Source: Aurantiochytrium sp. KH105
Taxonomy: Eukaryota; Sar; Bigyra; Thraustochytrida; Thraustochytriidae
NCBI GenBank assembly: GCA_003116975.1
Contig: BGKB01000262.1
Coordinates: forward strand, 186,001-250,000
Length of the DNA stretch: 64,000 nt
Direction of reading: 5' to 3'
In this document: positions 1 through 64,000 of the stretch, one piece after another
How the letters are laid out: every line of letters starts with the position of its first letter
Numbering within the stretch: position 1 is the stretch's first letter
Notes under the pieces: model-generated
Told to the model about the DNA's origin: nothing
Database searches by the model: none
What the model saw: the letters and a program-made list of their open reading frames with translations, nothing else
Position numbers and translations under genes: made by a program

Positions 1-159
1 AGCGCGATACTTCGATATTATAAAATGAACGATAACAAACAAAGGTTGACATTGTTGAAGAGAAAAAGAGGTCATGGAAAAGGAGGAAGGACACAGAAGT
101 ACGAGCTCGAATGACGTCCAGAGCTCGTCAAAAACATGGGCAGGGAGGGCGCTTTCCAA

Positions 160-1119
160 CTAAAGCTCGTCGAACTTCAAGTTGACTCGGGTGTTCCGGA
201 GTGCCTTGCTGGAGTCGGAGGATCGAAAGCACGGGCAGCACGAATACTTTCCCATTGACGGAAGGAGGCCATCGTCTTCGGGGTAAAGCGCCTCGGGCTT
301 GAGTCCGCCGTGGACTTGCTTGATGGAGTAAAGAAGCATCGCTGCGCAGGCAAGAGCCCCTGTGCTCGAGAGAACACAAATGCCCACGCTAACTCCGCCC
401 GCGAATGCGGGTCGTCTCACGGCAGTAACAGCGCGGTCGAAGCAGATGAAACGATCACGCTGGAATGGGAGCTCGGACTCTGCAGCCTCCTCGACCGTTG
501 CGTTGAAAGTCGGCCATTCTGCCTTGAATGCGATGACCTGCTCAATGCCGGAACCAACGCATGCGTCACCTGAAAAAATATCTTCAAGTTCGAAATCAGG
601 CAGACCTGCGTAGCCGCCCTCGTCAGAGTTGTATGCGGATCGGACTTCGAGGCCACAGCAGGTGCTCCCGTCGATTTTCTCGTCCTGAAATTCGATCCAA
701 GTCTCTGGATTCGTCAGCGCAAATAGGGTGATTCGACCTGCTTGGGCATCGGTCAATTTGCGCGTCCCGCCACTCAAGGTTCCATTTCCCATGAGGAGGA
801 CAAAGATGAAGGCCGCCATCGTAAAAACGAGCGTCGCAATTTGCACGCCGAAGAAGGCGAGGATCCACTCGCGTTCCTTGCGCAGCGCGCTGAGGAACCC
901 CAGAATGGATACGAGAATCTGCAGAATGACTGGCGCAAGCACGAGGTAGACCGCCCCTTCCGGCGCAGACTCGCGCGAGAGCGAAAGTTGGGGGTCGGAG
1001 CTGGTCAAGAAAACAATGCTGTACGCGACGGCCCCGACGCACGTCAGGCCGGACACGATCGTGCCCACCATCTGGTACACGCGCATCTTGTCGCCCTTGC
1101 TCATGTTGTCGAGCACCAT
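160..1119 (-). CDS. Tetraspanin-like four-helix membrane protein
   Basis: The 319-residue product has four hydrophobic segments at about residues 15-39, 56-79, 85-110 and 238-265. A large loop between the third and fourth segments carries a CCG motif at 154-156 and further cysteines near 187 and 226. This is the tetraspanin plan: small first loop, large second loop with CCG, short tails. The C-terminal tail has a cysteine cluster (CCPC, near 294-297), as expected for palmitoylation near the membrane. I start at the ATG at 1119 because the open frame upstream is only Gln/Asn/Thr-rich low-complexity sequence made by a tetranucleotide repeat. Tetraspanins organise membrane microdomains; the partner here is unknown. 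It could instead be another four-helix family, but the CCG motif favours tetraspanin. Confidence 0.75.
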   Translation of the reverse strand: MVLDNMSKGDKMRVYQMVGTIVSGLTCVGAVAYSIVFLTSSDPQLSLSRESAPEGAVYLVLAPVILQILVSILGFLSALRKEREWILAFFGVQIATLVFTMAAFIFVLLMGNGTLSGGTRKLTDAQAGRITLFALTNPETWIEFQDEKIDGSTCCGLEVRSAYNSDEGGYAGLPDFELEDIFSGDACVGSGIEQVIAFKAEWPTFNATVEEAAESELPFQRDRFICFDRAVTAVRRPAFAGGVSVGICVLSSTGALACAAMLLYSIKQVHGGLKPEALYPEDDGLLPSMGKYSCCPCFRSSDSSKALRNTRVNLKFDEL

Positions 1120-1179
1120 CTTGCCGGCGCGACCGCTGTACTTTCGCGCGTCCACGCGCCCACTTTTACCCAGCGCGTG

Positions 1180-1216
1180 CAAGCAAGCAAGCAAGCAAAA
1201 GCAAGCAAGCAAAAGC
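1180..1216. repeat. (GCAA)n microsatellite upstream of the tetraspanin gene
   Basis: About nine imperfect copies of a GCAA/AGCA tetranucleotide lie 60 bp upstream of the tetraspanin start codon, probably in its 5' leader or promoter. Confidence 0.85.
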
Positions 1217-1380
1217 AGGCGCCCAGCCCAAGTCCAGGCCAAGCCCAGCCCAGCCCCTGCGAAACCCGCCCCGCCTCGCCCTCGCTCACGCGACCGGAGC
1301 TCCGCGGGCCCTCGCTGCCGCGGGTCTCGTGCGCGGCCGCCCGCTCGCTCGCTCGAGGGACTTCGTAGTTGGATGCGGGT

Positions 1381-1494
1381 TTGGTTGTTTGTTTGTTGGT
1401 TGAATTGTTTGTTTGTTTGTTGGTTGGTTGGTTGGTTTATTTGTTTGTTGGTTTGTTGCTGTTTGTTTGTTTGTTCGTTTGTTTGTTTGTTTGA
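1381..1494. repeat. (GTTT/GGTT)n tetranucleotide array
   Basis: About 115 bp of GTTT and GGTT units, read as CAAA/CAAC in the sense of the tetraspanin gene. It lies in the divergent region 1120-2102 between the tetraspanin (-) and the next gene (+). The rest of this 1-kb region shows no supported gene. Confidence 0.9.
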
Positions 1495-2102
1495 CTGCCT
1501 GTCTCGTCTCGTCTCCAAAGTTGACGCTGCGATGCCCCGCGGTCCGGTGCCGCGCCTCCCCCGAAAGAGGGAAAGTGGACACCGCCGCGTGCGACGCTTC
1601 GCGGACCGCGGGCCACCGCGCGGCACGTGCCTCTCTGCTAGTAGGCATGGAGAAGAGGCTAGCTGGCTCGCCGGTGTCCGTTGAGAGCGTTAGGGGCTTT
1701 TGCTCTCTCTCCCTGGCGACGGGCGAACGAAGACGTGGCAGAGCGCGAGCAGCGGGAACGGCCGAAGTCAGTGAGGGAGCGAGGAGCTCCGCTTGAGTTC
1801 GCTTGGCGTCCATTCGCCCGACGTCGATTCGCTGTCTTGGGGATAGGTTTGCAGCAAAGCAGGCGGCTGGTTCGCAGGAGAATCCAGTTTGGGTCCTGGA
1901 CAGAACTTGTTTGCGAGGAGTCTCGGGGAGAGAGAAAAGGAGACAACGTGGAGATCGTTGTTGCTGTTTCCGGACGAACGTCGTTGCTGGTTTTGATCTT
2001 GTCTCTTCGACAACCAATCAACCAACCCCTGACAAATCAAGTGTCAAGAAGCGGTCTCTGACAGACAAATTCTTGACAGGTTGCTGCCTTAAGACAAAAG
2101 AG

Positions 2103-2930
2103 ATGGCAGCATTACAAAACGATGAGGCGCTCAGTGCAATGATCCGCCAACTCCGTCTTGAGTGCAGAAAGCATAGACAAGGGCCCCTTCCAGAATCTGC
2201 ACTTCATCGAGTGCTTGAACATTCTCTTTCATCGGCGCGTAACGAGGAATCACAACTGGGAAAAGCCCACTCTGCTGTGCCTGACGCAATCACGGATAAT
2301 CTTTGCAAAGAAAAGTCAATACTTGCCATGGATGACGTCGCGTCACCATCAAAGCCAAATTGCAACGCTGCCGTAGCCGGTGCCGAGTCGGAGTCAAAGG
2401 CAGAACGCGAGGCCAAAGAGGATTTGGAATTCTTTTTGCGCGTTGCCAAGGAACAAACCCGACGCAATGCGGATTTGCCCGGTTCGGGTCGTAAGATATT
2501 GCTGCCACCAATGCCAAATACACCGAAAACACGCTGTGAAGATGAAGACGCTGCCGTGCCTGCGACAATCATTCAAGATTGGGGCTCTGTGAGGTGTCTG
2601 GCCCAGGAAGACGAAAATTCGATGGAAGCTGATCCCGATTGTACCAGAGAGTCTGTATCGCCTCGGAAGGCCACCCGGAACAAGACCTCGCAAGCCGCAT
2701 CAAATTTCCAAGCAAAAAGTGACTATTACGCGGACAAAAAGCATCACCACCATCGCATTCACTCTGAACAACACCAGCAAGAATGCAACCATAACCCACG
2801 CGAAGAGACCTTGCAAGCTCCTCGCGCGCAGCGTCCCAAACACAGAACCCCCAAGCTTTCGTATTCGAGCTCTCTACTCGTCCGCTCTCGTCGGAGGGGG
2901 TCGACGCAGCAGCGCCCTTTTGCGAATTAG
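2103..2930 (+). CDS. Hypothetical basic protein
   Basis: I do not recognise this 275-residue protein. The frame is open from 1803, but the ATG at 2103 is preferred because the upstream stretch looks like untranslated leader and a folded-looking helical segment begins right after this ATG (about residues 1-60, with several Leu/Arg/Glu). The middle (about 85-130) has an acidic, Lys/Glu-rich helix. The last 80 residues are basic and His/Gln/Arg-rich, suggesting disorder and possible nucleic-acid or nuclear association. It is divergent from the tetraspanin gene. No catalytic motif or membrane segment is visible. Confidence 0.55.
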   Translation: MAALQNDEALSAMIRQLRLECRKHRQGPLPESALHRVLEHSLSSARNEESQLGKAHSAVPDAITDNLCKEKSILAMDDVASPSKPNCNAAVAGAESESKAEREAKEDLEFFLRVAKEQTRRNADLPGSGRKILLPPMPNTPKTRCEDEDAAVPATIIQDWGSVRCLAQEDENSMEADPDCTRESVSPRKATRNKTSQAASNFQAKSDYYADKKHHHHRIHSEQHQQECNHNPREETLQAPRAQRPKHRTPKLSYSSSLLVRSRRRGSTQQRPFAN

Positions 2931-3290
2931 ATTTTCCAATTATTCTTGCAAGCTAGTACAACTACAAACGAATGGTTTGTTTGTAGTAGTAGGCTTGTGC
3001 GTGCGACTTCTGTATGTATAGCATGCTTGCGACCTGGCGAATCGATTTGATTTATTTCCTTTGCGATCGCGCTCTCGTCACTTTTTGTCTTGTCGTTTCG
3101 CTTGTATTCGCTCAAGCGCGCGCATTGCCCTCTTCGCGACAATCGCGCAAGTCTGCCGGGCTGGCGTGAGTTCGAGGCTTCATGGAAACCTTTCTCTCCT
3201 TTCCATTTTTTTTTATTAAATCTCCTTTCGTTCTCATCCTCTCGTGTTATCGTTGTTGTTGGTCTTGCGTCGCCTTCAACGCCACCTGCT

Positions 3291-3291
<1 letters not shown>

Positions 3292-3326
<35 letters not shown>

Positions 3327-3360
3327 CAGTGGCTGCTGGCAGTGGCTGCTGGCATGGCAT
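3292..3360. repeat. (CTG)n run followed by GCTGGCAGTG units
   Basis: About eleven CTG triplets are followed by two to three copies of a 12-bp unit containing GGCAGTG. The array is intergenic. Confidence 0.9.
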
Positions 3361-4210
3361 GACGCGCAGAGGCAGAATCTCGGCTTTTTCACAAGCAGAG
3401 TGTCGTCCTAGGAAGCAATCACCCGCACACCCTCCCTCCTTCATTTTGCTTGTCATCTCTGCAACAACCACCATCATGATCACCACTACACTGGCAACCA
3501 AACCAAGCTTTCCGACCTCCGCCCAAAAGAGACGAGATGACACGAGAATGACGCGCGACTGCGCCCGTTGCGACACGAGTCGGGCTGCGCGCAGCTGCAG
3601 GTCGGCGCGTGCCGCTCTGCAGGCGCTCGTGTCGCCCGCTCGCTACCTTTTACCTTCAACCTTGGTCTCTCGACCTTGCGTCGACCTTCCTGCTTTCGCT
3701 CCTCCCGACCTGCCCTCGGCCCGAGGCTCGCGCCGGCCTTCCGCGCGGCACGCGCCGAGGCCATCGCAACCTCGACCGCGCGCGCGCGTCGCCTCGCCTC
3801 AATTTCGCTGCTCGACTCCGCATCTCTGTCATCAAGAATCTGGCCCAGCCCGGTGGGACTCGCGGACAGACGAAGATGCAAAGAAATGCAGGAGCAATGC
3901 AAGTGCAAAAGCAAACGCAAAAGCAAAGAGCAACAATGCTCGACCCCGGCCCGCCACCTTGAAGATGCAGCCCGCCGGAGACAGGCAAGACGCCATGGCC
4001 GAGGTGGGTGCGCGCCGTTCGGAAGGACTGGCAACGCCTCGCGCGGTGCTGGCTGACTGACAGAGCGAAAAGGGCGTCGCGAGGCCCGGCACGTGCACGG
4101 AGAGAGCGCACCCAGCTGACTGGCAGGCAGAACCGCAACGAAAGCGACAGGCTGAGCTGAGGAGGCAGCGGCAGAGAGAGACAGGGAGGCAGACGAGCGG
4201 TCGCTCCGCG

Positions 4211-4268
4211 ACACGACACGACACGACACGACACGACACGACACGACACGACACGACACGACACGACA
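4211..4268. repeat. (ACACG)n pentanucleotide array
   Basis: About eleven perfect copies of ACACG end some 40 bp before the hydrolase ATG at 4308, with two degenerate ACTCG copies after them. The array is probably in the hydrolase 5' leader or promoter. Confidence 0.9.
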
Positions 4269-4307
4269 AGACTCGACAAGACTCGAGGGAGAAACGAGAG
4301 CCGCCTC

Positions 4308-5597
4308 ATGGACCGCGATGCTGACCCCCAGTTGGACGCCATGGGCAAGGAGCTCGTGGCTTCCACGCCGGGCCTCGCAGACGATAGCGAGGAGACCTTG
4401 AACAAATTGGCCGACGAGACGAACGAGTTCCTGCCCCCGTGCTGGTGCTGCAAGACGACACTATGCGACTGCTCCTCGCCGCACCCGTTCAAGATGCGAC
4501 TCGTGGATCAGATTGGCGCCTGCTACATGTGGTGGGCTGGGGCGTACGTTGATAGTCAGGGAAATAGCAACTTTTCACGGGAACGCTGGGAGAACCTGCG
4601 CGAAGGCAGCCGCGTGCCACCAGTGCCCAAAGAGGAGGCCATAAACGGTGTCTACTCTGTCGACGAGCAAATCGACGATGCTGATGGCGGCGAAATGACT
4701 GTGCGAGTGTATTTGCACACGGAAAAGCAGGACCCTGCTGCGCCGCGCCGTCCTGTGCTGATTTACTTTCATGGTGGCGGCTTTTGCATCAACCATCAGG
4801 ACTCGGGTGGCATGGACAATCTCTGTCTCGAGTACGCGCAGCAGGGCTTTGTCGTGGTTTCCATGGACTATCGCCTGGCGCCAGAGTTCCCCTTCCCCAC
4901 AGGTCTTCGAGACGCTTTTCAAACGATTCGCTGGGCCAAAACAAGTGGCCGCGGCATTCTCGGTGACGACTGCGACTTGGATGGCAAGCTCGTTCTCAGC
5001 GGCGACAGCTCCGGAGGCAATTTTGCCCTTGTCATTGCCTCACTTTTGCGCGATGGCCTCGACGCCGACCTTCGCCCCAACGAGTTTCCACGACTCCGCG
5101 CACAGCATCTCGTCCTCATATACCCGGCTCTCTACTATATTCCCGATGTCGGCGACATTGAGATTCAGGACACACAGTATGTCCTCACGCGCCCGACGCT
5201 CGCCTTCTTTGTTGATTCGTACGTGCCAGGCGGTGTTGAGGAGCGAAAGAAGGCTCTTCAGGATCGACGGTTGTCCCCATTGGTGGCTGGCATCGAAGGC
5301 CTCCCCCGCTGCACAGTCGTAACCGCAAGTGACGACGCGCTCCGCCCAACTGGGGAAAAGCTTATTGAGCTTCTCGAAGAGGCAGACATGCCTGTCAAGC
5401 CGATCAGAGCCAATGCTACGCACGGTTTCATTGTTCATCAGTTCTTGGAAGAGGCTGCCCGCTGCAAGCAAGAAATCTTTGATGATCTAGCTTACCTCAT
5501 TGGAGACCAGCCCGCGGACGAAGAAGTCGAGAATACATCGAGTGAGTCAGAGGAAGAGGACGATGATGCATCGGATGATGACGCTGTCGAAAATTGA
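4308..5597 (+). CDS. Alpha/beta-hydrolase, hormone-sensitive-lipase (esterase/lipase) family
   Basis: The 429-residue protein has the HSL-family signature: an oxyanion-hole HGGGF near residue 156, the nucleophile elbow GDSSGGN with catalytic Ser234, an acid Asp343 in a DALRP context, and His372 in a THGF context. It should hydrolyse carboxyl esters such as acylglycerols or small acyl esters; the substrate cannot be told. No signal peptide or membrane helix is evident, so a cytosolic location is likely. The N-terminus (about 1-100) has a Cys-rich patch (CWCCKTTLCDC) not typical of the family, and the last 30 residues are almost purely acidic. The start is the first ATG after a pentanucleotide array. 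It is convergent with the next gene. Confidence 0.88.
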   Translation: MDRDADPQLDAMGKELVASTPGLADDSEETLNKLADETNEFLPPCWCCKTTLCDCSSPHPFKMRLVDQIGACYMWWAGAYVDSQGNSNFSRERWENLREGSRVPPVPKEEAINGVYSVDEQIDDADGGEMTVRVYLHTEKQDPAAPRRPVLIYFHGGGFCINHQDSGGMDNLCLEYAQQGFVVVSMDYRLAPEFPFPTGLRDAFQTIRWAKTSGRGILGDDCDLDGKLVLSGDSSGGNFALVIASLLRDGLDADLRPNEFPRLRAQHLVLIYPALYYIPDVGDIEIQDTQYVLTRPTLAFFVDSYVPGGVEERKKALQDRRLSPLVAGIEGLPRCTVVTASDDALRPTGEKLIELLEEADMPVKPIRANATHGFIVHQFLEEAARCKQEIFDDLAYLIGDQPADEEVENTSSESEEEDDDASDDDAVEN

Positions 5598-5753
5598 AAA
5601 AAGGAGAGACACTAAGCTCTCGAGTGCCGCCGTTGTCGGCAGCGGCGACGGCGGCGATGGCAGCGTTATTCTTGCTGGTATATTGCTGCGCGAAGACAAA
5701 CGCGCTGTTGCCAGTCCTCCAGAAGCTTAATTTGGCCGAACCAGTTGTTGAGC

Positions 5754-5759
5754 AATAAA
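5754..5759 (+). other. Candidate poly(A) signal AATAAA of the hydrolase gene
   Basis: A canonical hexamer lies about 155 bp after the hydrolase stop codon, in the 330-bp convergent interval 5598-5927, which holds no gene. Confidence 0.4.
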
Positions 5760-5927
5760 CAAAGAAAAAGTATTGGTCTTGCCAACGGAAAGTATAACAA
5801 AGGTAACTTTGGGGGATAATTGATTTCAAAGATAAAAATAATTGCGGCCAAGCGTCAAAAATCGAGCGAGAACTTGGGGGTTCAAAGACCCCTTGAATCG
5901 TTGAGCGAGTTGTGGATGAATTTGGGC

Positions 5928-7089
5928 CTACAATTTGGCTTCGGGCACGATCCGCGCAGCGTTGCGTTGAAGAATTGCGCAAGCATCGTTCATCATTTCT
6001 TCGACAATCTCCTGCGCTGGCATCACTCTATGGATGCCACCAATGCCTTGACCTACATATTGCGGATACGTGCGAGCGATATCAAAATGCTCGCCACGTG
6101 CTCGTGCCCCACGCACCAATGTGGCATATACGATCTTCCCTTGCGACTGAAGGGATTTGATCTCCTCCTTGCGATTTTCCTCCCAGTCAGTATTGAACTC
6201 GTTGGCCACACAGCGAAGTGGACGACCCGTATACAGCGTGGTGCGAATTGTGTCTCCACTGCCCTTTTCCAGAACAAGTTGCTGGTGCATAGGAGTGGCG
6301 CCAGATTCCTCTGCAGCAATGAAACGAGTGCCAACCCAAACGCCGCTCGCCCCAAGAGAGAGCGCCATGGCGAGTCCACGGCCATCAAAGATCCCACCTG
6401 CCGCAAGAACTTGAACAGGTTTGCCCGTGAGCGGGCTGATTGCCTTTTGAGCAGCGTCAACGACCTGCGGGACGAGCACGCTTGTTGCAATGTCGCCCGT
6501 GTGACCCCCAGCCTCCGATCCTTGAGCAATGAGCACGTCGCAGCCCACCTCGAGCGCGCCCTTACAGTGTTTCGGATGACCCACCATGTTGGCCACTAGG
6601 ACGCCGGCCTCGTGAAGCTTTTCTACAGCCCAGGCCGGCGGCACACCCACAGCCGAGACGAACATAGCGGGCTTTTCCTTGCAAAGAATGTCAACAATCT
6701 CACCCAAGGCGCCCTTGGTGTAGTCGTAATTAGTCTTGCGCGCGCCCTCGCCCACCTTGGGAAGGAGCAGGTCCACGCCAAAAGGCTGATTTGAGCCAAT
6801 CTCTGCCTTGATTTCCGCAATATCTTGGCGCAGTTGGTCAGGCGTCTTCATGGCACCGCCAATGACGCCTAGACCTCCGGCGTTGGTCACGGCAGCGCAC
6901 AGTTTTGCGTTCGAGACCTTTGCCATACCGGCCAGCACGATCGGGCTACTCGCTCAAGCATTGTCAATTTTCAGAACACGTCAGTCTTCTTCACCCCTCA
7001 TCCCCTGGCGCTCAGCACGACGACGTCATCCTCACGTACTACTTGATCTTTAGCAGCTCTCTAAAGTCCGTCTGCACAGAGGGCGCCAT
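5928..7089 (-). CDS. Nitronate monooxygenase-like FMN enzyme (two exons)
   Basis: Exon 1 is 7040-7089 and exon 2 is 5928-6945, giving 355 residues. Exon 1 encodes a short leader ending in LLKIK; the split TA|C codon restores the KYPIV start of the NMO/2-nitropropane dioxygenase TIM barrel, followed by AGMAKVSN. Further family hallmarks are GGLGVIGG, the SEAGGHTG flavin-phosphate loop and LAAGGIFDGRG with LGASGVWVGTRF. These enzymes oxidise alkyl nitronates using FMN. The intron has a GTACGT donor and a TAG acceptor. Without exon 1 the frame begins at a GTG and would lack the conserved first strand, which is why the two-exon model is chosen. Substrate in vivo is unknown; some relatives act as enoyl reductases. 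Confidence 0.88.
6946..7039 (-). other. Intron of the nitronate monooxygenase-like gene
   Basis: A 94-bp GT-AG intron with donor GTACGTGAG and acceptor GCGAGTAG. It is phase 2, splitting a Tyr codon that restores a conserved KYPIV sequence. Confidence 0.85.
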
Positions 7090-7146
7090 ATTCTTGGCTG
7101 CACGTCTTTTGATACTTCTTCAGTTGCGACGATTCGAGTTGCGATC

Positions 7147-7173
7147 GCTGCTGCTGCTGCTGCTGCTGCTGCT
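7147..7173. repeat. (CTG)n run
   Basis: Eight to nine CTG triplets lie about 60 bp upstream of the nitronate monooxygenase start. Confidence 0.9.
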
Positions 7174-7630
7174 CGTCCACGACGTCGCGTCCAAGGTTCT
7201 TCACTTGCGGCTGCTCTCTGACTCGTGCGGCCAAGGCTTCCCCGAAAGCTCTTTGCCTTGCCGTCCTCTCCACGAAAGAACTCAAAAAGACCCAGACGCT
7301 CGCGGTCGGACGAAAGACAATGCGCAACAAGTTTGCGTGCACGCGCCTCGTGCGCCCTTTGAAGGCGACAGCACACGCAATAGGGCTGCCTCCGCGACTG
7401 CGTACGAGCTGCGTACGACGCCGCGCGGACCTGAATGGATTTATCGGCAAGACCAAGGTCTGGTCGCCCAGACTCAAGACCGTGCCGCCCCGAAGACAGC
7501 CGGGTTTATACTGCAATCCGGAGAAGGGAAGTCAGGCTTACTAGACCGAAGCTCGCCTGCGAAAAGAACATCAAAGTGCAGAGCGCTCACATCAACGAGA
7601 CTGGTTTGCTGTTGAGAGCTTGACCGGTGA

Positions 7631-7677
7631 GCAACAAACGCAAACAAGCAAGCAAGCAAATGAACAAACAAACAACA
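7631..7677. repeat. (CAAA/GCAA)n tetranucleotide stretch
   Basis: Imperfect CAAA and GCAA units between two minus-strand genes. It resembles the arrays at 1180-1494 and 11325-11351. Confidence 0.8.
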
Positions 7678-7835
7678 CGTTGGTTCACCGGAAATCGCAA
7701 AAGCACACCCTCAACGATTGCTATACAATGTGACGCGAAATGAATGGAACAAGATTTCCTCGTTTTCTGCAACCCGCCACGAAAAGAGAAGAAAAGGAAT
7801 GAAAACAAAAGAAGGGTAAAATAGAGTCCATTGGC

Positions 7836-9932
7836 TCATTGCTCGAAACAATTTCCAGGGCCACCTGGCGCAATTCCAGCCGGGCGGGCAGTGAGAGACC
7901 CTGCAGGGATGCCCTGGCGATTCAAGTAACATCGAAAGCGACGCCCGCGAGTTGTTGCGTCTGCCGTCACACCCGGCAAAGACCAAAGACGCTCTGATAT
8001 CGCGCCCAATCGAGACCAAACGATACTGAACAGGTTTGACCCATCCACGCGCTCCGTCCACACTACGCCGCCACCTCCAAGCGCAAGACCGCATTGTTTT
8101 GTGTCCAGGCGGTCGCAAGGCTGTCTTTCGAGCATCTTGGCGTATGCCGACTCAAAGTTGCTCAAATCCCACAAAGGAGTCGGCGAAAAGAGAACATTGT
8201 AGCCTTCCGCAGCAGCCGCCACTTGCGAGTCGACTGTTGGCGATCGATGGTGAACAATGACAGCCTTGCCGCCCAAATCTGGCTTCAACGCCTCCCAGGT
8301 ATCGTCCCACACCACAGGCCGGAACTTGAGATCAAGCGCGGTCTTGATAGCTGAGCTCATAAAGCGTTCAAACACCGTAGCCGCAGTGAGCTGGTGCGAC
8401 GACATGTACGATGCAGTGGCTGGGTCGTCGTTCCACATTTTGGGGTCTACTGCGCTTCCGCCAAGGTGGATCATCGTGTCCTGAAAGATGGCCCGGATCT
8501 CTTGGAGCAGCGTAGTAATGAGGGCCTCAGCCCGACCATCGATCGGGCTAAGAATGGTGCCAGACTTGGTACACGCGTCCGGTCGACCGCGACACCAAGC
8601 TGCCGTGTGGCCCGGGATGTGCAGCTCCGGAACAACGCGTACTCCACGCTGGCGAGCAAACTCAACCAGGTCAGTCAAGTCGGCCCGCGTGTACCTCTCC
8701 TCCATCGACCAAGACGCCTTTTGACAGAGCTCCGGGACAGCGTCGCTGCACCAAGGGAAAGCAGCATCGTCCGCGAGATGCCAATGTAAAACGTTCATTT
8801 TGGTCATGGCCATGGCAACGACAACTTGTTTCAGGTACTCGATGGGGAAAAAGTGACGACTCGAATCGATGAGCAGCTCGCGATGCAGGAATTGAGGCGC
8901 GTCCTGAATGAACCAATCTGCATTGCTGATTTCGTACACGCCCGTATCAAAGTTGAAAGACACAAGCTGACTGAGCGTCTCGAGACCGCGCATGATTCCG
9001 AAGACAGTAGTGGCGCTGAGCTCGATTCCGGACGTGCTCACGCGAAGCTCATAAGCCTCTTCGGTACCTAGGTTGATCGCTGGGTTGCTATCGTCGACTG
9101 AAATTGCGATGCTGCTGACGCAGGACTTACGCTTGCACGCATCTTTTGCAGGCTCGTGTATGAAAGCAGAGGCCTTGAAGTGGTCCACGGCCTGTGCCAA
9201 ATCCTTGCAGTTTTCTCCACCCCGAAGCTTGACGGAATCACCTCCACACCGCTTGAGGGTCCAAGTGAGAGATTTTGCGTCGATCGACACCGTCTTGGAT
9301 CCAAACTTAAGTGAGCGCGGAAGCGGGAATGGGACATTGAGGGGCACACTGTTCGTCAATGACGTCGAGGGCTCGCTCTTGCGCTTGGCGTCAAATGGCC
9401 ACTTGGTGTCTGGCGAAGGCACATAAAATGCTTGATCTTGGAGAGATGCTTGAGGGGTCTCGGAAGGCTTGGCTATGCTTGCGGCTGGTTTCGCTGGCTC
9501 GCTCTCCAAAGTATCGGATGGCTTGGATGTTTCTGTGCCTTGTTGTCTGCCTGACTGACTTTGAGTATCTGTCTCTAGTTCACTTTGCGGAGCAGGAGGG
9601 ATTTGGTTCCCTTCAGGCTGATCCATGTCCTCTGTTTCCGTTTTCGGCAGATCAAAGGGCTGCTTGTTCTCCTCGACGGTGCCTGTCTTGGGCGCGTCGA
9701 AAGAGGCTGTGTTTGTATCCAATATCATGTCATCTTGATACGTTGACGTGGAAATGGTCAGGTCTTCTGGCAAACGGCGCGTCGTCATCAACAAGACACT
9801 GGCCACGCTTACAGCAAGCAACATGCCTAGCGTGGTAATCCCAAACCATGAGCTCCTGGCGCTGGAGGCCTTTTGGTTTCCCGCGCTGGCTCGCGACTGG
9901 CCTTCCCCACTTTGGGTCTCCGCGACCACCAT
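7836..9932 (-). CDS. Membrane-anchored GH20 hexosaminidase-like protein, catalytic pair lost
   Basis: The 698-residue protein has an uncleaved signal-anchor at about 29-51, then a Ser/Thr/Glu/Pro-rich stalk to about 200, then a beta-N-acetylhexosaminidase-like N-domain and GH20 barrel. Barrel motifs are clear: DSSRHFFP, NVLHWHLADDAAFP, PELHIPGHT, a W-x-E segment and a closing AISERLWS. In active GH20 enzymes the catalytic pair is HxGGDE; here it reads HLGGSA (Ser493-Ala494), so both the Asp and the Glu are replaced. The usual PEFDxPGH Asp is His438, and the GGE before the later Trp is GGG. It is therefore predicted to be inactive as a glycosidase but may bind sugar. Start is the ATG at 9932; an in-frame TTG upstream is ignored. 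Likely Golgi, vacuolar or cell-surface, type II topology. Confidence 0.85.
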   Translation of the reverse strand: MVVAETQSGEGQSRASAGNQKASSARSSWFGITTLGMLLAVSVASVLLMTTRRLPEDLTISTSTYQDDMILDTNTASFDAPKTGTVEENKQPFDLPKTETEDMDQPEGNQIPPAPQSELETDTQSQSGRQQGTETSKPSDTLESEPAKPAASIAKPSETPQASLQDQAFYVPSPDTKWPFDAKRKSEPSTSLTNSVPLNVPFPLPRSLKFGSKTVSIDAKSLTWTLKRCGGDSVKLRGGENCKDLAQAVDHFKASAFIHEPAKDACKRKSCVSSIAISVDDSNPAINLGTEEAYELRVSTSGIELSATTVFGIMRGLETLSQLVSFNFDTGVYEISNADWFIQDAPQFLHRELLIDSSRHFFPIEYLKQVVVAMAMTKMNVLHWHLADDAAFPWCSDAVPELCQKASWSMEERYTRADLTDLVEFARQRGVRVVPELHIPGHTAAWCRGRPDACTKSGTILSPIDGRAEALITTLLQEIRAIFQDTMIHLGGSAVDPKMWNDDPATASYMSSHQLTAATVFERFMSSAIKTALDLKFRPVVWDDTWEALKPDLGGKAVIVHHRSPTVDSQVAAAAEGYNVLFSPTPLWDLSNFESAYAKMLERQPCDRLDTKQCGLALGGGGVVWTERVDGSNLFSIVWSRLGAISERLWSLPGVTADATTRGRRFRCYLNRQGIPAGSLTARPAGIAPGGPGNCFEQ

Positions 9933-10077
9933 CTTCGTCGGTTTTAATCCGCGCGCGGGGGTTCGGTGCGACGCGCGCGCCCGCAAGCCCGCCCGCCTGC
10001 TCGGCGCAGTCGCCTCTTTCTGGGTTGGCTGCGTTGTCTTCGGCCCCAGCAGCGCGCACGAACGAAGTATACCAGGC

Positions 10078-10250
10078 CTACTTCAAGTTGTATCCGTAGT
10101 GGGCTTCTTTCTCCACTAACGTTGGTGCCGGCAATGGCCACTTCGTTTTTGGTGCCACAGTGTCATTAGTGGTGGGAGCAACAGCTACAGGAAGCGGGAA
10201 GATCCGGCCAGTACGGTGCGCAACGACAAGCGCTGCAGCGAGTTTGTACA
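10078..10250 (-). CDS. Possible 3' exon of an unrecognised small gene
   Basis: The minus-strand frame ending at 10078 encodes a tail of about 57 residues that looks like real protein: a short hydrophobic Leu/Ala/Val stretch, then a Pro/Thr-rich segment and an end with Tyr-Gly-Tyr. The frame stays open upstream but contains no ATG, so it would need an upstream exon. I could not find a splice arrangement that gives a start codon. Family unknown; it may be chance. Confidence 0.2.
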
Positions 10251-11324
10251 ATCTTCTCGAATAGAATAGGATGGGACAAGCCAAAACAAATGTTCTAACG
10301 CACTTTTGTAGTACTATATACTGGCATACGTACACTCCCTTGCGGATTGATTGCCGACAAAGTTTTATGCCTTGGCTACGAACGGAGGTGAACGACCTGT
10401 GCGGCTGGTAGCAACGTGCGTTTTTCTTAACGAGAGGGAAGTGAGTGCTCGATGCTGGTCAAGATTAATTCTAAAAGCGCAGAGCAACGCCTCAGCTGGC
10501 TTGTCCTTCTTTGGAGCCCAGAATGTTCGTACGCAAGAAACGTCAAGGCTTGATCACGAAATTGATCTTCCTTCTCGGGGAAATCAGTAGAAAGCTTGCA
10601 TTTTCTCTCTCATATCGCTCGCTGAGGCATACTGCTTGTCTGTTCTTTGAACCCAAGTCGCTTGAAAGACATTTGCAATAGAGACTGACTTGGGATCTCT
10701 TGCCCTCCCCGCCAGCCTTAAAAAAGAAGAAGTCATACCCTCGTCGTCGCTGTCAGCTACTTGTGCTCAAGACAAAAGCTTTTCCCACAGACTTTGGCTT
10801 CCAAGGAGAAATCGATTGATGATCACCGCTTGCGGCAAGATGCACGGATGCGGATGTGCAGGTAGTCCAAGGATGCCACCTTTAGCTTCGTAAAAAGCAC
10901 GACGTATACCCCCCCACTGTTTTCCAAAAAAGGAAAGGTTGACGACGGGGATGGTAAAGAAGATTAAGAAGTAAGTTAGTCAGAAAGGCCTAGTTTCGAG
11001 TGCAAAGAATAGACAAAGAAGCAGATCACGTAGGCTATTTGAAGATAGGCAGAGCAAAACTTGGTAAAAAAATAGGCTCATCCTATTTTTTGCACATGCT
11101 TGGGGGCCTCTTTAAATTTTTATCCTTCTTTCATTTCTTTACTTCGATTCGCCATCCTATCTCTCAAGTACGATTTGCACGGAGATTAGAAAAATAAATA
11201 CCAATCGTAGCCTACCGTGACTCAATGTTGCCAAAGGTTTCATAATATTCTTGTCCACAACGGACATTTTCCCCTTTCCGTCTCGCGTGCTTTTTATTCA
11301 AGAATTTGCATCAAAGAAAAGCAC

Positions 11325-11351
11325 GCAAGTACGCAAATAAGCAAGCAACAA
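11325..11351. repeat. GCAA-type tetranucleotide stretch in the DRC9-like leader
   Basis: Imperfect GCAA/GCAC units lie about 70 bp before the start codon at 11418. They match the repeats seen before other genes in the window. Confidence 0.7.
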
Positions 11352-11417
11352 GGGTGCGACGCCGCGCGCGCGGCACAGCCTCAAGTGTGCGCGAATCGCG
11401 AGCCACAGTACTCGACC

Positions 11418-12744
11418 ATGGCCAGCACAGCAGAGCAACTCACCTTGGTGAGCAGCCAGCGCGTCATTGCCGTGCTTGAAGATACGCTCGAAAAGCTCTC
11501 CTTTCTGGCAAGGTAGGTGCACAACAGCTTTTGCATGCAATACGTTTGGTATTCGCGCTAACCTCTGTCTTGCTCACATAGCATTACACCAGACGTGCTC
11601 GCACACCGGGATGAACTCTCCGAATTCGTTGGCGACGAAATTTCGCGTGTCATTGAAGAACAACGAAAACTGGAAACCCGCTATGAGGAGCTGATTTCGC
11701 AGCGCGGGATGCTCAAGGTAAGTCAGAACCAATTCGATTTTCATAAGAGCCAAAAGTTGCGAGAAAGCTTACATTCAGATTTCGTTGCTACAGGGACTTG
11801 CAAACAAGACCAAGTACAAGCAAAACCAACAAGAAATTCAGGAGGTGAGTCGCGCTCTGCGCGAGTCCACCAAGAACCTTTGCCGAAACCTCAAGGATAA
11901 CCCAAATGTGACTGGCAACCTGCTCAAGATCCAACATGAGCGCAATGAACTTGAAGAGCTCATTGCCAAAACTGTCACGGAAATCCGCGAAAAGCGCACC
12001 TTCACGGCACTTGCAATGCATGTCGACGAGACTCGGCACGAGCAAGAGCGACTTCGTGAAACGATTGAGCGAGAAAAGATGACGACCAATGCAGTGCACG
12101 AGCTCGAAGAGGAGCTTCAGCATGAGCGCAGCGAACACGAAAAGGAAGAGTCTGAGCGCGCCGAGATGATCGCTCAGCTCAAGGAAGAGCTTCAGGATAT
12201 TCGCTCCAAACTCACTTTCAAGACACAGTACACGCGTCGAGAGGCGCAGGCCAAACTCTCAAGTACGGCCCGCATCTATGAGCAGGAAGAAACGGAATTG
12301 CGGGAGAATATCGAGAATCTCAATCGCATCAAGTCCATGGAGCTTTCCGTTCACCAAGACACCGTCAACTTTCTTACCGAGAAGCAAGAAAGGCTCATTG
12401 AACAGGCCAGCGAATGGGGCGATCGCTACACGAATGACATGGAGGATCTTGACTCCCAGCTGAGCGATCTGACAGAAACTCGCGAAACTGCGCTGGCTCG
12501 CTTGAATGAGCTCCAGGCTCGGTGGGACCAGCAAGTGGCAGAGGAGGAAGCACGAAAGGAAGAGCTCCGTCGTCAGGCCGAACTTGAGGAGTTACGCAAG
12601 AAGGAGGAAGAGGAGGAACGCATTGCTGCCATTAAGATTCAACGGCGCTTCAAGGTTTACGCCACGGCCAAGGGAGGAAGCAAGGATGCCAAAAAGGGTG
12701 GCAAAAAGGGCGGTAAGAAGGGCGGCAAAAAGGGTAAAAAATAG
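11418..12744 (+). CDS. Coiled-coil IQ-motif protein, DRC9/IQCG-like (three exons)
   Basis: Exons are 11418-11512, 11582-11717 and 11794-12744, giving 393 residues. The first 90 residues are helical. A long charged coiled coil follows to about 350, then an IQ motif (AAIKIQRRFKVY) and a Lys/Gly-rich tail of GGKKGGKK repeats. This order, with a coiled coil, one C-terminal IQ motif and a basic tail, matches the nexin-dynein regulatory complex subunit DRC9 (IQCG), which binds calmodulin in motile axonemes. Both introns are GT-AG; the first splits a Ser codon and the second falls between codons. Other IQ coiled-coil proteins (for example DRC10/IQCD) are possible. A flagellar role would fit a zoospore-forming protist. 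Confidence 0.62.
11513..11581 (+). other. Intron 1 of the DRC9/IQCG-like gene
   Basis: A 69-bp GT-AG intron (donor GTAGGTGC, acceptor CACATAG). Removing it joins two helical segments in frame. Confidence 0.8.
11718..11793 (+). other. Intron 2 of the DRC9/IQCG-like gene
   Basis: A 76-bp GT-AG intron (donor GTAAGTC, acceptor TGCTACAG), phase 0. The reading frame through it closes in one frame, and splicing restores a continuous coiled coil. Confidence 0.8.
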
Positions 12745-12973
12745 ACTGCATATTCTTTGTGGCTTGGCTTCGTGAAGGACTGCAGACAAAAAGTAAAAAA
12801 ATTGGTATTTCAGAAAAGATTAAGACTTCCCTCTTACTCCTCCTCACCGAAAATTAAAATAAGTCTGGAAATACAGATGAGCATCGTGCGCAGTGGCGGT
12901 ATCATATGCGTAAAAGCTTTCGTCGATTTGGAAAGAGATGAGTGATACGCCATTTTTCAAAGATAATCAAATT

Positions 12974-14803
12974 TCAGCTCTGCGTCAAGGAACGCTGATC
13001 GCAAAGACCTTGCAGATGTTGCTGCTGCAGACTCTGTTTGCGAGCGCGACGCCGTTCTTCAAGCCGCGCGTCGCGTTTCCGGCGACTTGCTGCAAGCGGA
13101 TCATCTCTCTCTTCGATCTCCGATGAAGTCTCACGTAAACTATGCGGACATAGTCCCTCTTGTCCAGTTTTCAATATGTCGCTATGCCTTGCACTCGAGA
13201 GTAACGCAGGTGTGCTTGACGCTTGGGTTCTCTGCGTCTGCAAAGATGGTGGTCCACGGAAAGCGTGCGTCCTCGATGGCGCAAGAGCGATCTCAAGCTC
13301 TGCAATCTCTTCACTGAGAACATCCACATCCTCCCTTGTTGCTGCACCACCAACAACACCGTCACCGACACCAAATGCCTGAGAGATATCAGCATCAGCC
13401 CACGCCAAGAGGTTCTTCAGCTTGAGTCGCTTTCGCCTGAGCAAAGCCTCCACTCGGCGTCTGTCCTGACCTTCTTGACCAGCACTCGCAAGCTCTCGTC
13501 TTGCACATGGAAGAGTGCTCTGAGCTTCCGTTGTATGGTAATCGTCGCTTTCTCCGGGCCAGTCGCACTTGCTTTCTTTTCCTGCCTCGCGATCGTTCAT
13601 GTCGACTGAACTCTCGCCTTCTTTGTTGTCATCGCTCTTTGCAGTGCCTGCCACTACTTCCGTTTTAGCTTCGGGTTCTTTAAGTTCCTTGTCTTGTCGA
13701 GTCTGCGCTTTCAATTTCTCACCAAGAACACTCATTGATGGTGATGGTGAGGATGCTGTAGCTAATGATGATGGTGGTGGTACTGACGACGATGACAACA
13801 ACGATGATGACTTTGCGAAAGCAGGCAAGCCTTCCATGGCGGAACGGATCGTCTTCATGGCATCACGCAAGGACATGCGATCGCACGATCGGACCTGCAA
13901 GAGACCATCAATAATCGTGGCAAGAGCTTCGTCCGCGCTAGCTGCAGCTTCGTACTTGCCTCGGCAGATGTCTTGAGCCAATGACAACAGACTAGGTCCA
14001 CGGAACGGGTGTTTGAGTTCACACAGTTCGTACAAAAGAACACCCAGCGACCATAGATCTGTTCGATAATCATAGACCTGGTTGTCACAGATCTCGGGCG
14101 AAGCGTACAAAGGTGTTCCATAGAATGTCGACAGCTCCCGAGTTTCGGCTGAACAAGAACGACTCACGCCAAGGTCACCAATCTTGAGAGTGTACGCTTC
14201 TTCGGCTGGGCGCTCGCTCATAATACCTCGAGGAGTGATGCCAGCCTGCAGATCACTTGCTGATGCGGCAAAAATAAAGACATTCATGCTTTTGATGTCC
14301 CGGTGAACGATGCGATGCTCATGCAAACAGACCATCGCGTCCATGATTTGGAGTGACATAGCGTGCACTTGTGCATGCGCAAAGTGCGCAACAGGGTTTT
14401 GAGCATTGCGCAGCAAAACCTCACCGCTCAGATCTCCAAACTTTGCGAACTCGAGCTCCATCCATAAAATGCCTTTTTCTTGAAAGCTGCTCAAGAGACG
14501 AATAACGTGAGGGTGCCTGATTTTCTTCAAAAGGTCAACCTCATTTGAAATTGCTTTTCCTCTGCCGAGCTCGGCCATGCGTCTTTCCTTGAGCACGACG
14601 AGGGAATCCATCGCGTCCCCATCATCCTCTAGGTCATTATTGTTCTTGCTCGGATTCCCGCCCAGGAGCTGTCTCGAACGTATCGGCTCAGAAGGGCCAC
14701 TGTGCGTTTTCTGATTCAATGATCTCGGCTTTATTCGCCGTGCCTTCCATATGCTCCCCTTGGTACCGCGCGCGAGCTCCTCCAGGAGAAGAAAGGCGTC
14801 CAT
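12974..14803 (-). CDS. NEK-like serine/threonine protein kinase
   Basis: The 609-residue protein starts with a kinase domain (about 1-325). The Gly-loop region is near 11-17, the ATP Lys is Lys72 (VVLKE), the catalytic loop is HRDIKSMNVF (Asp169), and the metal motif is DLG (Asp210), as in NEK kinases. The activation segment ends TFYGTPLYASPE. A disordered insert of about 40 residues sits between the second and third strands (about 28-67), and a second lies before DLG. The C-terminal 280 residues are Ser/Glu/Arg-rich and disordered, with short helical stretches near 455-475 and 560-600. NEK kinases act on centrosomes, cilia and mitosis. The substrate is unknown. The gene is convergent with the DRC9-like gene and the 229-bp gap is empty. 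Confidence 0.85.
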   Translation of the reverse strand: MDAFLLLEELARGTKGSIWKARRIKPRSLNQKTHSGPSEPIRSRQLLGGNPSKNNNDLEDDGDAMDSLVVLKERRMAELGRGKAISNEVDLLKKIRHPHVIRLLSSFQEKGILWMELEFAKFGDLSGEVLLRNAQNPVAHFAHAQVHAMSLQIMDAMVCLHEHRIVHRDIKSMNVFIFAASASDLQAGITPRGIMSERPAEEAYTLKIGDLGVSRSCSAETRELSTFYGTPLYASPEICDNQVYDYRTDLWSLGVLLYELCELKHPFRGPSLLSLAQDICRGKYEAAASADEALATIIDGLLQVRSCDRMSLRDAMKTIRSAMEGLPAFAKSSSLLSSSSVPPPSSLATASSPSPSMSVLGEKLKAQTRQDKELKEPEAKTEVVAGTAKSDDNKEGESSVDMNDREAGKESKCDWPGESDDYHTTEAQSTLPCARRELASAGQEGQDRRRVEALLRRKRLKLKNLLAWADADISQAFGVGDGVVGGAATREDVDVLSEEIAELEIALAPSRTHAFRGPPSLQTQRTQASSTPALLSSARHSDILKTGQEGLCPHSLRETSSEIEERDDPLAASRRKRDARLEERRRARKQSLQQQHLQGLCDQRSLTQS

Positions 14804-16083
14804 CGCGCGTGTGCAACCCTTTCCGTCGCTGTCTGTTCAGCCTCTCGCCGCTCGCTCCATTCCCGTCCCCTCCAATCCCCTTTCTCCACGGAACTGCGAG
14901 TTGTGCGTGAGCTACAGCTGGCCCAAGCTCGAGAGCAAAGAATCTCCAAGTTGGCCGTTGGCGAGGTCCTGATCCGAGTCGAAGTCCGCAACGTCCCACT
15001 TCACTGGCAGTGCAACGCAAATTTGCCAATGGGACGCGGGGACCCCATCGCCGTGCACACCAGCAGCTTTGGAGATGTGTGCGCGTACCCCAGCGTTTGG
15101 GCTCAGCGTCGAGCTCCACGTTGACGGGGAGAAGGGCTCGGAGGGAGCAGGCGCCAAAGTTGACGCCGGCGGTCTTGTGCACGCGTTTCCTCGTGTAGCA
15201 GTAGCTATCGTCAGCGGCCCGCAGTTGCGGCCTTCTGCTGCAGCTGCTGGCAGCTGCAACGGCTGCGGAGTCGGAATGCGCTGGGCCGGCGAATGACTGC
15301 GAGATGTGCTGCTTGGGGCGAAATTTTCATGACCCGCTCCCGAGATTCTGGCGCCTCGGATGCCAGGCACAACAACTGCAATCTCTCCGTCCAAATGGAA
15401 GGTCTATGACTCCAGCCACGGCAAGTCACGCTTTCCTCGGCAACCGTACCCCTGCCGACAGCGACGCTAACAGGAATGAGCTTTGCTGCCAGTGCTGCAA
15501 GGCTACACAGGCCTGCCTTGCCTTGCTGGCTGCCTATACCACCATTTCTGCGACGCTCTCGCACGCAGCGACGCCGACATCGTGTGCCCAAGGTCTGGCT
15601 TTCCCGGAACACGTGGTGGCCTGGCCTGTCCTGTCCGCACGAGGGGGCGAGGTTCTGCCGACCACGACTCAAGAACCACAGCGGAGTGCAGGTTTGCTTT
15701 GCGCGAGTCTGTTTCCGTGCAGTCCCAGTCGGAACCGACGATGCCGCTGACGCTCTTGGCGTGGTTCGCGGAGATGATGCTAGTGATGTGGCTGTGAGCG
15801 GGCGGTCGAGAAGAGGTCACTTTCCACACCAAGCACGGGGGGTGAGACTCTGCGCGGGAGCTGCCAGGAACTGAAGCGAACCTCTCGAGCAGGGTGGCGA
15901 AACTCCGCCGTGCAGGCTTCGAGGGTCGATGCGAGGCTGCGCCGCCACTGGCAAAAAGGAGCAGCAGCAGCAGCTTCTGCTGCAGCCAGCAGAGGAGGCA
16001 AATCTCGAACGAGGAAAAGTCATCAGACCCGAAAAGCAAGCGAGCGACCCGAGCGACTGAGAACCAAGGAGACAAAGGAACAC
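14804..16083. other. Gene-free divergent interval
   Basis: These 1.3 kb separate the kinase (-) from a small plus-strand gene. Several overlapping open frames exist on both strands but none shows a domain, and their products are Ala/Arg/Ser/Cys-rich. A multi-exon gene cannot be excluded. Confidence 0.5.
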
Positions 16084-16515
16084 ATGACCAGCCTCGCCCG
16101 TGTTGCGAGGTACGAAATGCAGCAGCTACTTCTCCGGCAGAGGCCGGGAAGCCTGCGTAAAATGGCGGGCAACGTGCGCGCGTTGAGCAGTGGCGGTAAG
16201 CCTGTAATTGACGAGGAAACCGATCACATTCTGGGCACTATCGGGGAGGCCGCGAAGAAGGTCATCACCGATCCAGCGGGGGCGAAGAAGGCCATCGAGG
16301 ATGAGCTCCAGTTCGTCCCGCCCCTGGAGAACTATCTCGAAGATAAAAGACCGCCAGAGTTGCACCGCTGGGGCGGTGATCAGCATCGCAAGTCCTTTAA
16401 TGCAGCCAATGGCAGCAGCGATCACAGTCTTGACGACGGCACGTACGAGGAAGCGACTCCAGATGGGCCGATGACCAAGGAAACGTCGCAAGCGCCCGAG
16501 GGAAGCGACGTGTAA
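16084..16515 (+). CDS. Small hypothetical protein, possibly mitochondrial
   Basis: I do not recognise this 143-residue protein. Its first 35 residues are rich in Arg, Leu, Ser and Gln with no acidic residue after the first few, resembling a mitochondrial presequence. The rest has a short amphipathic helix (about 45-75) and an acidic, Gly/Asp/Thr/Pro-rich tail. The frame is open upstream to 15910, but the sequence there is Ala/Ser/Arg-rich leader-like, so the ATG at 16084 is chosen. No membrane helix or motif is seen. Confidence 0.5.
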   Translation: MTSLARVARYEMQQLLLRQRPGSLRKMAGNVRALSSGGKPVIDEETDHILGTIGEAAKKVITDPAGAKKAIEDELQFVPPLENYLEDKRPPELHRWGGDQHRKSFNAANGSSDHSLDDGTYEEATPDGPMTKETSQAPEGSDV

Positions 16516-16613
16516 TGAATGCGGTCTTTGTCAGTCCCTTGCATTATACCTCAACTGTAAATATATCAACCTTTTTCCCATTTATTTCTTCCCGATATGA
16601 GAAATCGAGCTCA

Positions 16614-16860
16614 ACAAGCAAAAGCTTGCAAGCAGCAAGCAAACGCTAGCAAAAGCTAGCAAGAAGCAAAAGCAAAAGCTTGCAAGAAGCAACCAAAAGC
16701 TTGCAAGAAGCAACCAAAAACTTGCAAGAAGCAACCAAAAGCTTGCAAGAAGCAACCAAAAGCTTGCAAGAAGCAACCAAAAGCTTGCAAGAAGCAACCA
16801 AAAGCTTGCAAGCAGAAGCTAGCAAGCAGAAGCTAGCAGGCAAAAGCTAGCAAGAAGCAA
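16614..16860. repeat. 21-bp tandem repeat between convergent genes
   Basis: About seven regular and several degenerate copies of a 21-bp unit containing AAAAGCTTGCAAGAAGCAAC. It fills much of the 401-bp convergent gap 16516-16916. The unit contains HindIII-like AAGCTT and palindromic GCTAGC variants. No gene is present. Confidence 0.9.
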
Positions 16861-16916
16861 AAATGTATAAATTTAATTTCTCTCCCTCACAGTTTCCACC
16901 ACTTATTTTCTTTTAT

Positions 16917-18044
16917 TCACGTTTGGACAAGGTGCACAACAATGTCTTCGGCACCGAGAATGGGCGCGGGTCCGGTGGTCTTGTCGGCTCGGCCGTACGT
17001 TCGACCATCATTTGCTCCATCTTGGTCGTCGGCGTCGTCCTCGTCGTCGTCGTCATCATCATCGCCATCCTCATCCTCGTCCTCGTCCTCGTCCTCACCC
17101 TCATCTCCATCCTCGTCGTCGTCTTCATCCTCGTCGCCATCGGCGTCTTCAGAGGCATCATCCGCATCGTTGGCCCCGCCCAGATACCGCATGCCCCTGC
17201 CACCTGCTCCTCCACTCGCCGCGCTCACTGCCGGGAGCGGTTGCGAAAGCAAATGCTCCTCGAGCGCCTTGCGCAAGGCATCGAGCGGTAATCGTTCAAC
17301 GAGAGCGGGCGAGGCTTGCTGAAGGCGCTCTTCAGCAGCGCGGCCGACGTTGATCGTCTGACGCGCAAAATTATCTACGATTCTGTCCATGCGCTTGGCC
17401 TCCTCGACCTCGCGACTCACGGGGTCCTGCGCAGCGTCAATGTCTGAATTCTGCCGGCTGCCCCCAGTGTAGCCCGCACCTTGGCTCGTGTCCGAGCCAG
17501 GACCACCTGTAGCGGTTTGCGCAGCGCTCCCAGATCGCGATCCGCCAGGTCCTCCAGGCCCAGCCCCGGGCAAACCTCCTGCTGCGCCTTCCGCCGTGTT
17601 GCCCGCAGTGGTGGCCGACCCATCCGCCACGCCACCGTCGGCGTGGTGTCCGCCAGCGGTCTGATCCGCAAGATTGAGGATCGATTCTGGGACATACTGC
17701 TTCGGGTCGAGACCGAGGAAGAGGCAGAGCAGACGCCAGGCCGCCTCCGAGGGCGGGTTGGCGACGATGCCGTTCACGAGCTTGTCCAAGAAGGCCTGCA
17801 GCTCGCGCTGCCGTTTGAGGACGAACTCCGGGTTGGTGTTTCCAAAGTACTTTTTGGGCGGCACGTCTGGAATTGGAAACGCGTGCTTGAACTTGGTCAG
17901 CTGCGCGTGTAGCTCAATGAACATCCTGAACCGCCGCCTCTGCGACGCGATCTTGACCGAGCCGGCGCGCAGCTCCACCTTGTACTCCGTGTGCTCGTTC
18001 ACGAGCTCGTGCCCGGTGATCACCGCGCGAATTGGCTGCGACAT
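16917..18044 (-). CDS. PX-domain phosphoinositide-binding protein with acidic tail
   Basis: The 375-residue protein starts with a PX domain (about 4-113). It has the Arg/Phe pair of the binding pocket (RRRFRMF, 37-42), the conserved proline turn PPKKYFG (62-68), and the helix with Arg78/Arg80 before LQAFLDKLV. PX domains bind PI3P or related lipids on endosomes. After a Gly/Ala/Ser-rich linker comes a helical segment (about 225-280), then a long run of Asp and Glu (about 300-345). There is no BAR domain as in classical sorting nexins. I start at the ATG at 18044 since the sequence upstream is basic and low-complexity. The gene is divergent from the methionine synthase reductase gene. Confidence 0.85.
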   Translation of the reverse strand: MSQPIRAVITGHELVNEHTEYKVELRAGSVKIASQRRRFRMFIELHAQLTKFKHAFPIPDVPPKKYFGNTNPEFVLKRQRELQAFLDKLVNGIVANPPSEAAWRLLCLFLGLDPKQYVPESILNLADQTAGGHHADGGVADGSATTAGNTAEGAAGGLPGAGPGGPGGSRSGSAAQTATGGPGSDTSQGAGYTGGSRQNSDIDAAQDPVSREVEEAKRMDRIVDNFARQTINVGRAAEERLQQASPALVERLPLDALRKALEEHLLSQPLPAVSAASGGAGGRGMRYLGGANDADDASEDADGDEDEDDDEDGDEGEDEDEDEDEDGDDDDDDDEDDADDQDGANDGRTYGRADKTTGPAPILGAEDIVVHLVQT

Positions 18045-18719
18045 GCTTCTTTCCGCGCTGCAGACGCGCACGACGTCGCCGGCCGGCCGCTGCGTCCTCG
18101 CCGCCGCGCCCTCCCGCTGCACAGCAGACAGGCGACCAGGCAACCAAGCGCGAGCGCAAGCGGGCGAGCAAGCGATCCCCTCGCGAGACGAGATCAATTG
18201 AGCGCTCGTTCCTGCTCTGCCTCGCCCCTTTTTCCCGTAGCTCTTTTGGGTTATCCGACTGCGCGCTTTCGCTCGCGGTCTATCTACCTGTTTCGTGCAT
18301 GCTCGTAGCAGTTTTTTCCATGCACAATGTACTCCCTCGAAGACCCCCAAGCAAGCGGCCCATCTCAGCGGCGTCGGGGAAGGGCGGGGGGCATAGGGGG
18401 AGTTTCGCGCAGCCAACGCGAGGTCGAAGTTGACGCGCAAACGCAGAAGACGCGACGCGGGAAAGGGAGCGCGCAGAGCTCGCGCGCGGAGGGCGCACGC
18501 GACGCGGACGGACACCGCGCCGCGCAGCTGCCGCAGAGCGTGGCGTCGTTTGCTGCCTTCGTCAGACGGACGGCCATCTTTGGAGTCAATCAGTCAATCA
18601 GTCAGTCAGTCGATCAGTCAGTCACCCGGTTGGAGACCCACCCATCGGTCTTTGGCAGCGACGAGCTCGGCGACAAGGACGAGTCTGAGGACGCTTTACG
18701 ACGTGATTGCCTCGCCACG
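18045..18719. other. Divergent region with TCAG/TCAA repeat
   Basis: This 675-bp region lies between the PX gene and the reductase gene. It has a tetranucleotide repeat of TCAG/TCAA at about 18584-18624 and high GC upstream. The reductase frame is open through 18327-18719 with an ATG at 18327, but the product is Arg/Ser/Gln-rich and untypical, so I treat it as leader. Confidence 0.55.
18584..18624. repeat. (TCAG/TCAA)n tetranucleotide array
   Basis: About ten units ending roughly 95 bp before the chosen start codon of the reductase gene. Confidence 0.85.
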
Positions 18720-21700
18720 ATGTCGGAGAAGACAAATGTTCTGATCCTGTACGGCTCAGAGACCGGAAACGCAGAGTCCATTGCCGAAGGCTTGTACGAG
18801 GCAAGTGGAGAAAATGGCTTTGCAGGAGTTCTTGCACCCCTGGACGACTACAAAAAGGTCGGCTTCGAATCTGCTTCGCTGGTCCTCATTGTAACGTCAA
18901 CGACGGGCAATGGAGAGCCTCCACGCAACGCCGATAAGTTTTACCGCTTCTTGCGACGACGATCGCACCCGGATGGCTTCCTGGCGGACAAGTCTTTTGC
19001 AGTGCTTGGCCTCGGCGACACTAATTACGACCAGTTTTGCTGGGTCGCGAAGCGCGTCGACGCGCGCATGGAGCAGCTCGGTGCGAAACGGATTCTTCCA
19101 CTTGCGTGCGCAGATGAGGGCACCGATTTAGAAAAAACGGTGGAGCCTTGGCGCTTGGGCATTTGGGATGTGCTCCGCGCGTATCTCGCCGAGGGCCCTG
19201 CACCCGTAGACAACGGCAACAACCATGCAAACGATTCCAAGGAGGACGCAGGGAATGCCAGCGGCGAACCTTCTGGCGCGAGTCGCGCAGAAGAAAGTGC
19301 CCGTGCCGAAGCGCCGAAAGGCAGCCCGGCGGTCCCGACGGCTTCGCCTACAGCCACGTCTGAGCCATCACAGCTTCCTGTGGCTTCCGCTTCCGAAGCG
19401 CAAACTGCCACGCCACGCGGCGAAGACAGTGCCGAGACTTCGCACGGGCCAGCAAGGGACCTACTTATCATGTACGGCTCGGAAACAGGCAATGCGGAAG
19501 CCATTGCAACAGATCTGCACGCCAAAGCTTCAGCGCATGGCTTCAACTCTCGACTTGCAGAGATGAACGCATTCAAAGAGTGCAAGCTAGTCGAGCAAGA
19601 ACTTGCCCTATTTGTAGTTTCGACGACGGGCAACGGCGAACCACCACGCAATGCCGACGCCTGTTGGCGTTTTTTGCGGCGGCGAACGCAGCCGCAGGAC
19701 CTGCTGCAGGGAATGCAGTATGCGGTTCTTGCGCTCGGAGACACAAATTACGACCAGTTCTGCCATGCCGGGAAACGCGTCGACAAGCGACTAGCGGAAC
19801 TTGGTGCTGCACGCATTCTCAATGTTGCGTGCGCTGATGAAGGCACTGGACTCGAGCAAGTGGTGGAGCCGTGGAAGGTGAATATTTGGGAGGCACTTGC
19901 TGCAAAGGTGTCTGGCGCCAAGGCGGGCCCGGCAGACGAGAATCTTTCTCGTCAATCGATTGCGGAAGACAGCACACAAGCCGCAGCAAGCGCCGAGACG
20001 TCACCGACTGTCAATCATGCCGAGCGCAAAGAATTGGCCAAGTCCATTGGAGTCGAGCAAGAAAATAATTTTCAAGGCGCCTCTTCCACAACAAAGGCAG
20101 ACGCAAAGGCTGCGACGACGGTTGAAGCTGGTCGCTTCAGGGACGAAGTTCTCGTCTTGTATGGATCGGAAACTGGAAACGGCGAGGCGATTGCGGAGAG
20201 GGTGTTTGAGCAGCTGAACGCGGCGCAAACACCAGCGAAGTTGGCCCCGATGAACGACTACAAAAAGGTCGGCCTCCTTGATGCCCGTGAGGCGATCTTT
20301 ATCGTCTCGAGCACTGGCAATGGCGATCCGCCCCGCAATGCAGAGTCCATGATGCGTTTTATTCGACGGCGCTCACATCCGGAGAATTTGCTGCAGCATT
20401 TGCGGTACGCCATTCTGGCTCTTGGCGACACGAACTATGACAACTTTTGTGCCACAGGTGCCGCTCTTGAGCGCAGGCTCACTCAGCTTGGTGCCACGAG
20501 ATGGCTTGACATGGTTCGCGCAGATGAAGCCGTGGGTCTCGACGAATTCGTCGAGCCGTGGGTTGAAAAGGTGCTTTCGCGGAGTGGGCCAAGCGATGGC
20601 GGTTCGAAGAAGGAAGAGCCTGCGTCCAACAGCTCAGCGCCCAGCACGAGGCTTGCGTCTGGCTCTTCAAAGGCAACGTCGGTTCAAAAGTCCACGAGCG
20701 AAACGAAGGCATTGGCCGATACAAAGCCGACACATGATGCAAGCACGGGGAGTGCTGCAAGATCGACCGTCGTGCAGCCGGCTGGGCTTCCTGTCAAGCT
20801 TGCTGCTGCAAACCCCAAGCCGGTCGCTGGTGCGACGACCAAGTTAAAATCAGCAACGCCATCACAGTCTGGGGCAGACAATACGACGACAGGCTGGCGC
20901 GAAGCTGGGCCACCCATGACTTTTGAAGACGTGTGCTCATTGTCTTCCGTGGAGGAGCTGGAGAAAAATACGGTGAGGCCGGGGAATCTTGACGCATGCC
21001 TCGCGCGGGTGCGTGTGGTCTCGTCAGAGCCGACTCGCAAGAACTCGGTGTCATCGTCAGGCTCTGGGTCCTCGGCAACCTCGGGCCAGATCACGGATAC
21101 GGGAGGCGCGAACGAGAATCGCCCGCGCATTCGCTCCTTTGCGTCGATGGACTCGCCTGGAAGTGTTGCAGGGTCGAGCGCATCAAATCCAATCGATGCT
21201 GATCTTGTGGAAGCCGAGTACATGTCCAAGGGCGAGGACGTGAAGCGGGTTCTTCGTGTCTCCCTGGAGCTCAAGTTTCCTGAGTTTCCTGCACAGTGGA
21301 GTCCTGGTGATGCTCTTGGCGTCATTTGCCCCAACCCGGACGTACTCGTCTCCAAGGTGCTCGGTCGACTTGGTCTTGACGGCAAGACACAAGTTGAGGT
21401 GACGACTCGTGCTCGAGGTCCGGCAGGTTCGGCAGCGACTGCAGGTGCGTCGCAGGCGCAGGAGCGACCACTTTTTCCCAATTTGGATCCTGTGACAAGC
21501 GTGGAGCAGATCTTTACGTGGGGCGTGGACATGACATCGACGCCTCGCAAGTCTTTTTTTCGAATGCTTTCGGAGCACTGCTCGGATCCATTGGACCGCG
21601 CGAGGTTGCGATACCTGAGTTCCCTCAAGGGACGGAGCGTTTTTGTCAAGCTTATTGAAGCGCAACAGCTGACGTTGCTCGAAGTCCTTGAGCTCTTTCC

Positions 21701-22700
21701 CTCGTGCTCACCACCTTTGGAGAGCCTCCTGCATGGGCTTCCCAAGTTGGCGCCGCGTTTCTATTCGGTGGCCAACTCCCCGCTTGGGTCACAAGGCTAT
21801 CGCCGCGTGACCTTGGCCATGACCGTGGTGGAGACGGAGATGCTCGGGCGTGACGGTCGGCAGCGCGTCGTGCATGGGCTGTGCACGTCGTGGATGGAAG
21901 GTCTGGCGCGGAAATTGTCACAGCAGCGGCAAGTGCAAGGGCGAGGGCAAGGCGGCGCTGGCGGCGCGACGGCTTTACCAGGGGCGAGACCGACGCGAGC
22001 GCTCGATGCTGTCCTGCGCAAGGTGGGGCGGGCACCTCCTCCGCGGCCGAATCCCCCGCCGCCGCCGCCCCGCGTGCAGGTATTTTTCCGTAGCTCGTCT
22101 GCATTCCACCTGCCGGGCAACGTGGAGATCCCGCTCATCATGATTGGCCCTGGGACGGGCGTGGCGCCCTTTGTGGGCTTCGTCGAGCATCGACGCCACC
22201 TCAAGACCGCTCAGGTTGCCGTGAAGGGCGATTTGTACGAAGGTCATTGGCGTGGGGGCCATGCGGTACACGCCGAGGATCTTGCGGCAACGCTCGAATT
22301 TGAGCCCGAGCAGCAGCTTAAAGCCGAGGTGGAGCCAAGTCACCTTTACTACGGCTGTCGATATGAGGATCGGGACTTTTTGTTCAAGGACTTCTTGGAG
22401 CGCGAGGCCAAGGCCGGCGACGTGCTGGGCTGCTTGCGGTGCGCCTTTTCGCGTAAGGGCGCGGACAAGGTCTACGTCCAGCACTTGCTTCGCGCGGACG
22501 GCGCAGCGGTGGCGGAGCGCATTTTGCGCCGCGAGGGTTTCATTTATGTCTGCGGCGACGGAATGGCTATGGCCAAGGACGTTCACCAGGCTCTTATTGA
22601 TATTCTCGTGCAACACGGCCGACTCAGCAAGGTCGAGGCCCAGACCAAGCTCGAGGAGCTCGCACAGCGCGGGCGCTACAAGCGCGACATCTGGTCTTGA
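18720..22700 (+). CDS. MTRR: Methionine synthase reductase with three tandem flavodoxin domains
   Basis: The 1,326-residue protein has three complete flavodoxin-like domains, starting near residues 6, 246 and 474. Each has the FMN loop YGSETGN followed by TGNG(E/D)PPRNA, LALGDTNYD(Q/N)FC and a Glu-Pro-Trp end. Disordered linkers separate them. From about 740 comes the diflavin-reductase half: connecting and FAD domain with RFYSVANSPLG (about 1013) and a NADPH domain with GPGTGVAPFVGF (about 1141), GCRYEDRDFL (about 1211), YVCGDG (about 1275) and a terminal YKRDIWS. The SFHLP-like segment before GPGTG and the DIWS end are signatures of methionine synthase reductase, which reactivates cob(II)alamin methionine synthase with NADPH. 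Family members have one flavodoxin domain; three is unusual. A Pro-rich insert lies near 1105. Start is the ATG just before the first domain. Confidence 0.9.
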   Translation: MSEKTNVLILYGSETGNAESIAEGLYEASGENGFAGVLAPLDDYKKVGFESASLVLIVTSTTGNGEPPRNADKFYRFLRRRSHPDGFLADKSFAVLGLGDTNYDQFCWVAKRVDARMEQLGAKRILPLACADEGTDLEKTVEPWRLGIWDVLRAYLAEGPAPVDNGNNHANDSKEDAGNASGEPSGASRAEESARAEAPKGSPAVPTASPTATSEPSQLPVASASEAQTATPRGEDSAETSHGPARDLLIMYGSETGNAEAIATDLHAKASAHGFNSRLAEMNAFKECKLVEQELALFVVSTTGNGEPPRNADACWRFLRRRTQPQDLLQGMQYAVLALGDTNYDQFCHAGKRVDKRLAELGAARILNVACADEGTGLEQVVEPWKVNIWEALAAKVSGAKAGPADENLSRQSIAEDSTQAAASAETSPTVNHAERKELAKSIGVEQENNFQGASSTTKADAKAATTVEAGRFRDEVLVLYGSETGNGEAIAERVFEQLNAAQTPAKLAPMNDYKKVGLLDAREAIFIVSSTGNGDPPRNAESMMRFIRRRSHPENLLQHLRYAILALGDTNYDNFCATGAALERRLTQLGATRWLDMVRADEAVGLDEFVEPWVEKVLSRSGPSDGGSKKEEPASNSSAPSTRLASGSSKATSVQKSTSETKALADTKPTHDASTGSAARSTVVQPAGLPVKLAAANPKPVAGATTKLKSATPSQSGADNTTTGWREAGPPMTFEDVCSLSSVEELEKNTVRPGNLDACLARVRVVSSEPTRKNSVSSSGSGSSATSGQITDTGGANENRPRIRSFASMDSPGSVAGSSASNPIDADLVEAEYMSKGEDVKRVLRVSLELKFPEFPAQWSPGDALGVICPNPDVLVSKVLGRLGLDGKTQVEVTTRARGPAGSAATAGASQAQERPLFPNLDPVTSVEQIFTWGVDMTSTPRKSFFRMLSEHCSDPLDRARLRYLSSLKGRSVFVKLIEAQQLTLLEVLELFPSCSPPLESLLHGLPKLAPRFYSVANSPLGSQGYRRVTLAMTVVETEMLGRDGRQRVVHGLCTSWMEGLARKLSQQRQVQGRGQGGAGGATALPGARPTRALDAVLRKVGRAPPPRPNPPPPPPRVQVFFRSSSAFHLPGNVEIPLIMIGPGTGVAPFVGFVEHRRHLKTAQVAVKGDLYEGHWRGGHAVHAEDLAATLEFEPEQQLKAEVEPSHLYYGCRYEDRDFLFKDFLEREAKAGDVLGCLRCAFSRKGADKVYVQHLLRADGAAVAERILRREGFIYVCGDGMAMAKDVHQALIDILVQHGRLSKVEAQTKLEELAQRGRYKRDIWS

Positions 22701-24418
22701 GTCGGCTGGGCAGTTATGATCTCCTGATTCAGCCTGGGCCATTTACGCGATTTCTTCGCATGTAAAAGCGTTCTTGGCGAATTTTGTGGTGTCAGCAGCG
22801 CGCGTGTTCGGGCCCGGACCCCTTACCTCATCGTTTTCGAGCGGGCTCCGGATTTAGAAAAGAAAGAAGATGGTCAAGGGACACATCCAAACCATGCATT
22901 GCCTCTGCGGCACCTTAAGATGTGACGAGCCTTTGCGACCGTCGCCCAATTCACTACCATCGTCCAATTGACTGAATTTGTTATTTTTGATAGCAACGCG
23001 TGAGCGTAAAGGAGAACTATTTCACAAAGAAGAATCAGAGCGAGAGATTACGATGGTGGCCCTTGCATGTTTCTGTTTTTTTCTTCTCCATGAACTGATG
23101 CTCATTCGCGCTGGCCCTTGTAGACTTGCTTGCCTGCGACGTGCGAAAGGCTAAGAACGAAGAACGAGGACTTCGTGGTCTTCATTGATGGATTCTTGTC
23201 AATGTCATCATTATCGCCTCGTTCATTGCTTTCGCGTCTCCAAGTCCAAGTCGGCCAGTACTCTTGCCACATGGAGAGAATCTAGCAGGGGTCATTGTCC
23301 GCGTCCACCTTCTTCACACCTACTCCCCTTGGACCTCCTCTCCAAAACATTAAGGCGCGCCACTTTCTAGGGGGGTACACAGGGCACATCCACAGATTCG
23401 ATTCCGGGATTCGCTCTCGCAAACGCGCAAGGTAGCCCCCGCCGCCCAGGGCGTGAAGCCCAACCGTCGCGCGAGGGAGGGGGCACCGCGCGCGTCGCAC
23501 AAAGTGCGGCGGGAGCGGGGAGCATCTCAAGCCGCTGCCGCGCGCATCCCGGAGATTCCTTCGCGCGGGCGAGCGCGGCGACGTGAACTCCGGCCGCGCG
23601 TAAACGATGCGGCTGCTCCTCGCAGGCGCGCGTCGCGGGCGGTCCTCCTCCCCCTCGCGGGCGGCCAGGAAGGAGACGGGCCTCGGAGGGCGCGGCGCGT
23701 CCAGGCCCAAGACGAGAGAAGAGAACGAGTTCTTCTATCTTTCTTGCGATATCGCGATATCGATTCGACCCGGATCTGAGGCCAAGGCCAGGGAGGCCAA
23801 GGCCAGGGAGGGCGAGCGGACGACGTCTTGGCAGGCCCAGAAGAAGAAGAAGAAGAACGCGAAGAACGAGAAGACCGACAAGCAGAAGCAGAAGCAGAAG
23901 AAGCGCGCTCGTGATCGAGCTTCTGCCTGCAGCGTGGCCGTTCGTTCGCACGCAGAATCTCGGCCAGACCGCCAAAGCAGTGCGGCGTCGAAAGGCCAGT
24001 CTCTCGCACGAGCGCCAAGGCCCACGAGCAAGCAATCCCTCGCTCCGCACCCAGACCGGAATCGAGAGCTCGCGCCGGCGACGCGGGCGGCGATCCCCGC
24101 TGCGCACGACGCGGCCTCCGAGGCTCCGGCAGGCCGGCAGGCCGGCACGCAGGCAGGCAGGCAGGCAGGTGCACGCGGCCCGAGCGAGGGCGAGCGAGCG
24201 ACCGCCCGCCCGCCCGAACGAACGAAGGAGCGCAGGAACGAGCGAAGGAGGCCAGACAGACGCTCGCGCGAGCGCTGGCAAACGCGCAAGCGCGAGGCAG
24301 AGCGGGCGCGCGAGCGAGCTCGAGCCCGCGCGGGCGGCCGCGAGCAGGCGGAACCGGCCGAGCTCAGAGCAGAGCGGAAAGGAGAGGAGAGGACCGATCG
24401 ATCGCCCGGCCGCAGGCC
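22701..24418. other. Gene-free GC-rich interval before the CCCH gene
   Basis: In 1.7 kb no supported gene is seen. The first 600 bp are AT-richer. From about 23400 the DNA is extremely GC-rich, with overlapping long open frames on both strands that give Arg/Ala/Gly/Pro-rich products without domains. Short direct repeats include GGCCAGGGAG units near 23781-23812 and GGCA units near 24150-24172. It probably holds the leader of the downstream CCCH gene. Confidence 0.55.
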
Positions 24419-25473
24419 ATGGCGGGGGAGCGCGGCAGGGCCGGCAGGGCCGGCAGGGCCGGCGCCCCGGGCGCGGGCGAGGCCGCGGACGCCGCGAGGA
24501 ACTCCGCGTCGTCGTCGACGGCGGCGTCGGCGGCCTCGTCCTGCTCTGGCGGCGGCGGCGACCGCGGCCGCAAGAAGACCACGGGGCCCATCCACAACCC
24601 GAGGTACAAGGCCAAGATGTGCAAGAACTGGGTGCGCGAGGGCAAGTGCCCGTACAGCGAGAAGTGCCAGTTCGCCCACGGCGTGAGCGAGCTCGAAAAG
24701 TGGAACGAGATCCGCCGCCGCCAGAGCGAGGGCCGCCTCAAGGGCAGGCCTGTGGCCCTGGCCCGCGAGCCCGAACGCCGCCAGCCCCAAGGGGAGGAAC
24801 GCCACTTCAACTTTGAAGAGGCCGAAGCCGAAGCGGAAGCCGAACGCTGCCGGCGCCGCGAGCACCCCCAGCAGCAGCCGCCACCGCAAAAGAAAAACCT
24901 TGCGCCCTTTCCCCACAAGGCCACAAGGGACACCGCGTACAGGAGGCTTCCTGACCGCGCCTGCTGGGCTGAGCGCAGCAATCTTGGGGTGAGTACCTCT
25001 CCGGACATTCCAGCGCATTTTGAACGCGACAGACTCTCGCCGCGCTATATTGGCGCGAGTATCAGCGAGGAGAGCGTCCTCGATGGCGCTCTTGGGGGCC
25101 ATCCTCTGTCCTCCGCGGGCTCGGTGTCCTCGTCCTCGTCTTCGGTTCCCTCTTTCGGCTCCTTTCTTTCGTCCACCTCAAGCTCTTCCATCTACGGGGC
25201 GGCCTCGGTCTGCCGTACGGATAGCACGCTGTCGCTCCGTTCCTCGACGGACTCTGCCATTTATTTATCCATAGACCGCCCCTCTCGGCGCCACTCGTCC
25301 GTATCGAGCGCCAGCTCGGTGGAGCTTCTCACCTGCAACTGCGTTGCCAACTGCGTTCATTGCCTTTCCCTCGACGACGCACCCAGTATGGATGAAGCCG
25401 AGCATCGCGAGGACACAGACGATGGCGAAGCCCATAGGCTGGTCTCCGAACTTCTCGGTACAGAAATGCCCCC

Positions 25474-25509
<36 letters not shown>

Positions 25510-25990
25510 CTCCTTCTCGTCATCGTCATCTTCCTTTTGGCCGCAGGCTCCTTTTCAGCAATCGCATCGCTACGCCATGCAAACCTCAGCATATGATGGC
25601 CCAGTCTTGCGCTCGAGCTCCCCTCAGACCGCTGACCTTCGCACAGAGACAGAGGCCTCATGGTCCCATGAGGCTTCCGAGTACCTGCGTGCACAAAACC
25701 CTGCAGTGTCGACGACGCCTCCGCCTATTCTGAGTCTTTTGCAGCAGCAGGAGCGCCGATCCCAGCTCCGCGAGCATTCGCGCCAGAATCAGGAGCATCA
25801 AGAGCGCATTCGCGCACAGCAGAACCTCGCGTCTTCGCCCATGTCTTCCGTTATGCAAGAGGGCTGCTTTGGAACTCGTCATCTTGGCCTTGAACCCGGA
25901 TCTGGGTCATCGCCGTGGGCTGATGGAGTAGATACTTTTCCAACGATGCTGAGCGCCAACGCTCAGCCCTTTGCTTTTGGATCGCAGTAG
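24419..25990 (+). CDS. TIS11/TTP-type CCCH zinc-finger protein
   Basis: The 523-residue protein has one CCCH finger: Cys68-x8-Cys77-x5-Cys83-x3-His87, with the YKAKMC lead-in and the KCQFAHG end that mark TIS11/tristetraprolin-type fingers. These bind AU-rich elements in mRNA 3' ends and promote decay. Animal members have two fingers; only one is visible here, so RNA binding could be weaker or different. The rest is low-complexity: Gly/Ala/Arg repeats at 5-25, a Pro/Gln patch near 145, and two Ser-rich runs coded by TCG/TCC (about 235-265 and 350-375). The start is the only ATG before the finger in a very GC-rich leader. Confidence 0.8.
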
Positions 25991-26766
25991 ATTGAGTCGT
26001 AGCTGTCTCTTATTACTTAGCCCGCGCACCGTCAATGTTCGCTTGCCGCATCGCTTCCCTGCACATTTTTCGATCAGACTTTCTAGCCCTCGATGATCCA
26101 ACCATTTATTCTTCGTTTATAGAAGCGATGCACTGCAAAGACGGCGCTTTGCGCGACGTATAAAAAAATAAGGCCTGCCCGCCGTCTGTATTTCAGGGTA
26201 TTCTTACATGTTGCTGTTAGTGCAATCCTCTTGGCTCAACTTCTTTGGGTCTGGCCTCTGAGCTGAGCAACACCAAGTTGGAGCTGCGTTCGGGCGGAGT
26301 GCACAACGCACAACGGAGATTTACACTATACTAGTACTACCAGGTCGAGTAATGTGCCTCCTAGCAAAAGCAAACACACAAGCGGGCAGACCTGCAGAGC
26401 TTACGTGCAGCGCGACTCGAGTCGCCGTCCACTGCCACCGTCCGCCGGCCTCCTTCCAACCTTAAGCGCAGACCCGCGCACGGGCAGGCGCTCTGACCGG
26501 TTGCCCGCGCGCGCCATCGAGCCGCCGCCTGCCTGGAACGTACGGTGAAAGAGCGAGACGACAGACATTGTTCGATTGATTGATCGATTGGGCTTGGTCC
26601 TCGCCGATCAAGATCAAGAGGGACAGGCCCCGTGCCCTTGCCTTGCCCTTGCCCTCGTTTTCGTTTTCGGCGGCGGTGGCGGCGAAGAGAACTTCGAGTC
26701 GACGCGCATACGCTGTGCAACGCAGAAGAACACGCCTGTGTCATCCAGTGTGTCCAGCGCAATACC
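25991..26766. other. Intergenic region between two plus-strand genes
   Basis: These 776 bp contain the 3' region of the CCCH gene and the promoter of the next. The membrane-protein frame is open upstream from 26632, but only from a GTG, with no ATG before 26767. Nothing else is recognised. Confidence 0.5.
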
Positions 26767-28764
26767 ATGGACGGCGCTTCTGTGCGAAGAGGTGTCCGCA
26801 GACACCTGGACGCTGGTGTGACCACCGTCTATGCTCACAACGCGACGACGCACCACCATGACATGTACACCGGGACGCGAACAACGGGTTCCTCGGCACG
26901 AAGGCGGAGCCGCAGAGATCGCGACATGAAGTCAAAAGCATCACGCACAGGCGTCGACACCGTGCCTGCCTCGTCTCCAACGAGCGCGAAATATGGCGCC
27001 CAAGTCTTTTCAACATTCGCATCAGGAGACTCGGAAGAAGAACAGCTTTCTGAGGGCGAAAATCTCGCGTCAAAAACTAGACAAAGCATCGCATCCTGTC
27101 CTGCAACGTCGACGACATCTCCAGCGTCTCTGACAACAGCGACGTCTGCGTCGCCTACCTTGCCATCGCGTTCCGAAAACGCCCTGTCGGCCGCCTCTTC
27201 GTCTTCTCGCCCCTTTGGCCCACGACCCTGGACAGAAAAGGCGTTTCTTGCTTGGGCAAGAGATCGTGCGGGCTTTCAACCTTTTCCGGAGGACAAAGAC
27301 ATCAAAGGCGGTATGGTGAGTCTTGTGGACGGCGATCAGCACGTTCTCGACTTTTGGGCTTCTCTTAGTGACCGAGAAAAGGCATGCGCGCTTATACTCT
27401 CGCCTGAAACAGTGCGGCGCTGCAGCCGTGTTGCCGCCTATCAGATTGCGGGGACAGATCCTCGACTCTGCTCCTGGACCATGGACATTCCTGATTGCGT
27501 CTACGAAGAGTGGCAAGGTACAGTGCACCGTGTCATGGATGCCACATGTGCAGATCGCGAGAAGCAGGAGGCCAACCAAACCTTTCCCGGTCCGAGCGCC
27601 GCGCAAGCAAATTCGCCGTCAGGATCGGCCCGCGAAACACTCGCTGAGCTCTCTCGCAAACACGCACTTGTGCTCGTCTTTAACGCCGACGCACCGACCA
27701 TGGCCGTCCTCCTTTTGCTCAAATTGCAAATCAAGGCCGCATTCGAGACAAGAAAAGCCTGCGCAAAGGTTCTTAATCTGCTTTTGCTACTCTCCTGGGA
27801 GGCCGCGCTGCCCCTGCCAGTAAGCATAGCAGTCCTCTTGTCAATACTTTTTTTCCAGTCACGATGTCATGACGACATTCCATGGTTGCGAAGTTTATCG
27901 GAAGCCTTCGACTGGCTCGTGAGCAGCGTCTTTTCTTCGGACCCGCTTGAGCCCATGTATATTGAGTGGAAATCGGATGCGTTTGTCTCGGCAGCCTTTC
28001 TGCTCATTTCGTCGCAGCACATTGCGGAAGCGCACTGGATTGTATTGATGACAGGACTCATTATCCTTCCTTATGTGTTTGGTGCTCTTGAAGCGCTCCC
28101 GCGGCAGTCGCGTCACAATTCAGAGTTTGCTCGTGCGCGCTTCGCGGCCATTCGCATCAACAAGGTCCTCTTACTGTATTTCGGCTGGTCGTCATGGGCG
28201 ATGCTTATTGCGGCCGTCTTCACGTTCTTCCCTGTTCTTCTCTCGCTCATCACGCAGCTGCTCATCAGTCTTGTTTTTACTGGTTTCGACGCGTTGCGTG
28301 GCCACCGCACGGTCGTCGATGGTGTCAGAGAATGGAATGGATTCCTTTTCCAAATGTGTGTGGAAAAATTCAAAGGCGCCTCGTCGCCGTACGTTGCGAC
28401 TTCAAAGGATAATAATGCAGCGTTCGTGAACAAAGGCCCATTGACCGAAACTGCCTGTGGACGTGATGTCGAGCACGATTCTCTCAGCAGTGGGGATGGC
28501 GTCAACGACGGCGAAAGTGACAGTGGCAGCGGCAGTGATGGAGATGACGATAGCGCCAATGATGGCGATGTCGACGACACTAGTAATGCTGACAGCAATG
28601 GCGATGGCGATGGCGATATTAATTGCAATGCCGACGCCGTGGGTAATGGCGCCAATGATGACAATGAAAATGGCCGCGTCAATGATGACGCTGATGGTGA
28701 ATCTATTCATGCCGTCGAACGACGGTCATCACGTCAAGTCGATATGAATCTTAAAACTGAATAA
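26767..28764 (+). CDS. Multi-pass membrane protein with Asp/Asn/Gly-rich tail, unknown family
   Basis: I do not recognise this 665-residue protein. Residues 1-150 are disordered and Ser/Thr/Ala-rich. A globular segment follows at about 155-285, with motifs such as AFLAWARDRAGF and DREKACALILSPE. There are then five or six hydrophobic segments (about 310-365, 400-440, 470-525). The last 115 residues are acidic and repetitive, built from Asp-Gly, Asn-Asp and Ser-Asp pairs. The hydrophobic segments are long and closely spaced, as in a channel, transporter or ER membrane enzyme, but no signature residues are visible. The start is the first in-frame ATG. The stop codon overlaps an AATAAA hexamer at 28760-28765. 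Confidence 0.7.
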   Translation: MDGASVRRGVRRHLDAGVTTVYAHNATTHHHDMYTGTRTTGSSARRRSRRDRDMKSKASRTGVDTVPASSPTSAKYGAQVFSTFASGDSEEEQLSEGENLASKTRQSIASCPATSTTSPASLTTATSASPTLPSRSENALSAASSSSRPFGPRPWTEKAFLAWARDRAGFQPFPEDKDIKGGMVSLVDGDQHVLDFWASLSDREKACALILSPETVRRCSRVAAYQIAGTDPRLCSWTMDIPDCVYEEWQGTVHRVMDATCADREKQEANQTFPGPSAAQANSPSGSARETLAELSRKHALVLVFNADAPTMAVLLLLKLQIKAAFETRKACAKVLNLLLLLSWEAALPLPVSIAVLLSILFFQSRCHDDIPWLRSLSEAFDWLVSSVFSSDPLEPMYIEWKSDAFVSAAFLLISSQHIAEAHWIVLMTGLIILPYVFGALEALPRQSRHNSEFARARFAAIRINKVLLLYFGWSSWAMLIAAVFTFFPVLLSLITQLLISLVFTGFDALRGHRTVVDGVREWNGFLFQMCVEKFKGASSPYVATSKDNNAAFVNKGPLTETACGRDVEHDSLSSGDGVNDGESDSGSGSDGDDDSANDGDVDDTSNADSNGDGDGDINCNADAVGNGANDDNENGRVNDDADGESIHAVERRSSRQVDMNLKTE

Positions 28765-29150
28765 AAAGAATATATTTTGTGTTGTTCGCTTCCTGGCACA
28801 GCTATAACACAAGAAAGCACTGGCTCGAACACTTTTCATACGATCTAATTTATACTCGAGTCGGCACAAATTGTGGGGAAAGAAAAGAATATCATCATTA
28901 TCATCGTCGTCGTCGTCGACATTATCGTCGTCCTGACTATCATATTGCGCATCGGTCTACACGTACATACACCTTTTTTGATTTTGTTGGAAGATATTAG
29001 AAGACGCGCCGCGACTCGTCGCGGGAAAAAAAAGGCACTGAACTTGTTTGCGGTTGGCTGCTGCTGAGGTCATCGCTGCTGAGGTCATCGCTGCTGCTTC
29101 TCCGCAAATACTCAGTAAGCTGCTGCTGCTTCTCCGCAATTACTCAGTAA

Positions 29151-29182
<32 letters not shown>

Positions 29183-29189
29183 CGTTTGC
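28765..29189. other. Convergent interval with nested repeats
   Basis: This 425-bp gap separates the membrane-protein gene (+) from the carrier gene (-). The carrier side is filled by tandem repeats listed separately. No gene is seen. Confidence 0.6.
29059..29180. repeat. Nested tandem repeats ending in a (CTG)n run
   Basis: A 15-bp unit (CTGCTGAGGTCATCG) occurs twice. A 33-bp unit with CTTCTCCGCAA...ACTCAGTAAG then occurs twice, differing by one base, followed by about nine CTG triplets. The array ends 9 bp before the carrier stop codon. Confidence 0.9.
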
Positions 29190-30364
29190 CTATTTATCGT
29201 CATCTGATTGATCCACGCTATCCCAATCGATGAAACCATTCTGCAGATAGTTGAACAAGAGCTCGTACGATAAAAATGTAATGGCACACGCAGGAGTTGT
29301 CCGCAAAATTTGAGTCCCAAGACCCTGATAAAGACCTAAAAAGCCCTCGCGGGCAATAATATTTCGAATCACACGGAATACGTGCACACGCATGAGCCCT
29401 CGGTGCGGCTCCTGCGGGTCGAGAGACCCCATTTGAACTTCGACGTGTAGTCGCGCGCGGGCGATATCATGCGGGTATGTCACTGTGGTCGCGACGAATT
29501 TGGACAGGGTCGAGGCTGCAATGAGCACCGAGATATGGCTCCAGTTGCTATCCTGGTGACGCGCAACAAAGTCTGAAGACCCGAGCACCGTCTTAAGGTG
29601 CTCATACAGTGGAAACTGCACTCCAACATGCGAAAGACCAAGCATTGAGGCACTCAAGCCCTTATAAAAGGCCTGAAATCCCTCGACCCGGTAAATCTTA
29701 CGAAAGGCATGAAAGGTGCCCTTGTACTCTGGCTCGCACGTCACATGTTCCTGGACCTGAAGACGCGTACGCACGACCCAAAATGGGTTTGTACACAGAT
29801 TTGTGATGGCGCCCGCTACGACAGCGCTTGTGATCGTGCACAACATGGGGTGTTCCGGTCCATACACGGGCCCAACACGATCTTTGAGATACCCGTAGGT
29901 CGAAAAGTATATTGACCACGAGGGGACATAGCCCATGATGGTTGAGGGAAGACCGCGGAAGAGCCCCGGGACACCCTCTTGCTTGTATATTTGACGAAAG
30001 GCGTGTATCGTCCCTTTATAGCGGCGCGGGGTATTGTTCAGCTCGGCTCGAGCGTCAGCTTTTGCAGGGCCGCTGCCGCTCTCAGCGATGGCCACAAGAT
30101 GCTGCTGCCGTGCTCCCTGCACCTGCATGCGCGCCTTGACCACATCGAACGGCGCCACTGCCAACGCTCCCAAAATACCTGACCCCGCGCCGGCAAGCGC
30201 CGAGTGCAGGTGCTCGGTGTGGTGGACGGCAGCAAAGGGCCACCCGCGTTTCCGCGAGACTTCGGGCTGACGGTGATAAAACTCCACGGCTCCCTGGAGC
30301 TCGTGGGCGCGCTCGCTTTCTCCGCGAGGCAGCACGTCCTGCGCGCGGCTCCCGTGCCGCCGCG

Positions 30365-30399
<35 letters not shown>

Positions 30400-30467
30400 G
30401 AGAGCGAGAGCGGCTGCGTGTGCGGCTGCTGCGCCTGCGGCTGCTGCGCCTCGCCGTCGAAACCCAT
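29190..30467 (-). CDS. Mitochondrial carrier, NAD/FAD/folate/pyrimidine-nucleotide type (SLC25A32/33/36 group)
   Basis: The 425-residue protein has three carrier repeats, each with a P-x-D/W-x-x-K/R signature: APFDVVKAR (about 105), TNPFWVVRTR (about 227) and YPHDIARAR (about 331). The NPFWVVRTR form and PSWSIYF (about 182-188) mark the subfamily that carries NAD, FAD, folate or pyrimidine nucleotides across the inner mitochondrial membrane. The substrate within this group cannot be fixed. The N-terminus is extended by about 85 residues and holds a polyglutamine run (11 Gln, CAG codons). The frame is open far upstream, but that sequence is Lys/Ala/Gln/Arg low-complexity, so the ATG nearest the domain is used. 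The gene is divergent from the GAF-like gene. Confidence 0.88.
30365..30399. repeat. (CTG)n run encoding polyglutamine in the carrier
   Basis: About eleven triplets, read as CAG on the minus strand, in the N-terminal extension of the carrier. Confidence 0.9.
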
Positions 30468-30812
30468 GGCCGCCGCCGCCGCCTCCAACGGGCGTGCCGT
30501 CCGCGGTCGATCGCTCGTGGGACCGCGGGACGCGGCGCAGGCCCTCCTGCGCCACGCGCCGCGAGCGCCCCTCGCACGCGCGCACGCACGCACGCGCGCG
30601 CGGCAACAGGCAGCCGGAAACGCAAGGAAACGCAAGGAAAAGAAAGGAAGGCCCAGATAGATCACGGCTTGGCCGCCCCTCAATGCGGCGGCGCGCCTCT
30701 CGCGCCCCCGCCTCCTCCCGCTCGCTCGCTCTGCGCCGCACGCGCGCCACGCCACGCCGCGCCACGCCGCGCCACGCCGCGACACGCCACGCGACGCGAC
30801 GCACCGCTCGCT

Positions 30813-30906
30813 CGGCCTGGCCTGGCCTGGCCTGGCTTCGGCTTTGCTTTGCTTTGCTTTGCTTTGCCTTGCCTTGCCTTGCCTTGCCTTGCCTTGCCTT
30901 GCCTTT
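30813..30906. repeat. (CCTGG), (CTTTG) and (CCTTG) pentanucleotide arrays
   Basis: Adjacent arrays of three related pentanucleotides in the divergent region before the carrier start: about four CCTGG, four CTTTG and seven CCTTG copies. Confidence 0.9.
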
Positions 30907-30971
30907 CTTCGCCTCGCCCTGGTTTTCAAAAAGCAGCGCGCTCTTTTCCGCCACTTTGCCTCCCCGAGCTC

Positions 30972-31030
30972 CCACTTGCGCACCCGCCATTCTCCACTTG
31001 CGCACCCGCCATTCTCCACTTGCGCCCGCC
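30972..31030. repeat. 22-bp direct repeat, two full copies and a partial third
   Basis: Units starting CCACTTGCGCACCCGCCATT follow head to tail at 30972 and 30994, with a truncated copy from 31016. Confidence 0.9.
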
Positions 31031-31361
31031 CGCCGCCCGGCGCGCGTCCTGTGGCCCCGGAGGACCGGGGCCGAGCGCGGAATTCCGGGGACCCCGCCTC
31101 AACGGATCGGCGGCGGCGGCACGCGGGAGACCGCGGGTCAGAGCCGCAGCGCCCGCGCGCGCGATGCGCAGGTCCGCGCGAGGCCGCGAGGGAGAAGGAG
31201 ACTCGGGCTGGGGGCGAAGGCGACGAGGCGGAGGAGAACGAGGACATCGAGGACATCGCGGCAGCAGAAGCTCGGCGAAATGCGAAGAGGCGGCTGGAAA
31301 CGGAATGGCAGCCGCGAGTGGAGGGGCCCAGCTCCCGAGCTCCAAAACCTGCGCGATCCGG

Positions 31362-34300
31362 ATGCATGAGCGACCCGTGGAGGCGCGGAGAATGAGGGAA
31401 GAGGATCAGGGTGTGGGCGAGAAAGGGAAAGCGCGAGAGCAGCCGGATCCGGAGCTGCCTCGCTCGTGGGCCCCCCAGCAGAGCGTGCGCGCAGCCTTCG
31501 ATCACTTGACAAGCGTACCATTACGAACCAAACTAAATTATCACCGCGCCGATGGCCATCAAGGTGTTCACATTGCGACAGACTACCTACAAAAGCCAAA
31601 AATTGAATTGCAACATGTCAACGTCGGCGCGGTTCAAACGGCGCTCTCACCGCCACGCAGACAGCCGCCAGCCCAAACTCCACGACGGCCGCAAGATGCG
31701 AGCCCACATGTTCGAACAAACAGACCCAGAGCCTCGCCACGTATTCAACGCAACGCTGTGGGTGCCAAACCTGCAGTGTCAAGCTCGCATAGAGTCCGCA
31801 AGATGGATCGATCCGAGAAGCTCGAGGTTGTCGATCATTTACATGAAATGGCCAAGAACCTACGACTCATGCGGAAAAGCTTTGCGCTCTTGTCGGCTGC
31901 AAAATCAAGAGCTGAAAATATCAAAGCTGTGCTCGCTGCCTTGAAAAAGGGATTTCCTCAGCTCACAACGTGCTTCGTTCTGCAAGCGCTTGGCCAAAAC
32001 GAAGAGTTCCCGGCCTGCGATGGACCTGCGCGCGTCGTTGTATGCGGCGCGCATCGTTTTGCGATGAGTCATTGGGCGCACAGTGAGAGCATTCTTGCCG
32101 CGTCTCAAAAGATATTGACTTCCGCTGTCCTGCAGTGCGTGGGTGCTCGCGTGCAGGAGGAGGGCTTGCGGCATTTTTGTGCAAGTCTACCAGACTCGAG
32201 CCGTCTTCAGTGTGTCGTCATGCAACGGCCGGGAGGGGAGCTCGCGGGTCTGATATGTAGTGTGGCTCCGGGATGGCTTCCAGACCCCGATGAAGTCTAC
32301 CTGCGACTCATACTCCGAAGTGCAGCCGCAAACTTGGCTCTCGCGCTGCGAGACTTACATGTGGCGCGACATACACAGACGGTACTGGGCGCGACTGACT
32401 GGAGGAAGCGGATCATTGATGGCGCGGCGTGTTTTGTTCGCCAGCGTATTGGCGCAAACTCGGATTTATGGAGAATCTCGTACCTACTTCGAGGCGCCCT
32501 CCGAGCAAGCATTACGGGCTGTCTCGACTGCATCGTCGTTTTCCGGGACCTGAAGCGCGACGAAGGATTTGTTCTTCTCGAGTCGGTGCCCTCAAAGGGA
32601 CCCGTATACGCCAGCGATGGCGCGACTCGCGTGGTATTGGACGATCGGACGCACCCCGAGACCGATGTGCTCATGCCATGTGCGCAGGTCCGCGCGAAGC
32701 TCCGTGTCTACGAAAAAGCGCAATGCGCTGCGCTTAAATGCCTACGCACAGGAAAGGGGCCGCTTACAGATCCTCCTCGCACGCGTGCGGCAGATCTGGT
32801 TCAATTCTCCATGGAGGATCTCTGTCTTGAGGCTCAGAACAAATCATGGCTTGCTCAGACATGCGTGCCCATACTCACTACTTCCGACAACGGCGTCGAG
32901 CCCCTTGCATCCCTTTGTATTCTCAGTGAGGATCCACTCGAGGGTCTCGAGATTGATAAACTCGAAGCCGCAGCCCTGGCCGTGACATCGACGCTCGAGT
33001 CCGCTTGCAAGAGGTTTGTCGCGAGGCGCGCGCGACTGGCAACATCGATCGAGTTGCAAACCAAAATCGACGCGCGCCGAGACGAGCGTGCTGCTTTACA
33101 AGCCTTTTCCGATATTCTTAGCGTCGGCGTTGCGCAGAATCCCCAACAGATTCAGCAACATCTCAGCGAATGCGCCGTCAGCTGCTTGGCCACCGAAACG
33201 CTTCCGCGAATTTGGCTTCGCGAGGACTGCGCGGCGCTCCTGCGTGACGCAAAGGTCCCCTCTGAGTCTTCGAGTGCTCGTCTCGTGGCGCTCGCTGAAA
33301 ACGATTCTAATTCACTCGAGAAGCGCGACTTTGAGACCGCCTTCTTCGAGCCCATTGTCCTCGAGGATGCAACGCGCATCCTTGTTCCCCTCATTGCTCA
33401 GCCGGAAGGTGACTTTCTCGGCCTTGTGGAGAGTGCTTCTCCGCTATTACGCAGTCTGGAGGAGCGGCGCGAGACGAATCTTCATTCTGCTGGCGGCATC
33501 GCAGCGAAACGATGGATTGTGCACACCATGCACTTTGCGAGTATTGCGGCAGATCTGCTTCGTGCGGGCTTATTGCATCGTCACGTGGACTTTTTGCATG
33601 GGAGTTTGCGTCCTGGCGTCGAAAGCATTCGCGATCGGCTTCGTCAGGTTTCCCAGGAAGATGGCGGCCTCGCAGCGCTTGTACCGAGTGTACGTGACAT
33701 GCAGATGGATGGAATGCGTGTTGCCATGCGGTATTTTGTGGTGCTAGCCCGTGCACTTGTTGGAGCTGCAGGTGCAACGGCATTTGCTTTTGACAACACG
33801 CTTGACCCGACCGACCTGCACGAAATACACAACTCAGGTCTACCCGACGCCCTCCTCACGAACCCGGACGCGTTATATCTTCAGCGCCGACTTGGGAGCA
33901 CGCTTGTGCTTCGAGCGATACCTACGGATGAGGCAAAACGGCTTGTACCCGACAGAGACTTTGATGGAGATCTCCTTGGAGCAACCGAGGCGCGGCGAGC
34001 CGCAAATGAGGGCAAGGCTGACGGAGCTGCTCAAGAGGAGATACGCACGATTCACACCTTTTCCGATCCTCGAACGTCTCAAGGTCGCGATGCTCTTGCG
34101 GACGAGCTATCAAATTTGCGTATTGCAGCCTCGAACTTCGCGGACGAAGACGATACACCCATCGAAACTTCCAAAGACAACGACGCAAGATCACCTCATG
34201 CAGACGATCGGAGCACGTCCAGATCACGTCACTGTCAGTCCTCGAGTACAAATAGCTTGAGGCAAGCCGATATCAAAACACAAGAGATCCGCTCAGATGT

Positions 34301-36227
34301 CGTGCCACCTGATCACGCGCAGCTGCACGACAATGCAAATCAGGGCAAACTAAAAGACGAAAAAGACAAGGAATTGGAAGAGAGCAAAGCTGACGAGGAT
34401 GAAGAGGAAGAAGACGAGGAAGGGGACGAGCAGGTTGTGGACTCACAGTCAACTAGCGCTGTGAATCTGCTTGACTCGCTTATTTGTGGTGTAGAGCACC
34501 AATGTACGCGACATCGACCTAGTGTGTCGGTCCGTATTCGGCAGTCAGAAATCGAAGCCGACATGGCGCTACGTCAGCGAAGATTCTGGAATGCTCGCGC
34601 CGGAGCTATATTGCAGCTCTCGCGTTTCCGTGTACCTCACGAGGTGGACATACTTCCAGGCTGGCTCGAAGCGGTGCGGCGACTGGGTGCCCGAACCGAT
34701 GCCTTCTCGCAAGCAGAAGTCATGGTGGTGGAATCTCTGATGGCCAATGCGGCTGCGCTTTGGCACAACCTCTGGCGCTGTGAAGACCTGCGCAGCATGC
34801 TCACGCGCGAATCTCAAATCTTCAACATGCTCGCCGATGTTGCGAAGCTCATTTCACCCTCCATGCCACTGTCAGAAACCGGTCGCGCACTTTGGCAACT
34901 TTGCATTCATTTACGGGACCTTTTGTCATGTGATCGCGTGACGATACTCGCTACAATGGTGCACCAAGGTACGACAGTCCTTGTGCCCATTGCCGAAACA
35001 AGTTCTCGGCACCAAGCGACGTCAAACACGACAACCCACGCAAGCCGCTTCCTTGTCAGTATTGATAGTAAGGACAAAGTTGCGGACGCGGCGCGCCAAC
35101 AACGCTGCTTATCATCGTCTGCACTGTCCGAGAGCGAGGAGGGTAGCGTCTTTGGCCCACGTTCCGAACCAGCAGAAGGTGGTCGCGCGTACACCATATG
35201 GTCCGAGCTCTGCATTCCTCTCTGGAGTCCTTCTCTCGAACGTATTGTGGGGGTCATTCAGGCGTGCAATAAGCGACCATTGGAGCGCGAACTCGGAGTT
35301 GTCGAATCCCGACGAGAGGCGACGCTCGATTGGATCGAGTCTCTCGAGTCTTTTACTGATGTTGACGTCCGTCTCGTTCGACAATCTGGATTCTTACCTC
35401 TCCTCACGACAGTTCTTGCGGGAGGCTGCGACTTGACACAACTGCACCCACGAGCCAAGCAAACTGTCAGAAGCGATGAATCTTCTGTATCGGCTGCAGC
35501 AATGGCCCAGATTTGCACCAAGCAGGTTGTTCTCAGTCGCGCAAAGGAGTCATTTCTTAAAGGCATGCTTCGCGCGAAACAGCGCATGGAGCGCCGTCGT
35601 CAGAGCAACACATCCTCGATGCGTAGAAGATCAAGTTCTCGTCGAAATAGTCGAGAGGGTCTGTCGCAAGAGAAACAGGACTCAACTCACGCCTTGGCCT
35701 CCTCCAGAGATGTCTCGCTGTCCCATAATGACGTGGAGCAGGACACTGGTCGTCCTCAGACCGCGGTGGGAAGTCCGAGCGAGACTGATCTCAGCGAGGA
35801 AGAAAAGGCGAAGATACGCATGGCGAAGCTCAAAGAAGAGACTGCTGACGGCGTCGTTCCAGACGCACGCAAGTTCGTTCGACTGGCCGTCAAACGATTC
35901 ATTGAGGACGAAACGCTGCGGCAGGACCGAGAGCGACAGACTAAGCTTCACCGACGCAAGGAAAACAGAGACTGGGCGTCCATGGTAGCAAACACTGACG
36001 TTCAGGCTCGCTTGCTTGCGCCCTCGGACGGCAGCGCGAGAGGGTCGCGACTCAGTTTCAAGGTGTCGCCTCGCCGAAGGAGCGGTATTCGTCAAAATTC
36101 CTTTGTTCTGCGTAGACGTGGGAACTTTGATTCTGTTGACGAAGACCTGAACGCGATCAAAAAGAATTCAAAGGCATCAAAGCTTGCAATGCAGAAAATG
36201 AACATGCTCATGACCAAGGACGCGTAA
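31362..36227 (+). CDS. Very large protein with degenerate GAF-like modules, unknown family
   Basis: The 1,621-residue model begins at the ATG at 31362; the ATG at 31803 (1,474 residues) is an alternative, since a conserved-looking helical start (MDRSEKLEVVDHL) begins there. At least two or three segments have GAF-like features. One ends SLCILSEDPLEGLEIDKLEAA (near 520). One begins near 1150 with LWQLCIHLRDLLSCDRVTI and ends with LCIPLWSPSLERIVGVIQA (near 1285-1305) before a long inserted loop and helix. Between them are predicted helical regions, an acidic Glu/Asp run (about 1005-1025) and Arg/Ser-rich patches. The C-terminus (about 1380-1621) is basic and helical. GAF domains bind cyclic nucleotides or small ligands, but no binding residues can be assigned. 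I do not recognise the family. Confidence 0.75.
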   Translation: MHERPVEARRMREEDQGVGEKGKAREQPDPELPRSWAPQQSVRAAFDHLTSVPLRTKLNYHRADGHQGVHIATDYLQKPKIELQHVNVGAVQTALSPPRRQPPAQTPRRPQDASPHVRTNRPRASPRIQRNAVGAKPAVSSSHRVRKMDRSEKLEVVDHLHEMAKNLRLMRKSFALLSAAKSRAENIKAVLAALKKGFPQLTTCFVLQALGQNEEFPACDGPARVVVCGAHRFAMSHWAHSESILAASQKILTSAVLQCVGARVQEEGLRHFCASLPDSSRLQCVVMQRPGGELAGLICSVAPGWLPDPDEVYLRLILRSAAANLALALRDLHVARHTQTVLGATDWRKRIIDGAACFVRQRIGANSDLWRISYLLRGALRASITGCLDCIVVFRDLKRDEGFVLLESVPSKGPVYASDGATRVVLDDRTHPETDVLMPCAQVRAKLRVYEKAQCAALKCLRTGKGPLTDPPRTRAADLVQFSMEDLCLEAQNKSWLAQTCVPILTTSDNGVEPLASLCILSEDPLEGLEIDKLEAAALAVTSTLESACKRFVARRARLATSIELQTKIDARRDERAALQAFSDILSVGVAQNPQQIQQHLSECAVSCLATETLPRIWLREDCAALLRDAKVPSESSSARLVALAENDSNSLEKRDFETAFFEPIVLEDATRILVPLIAQPEGDFLGLVESASPLLRSLEERRETNLHSAGGIAAKRWIVHTMHFASIAADLLRAGLLHRHVDFLHGSLRPGVESIRDRLRQVSQEDGGLAALVPSVRDMQMDGMRVAMRYFVVLARALVGAAGATAFAFDNTLDPTDLHEIHNSGLPDALLTNPDALYLQRRLGSTLVLRAIPTDEAKRLVPDRDFDGDLLGATEARRAANEGKADGAAQEEIRTIHTFSDPRTSQGRDALADELSNLRIAASNFADEDDTPIETSKDNDARSPHADDRSTSRSRHCQSSSTNSLRQADIKTQEIRSDVVPPDHAQLHDNANQGKLKDEKDKELEESKADEDEEEEDEEGDEQVVDSQSTSAVNLLDSLICGVEHQCTRHRPSVSVRIRQSEIEADMALRQRRFWNARAGAILQLSRFRVPHEVDILPGWLEAVRRLGARTDAFSQAEVMVVESLMANAAALWHNLWRCEDLRSMLTRESQIFNMLADVAKLISPSMPLSETGRALWQLCIHLRDLLSCDRVTILATMVHQGTTVLVPIAETSSRHQATSNTTTHASRFLVSIDSKDKVADAARQQRCLSSSALSESEEGSVFGPRSEPAEGGRAYTIWSELCIPLWSPSLERIVGVIQACNKRPLERELGVVESRREATLDWIESLESFTDVDVRLVRQSGFLPLLTTVLAGGCDLTQLHPRAKQTVRSDESSVSAAAMAQICTKQVVLSRAKESFLKGMLRAKQRMERRRQSNTSSMRRRSSSRRNSREGLSQEKQDSTHALASSRDVSLSHNDVEQDTGRPQTAVGSPSETDLSEEEKAKIRMAKLKEETADGVVPDARKFVRLAVKRFIEDETLRQDRERQTKLHRRKENRDWASMVANTDVQARLLAPSDGSARGSRLSFKVSPRRRSGIRQNSFVLRRRGNFDSVDEDLNAIKKNSKASKLAMQKMNMLMTKDA

Positions 36228-36504
36228 AAGAGAACGAGAACGAGAGCGAGAACGGGAGAGTGGAGCGCTTGTCTCCCCACTCCCCCCACCACTCTCTTCT
36301 GGCCCGTCGCGACCGAGCTAGACCATGCTAGATCCATTGTGGAGATCGTCTTATTCTCTGCTGAATAATCTCTTGCTTTTCTTTTAACTTGCGATGAAGT
36401 CGACGTCTGCCTCTGCCATCAAGGAACGACAAGATATGCGCCGTCCCAATTTCAAAAATCTGGAGAACTCTGAAGATTGTACAAATGAATTGTTGAATAG
36501 TAGT

Positions 36505-38649
36505 TCAGTCCTTGAGAAGAAGCGGGTTGAGACGCACAATCTGCCTGTTTCCCCCATATCTGATCTCCTTAAGGACACCCTCGCGAGTGTCGGTTCCGTT
36601 ACATGCTTTCACTTCTTGGGCAAGCTGCGATGCAGATATGGATGCATCGTCGTCGCTCAAGTCGACATCATTAAAGTCGTCCGTTTCGTTGTTTTCGCCT
36701 ACCTCTCTCGCTTCAGCCACCTCGAGATCCTCCGTTGCGTAGGTGCCGCCAATGGGAGCGTTAGGAGCCGCAGGGAAGCGAGTTCTGAGATAGAGATGGC
36801 CACGAAAGCTCAATTTGTCATTCCAAGTGTCCTCGAGCTCTTGCACAGCGCGTTCGCAGACCAAGGAGATTTTGTCGAGAATGGCAAGAGCCCAAGTTGC
36901 GCAACTTGCGCCGAACATCTGAGCCATGCTTACATAACAACCAAGGGCCTCGAGCGCCTCCGTCTCGTCATCTGTGAATGCCCCACTTGCTTCAACCCGG
37001 CGCTCACGGGCCAGAAGCACAACTTTGACAACCTTTTCATGGAGAACAATAATTCTGCCCACACGCTCCCAGTCGGCTACGACATCCACGAAGTCTAAAG
37101 CAGCGGCGGGATCCGAATACTTGATCATCATTTCCATTTGTAAACCCGGTGGGACTTCTAACATTTCGAAGATGCCCCGGAGTTGCTGCAAAAGAGCACA
37201 ATCAATCATGGCTGCACCATCAAGGATCGCAGATTGACGTTTAGTGGTGCGCTTGCGACGACGTCGTCCGCCCTGAATAGAAGGGCGACCATTTCCTGCG
37301 CCAAGGCCCTCGTCGTCGTGCTCAGGGCTGGAATTCGTCTCGTCTGCAGGCGGAGACGGCGGAGGCAGTCCTGCTTCCTCGCGCTCTTTGCGATCGAGCT
37401 CGTTGAAATGTGCTAGCATCTCTTTGCGATGAAGATCCCGAGCAATAGTCGTACCTTGGCGCGCGATACGAGGCTTGCGACTTCCGTTCAGCTTGCCGCC
37501 GATTGGAACAGCGTCTCGGGGGCCTCTAAGTTTGATTTTGTCATTCGTGTGGCCTTTTAGCGCACGCGATTGCACATGAATTCCCGGACCTTCATCCGAA
37601 ACAACGCTAGGATTTTCCGCAGCACGTCTTGCTGCAATCTCTGCTTTGTATTCTTCAAAGCTGAGCACAGGCTTGCACGTCTCTGCAGTGGTCGCTTCTT
37701 CCGCTGCCCCATCTTCATCGTCAGGGTGATCATTGTTGTCTTTTTTCTTTTTCTCTCCTTGCTGAAACGAGCTTGCTGTTTGGACGCTTGTTTTTTCACG
37801 CGTGCTTGGTCGTTGACTTCCCGCGCTTGTTTGGCGGCAACTCTTGGGACCGGCCACGTTCCGTTTGGTGCTTGATTTCCCCAGAGAGGGGGGTTTATTT
37901 CGTCTGGCATTTTGAAAGCTTGCTTGAAGCTCGGCAGCATCGCGCTCAGCGGAAGAGGCGCTATTGAGTCTCTCTCTCACCAGCATTTCCGTGAGCACGG
38001 CGCGTTCCAGTTCTTCATACTGAAGAGCGCGACGAAGTTGGACCTGCATTTCTGCATCCGTGCGAAGCTTGTTGGCGCTTGGAAGAAAGATCCCGACGCT
38101 GTCCAGGTCAGACTTTTTCGCTGCGAGCCGCTCACGAATATGTTTAGAGCGTTCTTGGCCAAGCAAAATGACCCTGCGGTGAACATCCTCCCAATCATCT
38201 GTGCCGAGAAGAGTCGCAAACTGTTTCAGATCCAGCGGTCTCAAATATGTTGCTCCAGGTTCCATTGCTCGAGGATGATGGTCGTGAAGATGGTGCACAT
38301 TGGCAGCGTCTTCCGCTGTGAATCTGGTCGTGCTTTCGTTGTCCTCCGCATCGTCGTTGTTGCTCCCCTCGCGAATTTGCTCCTTTCTTTGCGGGACCCT
38401 ATCCTCGTTATCCCTCCTTGAGCGCTCGGCGCTGGAGGTCTTGGAGCTCTCGTCCTGGGACCCGGGCGCTACGCTGGAAAAGAGACCGCCGGTCACCGGC
38501 GGCATTCGCTTGCGTTTCGGGGGCAGACGGACCTCCTCAATGGCGTGGATGATGCGCGTGTCAAGCGCACCATCCTCCAGAGGTGCCTCCGAGCCACTGC
38601 TTTTCATCCTTGCGGCGGCAGTGGGTCCCGTGGCGGTCGCAGACTGCAT
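36505..38649 (-). CDS. Hypothetical protein with helical C-terminal domain
   Basis: I do not recognise this 714-residue protein. The N-terminal 150 residues are disordered. A helical charged segment follows (about 150-255: repeated Glu/Arg/Leu), then a Lys/Ser/Asp-rich linker with KKKKDNNDHPDDEDG. A folded C-terminal region from about 490 has several long helices (LLQQLRGIFEMLEVPPGLQ, YSDPAAALDFVDVVADW, ALAILDKISLVCERAVQ). The short insert KRKKKTT-like basic clusters could be nuclear signals. The size and helical nature would fit a cytoskeletal or ciliary scaffold, but this is only a guess. The start is the first ATG in frame (38649). It is convergent with the GAF-like gene and divergent from OGG1. 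Confidence 0.65.
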   Translation of the reverse strand: MQSATATGPTAAARMKSSGSEAPLEDGALDTRIIHAIEEVRLPPKRKRMPPVTGGLFSSVAPGSQDESSKTSSAERSRRDNEDRVPQRKEQIREGSNNDDAEDNESTTRFTAEDAANVHHLHDHHPRAMEPGATYLRPLDLKQFATLLGTDDWEDVHRRVILLGQERSKHIRERLAAKKSDLDSVGIFLPSANKLRTDAEMQVQLRRALQYEELERAVLTEMLVRERLNSASSAERDAAELQASFQNARRNKPPSLGKSSTKRNVAGPKSCRQTSAGSQRPSTREKTSVQTASSFQQGEKKKKDNNDHPDDEDGAAEEATTAETCKPVLSFEEYKAEIAARRAAENPSVVSDEGPGIHVQSRALKGHTNDKIKLRGPRDAVPIGGKLNGSRKPRIARQGTTIARDLHRKEMLAHFNELDRKEREEAGLPPPSPPADETNSSPEHDDEGLGAGNGRPSIQGGRRRRKRTTKRQSAILDGAAMIDCALLQQLRGIFEMLEVPPGLQMEMMIKYSDPAAALDFVDVVADWERVGRIIVLHEKVVKVVLLARERRVEASGAFTDDETEALEALGCYVSMAQMFGASCATWALAILDKISLVCERAVQELEDTWNDKLSFRGHLYLRTRFPAAPNAPIGGTYATEDLEVAEAREVGENNETDDFNDVDLSDDDASISASQLAQEVKACNGTDTREGVLKEIRYGGNRQIVRLNPLLLKD

Positions 38650-39074
38650 CAACTTTCTCTGCAGCGCAGCAGCACCAGCAGCAGCAGTAGCAGATTGCTT
38701 AGCGCCTTCAACGTCTGGTACGAGCTGTGCTCTCGTTTGTTCGTCTCTCCATCACCTCGAAATACATATCAATTCCAGACTAGCTGGACAAGCTCTTCAT
38801 TGCACGCAGTTCCTTTGTGAGCCTGTGTATGCAATAGGATGGAAGGCTCTCGTGCGTGAGCTGGGACTTGCTCGGTCTCCGCGACTTACACCTAGCTTTA
38901 GCAACAAGGTCTCTCTCTTTTTATCAGTTCATTCACCCTTACTTTCACCGGATCTTTACACGGAACCATCTCGTATCAAACGCAGAACTGGTCTCCCTGA
39001 TGAAAGAAGCGGCGAGCGAGCCCAGACGGCCAGGCAAACTGTGAAAAAGACAGAAGGCCCTAGCGCACGAGCGC
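38650..39074. other. Divergent promoter region of OGG1 and the upstream gene
   Basis: These 425 bp contain no recognised gene or notable repeat. Both genes start at its edges, so it probably holds both promoters. Confidence 0.5.
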
Positions 39075-40550
39075 ATGACGGCAGGAGCATGGACGCCGCT
39101 TGCAACGACGCGACAGCTGGTGCTGTGGTTCACGCTTGAGAACGGCCAGTGCTTCAATTGGAAACGTGTGGGGCTGGGCGCAGCAACGCGAACCGCGCAA
39201 AGCGCCCAGTCCTTTGGCAAGGACGAGCTGCAGCCGTCTTTGGCAGACACCACTCAAGAGGGCACAGAACACATAAAGGAAGACGCCGCCTTGCAAGCAA
39301 GACCGAATGATGCGCATGGATATGTTGGTGTTGTGCAAGGTCTTGCCGTGCACCTGCGCGAGGCAGCTGGCCACGTCGAATTCCGTGTTTTAGGTCATGC
39401 TACTGACAAGGACACAGCACGACCGCAGCGCACGAATGTACAAGACGAGGACCAGGCTAGGCGTGTGCTTGGTGACTACTTTCAACTTGACACCGACATG
39501 AGCGCGCTGTGCCGCGACTGGTCTGCGGTTTGTCCTCGCATTGCTGCCGTAAACCGGAGTCTCCCTGGTATGCGTATCATCAGGCAAGATCCCTTTGAAT
39601 GTCTCATATCATTCATTTGCTCGAGCAACAATAATATTGCGCGAATCAAATTAATGCTTGATCGTTTGAGAGTTCGCTATGGGGAACCCATCAACCTGAC
39701 TCCGGGAATTTGCGGCAAACTGGAAGTCAAGGGAAAGAGTGATGAGGTTGCTCGCGACAAACTTTATGCATTTCCCACTCCCTCTGCACTTAGCCGTGCA
39801 ACGGAAGAAGAACTTCGAAGCATGGGGTTCGGATATCGAGCCAAGTACATTGTTAACTCGCTGAAAAAACTACACGAGCAAAAAGGTGGGCCTCACGCGT
39901 GGCTCAAACGTCTTCGTGATCTCGATCAGTCCGCGGAGAGTCTTCGTCTCGTACGGGAAGCGCTGCTCACCTTGGACGGTGTTGGGCCCAAGGTTGCCGA
40001 CTGCGTTGCACTCTTTTGCCTAGATAGAAAAAGTGTTATCCCAGTTGATACACATGTTTGGCAAATTGCCTGCAGAGACTTCGACCCGGAGCTGATCCAT
40101 GCAAAATCGCTGACGCCCAAGATCTACGAACGCGTCGGTAACCTCTTTCGGGATCGTTACGGAGCTCACGCTGGATGGGCTCACAGCCTCCTCTTCGCTG
40201 CCGAGCTGCCGCAATTCCTCGAGCTCTTGCCAAAGGAAATGCAAAAGCAGCTCGCAGCCTTTGCGCTCGAGGAAAAAGCACGCAAGGCGCAGCTGCGACG
40301 CGAAAAGAAGTCTTCCACAGCGCCCATCGTCAAAAAAGAGGAGGTGTACACCCCTGCAGCAAAGTCAAAGTCTGTAAAAACAGCCGGGAAGCGAGCGTCT
40401 AGCTGCCTTGCGAGTGGCACCAGGGCCAAGCGTGAAGCTGCGTCAGCAAAAGAGGCGACATCCACTTCGACGACCTCGCGCGCAAGATCCCGAAAGCCTG
40501 CCGTCGTAAAAGAGGAGGTCAAGCTGCAGAAGAAGAGGCAGCGACGTTAA
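39075..40550 (+). CDS. OGG1: 8-oxoguanine DNA glycosylase/AP lyase
   Basis: The 491-residue protein has the OGG1 plan. An N-terminal domain has a QCFNWKR-type strand (FTLENGQCFNW, near 20-30). A catalytic helix-hairpin-helix domain follows, with GVGPKVADC, catalytic Lys306, and VDTHVW with Asp325; the 19-residue Lys-Asp spacing equals that of human OGG1. Other family marks are DPFECLISFICSSNNN and GFGYRAKYI. The enzyme removes oxidised guanine opposite cytosine in base-excision repair. The last 90 residues form a Lys/Arg/Ser-rich tail with repeated VKKEEV/VKEEV motifs, likely a nuclear signal with possible sumoylation sites. Human OGG1 is about 345 residues; the extra length is in this tail and in a loop near 100-140. 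Confidence 0.93.
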   Translation: MTAGAWTPLATTRQLVLWFTLENGQCFNWKRVGLGAATRTAQSAQSFGKDELQPSLADTTQEGTEHIKEDAALQARPNDAHGYVGVVQGLAVHLREAAGHVEFRVLGHATDKDTARPQRTNVQDEDQARRVLGDYFQLDTDMSALCRDWSAVCPRIAAVNRSLPGMRIIRQDPFECLISFICSSNNNIARIKLMLDRLRVRYGEPINLTPGICGKLEVKGKSDEVARDKLYAFPTPSALSRATEEELRSMGFGYRAKYIVNSLKKLHEQKGGPHAWLKRLRDLDQSAESLRLVREALLTLDGVGPKVADCVALFCLDRKSVIPVDTHVWQIACRDFDPELIHAKSLTPKIYERVGNLFRDRYGAHAGWAHSLLFAAELPQFLELLPKEMQKQLAAFALEEKARKAQLRREKKSSTAPIVKKEEVYTPAAKSKSVKTAGKRASSCLASGTRAKREAASAKEATSTSTTSRARSRKPAVVKEEVKLQKKRQRR

Positions 40551-40956
40551 AACGAACGCACGGCAAGCGACATGCGCATAGTGCACAAGTGCGGTGGCGA
40601 GAGATAGAGAGAATGATAGCGCGCGCGAGAGAGAGACAGCCACCAATGGGAGATGTAAAGTATGAAAGTTTCGTGGCGCCCTAACACGTGTATTGTAAAA
40701 AAGAAGAAAGAACTGGGAGCAGGGTCAAGTGACCTTTTTCTCTTGTCTCCTTGCTCCCCTCCCCTGACACACAACGAAAGAAAAAATCACCGAGGATCGG
40801 GAGCACGTAGCGCTCGCGAATTATCGACTTCAAAGATAGGACTCCTTCCAGCATCTTCCTCTCTTTCTGCCCTTTCTTTTGGATGCGTGAACTTTTTCTT
40901 CTTTTTTGCAAGTGCATCCTGGTCACGGAAGAAATTCCTTTGCAAATCGCGGCATG
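40551..40956. other. Convergent interval between OGG1 and the HAUS6-like gene
   Basis: These 406 bp hold the 3' regions of both genes. No gene or clear repeat is seen. Confidence 0.5.
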
Positions 40957-42081
40957 TCAGCGCAGAGCCTGCGCCAAAACTGCCTTCGCGTTTTGCAGAA
41001 GAGCTTGTTTCATGGCCACTTCCTCGCGCGCGTGAGCTGACAAAGCGGTTGTTGTCTTGTCGTTCTGCGCTGCCACCTGGGCACGGAGCGGAGCCAATTC
41101 GGCTGGGACTTGGCGCAGCACATCGCTACAAGCGCCACGGAGTTCATCCAGCTGCGGCCGTATACGGTGCTCCAGGACCTGCTGGATCGACGCACAGCCC
41201 GAAGGAAGAATAACGCCGGCCTCTGCTCCGTTTTGCGCAGCGATTACGTTGAGCTGTTGACGCAAGGCTACCATATCGTTGTTGGTGTCGGATCCTAAAT
41301 CGAGAAGGAGATTTCGCGTCCGCAAAGCCGCCTCCCGATGCTTATGCACAGTCTCCTGACCTGCGTCAAGATCGGCGCGTAATGCAGAATTGTCTTGTTC
41401 CATCTGTTGCAAATCTTGTGCAAGTCTCGCTTCTCTTTCGCGAAGCGAATCGCGCAGGTCGTTAATTGCACGCGTGCGTTCCTCACGGCGAGCGCAAGCC
41501 TGTGCAAAGTCATCCTCGGCTTCGCTCGTCAACTCAAGAAAGCGCTCGCGCAGATCTTCACTTCGATCCCTCGACAGGAGGACCTGTTCGGACTCGAGTC
41601 GTGGGGGTACAACGTCTGTACCAAGAGCCTCGATTCGCACAAGCATTGCCGCAACAGTGAGACACCACACAAGAACTTGGGCACTTTTACCTTTGGCCAT
41701 GTTGAGTGTCGATCCTCGACCTGTCCCAAGCGGGATAGCGCCCGTCTCTTCAAGAGCAGAAAGCTCCTCGCGTAACCGTGTCTTGAACTCACGGCGTTGC
41801 GAATTGTCCTGAATCGGGTAGCAGGACTTGAACTTTTTGCGAATGTCAGAGCCCTTGATGCGTTGGAGAAGAAAGTAGACTGCAGCCAGGAGCCCAGCCT
41901 CGTTGCTCCCTGCGCCGTCAAACATATCGGTCCCAAGTTTGGCGTGAGCGCCGGCATCTCGAGCCTCTGATGATCGAAGAAATCCGAGAAGAACAAGATT
42001 TCGATGAAAACCTTTGGAAGCCGCCATTTGCAACGCTGCCTCGCCCCCCTTTCGCTGCGCTGATCCTTTCGGCGTGTTCAT
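40957..42081 (-). CDS. HAUS6: HAUS6/augmin subunit 6-like protein, short
   Basis: The 374-residue protein resembles the N-terminal domain of augmin subunit HAUS6: a hydrophobic helix (LVLLGFL), then LGTDMFD, a helix AAVYFLLQRI, and a block with FKSCYPIQDNSQRREFK. It continues with predicted helices and a coiled coil from about 190 to the end. Augmin recruits gamma-tubulin to existing microtubules and drives branching nucleation in the spindle. Human HAUS6 has about 955 residues; this one has only the conserved N-terminal part plus coiled coil, which is where HAUS6 contacts other subunits. The start is the in-frame ATG at 42081; an upstream GTG is not credible. The gene is divergent from PRPF31. 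Confidence 0.7.
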   Translation of the reverse strand: MNTPKGSAQRKGGEAALQMAASKGFHRNLVLLGFLRSSEARDAGAHAKLGTDMFDGAGSNEAGLLAAVYFLLQRIKGSDIRKKFKSCYPIQDNSQRREFKTRLREELSALEETGAIPLGTGRGSTLNMAKGKSAQVLVWCLTVAAMLVRIEALGTDVVPPRLESEQVLLSRDRSEDLRERFLELTSEAEDDFAQACARREERTRAINDLRDSLREREARLAQDLQQMEQDNSALRADLDAGQETVHKHREAALRTRNLLLDLGSDTNNDMVALRQQLNVIAAQNGAEAGVILPSGCASIQQVLEHRIRPQLDELRGACSDVLRQVPAELAPLRAQVAAQNDKTTTALSAHAREEVAMKQALLQNAKAVLAQALR

Positions 42082-42536
42082 CGCGTCCTCCTGCCGGTAC
42101 GACTCGCGTCTCGCCGTGGTTGGAAAAACCGCCCAAATCGACGCCCGTGCTCGCGCGCGATTCCAAGACTCGCGGCTTCTCTCCTCTTGCGCGCGCAAAC
42201 CCGTGAGCACGTAGCGAGCGTCGCCTCGCCGTCGAGCGCCAGCGCTCCGTGCGGCCTCCACGTCCAGGAGAGAGAAGGGCCGTTCCTGGATTGCCTTGCC
42301 AGTCTTGCGCGCTCGGTGTCTCGATGGTCCTGCTTGTCGAGCCCCAGAAACAGCCGCGCCAGATGAGGCGAGATGATGACAGGCCGGCGGCGGCAGGCAG
42401 AAACTGATTGACCTGGATCGGTCGGTCGCGAGGCCGGCGAGGGAGGCCTTGCGCCGCTGGCGGGCGGGCGCCTGGAGCCGATTGGCGCGAGTCGGAGACC
42501 TGCGAGTTGCGGCGGCCCTCTTCGAGGCGGAGCAAG
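42082..42536. other. Divergent promoter region of HAUS6-like and PRPF31
   Basis: These 455 bp separate the two start codons. The PRPF31 side is GC-rich. No gene seen. Confidence 0.5.
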
Positions 42537-42604
42537 ATGGCGGAGGCGAACCGCGCCGCGCAAATGCTCGACGACTTTGACGAGCTCAGCGACGAAGAGG
42601 AAGA

Positions 42605-42647
<43 letters not shown>

Positions 42648-44108
42648 CAAGGGCAAGGGCAAGACAAACAAGCGGCTCAGGAGACGACGGATGGAGGAGT
42701 ACCTGAAGGGCCGTCAGCACTTGAGACAAAACTCGCCTCGCTCACTCGTCTCGTCAGCGAAGAGGACTACCTTCACAAGGTGGCTGGAATTCGCGAAATG
42801 TCGAAACTCGACGAAAACGAACTCTCCAGGGGACCTGGAGCGCTCAAGGCGTACCAAACGGTTGTGGAAGCCAATACGCTTGCTTACAGGATCGAGGATG
42901 AGGTGGCGCGCATTCATGGCGTTCTGACCGAGGCGTATGGGCAACGCTTCCCAGAACTTGAGACCCAGGTCCCAGATCCTCGGGCGTACGCTCGGGCCGT
43001 TCAGCTTATTGGAAATGAGTCTGACATGGCGCGACTCGACCTTTCGAGCGTGCTCTCACCTGCGCAATCAATGGCCGTGTCCATGACAGGTTCGCGGCTC
43101 AAGACGGCCCCACTTCCCGACAGTGTGCTCAAGGGCATTCTCGCCGGATGCGCGGCCATTGAAGAACTTGAGGACACTCGCAAGCACGTTCTTCTTCCCT
43201 TTGTCGCCAGCCGCATGGCCTCGATTGCGCCAGGCATGACGGCTTTGCTCGGCAGCGAGATCACCGCACAGATTTTGGGTATTGCAGGCGGCCTGGGTAA
43301 AATGGTCACCATTCCCTCGTGTAACGTGATGGTCCTTGGCAAGAGCGCCAGTGCACTGAATGGCTTCTCGCGAGTCGCTGCCATGCGTCATTTTGGCGTC
43401 TTATACGGTTGCCCGCTCGTGCAAGAGTGTTTGCCCGAGCATCGCAAAAAGGCTATGCGTGTCGTTGCGGGCCGCGTCGCTCTCGCGGCCCGTCTCGATC
43501 ACGAGAAAGATAGTGGAGCCGAATTGGCGGGCCGCAAATGGCACGAGGAGATTCGGGGCAAACTTGAAAAGTGGCATGCCCCGCCCCCAGGCAAGACCAA
43601 GCGAGCCCTGCCAGTTCCGCAGACCATTTCCAAGAAACGTCGCGGCGGCCGCCGCGCTCGTGAAGTCAAGAAGCGTCTCGGCATGACGGACGTACGTCGC
43701 GAGGCAAACCGAGTAAACTTTGGCGAGGCCGAGGCCGAGGAGTATGGAGACTCCGCGATGGGCAATACCTTTGGCCGCCTTGGCAAAGAAGGAAGTGGCC
43801 ATGTGCGCATCACAGAAAATGTCCAGAAGCGCAAGAAGATCGACTTTGCGCACTACAAGAGCAATGATAACCGCAGTAGCGAAGCAAAAGTGCGACAAGA
43901 AATTATGGATCGCCTCCGAGATGACGGGCCCTCAGGTCCGCCCATTGCTAGCGCTTCAGATGCAAAGTTCGCACCAGGCTTGGGTGCGGGAGCCCAGGAC
44001 CCATCCGAGGCCATCGAGCTGTCCAATCCGGAAGCCCTCACATCGTCCGATCGCCACTCGAGCCGATTTTTCTCTGGGACCGTGAACTTTAAACGCAAGC
44101 GGCCTTGA
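42537..44108 (+). CDS. PRPF31: U4/U6 snRNP protein Prp31
   Basis: The 523-residue protein has the Prp31 layout: acidic N-terminus, a coiled-coil region (about 55-180), a Nop domain (about 180-330) with SMTGSRLKTAPLPDSVLK and IPSCNVMVLG, then a basic helix RRGGRRAREVKKRLGMT that binds snRNA and the Prp31 C-terminal domain with SGHVRITEN. Prp31 holds U4/U6 snRNA and links it to U5 in the tri-snRNP. The N-terminus carries a run of about 12 glutamines coded by CAG, then alternating Gly-Gln. The length is close to the human protein (499). The nearest ATG before the acidic region is used as start. Confidence 0.95.
42609..42644. repeat. (CAG)n run encoding polyglutamine in PRPF31
   Basis: About twelve CAG triplets in the N-terminal region of the Prp31 gene, followed by a CAAGGG hexamer repeat. 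Confidence 0.9.
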
Positions 44109-44525
44109 CTGGAGTTCGCAGAAGATCAGTCAGTATTACCATAGTATAGATTTGAGGATAGTCTCCAAAGCAACAAAAGATATGTCTGTGAGTTCTGCTT
44201 CGCTTATCCGTTAGAGCCGTTAGAGCCGTTAAAGCCATTAGTGCACTCTATGACATGCCATTGGTGTCCAAGTTGGCTTTGGCAACCTGTTCTTGGCGGC
44301 ATTGGACCTGTCTGAAACATTCTTTGGCTTTCACAAAGTCAAGTAGAAAGCTGGTGCCTTCACTTAAAGACTTTTCTTGCTTGCTGGCTTGTCTGTCTGT
44401 TTGCTTGCTTGTTTGCTTGTTTGCTTGCTTGCTTGCTTGCTTGCTTCCTTGCATGGTCTGACTGGCCCAATCTCGTTCGTTCGTTCGCTCGTTCGTTCGT
44501 TCGTTCGTCACGAAAGAAGCGAGAG
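44109..44525. other. Intergenic region with two tetranucleotide arrays
   Basis: The 417-bp gap between PRPF31 and the next plus-strand gene contains a 9-bp GTTAGAGCC repeat (44208-44236) and two arrays that end just before the start codon. Confidence 0.6.
44376..44508. repeat. (TTGC)n then (GTTC)n arrays in the 5' leader
   Basis: A TTGC array (about 44376-44452) and a GTTC array (about 44474-44508) end 17 bp before the ATG at 44526. They resemble arrays before other genes in the window. Confidence 0.9.
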
Positions 44526-45434
44526 ATGAAACTGGAGGGACTTCGAACGCGAGACTCGAGCACGCTCTTGGAGACGCAGCTCGATGGCGCGCAGCGGATG
44601 CCCAGAGCACATCCAGTGCCCCAGGAAGCGACGAGGACGCGACCAAGAACAGTGAGCGAAGACGAGGCACGTGTTTTCATGCAGCGCAAGATCGCTCAGC
44701 GCCGCTCATCGCGTCTCGCGCTGCGTGAGCAGTACGATGACACGTTTGTGAAGGAATGCCCTTTTTCGCCGAACGCAGCGTCGGATGCATTGCAAAGACT
44801 TGTCAACTTTACAGATGGACGCGTGGCGGAAGCCCGAGCAAAAGCGCACGAAAGGCATCTCTGGGAAACTGCGCACGAAGCGACAGATTGGGATCATTTT
44901 CTTGAGCGGAACAAAGCGTTCCTCGAGCAGAAAGAAGCTGTCTTAGAGCTTAAGCGACAAAATAAAGAACTCGAGGAGCTCGATGGCTGCACGTTTCGCC
45001 CCGACGTAGGTGAGGCTAAAAGGAGCCGTGCCCCAGACGTCTTTTGCTCCTTATATAGAGAGGGCCTTGAGCGTCGTGAATTGCGGGAGCAAATGCAGGC
45101 AGATCACGAGGCATGGAAAGCCACCTTGGAAAAAGAAGAATGCAGCTTTCACCCTCAAATTGAGCCACTTCGGCAGGACCCTGCAATGAGCTCTCGTCGC
45201 GAAATTACAGGCAAAAGGAGTAAACCTCGCTCATATGCGCAACTTCATGCTTCTCAACCATTTCTCGCGAATGATACATCGGGTAAGGATGACTCAGACA
45301 CGGGGTGCAAGATTTCTGCTGACCCAGTACCTGGTGCAGCGGAGTTTGAGAAAGTTGCAAAGAGCATCGAGCGGCTCAATCGTGTGCTCGCAGCCTCGCC
45401 TTTGGTGTCGGGTCGCCGAAATCCAAGCCGATAA
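44526..45434 (+). CDS. Small protein with CxFxP repeats, likely cytoskeletal
   Basis: The 302-residue protein is helical and highly charged. It has three copies of a Cys-x-Phe-x-Pro motif: ECPFSPNA (near 80), GCTFRPDV (near 158) and ECSFHPQI (near 208), each following Glu/Asp-rich helix. Motifs of this CTFxP type occur in many flagellar and cytoskeletal proteins of protists, but the family is not one I can name. The frame is open upstream from 44409, with hydrophobic sequence made by the TTGC repeat, so I use the ATG after the repeats. No enzyme motif is seen. Confidence 0.65.
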   Translation: MKLEGLRTRDSSTLLETQLDGAQRMPRAHPVPQEATRTRPRTVSEDEARVFMQRKIAQRRSSRLALREQYDDTFVKECPFSPNAASDALQRLVNFTDGRVAEARAKAHERHLWETAHEATDWDHFLERNKAFLEQKEAVLELKRQNKELEELDGCTFRPDVGEAKRSRAPDVFCSLYREGLERRELREQMQADHEAWKATLEKEECSFHPQIEPLRQDPAMSSRREITGKRSKPRSYAQLHASQPFLANDTSGKDDSDTGCKISADPVPGAAEFEKVAKSIERLNRVLAASPLVSGRRNPSR

Positions 45435-45801
45435 ATAGAAATCTTGACGATGCGAGCGCAGCCTGGCTTTTTCCGGGGTGTCATAGAGAAAGAGAAATCA
45501 ACGCGTGACCGTTGATCTGGCAATTCACGACGCAGCGCTCGAAGATAGACCGCTATTGTTTTTCGTGGCAAGGAAAGCGCGAAGAAGTGGCTGTGTTTAC
45601 TTGAAACACAGTCCTCCGAAGTGGGATGTGTCCACAGGCTCGACGGAACTGTGTGACTTTTGATAGAAACCAAAACAAACCAACACCGAACACAAGAGGT
45701 TTGCGCATCATCAATGGGACTAGATAGCGTGCACCTTTGGCGATGCGTAAACACCAAGTGCTCTGCAATGAGATAATCTGGAGTCTGATGACAATCTTTT
45801 G
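45435..45801. other. Convergent interval, nothing recognised
   Basis: These 367 bp are the 3' regions of the CxFxP-repeat gene and the next minus-strand gene. No gene or notable repeat is seen. Confidence 0.5.
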
Positions 45802-48105
45802 CTATCCTTGCTCATGCAAACCAAAGAGTGTAAGGCCATTCGCAAGATAGCCAGCTGCGCGGTCCGTCTGAAGCTGCAAGCTAATTGCGAGCGCCGGTGA
45901 CGTGCGCACGTTGTTGGACAAAGTCTGTATTTCTTGTTGAGCTGCTTCGCAAAAGGTGCGAATTGCTTGGAGCCATGCTGACTTTGTTTGCCCCGGGACA
46001 ATGAAAAGCTTTGTATGACGATTGAGGCCAGTACGCAGCTTCTCCATTGCCTGAACAAAGTCGATAGCATGTGAAGCAGCAATTTCAAGTCCACGGTCTT
46101 GATACTTTTTCCACCGCACTGTACTACAGTCCTTGCTGTTGATCTTGCCATCATAATGCATTTCTAAAACATCAGCAAGTGTGCTGGCGCCCGCATCTGC
46201 ATCTTCAGCGACGGAAACTCCTACTTTCCAGTAGTCAGAGAATAAGGCAAGATCTTCCATTTCCTCACGCCAAAGTCGTGGATTGAGCTCTTGAAAAGGG
46301 GCTCCGAGTGTCCTCGAACGGAAAACGTGCCGAGGCGAGGAGGGATCCCAGCAATACAGCTCAATTTGGCATCCTTGCATGGGAACAATTTGGTCTGTCT
46401 CCATAATAATTGACACAAGAAAGTGCTGCGCGTCGGGAGATCCAGCCCAGGAGCCTCTATAGCATTGCGCATGAACAACGCTTGCGCCGTCCACCAAAGC
46501 AAAGATGCAAACATCTTTTGTTCCTTGGACAATCGCATCGACTCGAAGCATGTGACGACAACAAGCGACGCGTGAAACGTGCACTTGCTCGGGACTAATG
46601 GCAGCATCTCCGGCAATCTCGCAATCTCTGGAGACCGCGTTTAAAGTGGACGTAGGACAGGCTCGATCGTCAAACAACGGCTCAAGGTCGGTTTCTGGAG
46701 AGAACCGAGACTCTTTCGTGCGGTCAGAGGTACACGTGCCTTCGATATCGAGCTCGAGACTTGCAACAAGTTTCTCTTTTTGTTGAAGAAATGCACGCCT
46801 CGACGCGAAAGCCTCCTTGGCCTGCGTGACTTGCGCGTTGAGCGACTCAAGTACCATCCGCTGCGCTGTCGACGCCAGGCCTCCTTGCTGATGCGGGAAT
46901 ATGCGAGGTTGTCGCGTCAGCCCAGATGCGGGGTCCCACGTAAAGCTGCATTCGTAGGCTTCTTCATTTGGTCCGCGAAGGACATCGAAGCGCAGAGACG
47001 TAGTTGCTTGCAGGTTCGCGTCGCTTGAGAACGTCAAGCTCTTGTCGCAATGAAGCAGCGCAATTTCTGGGCACGCGCTTTCGAGCATACCTGTAAATCC
47101 GGCGGCAATCTCTTCACGCAAGGCGATCCCGGGGGAGTCTGACATTGCAACCTGTGCGCGTCCAGAGTCGCTTACAAGACAAAGTATGTATCTTGCGGTC
47201 GAGTTTGATTGTTTTTCGATGCATGTACAAGCGCAGCCGAGAAGGGCATAGCGCGCGCAATCCGCGAGCAGAGAAAATTGGGATTTCCAGAGAAGCGTCT
47301 CAGCCTGTGATGGTGATGTGTCTTTCGTCGTCAGGACTGAAACCTGGCCCGATCGAAGACATCGAGCATAGCAGGCAAATGATGAGCACGTGCCACAGTC
47401 TGCCTCAGCGAGGAGGTCTTCTTGACCATCGCAGGGTTGCGCCTGGCCTGTAGCGAGGTCAACGATGAAAACGCTGTAAGAAGAGGATTGGTCTCGGCCC
47501 ACTTGCGCGGTGAGTACGAGGGTTTCGTGGTCGCAGAGAAGCACATGGGCGATATTGAGAATGGTTGTTTCGGCCATTGCTAGCTCTACTTTGCTGATTT
47601 CGCGCACCTCGCCACCAGAGCGAACCGTGAACACTACGAGGGTCCCGTCGTCGTATTCAACGACCAGAGATGCCTCAGGACTCCCATTGTCCGTGGCAAG
47701 TTGAGGACCTGGCCACAGGGCGCGCACCGGGGATCTTCCTTGCGCGCTGCTCGTCAGCTCTTGACACCAGGTGAGGGTTCTGTTTGGCGCAGTTCGATGG
47801 TCTCGATCCGCGACATGGCCATCCTCGCCGCCACTTCCACCGCTACTGTCCGGGTCGAGGTCCCACGCGCCGGCGGCCAGGACAATGCCTGCTTGCGAGG
47901 CACGGCACACAATGAGCTGGCGGCAGTGCTGCAGCCAAAGGGCCGTAAGAACCGCCATCGTTCTTTTGGGATTTGGAGGCAGCCAGGCACATATTGCCTC
48001 GATCGACATGCAAGGCTCTGAAAACGAGGCGAAGATTGATGCTGCGCGTCTCTTTCTCTCTGCGCGTTGCGGAATTCTTTTTGGGGAGGGAGAGGGCTCG
48101 GCCAT
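45802..48105 (-). CDS. Beta-rich (propeller-like) protein with central coiled coil, unknown
   Basis: I cannot assign this 767-residue protein with confidence. The first 400 residues are beta-rich with repeating hydrophobic strands and Asp/Gly turns (TLVVFTVRSG, TLVLTAQV, RYILCLVSDSGRAQVAM), suggesting a WD-like propeller. A helical coiled-coil segment follows (about 418-462), then a second beta-rich domain (about 495-600) and a C-terminal helical part. This order (propeller, coiled coil, beta domain, helices) is seen in the Fanconi anaemia core proteins FANCB and FAAP100, which is only a distant resemblance. It starts 104 bp downstream of the CPSF3 stop codon. Confidence 0.6.
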   Translation of the reverse strand: MAEPSPSPKRIPQRAERKRRAASIFASFSEPCMSIEAICAWLPPNPKRTMAVLTALWLQHCRQLIVCRASQAGIVLAAGAWDLDPDSSGGSGGEDGHVADRDHRTAPNRTLTWCQELTSSAQGRSPVRALWPGPQLATDNGSPEASLVVEYDDGTLVVFTVRSGGEVREISKVELAMAETTILNIAHVLLCDHETLVLTAQVGRDQSSSYSVFIVDLATGQAQPCDGQEDLLAEADCGTCSSFACYARCLRSGQVSVLTTKDTSPSQAETLLWKSQFSLLADCARYALLGCACTCIEKQSNSTARYILCLVSDSGRAQVAMSDSPGIALREEIAAGFTGMLESACPEIALLHCDKSLTFSSDANLQATTSLRFDVLRGPNEEAYECSFTWDPASGLTRQPRIFPHQQGGLASTAQRMVLESLNAQVTQAKEAFASRRAFLQQKEKLVASLELDIEGTCTSDRTKESRFSPETDLEPLFDDRACPTSTLNAVSRDCEIAGDAAISPEQVHVSRVACCRHMLRVDAIVQGTKDVCIFALVDGASVVHAQCYRGSWAGSPDAQHFLVSIIMETDQIVPMQGCQIELYCWDPSSPRHVFRSRTLGAPFQELNPRLWREEMEDLALFSDYWKVGVSVAEDADAGASTLADVLEMHYDGKINSKDCSTVRWKKYQDRGLEIAASHAIDFVQAMEKLRTGLNRHTKLFIVPGQTKSAWLQAIRTFCEAAQQEIQTLSNNVRTSPALAISLQLQTDRAAGYLANGLTLFGLHEQG

Positions 48106-48209
48106 GTGCGCAGCAAAGATTACTTTATTATGAGCATAACAGCAGAGGTTGATGACGAGAATGGTGGGTGCACAATGACCTGCGAGCTACGTCGCCAGAA
48201 TTGTCTGCA

Positions 48210-50693
48210 TCAAAGAACAGGGTGCACCGTCTGTGCAGCGAGCGCAATGGTCTCGTGAAGAGCAATTTCGAAATCGCTCGCGGGCTCCTTCTCCGTTTGT
48301 CCTGCGGCATCCGCTTGAGAAGTGAGAGCAAGAACAGGAGCGGGAGCAGGATCCGTTGCTGCGGCTGTTGCCGGGTCCACATCTTCTGGCTTGGAGGCGT
48401 CACCACCTATATCGTTTGATGTCGCAGCATCCATGTTAATCGTTCTCTCTGCGTGCGGGACGGACGAGACGTCGTGCGCCTTGGTATTGGCATCGTTTGC
48501 CGCCGCCGCCGGCAACGATCCAAGCATGGCGAATTTAAACACGTGTCCCTTTGTGTCCAAATCGACGCGGGCTTCTTGCCGTCCGTCCGTAATAATGAGG
48601 TGATCAGCTTCACGCCGGATACTTTCGGCTCCAAAACGCTCCTCAAGCAAGTTGAGAAGCAGCAAAGCAGTTTCCGAATTCTTGAGCACATCTGCGATCG
48701 ATGTGGCCCGCGCACGAGAGGGGTCTGTAGTGGAAAGACCTACCTCGGAAGAGCCTGGAACCTCGTCCTTGGCTTCTTGGTCAAGCTCGTGCGAGTGAGC
48801 CTCGTGCCCATGCGCGCTGCAGCATGTTCCAATACGAACAGCGGCCATGCCGCTTTCGGCCTGAAGAAGAATGGCCATAAGGGCGTCTGCAACCATGTCA
48901 TTGGATGGCGAGGCGTCCCATGTGAGTCTGACGAGGCTCTTTTGTAAAAACACCTCGACGTGACCATTGACGAGTATGGAGCTACCGGCGCGTTTGGCAT
49001 CGTCGGTGTCGACATCCTCACACTGAAAAACGCGACCGACGGCTTCGCGCAAATCTGCAAAGGTGCGATGAAAGGGAATGTGCAGACGCTGCTGCACTCG
49101 AGCTGTTTTGAGCTGCGTGTACATGCGAAGGTCCTCCGTTGCAATAAAGCGGTCAGTCAGATCTTGGCGGACAAGATAGGCAGCGACGCGAGTCCCAGGA
49201 GTGCGCATCCTGCGCTGCACAAGCTCTCCACCGTAAGCCTTGACAATTCGCTGCTCCTGGAATTTGAGGTTCACGGGCTCGCCGTTGTGAGGACGATAGA
49301 TGTTTGTGCCGAGTTCACGCAACGTAGGATCACGCGAGAGATCCGCATTGAGTTTGCGCATCTGCTCCTGCTCACCGTGGACGAGAATGATGTTTTTGGG
49401 TCGGAGCTGATCGACGAAGCTCTTTGTACCTGGGTAGTCAGAGTGTGCAGCAAACGTGATGGTTTTAATGTCACAGTCCACCGTAAGCATGGTGCCGTTG
49501 AGAGATTCAATCTCCTTGATGGAACCTGCTTTGGACAGCTCTTTGGCAAGGGTTCCTTCCACGCTGTAGCCTGCAAGGATGACGCCATTGCGACGATCTG
49601 AGCACCATAACTCAAAGAGACGACGCGAGGTTCCACTCTGCAAATATCCAGGACTGGCCAGCACCACGGCAGGGGCTTGGATGACCTCGTTCTCGCCAAG
49701 ACTACCAATGTTTTGCAAGTTCCACGGGTCGGAAAGCTGACGGCTGCGCATTTCCGCATTCATTACGTTGATAAAAGCCTTGTACACTTTGAGTGCCTCG
49801 TTTGCGATGCGCGAGGTGTGGTAGATGTTAATGCCGCGGAGATCTGGGTTCTTGTTCCAGTGGTCCTCGAGGATGAGAAGGAGCTCCTGCACAGCGCCAA
49901 GAGCGCCCATGGGGATGAGGCAGTTTCCACCGCGGCGCACGATCATCTCGACCGTGTCTGTGAAGCGCTTCTCGCGCTCCTCGCGACTCTCGTGCACCAG
50001 AACTCCAAAAGTGGCCTCGACAATGAGAACATCGGGGCGTCCGGAAGGGATTTCGGCGCCGGGAAGGTGACGGTCGTCCTCGCGAGAGTAGTCGCCAGTG
50101 TAGAGAATGCGCACGCCCGCGATCTCTAGCATGAACATGGCGGCGCCAAGCACATGACCAGCAAGATACGGAGTAATTTTAATGCCCTCAATCTCGATAC
50201 TCTGATGCAGGCCTACCGTCTGGCAGCGCTCCAAGCAGCGCGTAAGCTGCTCTTGCGTGTAGAGCGGAGGATTGTTTGGGTCATGGGCAAGAATGCGCAC
50301 GTAATCCTTGAGCACAAGGCGTAAAATTGCCTTGGTGCAGCTAGTCATGAAGACCTGACCCTTGAATGAGGTCCTTTCCGTCAAGTAGGGCAGGGACGCG
50401 GCGTGGTCGAGGTGAAAGTGGGTGATGAGGCAAATATCGATCTTGGAGAGGTCGGTTCTGTCGAAAAAGGGCAAGAGTTCATCTCCCTCCTTGCCTGGGT
50501 GAATGCCGCAGTCCAGCAGGATGCGCTTGCCCTTGAACTCGAGCACATGGCACGAGCGCCCCACCTCGCGGCCGGACCCGAGCGGCGTGAACTTGAGGTT
50601 GTTGTTCGAGTCCTCCCAGATGCTGAGGTCTTCCTCCTCCGTCCCGGGCGCGGCGGTCGCGACCGCCGCCGCGGGCTCCGCCTTGCGCTTCAT
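48210..50693 (-). CDS. CPSF3: Cleavage and polyadenylation endonuclease CPSF73
   Basis: The 827-residue protein is the metallo-beta-lactamase/beta-CASP nuclease that cuts pre-mRNA before polyadenylation. Zinc motif 2 is HFHLDH (His92, His94, Asp96, His97), with later AGHVLGAAMF, YTGDYS, the beta-CASP segment ALGAVQELLLILEDHW, LQSGTSRRLFELWCSDRRNGVILAGYSVEGTLAKEL, a FAAHSDY motif and VHGEQEQM. The C-terminal domain ends in LHETIALAAQTV, like human CPSF3, but a 140-residue Ala/Asp/Ser-rich insert precedes it. Human CPSF3 has 684 residues. Several near-invariant positions differ (for example FALGRAQE reads GALGAVQE). The start ATG is at 50693; the frame upstream is low-complexity. It is divergent from NOP9. 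Confidence 0.93.
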   Translation of the reverse strand: MKRKAEPAAAVATAAPGTEEEDLSIWEDSNNNLKFTPLGSGREVGRSCHVLEFKGKRILLDCGIHPGKEGDELLPFFDRTDLSKIDICLITHFHLDHAASLPYLTERTSFKGQVFMTSCTKAILRLVLKDYVRILAHDPNNPPLYTQEQLTRCLERCQTVGLHQSIEIEGIKITPYLAGHVLGAAMFMLEIAGVRILYTGDYSREDDRHLPGAEIPSGRPDVLIVEATFGVLVHESREEREKRFTDTVEMIVRRGGNCLIPMGALGAVQELLLILEDHWNKNPDLRGINIYHTSRIANEALKVYKAFINVMNAEMRSRQLSDPWNLQNIGSLGENEVIQAPAVVLASPGYLQSGTSRRLFELWCSDRRNGVILAGYSVEGTLAKELSKAGSIKEIESLNGTMLTVDCDIKTITFAAHSDYPGTKSFVDQLRPKNIILVHGEQEQMRKLNADLSRDPTLRELGTNIYRPHNGEPVNLKFQEQRIVKAYGGELVQRRMRTPGTRVAAYLVRQDLTDRFIATEDLRMYTQLKTARVQQRLHIPFHRTFADLREAVGRVFQCEDVDTDDAKRAGSSILVNGHVEVFLQKSLVRLTWDASPSNDMVADALMAILLQAESGMAAVRIGTCCSAHGHEAHSHELDQEAKDEVPGSSEVGLSTTDPSRARATSIADVLKNSETALLLLNLLEERFGAESIRREADHLIITDGRQEARVDLDTKGHVFKFAMLGSLPAAAANDANTKAHDVSSVPHAERTINMDAATSNDIGGDASKPEDVDPATAAATDPAPAPVLALTSQADAAGQTEKEPASDFEIALHETIALAAQTVHPVL

Positions 50694-51073
50694 CTCCCCC
50701 GAGCCCCTGGCGTCCGCCTCTCCCGCCCTCCCCGCGTGCCGGGCTCGCTCCCCGCGCGCGCGCGCCGCTCCTGGCCAAGGCGGTTTGATCCGGAGGCGCG
50801 CCCCGCCCGGCGCCGCGCGGATTGAGAGTTTTGGATAGAGCTGCCTATGGGGCGGCGGAGCCCGACTTGCGGCGGCGATAGCGCGCTTGCGCGGCGGGAA
50901 AGCGCGACTTGCGGCCGGGATAGCGCACTTGCGGCCGCGGCGCGCCCCTGGCAGCCAGTCAGACGGGCGCCGCGAGAGAGCGCCAAGAACCAGGACCCGA
51001 ACGCGGCGGCGCGCGGGCACGCAGAAGAAGGCTCGTGCGCGCGAGTCCGGGCGGCGAGGAGCGGCGAGGAGCG
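50694..51073. promoter_or_regulatory. Divergent promoter region of CPSF3 and NOP9
   Basis: The 380 bp between two opposite start codons is GC-rich with repeats of CTTGCGGC (about 50860-50945). Two RNA-processing genes likely share it. No specific element is identified. Confidence 0.4.
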
Positions 51074-53260
51074 ATGGCCGCCATGGCGGAGAGCATCACC
51101 GCGCGGGTCCCCGGCGAGGGCGGCGAGGTCGCGGAGGCGGAGGCGGCTGCCGGCTGGTCGAATGAGAGGCCGCGGCTGCCCGACGACGACATGGTCACCT
51201 ACGTCAAGGGCGTGGACGGCGCGCTGGCCTCGGCGCTGGACGAGGAGAGTCGAGGGGCGCTCGTGAAAAACGTCTTTGAGGAACTCAGGCAGCACGAGGC
51301 GAGCCTGGCGTGCACGCGCCGCATGTCGTATGCGCTCGAGTCGCTCCTGCGCCACGCGGAGGCCGCGCAACTCGCGACCTTTTTGGAAAACATGAAGAAT
51401 TACTTTGGCTTCGTCGTTACCAACCGGCAGGGGTCGCACGTGCTTCAAACTCTCCTGGGACAGGTCTATGTTGCCTTGTACGAACCAAAGCACAATGCAC
51501 TGGGCAGTGCAGGTGCCAATGAGACAGGAGGAGAAGAAGAAGAGGAGGTGAGGGATGACGAAGACGCGAGCGGCTTTAAGTCGCGCGAAGCTGCCCGCAG
51601 AGAGCTCCGTGCCATCGTCTTGGACCTTGCAAAGACGTTGGTTGTCAAGGAGGTCTGGATTGATCTCGTGTACGACCCTTGCGCCACCCACGTGATGCGT
51701 GCCCTTTTGCTCGTTCTCGCCGGGGTGGACCCGCGCGAGAAGCGCAAGGCAGGAGACCCGGTGGCTCGCTCCAAGTTCCGCTCGGAATCGAATGACAAGG
51801 AAATGAACGCCTCGCTTATTGCCTTCCTGGCAGCCATGTCCAAGTGGAGTGCTGCAGATATCAAGGACGCCTGCGAGAATACACATGCCTCACCAGCAAT
51901 CCAAATCATTATTCAGTATTGCCCTGCGCGCTACAAGGCTTGGAAAGCCACAGTTGATAAAATGATCGGTACTGGTGACGAGAATGGTGGCGCGGAAGTC
52001 GTGGCGGACCCCGCCACCTTTTGGGCTTGTGCCGAACACCGCGTTTGCAGCCATCTCATTCAGGTGATCGTCGTATCTTGCGACAATGCCTTCTTTGATG
52101 AGTCGATTTTTCCTCTCTGCGTGCAGAAAGACACAATGGTGACCAAGCTAAAGCATCCCGCCGCAAACCATGTTTTGCAAAGCGCGCTGGGCCGCATGCA
52201 CACGGATGAGCAAGTCGAGACCGCCGTGCAATTGCTCGAGCCGGAATTGGAGACCACGATTTTGGGAAATCGTCTGGGGATTCTTTTACGTTTGTGCGAT
52301 GCGGCTGCACGCAGTAGCGCAGCTGTGCAGTCAAAGCTGAGTCGGTGTGTGCTGCGCGCTCTTCGTGCTCGGCGCGACGCCGCACCTCAGCACGCAGGTG
52401 CGCCTAAGGGAGCCATTCAATATCTCTTGGGTCTTGAGGAGAATGTAATGGGCCCCACGAGCTCGTCGTCTGCGAAGGATGATGACAAGGACGATGCGGC
52501 AAACGATACAGAGGAGGCAGAATCTTTCACACGCGTACGCGTTTCCGTGTTGGGCGCTCGAGTCGCAGGCTCCATGCTGCATTTTGCACCTGAGAGCGTA
52601 CGTGCTTTGCTGGAGAGTCTGGCATCGATGGACGCTGCGTCGCTCAAACAGCTAGCATGCGACCCAGTCGGCGGCAAGCAGGTTCTTGAACCTCTTATGG
52701 ATGCGCCTTCGGGTGCGCTCTGGGCCAAACAGCGCGTACTGTCCAAGTTGAAGGACGACTTGGCGCGCATTGCGGGAGACAAGTTCGGTTGTCATGTACT
52801 GCGCAAAGCCTTTGATGGCGGCACACTCAAGGACCGAACGGTCATCGTGAAGGCCTTGGCCCGCAAACAGCAGCGACTCGCGGGGTCCAAGGTTGGCGCT
52901 GGCCTCCTTAAGCATTGCAAGGTTGCTCTTTTCGTGCAGCATCCCGACCAGTGGAGCTCCGCGCAAAGCCACGTAAAGAGCAAGACCAAGAAGCACTCTC
53001 TTGCCAATTTCATGACTGATCTCGAGAACACGGGAGACCGTGCTGCGTCGCGTGCATCGAAACGAAAACAGGCTGGTCTCGACAAGGATGATGGAGCAGC
53101 GCCCATTTCGTCGACGATGGCGAGCAAGCGCTCGCGAGACGAGAATGAAGACCAAGGAGACTTTGGAGAGCCTGTCACGGCACCTGACTCCGATAGGCCT
53201 CACGGAAAGAAGGCAAAGAAGGAGAAAAAGGCAAAGAAGGAGAAGAAACAATTACTGTAG
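51074..53260 (+). CDS. NOP9: Pumilio-like nucleolar protein Nop9
   Basis: The 728-residue protein has degenerate Pumilio repeats from about 70 to 620. Family marks include GSHVLQTLL (near 120), a DPCATHVMRALLLVLAG block (near 205) and DKFGCHVLRKAF (near 575). An acidic insert lies near 150-175. The C-terminal tail is Lys-rich (KKAKKEKKAKKEKK) and likely a nucleolar signal. Nop9 binds the central pseudoknot of pre-18S rRNA and prevents premature cleavage at the 3' end of 18S. Human NOP9 has 636 residues, so the size fits. Start is the ATG at 51074; a second ATG nine bases later is possible. PUM3/Puf6 is the alternative, but the CATHVMRALL block favours Nop9. Confidence 0.82.
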   Translation: MAAMAESITARVPGEGGEVAEAEAAAGWSNERPRLPDDDMVTYVKGVDGALASALDEESRGALVKNVFEELRQHEASLACTRRMSYALESLLRHAEAAQLATFLENMKNYFGFVVTNRQGSHVLQTLLGQVYVALYEPKHNALGSAGANETGGEEEEEVRDDEDASGFKSREAARRELRAIVLDLAKTLVVKEVWIDLVYDPCATHVMRALLLVLAGVDPREKRKAGDPVARSKFRSESNDKEMNASLIAFLAAMSKWSAADIKDACENTHASPAIQIIIQYCPARYKAWKATVDKMIGTGDENGGAEVVADPATFWACAEHRVCSHLIQVIVVSCDNAFFDESIFPLCVQKDTMVTKLKHPAANHVLQSALGRMHTDEQVETAVQLLEPELETTILGNRLGILLRLCDAAARSSAAVQSKLSRCVLRALRARRDAAPQHAGAPKGAIQYLLGLEENVMGPTSSSSAKDDDKDDAANDTEEAESFTRVRVSVLGARVAGSMLHFAPESVRALLESLASMDAASLKQLACDPVGGKQVLEPLMDAPSGALWAKQRVLSKLKDDLARIAGDKFGCHVLRKAFDGGTLKDRTVIVKALARKQQRLAGSKVGAGLLKHCKVALFVQHPDQWSSAQSHVKSKTKKHSLANFMTDLENTGDRAASRASKRKQAGLDKDDGAAPISSTMASKRSRDENEDQGDFGEPVTAPDSDRPHGKKAKKEKKAKKEKKQLL

Positions 53261-54093
53261 AGAGACACATTTTGCTTTTACTTTTGATATAAAAAGATCT
53301 TGGAGACTCGGTATATGCTCAAGAATCCGCATTTGTGCCACTGGTATGTTTTTCCGTTTGTTTTTGGAGAATAGTTACCACTTTTGTGGGCCGTGTGGGT
53401 AGATGGGGAGGTTAAGCGCCAGGGCGCACGGTTTGCACGGTCTCACAGGTAGGAATGATGTATTGGGGAGATGCTCAGGTCCACAGGAGGATTATGGATG
53501 TCTTTTTCTCCGATGTGCAATCGGAGACGAATACACCAGAATGAATGACAGTCAAACCGCTTTTCCGTATACTCTGGATAATTTCAAATTCAAACCTAAG
53601 CTTCACGTTTCGTATCAACTTGAGGCAGAAAACTTACCGTTCTCGGGAACATCCTGGTGCAAAAATGTTAACGTTAGCATCAGCAGAAATTGTCGACTCA
53701 CTAGTGGACGATAACACACGAGACGCGCATGAAACAGATCCTGATGGCGCAAATCAGCGAGACGCTCCACCGGATGAATGCGTCTCGTCCATAATTAAAC
53801 AGACCTTGGCCTTGGCCTAAGCCTAAGCCTGGACTGGGCTTGGCCATCAGAGATGCTCACGAGAAAATTTTAGTTCGCAGACGCTTTCCACTGCCACTGA
53901 AGTAGTATACTCACTAAGGCACTTGTTGAAGGCTCGGGTTTACGGTCAGAAGTGTTCGAATCTTAAAGGCTAGGCCATACGGGAAAAGGTTCATTACAAT
54001 TTGTCTGACTTCTAAAAATCGTGTTTTGGGGAGGAGGGGGAAGGGTCGAGGAGGGATTGGAAACCAATAATGTAACCCAGAGCTAGGCCTAGA
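53261..54093. other. Convergent intergenic region, no gene
   Basis: These 833 bp are AT-richer than the coding DNA. Short related GGCCTAAGCC / CTAGGCCTAG sequences occur at about 53805-53835 and 54078-54102. No supported gene. Confidence 0.5.
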
Positions 54094-54843
54094 CTAGGCC
54101 TTGCGTCGTCTCTTCGCGCCTTTGGCAGACGTTGAGGACGCCGCTGCAGGAGACCTGCGCTTGCCGTCGCTAAGAAATTCCGCCATCTCGTCTGAGCCGA
54201 TGGCATCTGCCTCAAGCTTGAGCATACGCTTGCTCGCTGCAGCATCCCGCTCTGACTGTGCGAGTGAATTCTCGAGAGTCTGATTGAAGGCACCAAAGGA
54301 TCTGCGCCCAGCCGCGCGTCGAGGAGCAACAAGTAGGGGCTCACAAACAAGCTTGCCCGTATGAGATTGAAGCAATGCAGGATCAATGACCCACTTTTCC
54401 TCACGAAGCTTGCGTAGACGATCTGCCTCTGCACGAGCCGCCTCGTCCGCTTCTTCCTTTCGCTGCATGAACCTCAACCCACGAAGACCCGCCGAGAGCT
54501 CTGTCTTGGCCGGTTTCATTGTGACCTCTTCCATGCGCTCAGGTCTCGTGCCAGGCATGACGGGCCTCGAATCGAGCTCGAGCACGCGGTCGTCGGCATG
54601 TTGCTGCGTTTCGTTTTGCTTGCCGGCGCTGCTTCTGTCGCGCTTCGCAGCCGGCGTGGGCGTCTTGGCGCTGCCGCCGGGCGTTCCAGCTCCTCCTCCT
54701 CGTTTGCCGCCATGCGTCCCACCCGAGGCACCGCGGCCGTCTGCGACGCCGCGTCGTGCGCTGGCGGGCCCGCTCGACTTCTTCTTCTTCTTCTTCTTCT
54801 TGCTGGCCGCGCCGCCGGGCGCGGGCGCGCCAGGCCGCCACAT
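54094..54843 (-). CDS. MPHOSPH6: MPP6/M-phase phosphoprotein 6-like exosome cofactor
   Basis: The 249-residue protein has a low-complexity N-terminal half (Ala/Gly/Pro, eight lysines at 15-22), then a core resembling human MPHOSPH6: LSAGLRGLRFMQRKEE (about 116-131, compare LSxNLLxMKFMQR), an EEKW segment (about 148-151) and GRRSFGAFN (about 179-187, compare GRMSFRGFN). The C-terminus is Lys/Arg-rich with KGAKRRRKA, a nuclear signal. MPP6 links the RNA exosome to the Rrp6/Mtr4 side and assists 5.8S rRNA maturation. The usual size is about 160 residues; the extra length is the N-terminal half. Start at the first ATG (54843). It is divergent from RIOK3. Confidence 0.75.
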   Translation of the reverse strand: MWRPGAPAPGGAASKKKKKKKKSSGPASARRGVADGRGASGGTHGGKRGGGAGTPGGSAKTPTPAAKRDRSSAGKQNETQQHADDRVLELDSRPVMPGTRPERMEEVTMKPAKTELSAGLRGLRFMQRKEEADEAARAEADRLRKLREEKWVIDPALLQSHTGKLVCEPLLVAPRRAAGRRSFGAFNQTLENSLAQSERDAAASKRMLKLEADAIGSDEMAEFLSDGKRRSPAAASSTSAKGAKRRRKA

Positions 54844-55518
54844 GCTGCTGGCCAACCTCGAGTTCTACTCGCTCGGCTGGCCAGTCATCAAAAGTCGCCG
54901 TAATAATGAAAAATCAAAGACAAGCAAAGCAAGACAAGCGGACCAGACAGCCTCGGACCCGCGCCATGATCGCACTCCCACCTCGCAGCGGCTGCGGACG
55001 GCGACAACCTGAACGACCACTGGCACGTCAAAAACTGGAAAATCTTGTGCGCGCCACCTTCACTCCTGGCCCTGGCGGCTGCCACGACCGTACTCGGCTC
55101 CTCATCGCTTCGACTTCGACCACGCGAACGAACGTGACCTTGAACGTGAACGCACCAAGCACGGGCGACGCCGGTTCTGCAACCGATCCTCGATAGTTCG
55201 TGATACGATCCGGAAACGATCCGCCGATTCCGACATCTTGCCGCTCGCGTTCGAGGATGAGGAGGCGGAGGACGAGGACGAGGACGAGGAGCTTTCGCGC
55301 GCCCGACTCGGAGAGTTGCGGCAGAGCCCGGACCTGGACGCCGACGCCCGCTCCGAGTCGCATCGAGGCGAGGCAGCTGTAGACCCAGAACGCCGTGGAG
55401 CAGCAGCGCGGGACGAGGAGAAGGCGAGACGCTTGCTCCGCAAGAGCTTGCTGCGCAAGAGCAGATCGATCACCTGCAGGACTCTTCGCACGTAGGGAAG
55501 AACTTCACAGCGGAGACA
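54844..55518. other. Divergent region between MPP6-like and RIOK3
   Basis: These 675 bp contain a plus-strand frame open from about 55010 to 55495 that encodes acidic and Arg-rich sequence but has no ATG. It may be a missed exon or chance. Otherwise nothing is recognised. Confidence 0.5.
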
Positions 55519-55651
55519 ATGCCGACGACCGCGTGGGCGACGCCGGCAGCGGCCTCAGCCGCACCTGCGGTGAACATGGCGGACATCATGAGCGCTCAGC
55601 TGGCAGAGAGTATGGAGCGCACGGATTTCGTCGAGACTAGCTCCGAGCCAG

Positions 55652-55682
<31 letters not shown>

Positions 55683-57498
55683 CGGCTTAGGAAGCCACAA
55701 CGCCGACGACGTTGAGAGCGAAGAGGAAATGGACGAGGACCTCAAGCTCGCTCTCGCGCTCTCGCGCGCCGAACACGAAGGCGCGAGCGCAGACTCAGCC
55801 CAATCAGAGTCTAATGCTGCACATGCAAAGCCTGCCTCTTCGCCCGACGTCGACGAGGCAGCAGATCTCGCTCTCGCGCTTAGCCTGCAAGAAGAGGAAG
55901 AAGCGGCCCTCGAGACCTTTCGCGCGTACGAACAGCGTAACTTTGCGGGAAAAGTCAAGTTGAGGTCACGTTTCAAGACTGCAGAGGAAATTGAGGAGGA
56001 CCATCGACGCGCTGCGGCAGCCGCCTCGGAGAAGGTGCGATACACTGCAGACGATGCGATTGCGCTCAAGGAAGAGATGGAGAGCATCCGCGAGGCTTTC
56101 GCTGAGGAACTGGGTCGTCCGGACGCTGCGCAGGCCGCGGCGCGCCTGCCACCATGGCCAGTCCGCAACAAAGCTCTCAAGGGCCAGGGCGGAGACGAAG
56201 AAATCATCACCAAGCACGACGCAGACGCGAGCGCGCAGCGAAACTGGGAGCGTCTCGCAAATGACCCTCGAACGGGTAAGGCAGGCTCAGGTTCAGGCTC
56301 GCACAAGATCTCCAATCGAGTGTACAATTCCCTCAAGCACAACATGCGCAAGCAGAGCGGGACCGTCAAGGGCCTCTCCTCGACGGTGGAGCGCGATTCG
56401 ATGCAGACTCATGCCAAGGGACTTGATCAGCGCGCGCGACTTACGCTTCAAAAACTTCTTAATGTAGGTCTGCTTGAAGAAGTTAATGGTATCGTGCGCA
56501 CTGGTAAAGAGGCCGTTGTTTTCCACGCGACCGGACACTTTGACAGTATGGCAGAGTACAATGAGCAGCTGCTGCAGCATATGCCCAACGAGGCGGCAGA
56601 ACTATGGCCTGGAGCTCGCGAGACTACCGAAGACGATGACGCAGACACGTCTGAAGCGGTGCAATCGAGCGCCGCGGGCGGGGCGGAAGCACCAGCAGCG
56701 GCAGCGGAAGACGGCGAGAAGGCGACGGATCAGTCTTTAATTGAGCCTGTGGAAACCGCTGGATCCAAGGCGGTTGCGCAGCCGATCGGCCAGGGCAAGA
56801 GTCGTCATTCCAAATCGAAGCCCAGGGAGGAAGTCGTAATTCGACAGTTTGCCATCAAGCTCTTCAAGACGACATTGACTGAGTTCAAGAACAGGCTCGA
56901 CTATGTCAAAGGTGATCACCGGTTTCGCACGGTGGAGCAGCTCTCCCGTCAGAATCCGCGCAAGGTGGTTCGTGTCTGGGCCGAGAAGGAGCTCCGCAAC
57001 CTTACGCGGGTGCGGCGCGCTGGGCTGCCCTGTCCTTATCCAGTTGCATTGGTCAATAATTTGCTCGTCATGGAGTTCATTGGCGAAGACGGTTGGCCGG
57101 CGCCGCAGCTGAAAGAGGCAAATCTCTCTGCGCGAAGAATGCAAAAATGCTACGAGCAAGTGACCTGCCTCATGTACGCCATGATGACACTCTGTGGACT
57201 GGTGCATGCCGATCTCAGCGAGTACAACATTTTGTACATGCAGGGCCAGTGCTACGTAATTGATCTGGGTCAGGCTGTTTTGCATTTTCACCCCAAGGCA
57301 CGCGAGTTTCTCCTTAGCGACGCCACGAATGTGACCCGCTTTTTCAAGTCAAGGGGTGTTCAAGATGTGGTGGATCCGGAGGTTCTTACAGATATGCTCA
57401 TGGACGCAGTCGCCACTGGTACCGCCAAGCCTTCGAATTATGAAGACGCCTGCGCGCGCTGGCTGCCACTTTTGCAGCGCGCTCGCGAGCAGCAGTAG
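55519..57498 (+). CDS. RIOK3: RIO-family kinase of the RIOK3 type
   Basis: The 659-residue protein has a RIOK3-like N-terminal part: ADIMSAQLAESM near 20-31 (compare ADVMSEQLA in human RIOK3), an alternating Leu/Ala acidic helix, and the pre-kinase block HKISNRVYNSLKHN. The RIO kinase domain has TGKEAVVFHA (about 327-336), AIKLFKTTLTEFKNR, the catalytic loop HADLSEYN (Asp565) and the metal motif IDLGQ (Asp582). RIO kinases are atypical kinases or ATPases in 40S maturation; RIOK3 also acts on pre-40S particles. An Ala run (about 10, GCT codons) lies near residue 50. A 90-residue acidic/Ala insert separates the first two kinase strands. RIOK1 would lack the N-terminal blocks. Start is the first ATG, with another at residue 20. 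Confidence 0.87.
55659..55682. repeat. (GCT)n run encoding polyalanine in RIOK3
   Basis: About eight GCT triplets, the same triplet family as the CTG/CAG runs elsewhere. Confidence 0.9.
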
Positions 57499-57605
57499 GT
57501 CCAAGTTAGATTTAGTACTAGGTATTTCTTTTTTTGCTATCTCCCTTTGCCTTTGCCTTGGTTGACGTCAGGGAAGCGAGGGAACGCCAAGCGCTGGCCG
57601 GCCCT

Positions 57606-57920
57606 ATGCTCGTGGCGGCTTTGACCTTTTACGTTATTGTCTTTCATTTTCTCAGCAACATGCCCATGGACCAGGCTCTTTTGCGCGGTATCCAAGCTCG
57701 CTTTTGGATGCAACCCAATCTCATTGTCTTCTTACTTGCCATCGTTCCACTCGCTTCACAGCTCTCAACCTTTCGTGACGCCGCGCCTCCTTCGATAGCA
57801 CCGATGATCACTCTCGCCTTCCACTTTACCTTTAACAATTTCATTGCGCTTGATGTGACGAACAATGGGCCGGCCGTGCCTGCGAAAGTTTTTCCGGACT
57901 CACAGTCAGGCCCTCGTTAA
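57606..57920 (+). pseudogene. TMEM260: TMEM260-like fragment (probable remnant)
   Basis: The 104-residue frame resembles one internal part of TMEM260/DUF2723, an ER O-mannosyltransferase with many membrane helices. It matches the helix plus loop ending in VFHFLSNMPM...GIQARFWMQPNLIVF, a second helix, and FNNFIALDVTNN (compare the NNF..LDQSNN block). The region before (RIOK3 ends at 57498) and after (next ATG at 58146) leaves no room for the missing N-terminal helices and C-terminal lumenal part. An in-frame start at 57606 and a clean stop make a small protein possible, but it would lack the catalytic loop. I treat it as a truncated copy left by duplication or rearrangement. Confidence 0.6.
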
Positions 57921-58145
57921 AGGTGGATTTTTTTTTTCAAGTTCTTTCCGAGGTGCTTTCGCTGCAAAACGCTGAGAAAAGACAGATCTTCAATTAGATT
58001 AGCTTCGGAAGACGAAGAGGGCGCGCCTCGTCAAGGCGCGTGCGCGTTGCAAGACTCGAGTTGGCGGTAGAGAGGAAAGAAAAGAGCCCGGAAGAGACAA
58101 GGAAAGGATAGGAAAGGGAAGGGCTCGGAAAACGAAAGGTGAACC

Positions 58146-60464
58146 ATGAGCGATGATCTTGGTATCTCGATGGGCCTGTACAACACGCTTTCTGCGGAAG
58201 GCTCGCCCCTGACAGAGCGTGACAGGATGCTGGTCCCGATTATGACGATGCTGTCGCTCATGCTAGGAGATCTCAGCCCCGAGGAAATGATCGGCGCCGG
58301 GCTACTCACGACAGCTTTTCTCATCGGAACCATCTCACGGCAATGCTTTCGAAGCGGAGGCAAGCTTCGCCTCCTGGGGACCGGGTTTGCCATCGCAGTG
58401 GCGTGCGCTGGAATCCTTAGCTTTGAGCACCTCAAGGTGCCGAGCGTGGATCAACGACCTGAAATCTACGGCAAAACCCCATTCGAGAAGCGCCCTAAAG
58501 TTCCCGGCGTAGGCGGGGAATTGGTTTGCGATGGCAGCTCCTTTCTCGACGATTACGGACGAACCCTGATGCTACGTGGCGTGAACCTCGGCGGGGACTC
58601 CAAGATCCCAGTTCAGCCCAAGGGCGACACATGGCGGACCGATAGTTTTGGGGATCCCGAGACGGTCTCGTTTGTGGGGCGTCCCTTTCCGCTCGAGGAG
58701 GCCGACGAGCACCTGGGTAGATTGCGTTCTTGGGGTTTTTCCTTTCTTCGCTTCATCGTCACATGGGAGGCAATCGAGCACGCTGGTCCTGGAAAGTACG
58801 ATGCTGCATATCTCGATTACCTTTTGGCGGTGATTCGCAAATGCGCAGAACACGAAATTTCTGTATTCATCGACCCTCACCAAGATGTATGGTCGCGCTG
58901 GACCGGTGGAGACGGTGCGCCGCGCTGGACTCTCGACAAAATTGGTTTCAATGTGTCCAACCTCCACACTTCCGGGGCGAGCGTGACACATCAAGAATTC
59001 GGAGATCCCTTCCCGCGCATGGTGTGGCCGACGAATTACAACCGTCTTGCCGCTGCAACAATGTTCACACTCTTTTTCGCCGGAGACGTGTATGCACCAA
59101 ACACTTTGGTAGACGGTGTGCCTGTGCAAACCTTTTTGCAGGGTCACTACATTGCAGCCATGCGCAAGGTAGCCCACACACTCCAGAACGAGACCAACGT
59201 ACTAGGATATGATACGCTGAATGAACCCTCCAATGGGTACGTGGGTCTCAAAAGTCTCAACAAGGCTCTCTTCCCTGCCCCGATGGGATGGTTCATGAGC
59301 GCGTTTGACGGAATGCGTCTTGGTTCTGGCGAGTCCCTCAAGGTTGCCCGTTTTTCCGCGCCTCTCATCCTCCACAGTATGGAAACGGTGAACCCGGATG
59401 GAATCTTGGCGTGGAAGTCGCAGGCCCACGACGTCTGGCAAAATGAGGGCGTCTGGCAGGCTGCGAGCGGAAGCGAGCCGGCCAAGGTGCTTCGATCGGA
59501 CCACTTTGCTCTCAACGCGCAAGGCGGGCCGGTGAATTTTATGCGCGACTTCATGGCTCCATTTTTCGACCGCTATCGCGAGGCCATTCATGCAGAGCAT
59601 CCGTCTGCTGTCATTTTTGCCGAGGGATTCATCGATCCAAACAAGCCAGAACACGATCCTGCTCCGGTCAATATGCAGGGGGGTCCAAAGGTGGCTTGGG
59701 CGCCTCATTTTTACGATGGGCTTACGCTCATTCTGAAGCGGTTTCGACCGTGGATGGCGCTTGACCTGCACTCCGAAAGCCCTGTTCTCGGCGAGCGTGC
59801 GGCCAGTGCGGCCATCTCGAGCAATCTTGCAAAGGTGCGCAAAAGCGGCGCAAGCCTTGCGAACCAGCCCCGTGGCGCACCGATCCTTGTCGGTGAAGTA
59901 GGCATTCCCATGGACCTCGATCGCGATGCGGACGGGGTTGCCGAGGCGTACAAGACGGGCGACTTTTCCGCGCAGATTCGAGCTCTTGATCGAATTATGA
60001 GAGCGCTTGAGGACAATCTTTTTTCCTTTACGCTTTGGAACTATGCAGCCGCCAACTCGCATAAGCGTGGCGAGCTTTGGAACGATGAGGATCTCTCCCT
60101 TTTTTCCCGCGATGATCAGAAGAGTTCGGCGACAGAAGATCTTAACAGTGGAGGGAGAGCTCTGCAGGCCGCGGTGCGGCCATACCCGATGAAAACCTGC
60201 GGCACGCCGTTGCGTCTACACTTCGATGCGCTCTCGGCCTCGCGTCGTTTTGAATTTGAGTTCATCCCAACCCAATGCAAGGATGGTGCACCTACGGTCC
60301 TCTTTGTTCCTGGCTACCAGTACCCAAACGGCGTCACATTCGAATCTACGTCGAACAACGATGCCCAAGAGGACAATCACGATCTGGCCAATAACGTGAT
60401 TTACTTTTCGCATCCTCCGCAAGATGCGCCGGTCACCATAATTATCGAAGCGAACAAGGCGTGA
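58146..60464 (+). CDS. GH5 glycosidase, glucosylceramidase/steryl-glucosidase type (GH5_12-like)
   Basis: The 772-residue protein has two hydrophobic segments (about 45-62 and 75-94) and then a GH5 (beta/alpha)8 barrel. Motifs include LRGVNLGGDSK, FLRFIVTWEAIE, FIDPHQDVWSRWTGGDGAP, the acid/base LNEPSNGYVG (Glu360), FAEGFIDPN and the nucleophile VGEVGIPMD (Glu584). This set marks the endoglycoceramidase-related GH5 group that hydrolyses glucosylceramide and steryl beta-glucosides (EGCrP2/Sgl1 type). A C-terminal beta-sandwich follows from about 660. The enzyme would act in glycolipid turnover at a membrane, probably vacuole or ER. The start is the first ATG. The long N-terminal membrane segment is unusual against fungal members. 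Confidence 0.85.
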   Translation: MSDDLGISMGLYNTLSAEGSPLTERDRMLVPIMTMLSLMLGDLSPEEMIGAGLLTTAFLIGTISRQCFRSGGKLRLLGTGFAIAVACAGILSFEHLKVPSVDQRPEIYGKTPFEKRPKVPGVGGELVCDGSSFLDDYGRTLMLRGVNLGGDSKIPVQPKGDTWRTDSFGDPETVSFVGRPFPLEEADEHLGRLRSWGFSFLRFIVTWEAIEHAGPGKYDAAYLDYLLAVIRKCAEHEISVFIDPHQDVWSRWTGGDGAPRWTLDKIGFNVSNLHTSGASVTHQEFGDPFPRMVWPTNYNRLAAATMFTLFFAGDVYAPNTLVDGVPVQTFLQGHYIAAMRKVAHTLQNETNVLGYDTLNEPSNGYVGLKSLNKALFPAPMGWFMSAFDGMRLGSGESLKVARFSAPLILHSMETVNPDGILAWKSQAHDVWQNEGVWQAASGSEPAKVLRSDHFALNAQGGPVNFMRDFMAPFFDRYREAIHAEHPSAVIFAEGFIDPNKPEHDPAPVNMQGGPKVAWAPHFYDGLTLILKRFRPWMALDLHSESPVLGERAASAAISSNLAKVRKSGASLANQPRGAPILVGEVGIPMDLDRDADGVAEAYKTGDFSAQIRALDRIMRALEDNLFSFTLWNYAAANSHKRGELWNDEDLSLFSRDDQKSSATEDLNSGGRALQAAVRPYPMKTCGTPLRLHFDALSASRRFEFEFIPTQCKDGAPTVLFVPGYQYPNGVTFESTSNNDAQEDNHDLANNVIYFSHPPQDAPVTIIIEANKA

Positions 60465-60851
60465 TTTTCCTTCTCTTTCTCTCTCTTTCCTTGTCTCTCT
60501 TTTCTATTTGTGGTGGACGCATTGCCAATGTGGTTCACAATCCTGTACGACCCTCGCTGAATCGTTGCTCATCGACGCAAGGAGGCAGAGAAAAGAGGCT
60601 TACCATTTTCGCTTGAGTCATGCAAAACAAAAATAAGAAACAATCAAACTTGAGAAACATGAGAAAAGCCAAAGAGTACAAATTTTGCGATCTGATTTTT
60701 GTTGCTTCCAGAGACCAAAAAGGCAACGAATGGAGATGCCAACAAAATCGACCTGAGTTTTGATGAGCTGGGCTCCAGATTGACCGACAGCAACCCAAGA
60801 CCTTTCTACCTAGTCGTACCTAAAAGAAATACACAGTGGGCTAGGCTCCAT
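60465..60851. other. Convergent interval, nothing recognised
   Basis: These 387 bp separate the GH5 gene (+) from the protease gene (-). No gene or clear repeat is seen. Confidence 0.5.
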
Positions 60852-62126
60852 CTAGGCCATGGCCATATGGGCCATGAGCGATAAAACGCCCAATAGATTG
60901 CCGGATTGAAAACTCCGGATCCCCGCAGAAGGCGTGTCTCCGCTTGCACCTTCATTCATGGGGGCATCGAATGCACTCTCGGACAAGTATTCGTCTTCGA
61001 ATTCATTGTACTTGTGTCCATCGCTTTCATCATGCGCCAACCATTCGTCACTACTCGCATATGTCTCGTTCCACAAGTCGGTCTCGTTACCGCTGCTAAA
61101 GTCGGTAAAATTCGTCCCATCCGTGGCGTGGGTCCCGTTACCCGAAGGAATGGAAAGGCCCCCAGGCAACGTTGGCGTCTCTGTTACCAGTATCGGGGAT
61201 GGGGTTGGTGCAAAAGAAGAAATGTTCCTCACAGGCGATGCAAAGAACCGCAGATCCGATTCATCTCCAGTGGAGGAAGTGGAAGCGATAGTTTCCCGGA
61301 TCCACGTTTCATAAGAAGAAATGCGAGTGTAAACGCCGGGAAATCGGGCAAGGGCGCACCCCACGCCAAATGAGACGACACCAATCAGGACCTCCTGTTC
61401 GCCACGCTTCACCGTAAGGGGGCCTCCGGAATCACCTTGACAGCTGTCTTTTCCGGGCGCTGCGGCGCACAAGTGGTATGTAGACATAATTTCAGCAATG
61501 CTACCGTAGTCTGCAGAGCATTCATCGACATCCACAATATTCACAACAGCCTCGCGAAGGTTGTAGTCGAGGTTTCCATTGCTCCTTGTAACGCCATAGC
61601 CGCTGACAGTTGCATTCTCGCCCTCGACCAAGGCAATGTTTTCGCCAGCTAACGTCGCAGGAGTGGGAAGGGTCGGCTCTTGATCTTGAAAGTACATGAT
61701 GGCAATGTCGTTTTCTGTTGCCCCGTCATGGTCGACAAAGTCGGGGTGTACCTGCACACCAACGGGGTAAACTAGTGAATAGGCGTCATTGTCAATTGTA
61801 ATGAGGTTTTCGCTGAGGAAGGTGACAAAAGCCGTAAAAGAGGACGACGGAAGGCAATGCGCAGCCGTGAGCATGTAGTGGTATCCGCCCGAGGAACCAA
61901 TGTACGAGCTACCGCAAATGAACTGGTCTCCGCTGTCTTCTTCTGTGAGAACCATCGCTGCCATCCAATCGCGCGAACTCGCCTCAATGAGATAGCCACC
62001 GACGATTCGCGGCTTCAAGCTCGTCAGGGCACGTTTGCTTGGCATTCCTGCTCTCGCGGTCGAGAAAACCGCTGCCAGCACGGCCCACAACACGAGCGCG
62101 GCTCCCGTCGCGCGCGTCGAGCCCAT
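60852..62126 (-). CDS. Trypsin-like serine protease (S1) with tail
   Basis: The 424-residue precursor has a signal peptide (about 1-26), a short propeptide ending KPR-IVGG (cut after Arg40), and a chymotrypsin-fold domain. The triad is His90 (TAAHC), Asp140 (NDIAIM) and Ser233 (GDSGGP). Asp227 lies six residues before Ser233, as in trypsin, so cleavage after Arg/Lys is expected. Cysteines pair as in the family. The C-terminal 120 residues are Ser/Thr/Asn/Asp-rich with several N-glycosylation sequons and end in a hydrophobic stretch, which could be a GPI signal or a short membrane tail. It should be secreted or surface-bound. Confidence 0.88.
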   Translation of the reverse strand: MGSTRATGAALVLWAVLAAVFSTARAGMPSKRALTSLKPRIVGGYLIEASSRDWMAAMVLTEEDSGDQFICGSSYIGSSGGYHYMLTAAHCLPSSSFTAFVTFLSENLITIDNDAYSLVYPVGVQVHPDFVDHDGATENDIAIMYFQDQEPTLPTPATLAGENIALVEGENATVSGYGVTRSNGNLDYNLREAVVNIVDVDECSADYGSIAEIMSTYHLCAAAPGKDSCQGDSGGPLTVKRGEQEVLIGVVSFGVGCALARFPGVYTRISSYETWIRETIASTSSTGDESDLRFFASPVRNISSFAPTPSPILVTETPTLPGGLSIPSGNGTHATDGTNFTDFSSGNETDLWNETYASSDEWLAHDESDGHKYNEFEDEYLSESAFDAPMNEGASGDTPSAGIRSFQSGNLLGVLSLMAHMAMA

Positions 62127-62759
62127 CCCGCAATGTAGATTTCAACTGAACGAGCGCAGGTGAATGCTGCCGCTTGCCGTTGCGGCTTCGCTGCGTGGCG
62201 CTGCTGGCTCCTATCCTGTCGCGATGGCGCTCCGGCAGCTGCGCGCCACCGCACTCTACTGCACCCCACTGCAAGCTCGACGCCAAACGGACTTGCCGGT
62301 TGCGCTGCTAAGCTGTGCACGTGACTCGGAGTTCCGACGTTCAGGCCTTGAAACAACACGAGATGAACTCTCATTTCTATTTTGTTTTTTCATTCTTTTA
62401 TTTAGCACTGCCAGCCAGCTGACTGTGGCTGGCTGTGTAGCGAGGCGCCCTCACTGCCATGGTAAAGCTTGATTTCAAACGACCGGGAGATTTGCTTTCT
62501 TTAATGATGGCACGATGAAAGGCATGAACAAGAAGCTTTTGACGCAGAGGAAATGACAAGAAAATTGAAAACAAACAACATTTGAGACAAAGTTTAACCT
62601 CGGCATCAGGCTACCATAGGTACCAGTTCGTTGGAGGTCTAGAATCCAGTGTGAAGGAAAGAACTCTCGAGGATCTCAAGCTGATATTCCTAACCCCCCA
62701 CCACAGGCCCTTTCCATGCATTCTTTGCGACGACCAAAACTTGTGCAAAGGGCTGCAAT
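62127..62759. other. Intergenic region between two minus-strand genes
   Basis: These 633 bp contain no recognised gene. Several small frames are shadows of low-complexity leader sequence. Confidence 0.5.
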
Positions 62760-64000
62760 TTATAGCGTTTCAGGGCTGAAGACCTTGCGCGCAGTCTTGG
62801 GCTTACCCAAGAAACGGGACACCCGACTGCCCTTGAAAGCGTCGAGCTGTTTGCGTTGCTTCGCCATGCGGATCTGCTCCTGGAGCTCCTCGTTCTGAGA
62901 CTCCAACGTTGCAATGTCACCGGTTCCATCGCGCACAGCGCGCATAGCCCGCTCGCGCTGAAGATCTGCGCTTGTATCCATCACCATCCGCGTTACCACA
63001 GTGTACTCATCGTTCGGATCGTACTCCACCGCACGTTCGAGGTTATACAGCTTACCCTCCTCGATAAACGCCTTGTCGCGCTGCCAACGACGGCGAAAGA
63101 TGAACAGAAGCGCCATTGACATGATGAGCAAAAAGCCGGTCACGCCACCACCAACCGCAGAGTACATGACCAAGTTGGAATCATCCTCGGCGGTCGAAAC
63201 AAACTCAACGGGCGATCGTGTGGGAGATGGCGTGAGTGCATTGACCCGCACTGCAAAATCCACGTGGCTGTAAAAGGAAGTCGAGTCCATCGGCTCCATG
63301 TTCGTCCAATTGTAGGCGCAATCGGGGCCAAAGCAAGCATACAAAGCATAGAGATCCTCAGCGGTGCTGCTCAATAGCGCCGTGTACGACCCATCCTCAT
63401 TGTCTACGATGCTCGCCTCTACGCGCTCGTCCGTGTACATGATCCACTCCGTCTCATTGTCAGCCTCGTCGTCGAGTACGCGTCGAGTCTCGTTGGAGTC
63501 CAGCATTTCGTCCACGGCTCGCACCGGAATATACCAGGCCTTCATGTATCCTCCGTATCCGCCGTTTTGCACAACATTTCCACAAAGATCGCGCGTCTGG
63601 ATTGTAAACCCTGCTGCATCTTCACCGTCGCCCAAGACGTCCAGCGTCTCTGCGTCCGGAATCAGTGTCCCGGCGTCGGTCTCGCTGGGCTCCACATCGA
63701 TCGTTGCGAGCGTAAAGTTGAGAATCTCCAATGTGGCGGACGCGTCGCCTGTCGCGGACGTCAGGCCAATATACGCATCACGACCGCCAATGATCGCTTC
63801 CAGGTCGAATCCAGTCCGACGAAGGTACAGGCTGTCGTCCAGATACACTTCGAGCCAATCTGGGCGCTGCAAGTACTCGATGCTCACCGTGTGAGTCTCG
63901 TTGCTGTAACGGAGGCTGCGCTGGACGCCATCGAAAACACGCGTGGTGCCGTTCACGTCTGCGTTCGAGCCTTCGGGGCTGTCTGGGTATTGCAAACGGA
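62760..64000 (-). CDS. Lectin-like, filamin-like single-pass membrane protein (5' end outside window)
   Basis: The frame is open to the window edge, so the N-terminus is missing. The visible 413 residues begin in a beta-rich domain with SIEYLQRPDWLEVYLDD and IGGRDAYIGLTSATG, like an L-type (legume/ERGIC-53) lectin fold. An Ig/filamin-like segment then has DLCGNVVQNGG and EDGSYTALLSS. After a Ser/Thr/Pro stalk comes one membrane helix (about 63085-63165 on the plus strand), then a basic anchor (FRRRWQRDK) and a cytoplasmic tail of about 115 residues with a short coiled coil. Filamin-type repeats with DxCGN and DGxYxxxY are common in extracellular proteins of stramenopiles. A surface receptor or adhesion protein is likely; partner unknown. 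Confidence 0.7.
   Translation of the reverse strand, partial: RLQYPDSPEGSNADVNGTTRVFDGVQRSLRYSNETHTVSIEYLQRPDWLEVYLDDSLYLRRTGFDLEAIIGGRDAYIGLTSATGDASATLEILNFTLATIDVEPSETDAGTLIPDAETLDVLGDGEDAAGFTIQTRDLCGNVVQNGGYGGYMKAWYIPVRAVDEMLDSNETRRVLDDEADNETEWIMYTDERVEASIVDNEDGSYTALLSSTAEDLYALYACFGPDCAYNWTNMEPMDSTSFYSHVDFAVRVNALTPSPTRSPVEFVSTAEDDSNLVMYSAVGGGVTGFLLIMSMALLFIFRRRWQRDKAFIEEGKLYNLERAVEYDPNDEYTVVTRMVMDTSADLQRERAMRAVRDGTGDIATLESQNEELQEQIRMAKQRKQLDAFKGSRVSRFLGKPKTARKVFSPETL

Follow-up and report, generated by a model that had tools for sequence, protein, structure and literature searches.

A putative methionine synthase reductase gene with three flavodoxin domains in Aurantiochytrium sp. KH105

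The gene and its second copy

The window analysed is a stretch of 64,000 nucleotides from a genome of 76 Mb in 367 contigs. A single forward-strand frame, read from ATG to TGA in the standard code, was found to encode a large flavoprotein, the putative methionine synthase reductase (MTRR) described here (Table 1). Pfam placed three Flavodoxin_1 domains, FAD_binding_1 and NAD_binding_1 along it in this order. On the longer frame starting at position 18327, Flavodoxin_1 was matched three times (335.7 bits, E = 3.5e-101), FAD_binding_1 with an E value of 4.4e-35, and NAD_binding_1 with 7e-9. The protein terminates in ...RDIWS, the last codon ending at 22697. The earlier note had described one frame with three full flavodoxin domains and one reductase half, and this description was borne out by Pfam and by the presence of two gene copies.

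Upstream of the ATG at 18720, the frame is open as far as 18309. The 820 bases 5' of this ATG contain six indels between the two gene copies (2, 2, 1, 1, 8, and 13 nt), none of them a multiple of 3, and the second copy has no in-frame ATG upstream of the position matching 18720. Position 18720 is therefore the likely start. In the coding part, the copies are separated by one indel only, which is in-frame. The second copy (C118:61441-65412, reverse strand) is 97% identical and has three flavodoxin domains, the same layout, and no stop. At synonymous sites, the two copies diverge by 0.07.

An assembly duplication or collapse error, against which the earlier note had cautioned, is ruled out, since the second copy carries the same three domains on another contig. 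We rejected as highly improbable that the frame arose by read-through of separate genes or by a duplication made in assembly, as the three heads are only 46-55% identical to one another, the layout is repeated on two contigs, and in each copy the linkers remain open without a change of frame. Internal repeats were present in 2 of the 45 open frames of at least 250 aa in the window, namely in the MTRR-type gene and in a frame at 29193-31520 on the reverse strand. At 11 other loci, they were found in 3 of 67 open frames, all three being frames of cobalamin-dependent methionine synthase (MetH) from two gene copies. This base rate is rough, since the counted frames include many that are not genes and the choice of the 11 loci was non-random.

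Table 1. Features of the triple-flavodoxin gene (positions in the window; dN/dS between the two gene copies)
Feature	Position	Strand	dN/dS	Remarks
Whole gene, triple-FMN methionine synthase reductase (putative)	18720..22700	+	0.19	1326 aa plus stop
D1, first flavodoxin/FMN domain (PF00258)	18744..19151	+	0.04	124.7 bits
Linker D1-D2	19194..19451	+	0.46	86 aa, 90% A/E/K/P/Q/S/T/G/N/D, no inter-copy indel
D2, second flavodoxin/FMN domain (PF00258)	19467..19874	+	0.16	123.9 bits
Linker D2-D3	19920..20138	+	0.86	73 aa, low complexity
D3, third flavodoxin/FMN domain (PF00258)	20154..20561	+	0.10	103 bits, most divergent
Long hinge, D3 to FAD half	20640..21164	+	0.39	175 aa
FAD-binding and connecting domain (PF00667)	21180..21893	+	0.08 (FAD part)	Pfam
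Low-complexity insert	21915..22073	+		53 aa, proline run at end, sole coding indel (6 nt)
NADPH-binding domain (PF00175)	22140..22586	+	0.10 (NADPH part)	Pfam

The three flavodoxin heads and their linkers

D1, D2, and D3 all keep YGSETGN, S[ST]TGNG[ED]PPRNA, and LGDTNYD.FC. We take YGSETGN, TGNG[ED]PPRNA, and LGDTNYD to be the FMN loops. The P-loop, the 50s loop, and the 90s tyrosine are kept in every head and presumably serve in FMN binding. The conservation of the P-loop in all three domains, pointed out in the earlier note, was thus confirmed by motif alignment. Judging from these motifs, each head probably binds FMN. In every head, nonsynonymous changes per site were fewer than synonymous ones (Fisher p = 7.1e-5, 0.0018, and 1.4e-5 for D1, D2, and D3, respectively), and the degree of constraint did not differ detectably across heads (p = 0.32). 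Each of the three heads is under purifying selection.

The heads share 55% (D1-D2), 46% (D1-D3), and 47% (D2-D3) identity, and at most 39% with any other row of the alignment, allelic rows aside. The repeats are therefore old and not recent duplicates, a possibility for which the earlier note had proposed a tree. In trees of 26 and 25 rows, the heads grouped together with moderate support (91/86 and 86/88, respectively). Both trees drew on 14 of 80 bacterial loci and excluded the allelic rows as well as three long or fused sequences from this genome and from bacteria; the 25-row tree additionally left out the NOS row. In an earlier FMN tree of 18 rows, the heads did not form a resolved group. 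As for the order of duplication, pairings of D1 with D3 and of D2 with D3 were each not rejected (p-AU 0.32). All three heads have PPRNA followed by RF[LI]RRR, which would fit duplication inside the gene. D3 lacks a tryptophan near the domain end, where it has VEK vs. IWD and IWE in D1 and D2. When each head was used alone as a query, the best match among solved structures was human NDOR1 (4h2d), and no MTRR-named chain was among the matches listed (the best 60 of 94, 78, and 90 for D1, D2, and D3, respectively). A clade of D1-D3 with a human MTRR FMN row was neither supported nor rejected (p-AU 0.449).

The linkers vary more than the heads (p = 0.00056) and are weakly constrained (p = 0.043). 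Hydrophobic residues make up 5-16% of the linkers vs. 27% of the whole protein. Their composition suggests that they are flexible tethers.

A second FMN domain in the same frame was found at none of 80 bacterial loci (those kept of 130 relatives). Relatives of the whole protein were absent from viral contigs; prokaryote genomes gave 7 pattern matches and no relatives, and 147 plasmid records were matched, none over 80% of the query. These three sets cannot show eukaryotic relatives.

The reductase half, MTRR assignment, and methionine synthase

With the reductase half as a query, the top solved relative was human MTRR (2qtl) with 221.9 bits vs. 174.7 for the next one. In a 13-row reductase tree, this half paired with human MTRR with support of 96/94, and the alternative grouping with PORs was just rejected (p-AU 0.045). 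The score and the tree thus agree with the earlier note in assigning the reductase half to the MTRR type. Raw identity was 41.0% of 300 positions to a POR chain vs. 41.2% of 311 to human MTRR. When the whole protein was the query, several POR chains outranked 2qtl (220 vs. 214.9 bits), because the 2qtl chain has no FMN domain. FHLP before GPGTG and the terminal DIWS, previously taken for hallmarks of MTRR, have close equivalents in POR (FRLP...GPGTG and DVWS). We rejected these peptides as proof of MTRR, and the assignment therefore rests on score and tree.

At least 20 Flavodoxin_1 matches were counted in the genome, profile-search counts being lower bounds; six of them are D1-D3 in the two copies. 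The remaining matches belong to an NDOR1-like protein, a POR-like protein, a flavodoxin fused to sulfite reductase, and a TYW1-like protein, in two copies each, and six further matches are weak and lie in small frames. The NDOR and POR names are supported by trees, and the proteins named for sulfite reductase and TYW1 look like members of these families from their sequences. In the 13-row tree, none of the three further reductases of this genome is a partner of MTRR. The protein described here has three Flavodoxin_1 stretches N-terminal to the FAD half, in place of the single FMN domain of a canonical diflavin reductase. It is the sole MTRR candidate seen in the genome, and we infer MTRR activity from its sequence. 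Elsewhere in the genome, matches to a PfaA-like polyketide synthase (930.4 bits, under the family cut-off of 1010.1, as are 11 of 14 controls) give a hint, though no proof, of a thraustochytrid.

The genome encodes a cobalamin-dependent methionine synthase as a partner, the MetH activation domain being matched twice, on contigs C43 and C193. The MetH frame on C43 consists of three 753-aa units, each with S-methyl_trans and Pterin_bind, followed by one 601-aa cobalamin half (the Pfam scan covered 2732 of 2865 aa). MetH on C193 has two such N-terminal units and one such cobalamin half, so that the multiplied part is the N-half. The motifs GLNCALG and GGCCGS, to which we ascribe a role in zinc binding, are kept in all five units. 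Compared across their first 710 codons, the units show 95.9-99.1% DNA identity; synonymous changes number 17 to 77.5 at ~484 sites, and nonsynonymous changes number 2 to 14.5 at ~1646 sites. Units one and two on C43 differ at 20 sites, and the extra unit is therefore not a simple doubled read. In part, units resemble their neighbours on the same contig more than the units of the other contig, a pattern that gene conversion would produce. A literature search by narrow phrases found no paper on MetH with repeated N-halves. In MTRR and MetH alike, the multiplied module lies N-terminally in what may be a pair of tethered, shuttling parts.

Proposed electron transfer and comparison with known systems

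In human MTRR, electrons pass from NADPH through FAD and FMN to cobalamin; its FMN domain was placed by modelling at the MTR Cob and Act domains, and in pulldowns MTRR bound the C-half of MTR and not the N-half, as described in passages of PMC13376404. On balance, we lean toward the reading that the protein is an MTRR in which old intragenic duplications gave rise to three FMN domains and these heads serve one FAD in parallel. NADPH would reduce the single FAD, and any of the three FMN heads, carried on long flexible linkers, would swing in, accept electrons, and swing out. A reduced head would then reduce cob(II)alamin on MetH, making remethylation by SAM possible. Parallel heads would concentrate reduced FMN around one FAD, and reduced FMN would meet inactive MetH more often. 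If every head binds FMN, a chain could hold up to 8 electrons vs. 4. We infer parallel rather than serial transfer as the simplest reading of three tethered heads.

It is unlikely, although worth weighing, that the heads are specialised, one serving MetH and the others serving other acceptors or B12 loading proteins. Their sequences differ at 45-54% of residues, and the near-terminal tryptophan kept by D1 and D2 is missing from D3; however, the FMN-facing loops are nearly identical in all three, no additional partner is known, and the genome has NDOR-like and POR-like reductases of its own. We hold it for quite improbable that the protein is not an MTRR but another NADPH-flavin reductase, in line with the unassigned proteins that carry three flavodoxins in green algae and Phytophthora. 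The Volvox protein of this kind has no known function according to passages of PMC10617192, and POR chains score close to MTRR. Against this stand the 47-bit lead of human MTRR, the tree pairing, the encoded MetH, and the failure of any other flavodoxin-plus-reductase gene in the tree to pair with MTRR.

A serial relay, running from FAD through D3, D2, and D1 or in another order and then to MetH, appears slightly less credible still. The domains do stand in linear order, and each has the FMN loops, but long and weakly constrained linkers suit free diffusion better than a fixed chain, and the loops of the heads are probably too alike to suggest graded potentials. The proposal of the earlier note that two heads are decoys docking methionine synthase is disfavoured, and we regard it as very improbable that one or two heads work without FMN as tethers to MetH. 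Human MTRR and MTR do form a stable complex (passages of PMC13376404), which would suit such tethers; however, the P-loop, the 50s loop, and the 90s tyrosine are kept in all heads, and all are constrained.

For parallel heads combined with the repeated MetH, we put forward one further idea as a tentative possibility. In this view, three FMN shuttles serve each FAD of the MTRR, and every cobalamin half of MetH comes with two or three homocysteine and folate halves; together the enzymes may make up a multivalent machine for methionine synthesis, favoured by selection for its throughput or because it resists inactivation. A joint origin of the repeats is opposed by their ages, the MTRR heads being old (46-55% identity) and the MetH modules recent (96-99% in DNA), and by the binding of human MTRR to the C-half of MTR, of which there is one per MetH chain here. 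Because the two sets of repeats are of very different ages and it is the unrepeated half of MetH to which MTRR binds, a matched 3:3 machine is not implied.

In the cell to which such a machine is ascribed, no B12-independent MetE was found, neither of its families being matched in the genome by a profile search that ignores introns. MetE is likely rather than certainly absent, because the search ignores introns and because there is a report of a divergent domain resembling MetE in Schizochytrium (passages of PMC9734096).

To our knowledge, diflavin reductases are assumed to operate with a single FMN for each FAD. A protein in which three constrained heads share an FAD thus offers a natural way to ask whether such enzymes are limited by the shuttling between FAD and partner. 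The layout with three flavodoxins, which is known from predicted proteins only, is tied here to a testable function, the reactivation of MetH. A MetH in which two or three catalytic halves accompany each cobalamin half is a natural stoichiometry experiment in a domain-shuttling enzyme, with two naturally occurring lengths within one genome.

The order of FMN, FAD, and NADPH modules is the same as in POR, NDOR1, CysJ, NOS, and the P450-BM3 type, each of which has one FMN domain vs. three here. Human MTRR (2qtl) has the same FAD, connecting, and NADPH domains in the reductase half; the protein described here differs in having three FMN domains vs. one, as well as the 175-aa hinge and the 53-aa insert before the NADPH domain. 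A plant and algal B12 survey assigns PF00258, PF00667, and PF00175 to hornwort MTRR, and its passages (PMC11439496) do not give the flavodoxin copy number. Three flavodoxin domains followed by an FAD domain have been reported in Volvox (Vocar.0018s0107), many other green algae, and the Phytophthora clade as uncharacterised proteins (passages of PMC10617192). The layout is therefore not new, and the statement of the earlier note that known MTRR and other diflavin reductases have a single FMN domain needs correction. Vocar.0018s0107, likened here by its published description only, is not named MTRR in these passages; both proteins have three PF00258 domains and then an FAD domain. To this known layout, the present analysis adds the assignment to MTRR, evidence for the maintenance of each of the three heads, and the finding of a repeated MetH.

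Methionine synthase with repeated N-halves

Two contigs of the same genome, C43 and C193, carry genes for cobalamin-dependent methionine synthase (MetH), the presumed partner of the predicted MTRR, with tandem N-halves (homocysteine and folate domains). The repeat unit is 753 aa in both copies and every unit is intact; the number of units is unequal between the contigs.

Location of the features (loci are segments taken from the same genome)
Feature	Position	Strand	Remarks
MetH, C43 copy	C43:427704-436298 (locus L040:1705-9901, together with L039)	+	3 tandem N-halves, then 1 cobalamin half
MetH, C193 copy	C193:72591-78926 (locus L041:2592-8927)	-	2 tandem N-halves, then 1 cobalamin half
PX-domain protein gene	window 16920-18041	-	upstream of MTRR gene, opposite strand
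Open frame, weak internal repeat	window 29193-31520	-	27-31% identity across 104-145 aa
PfaA-like polyketide synthase piece	C72:311448-314582 (locus L135)		PfaA-like match

Other frames in the genome

On C127 (loci L035 and L037), a 1897-aa sulfite-reductase-like frame includes a flavodoxin domain, and a second, separate frame about 10 kb away represents a reductase half. PfaA-like polyketide synthase pieces and ACP matches were observed on C72, C155, C290, and C61; the PfaA-like match scored 930.4 bits, under the family cut-off, and the C61 matches lie at 32-403 from the contig start. These pieces are a hint that the genome may be that of a thraustochytrid.

Other frames in the window

The frame with the weak repeat is overlapped by a long opposite-strand frame and may not be a gene. 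The PX-domain protein has a very acidic C-terminal tail.
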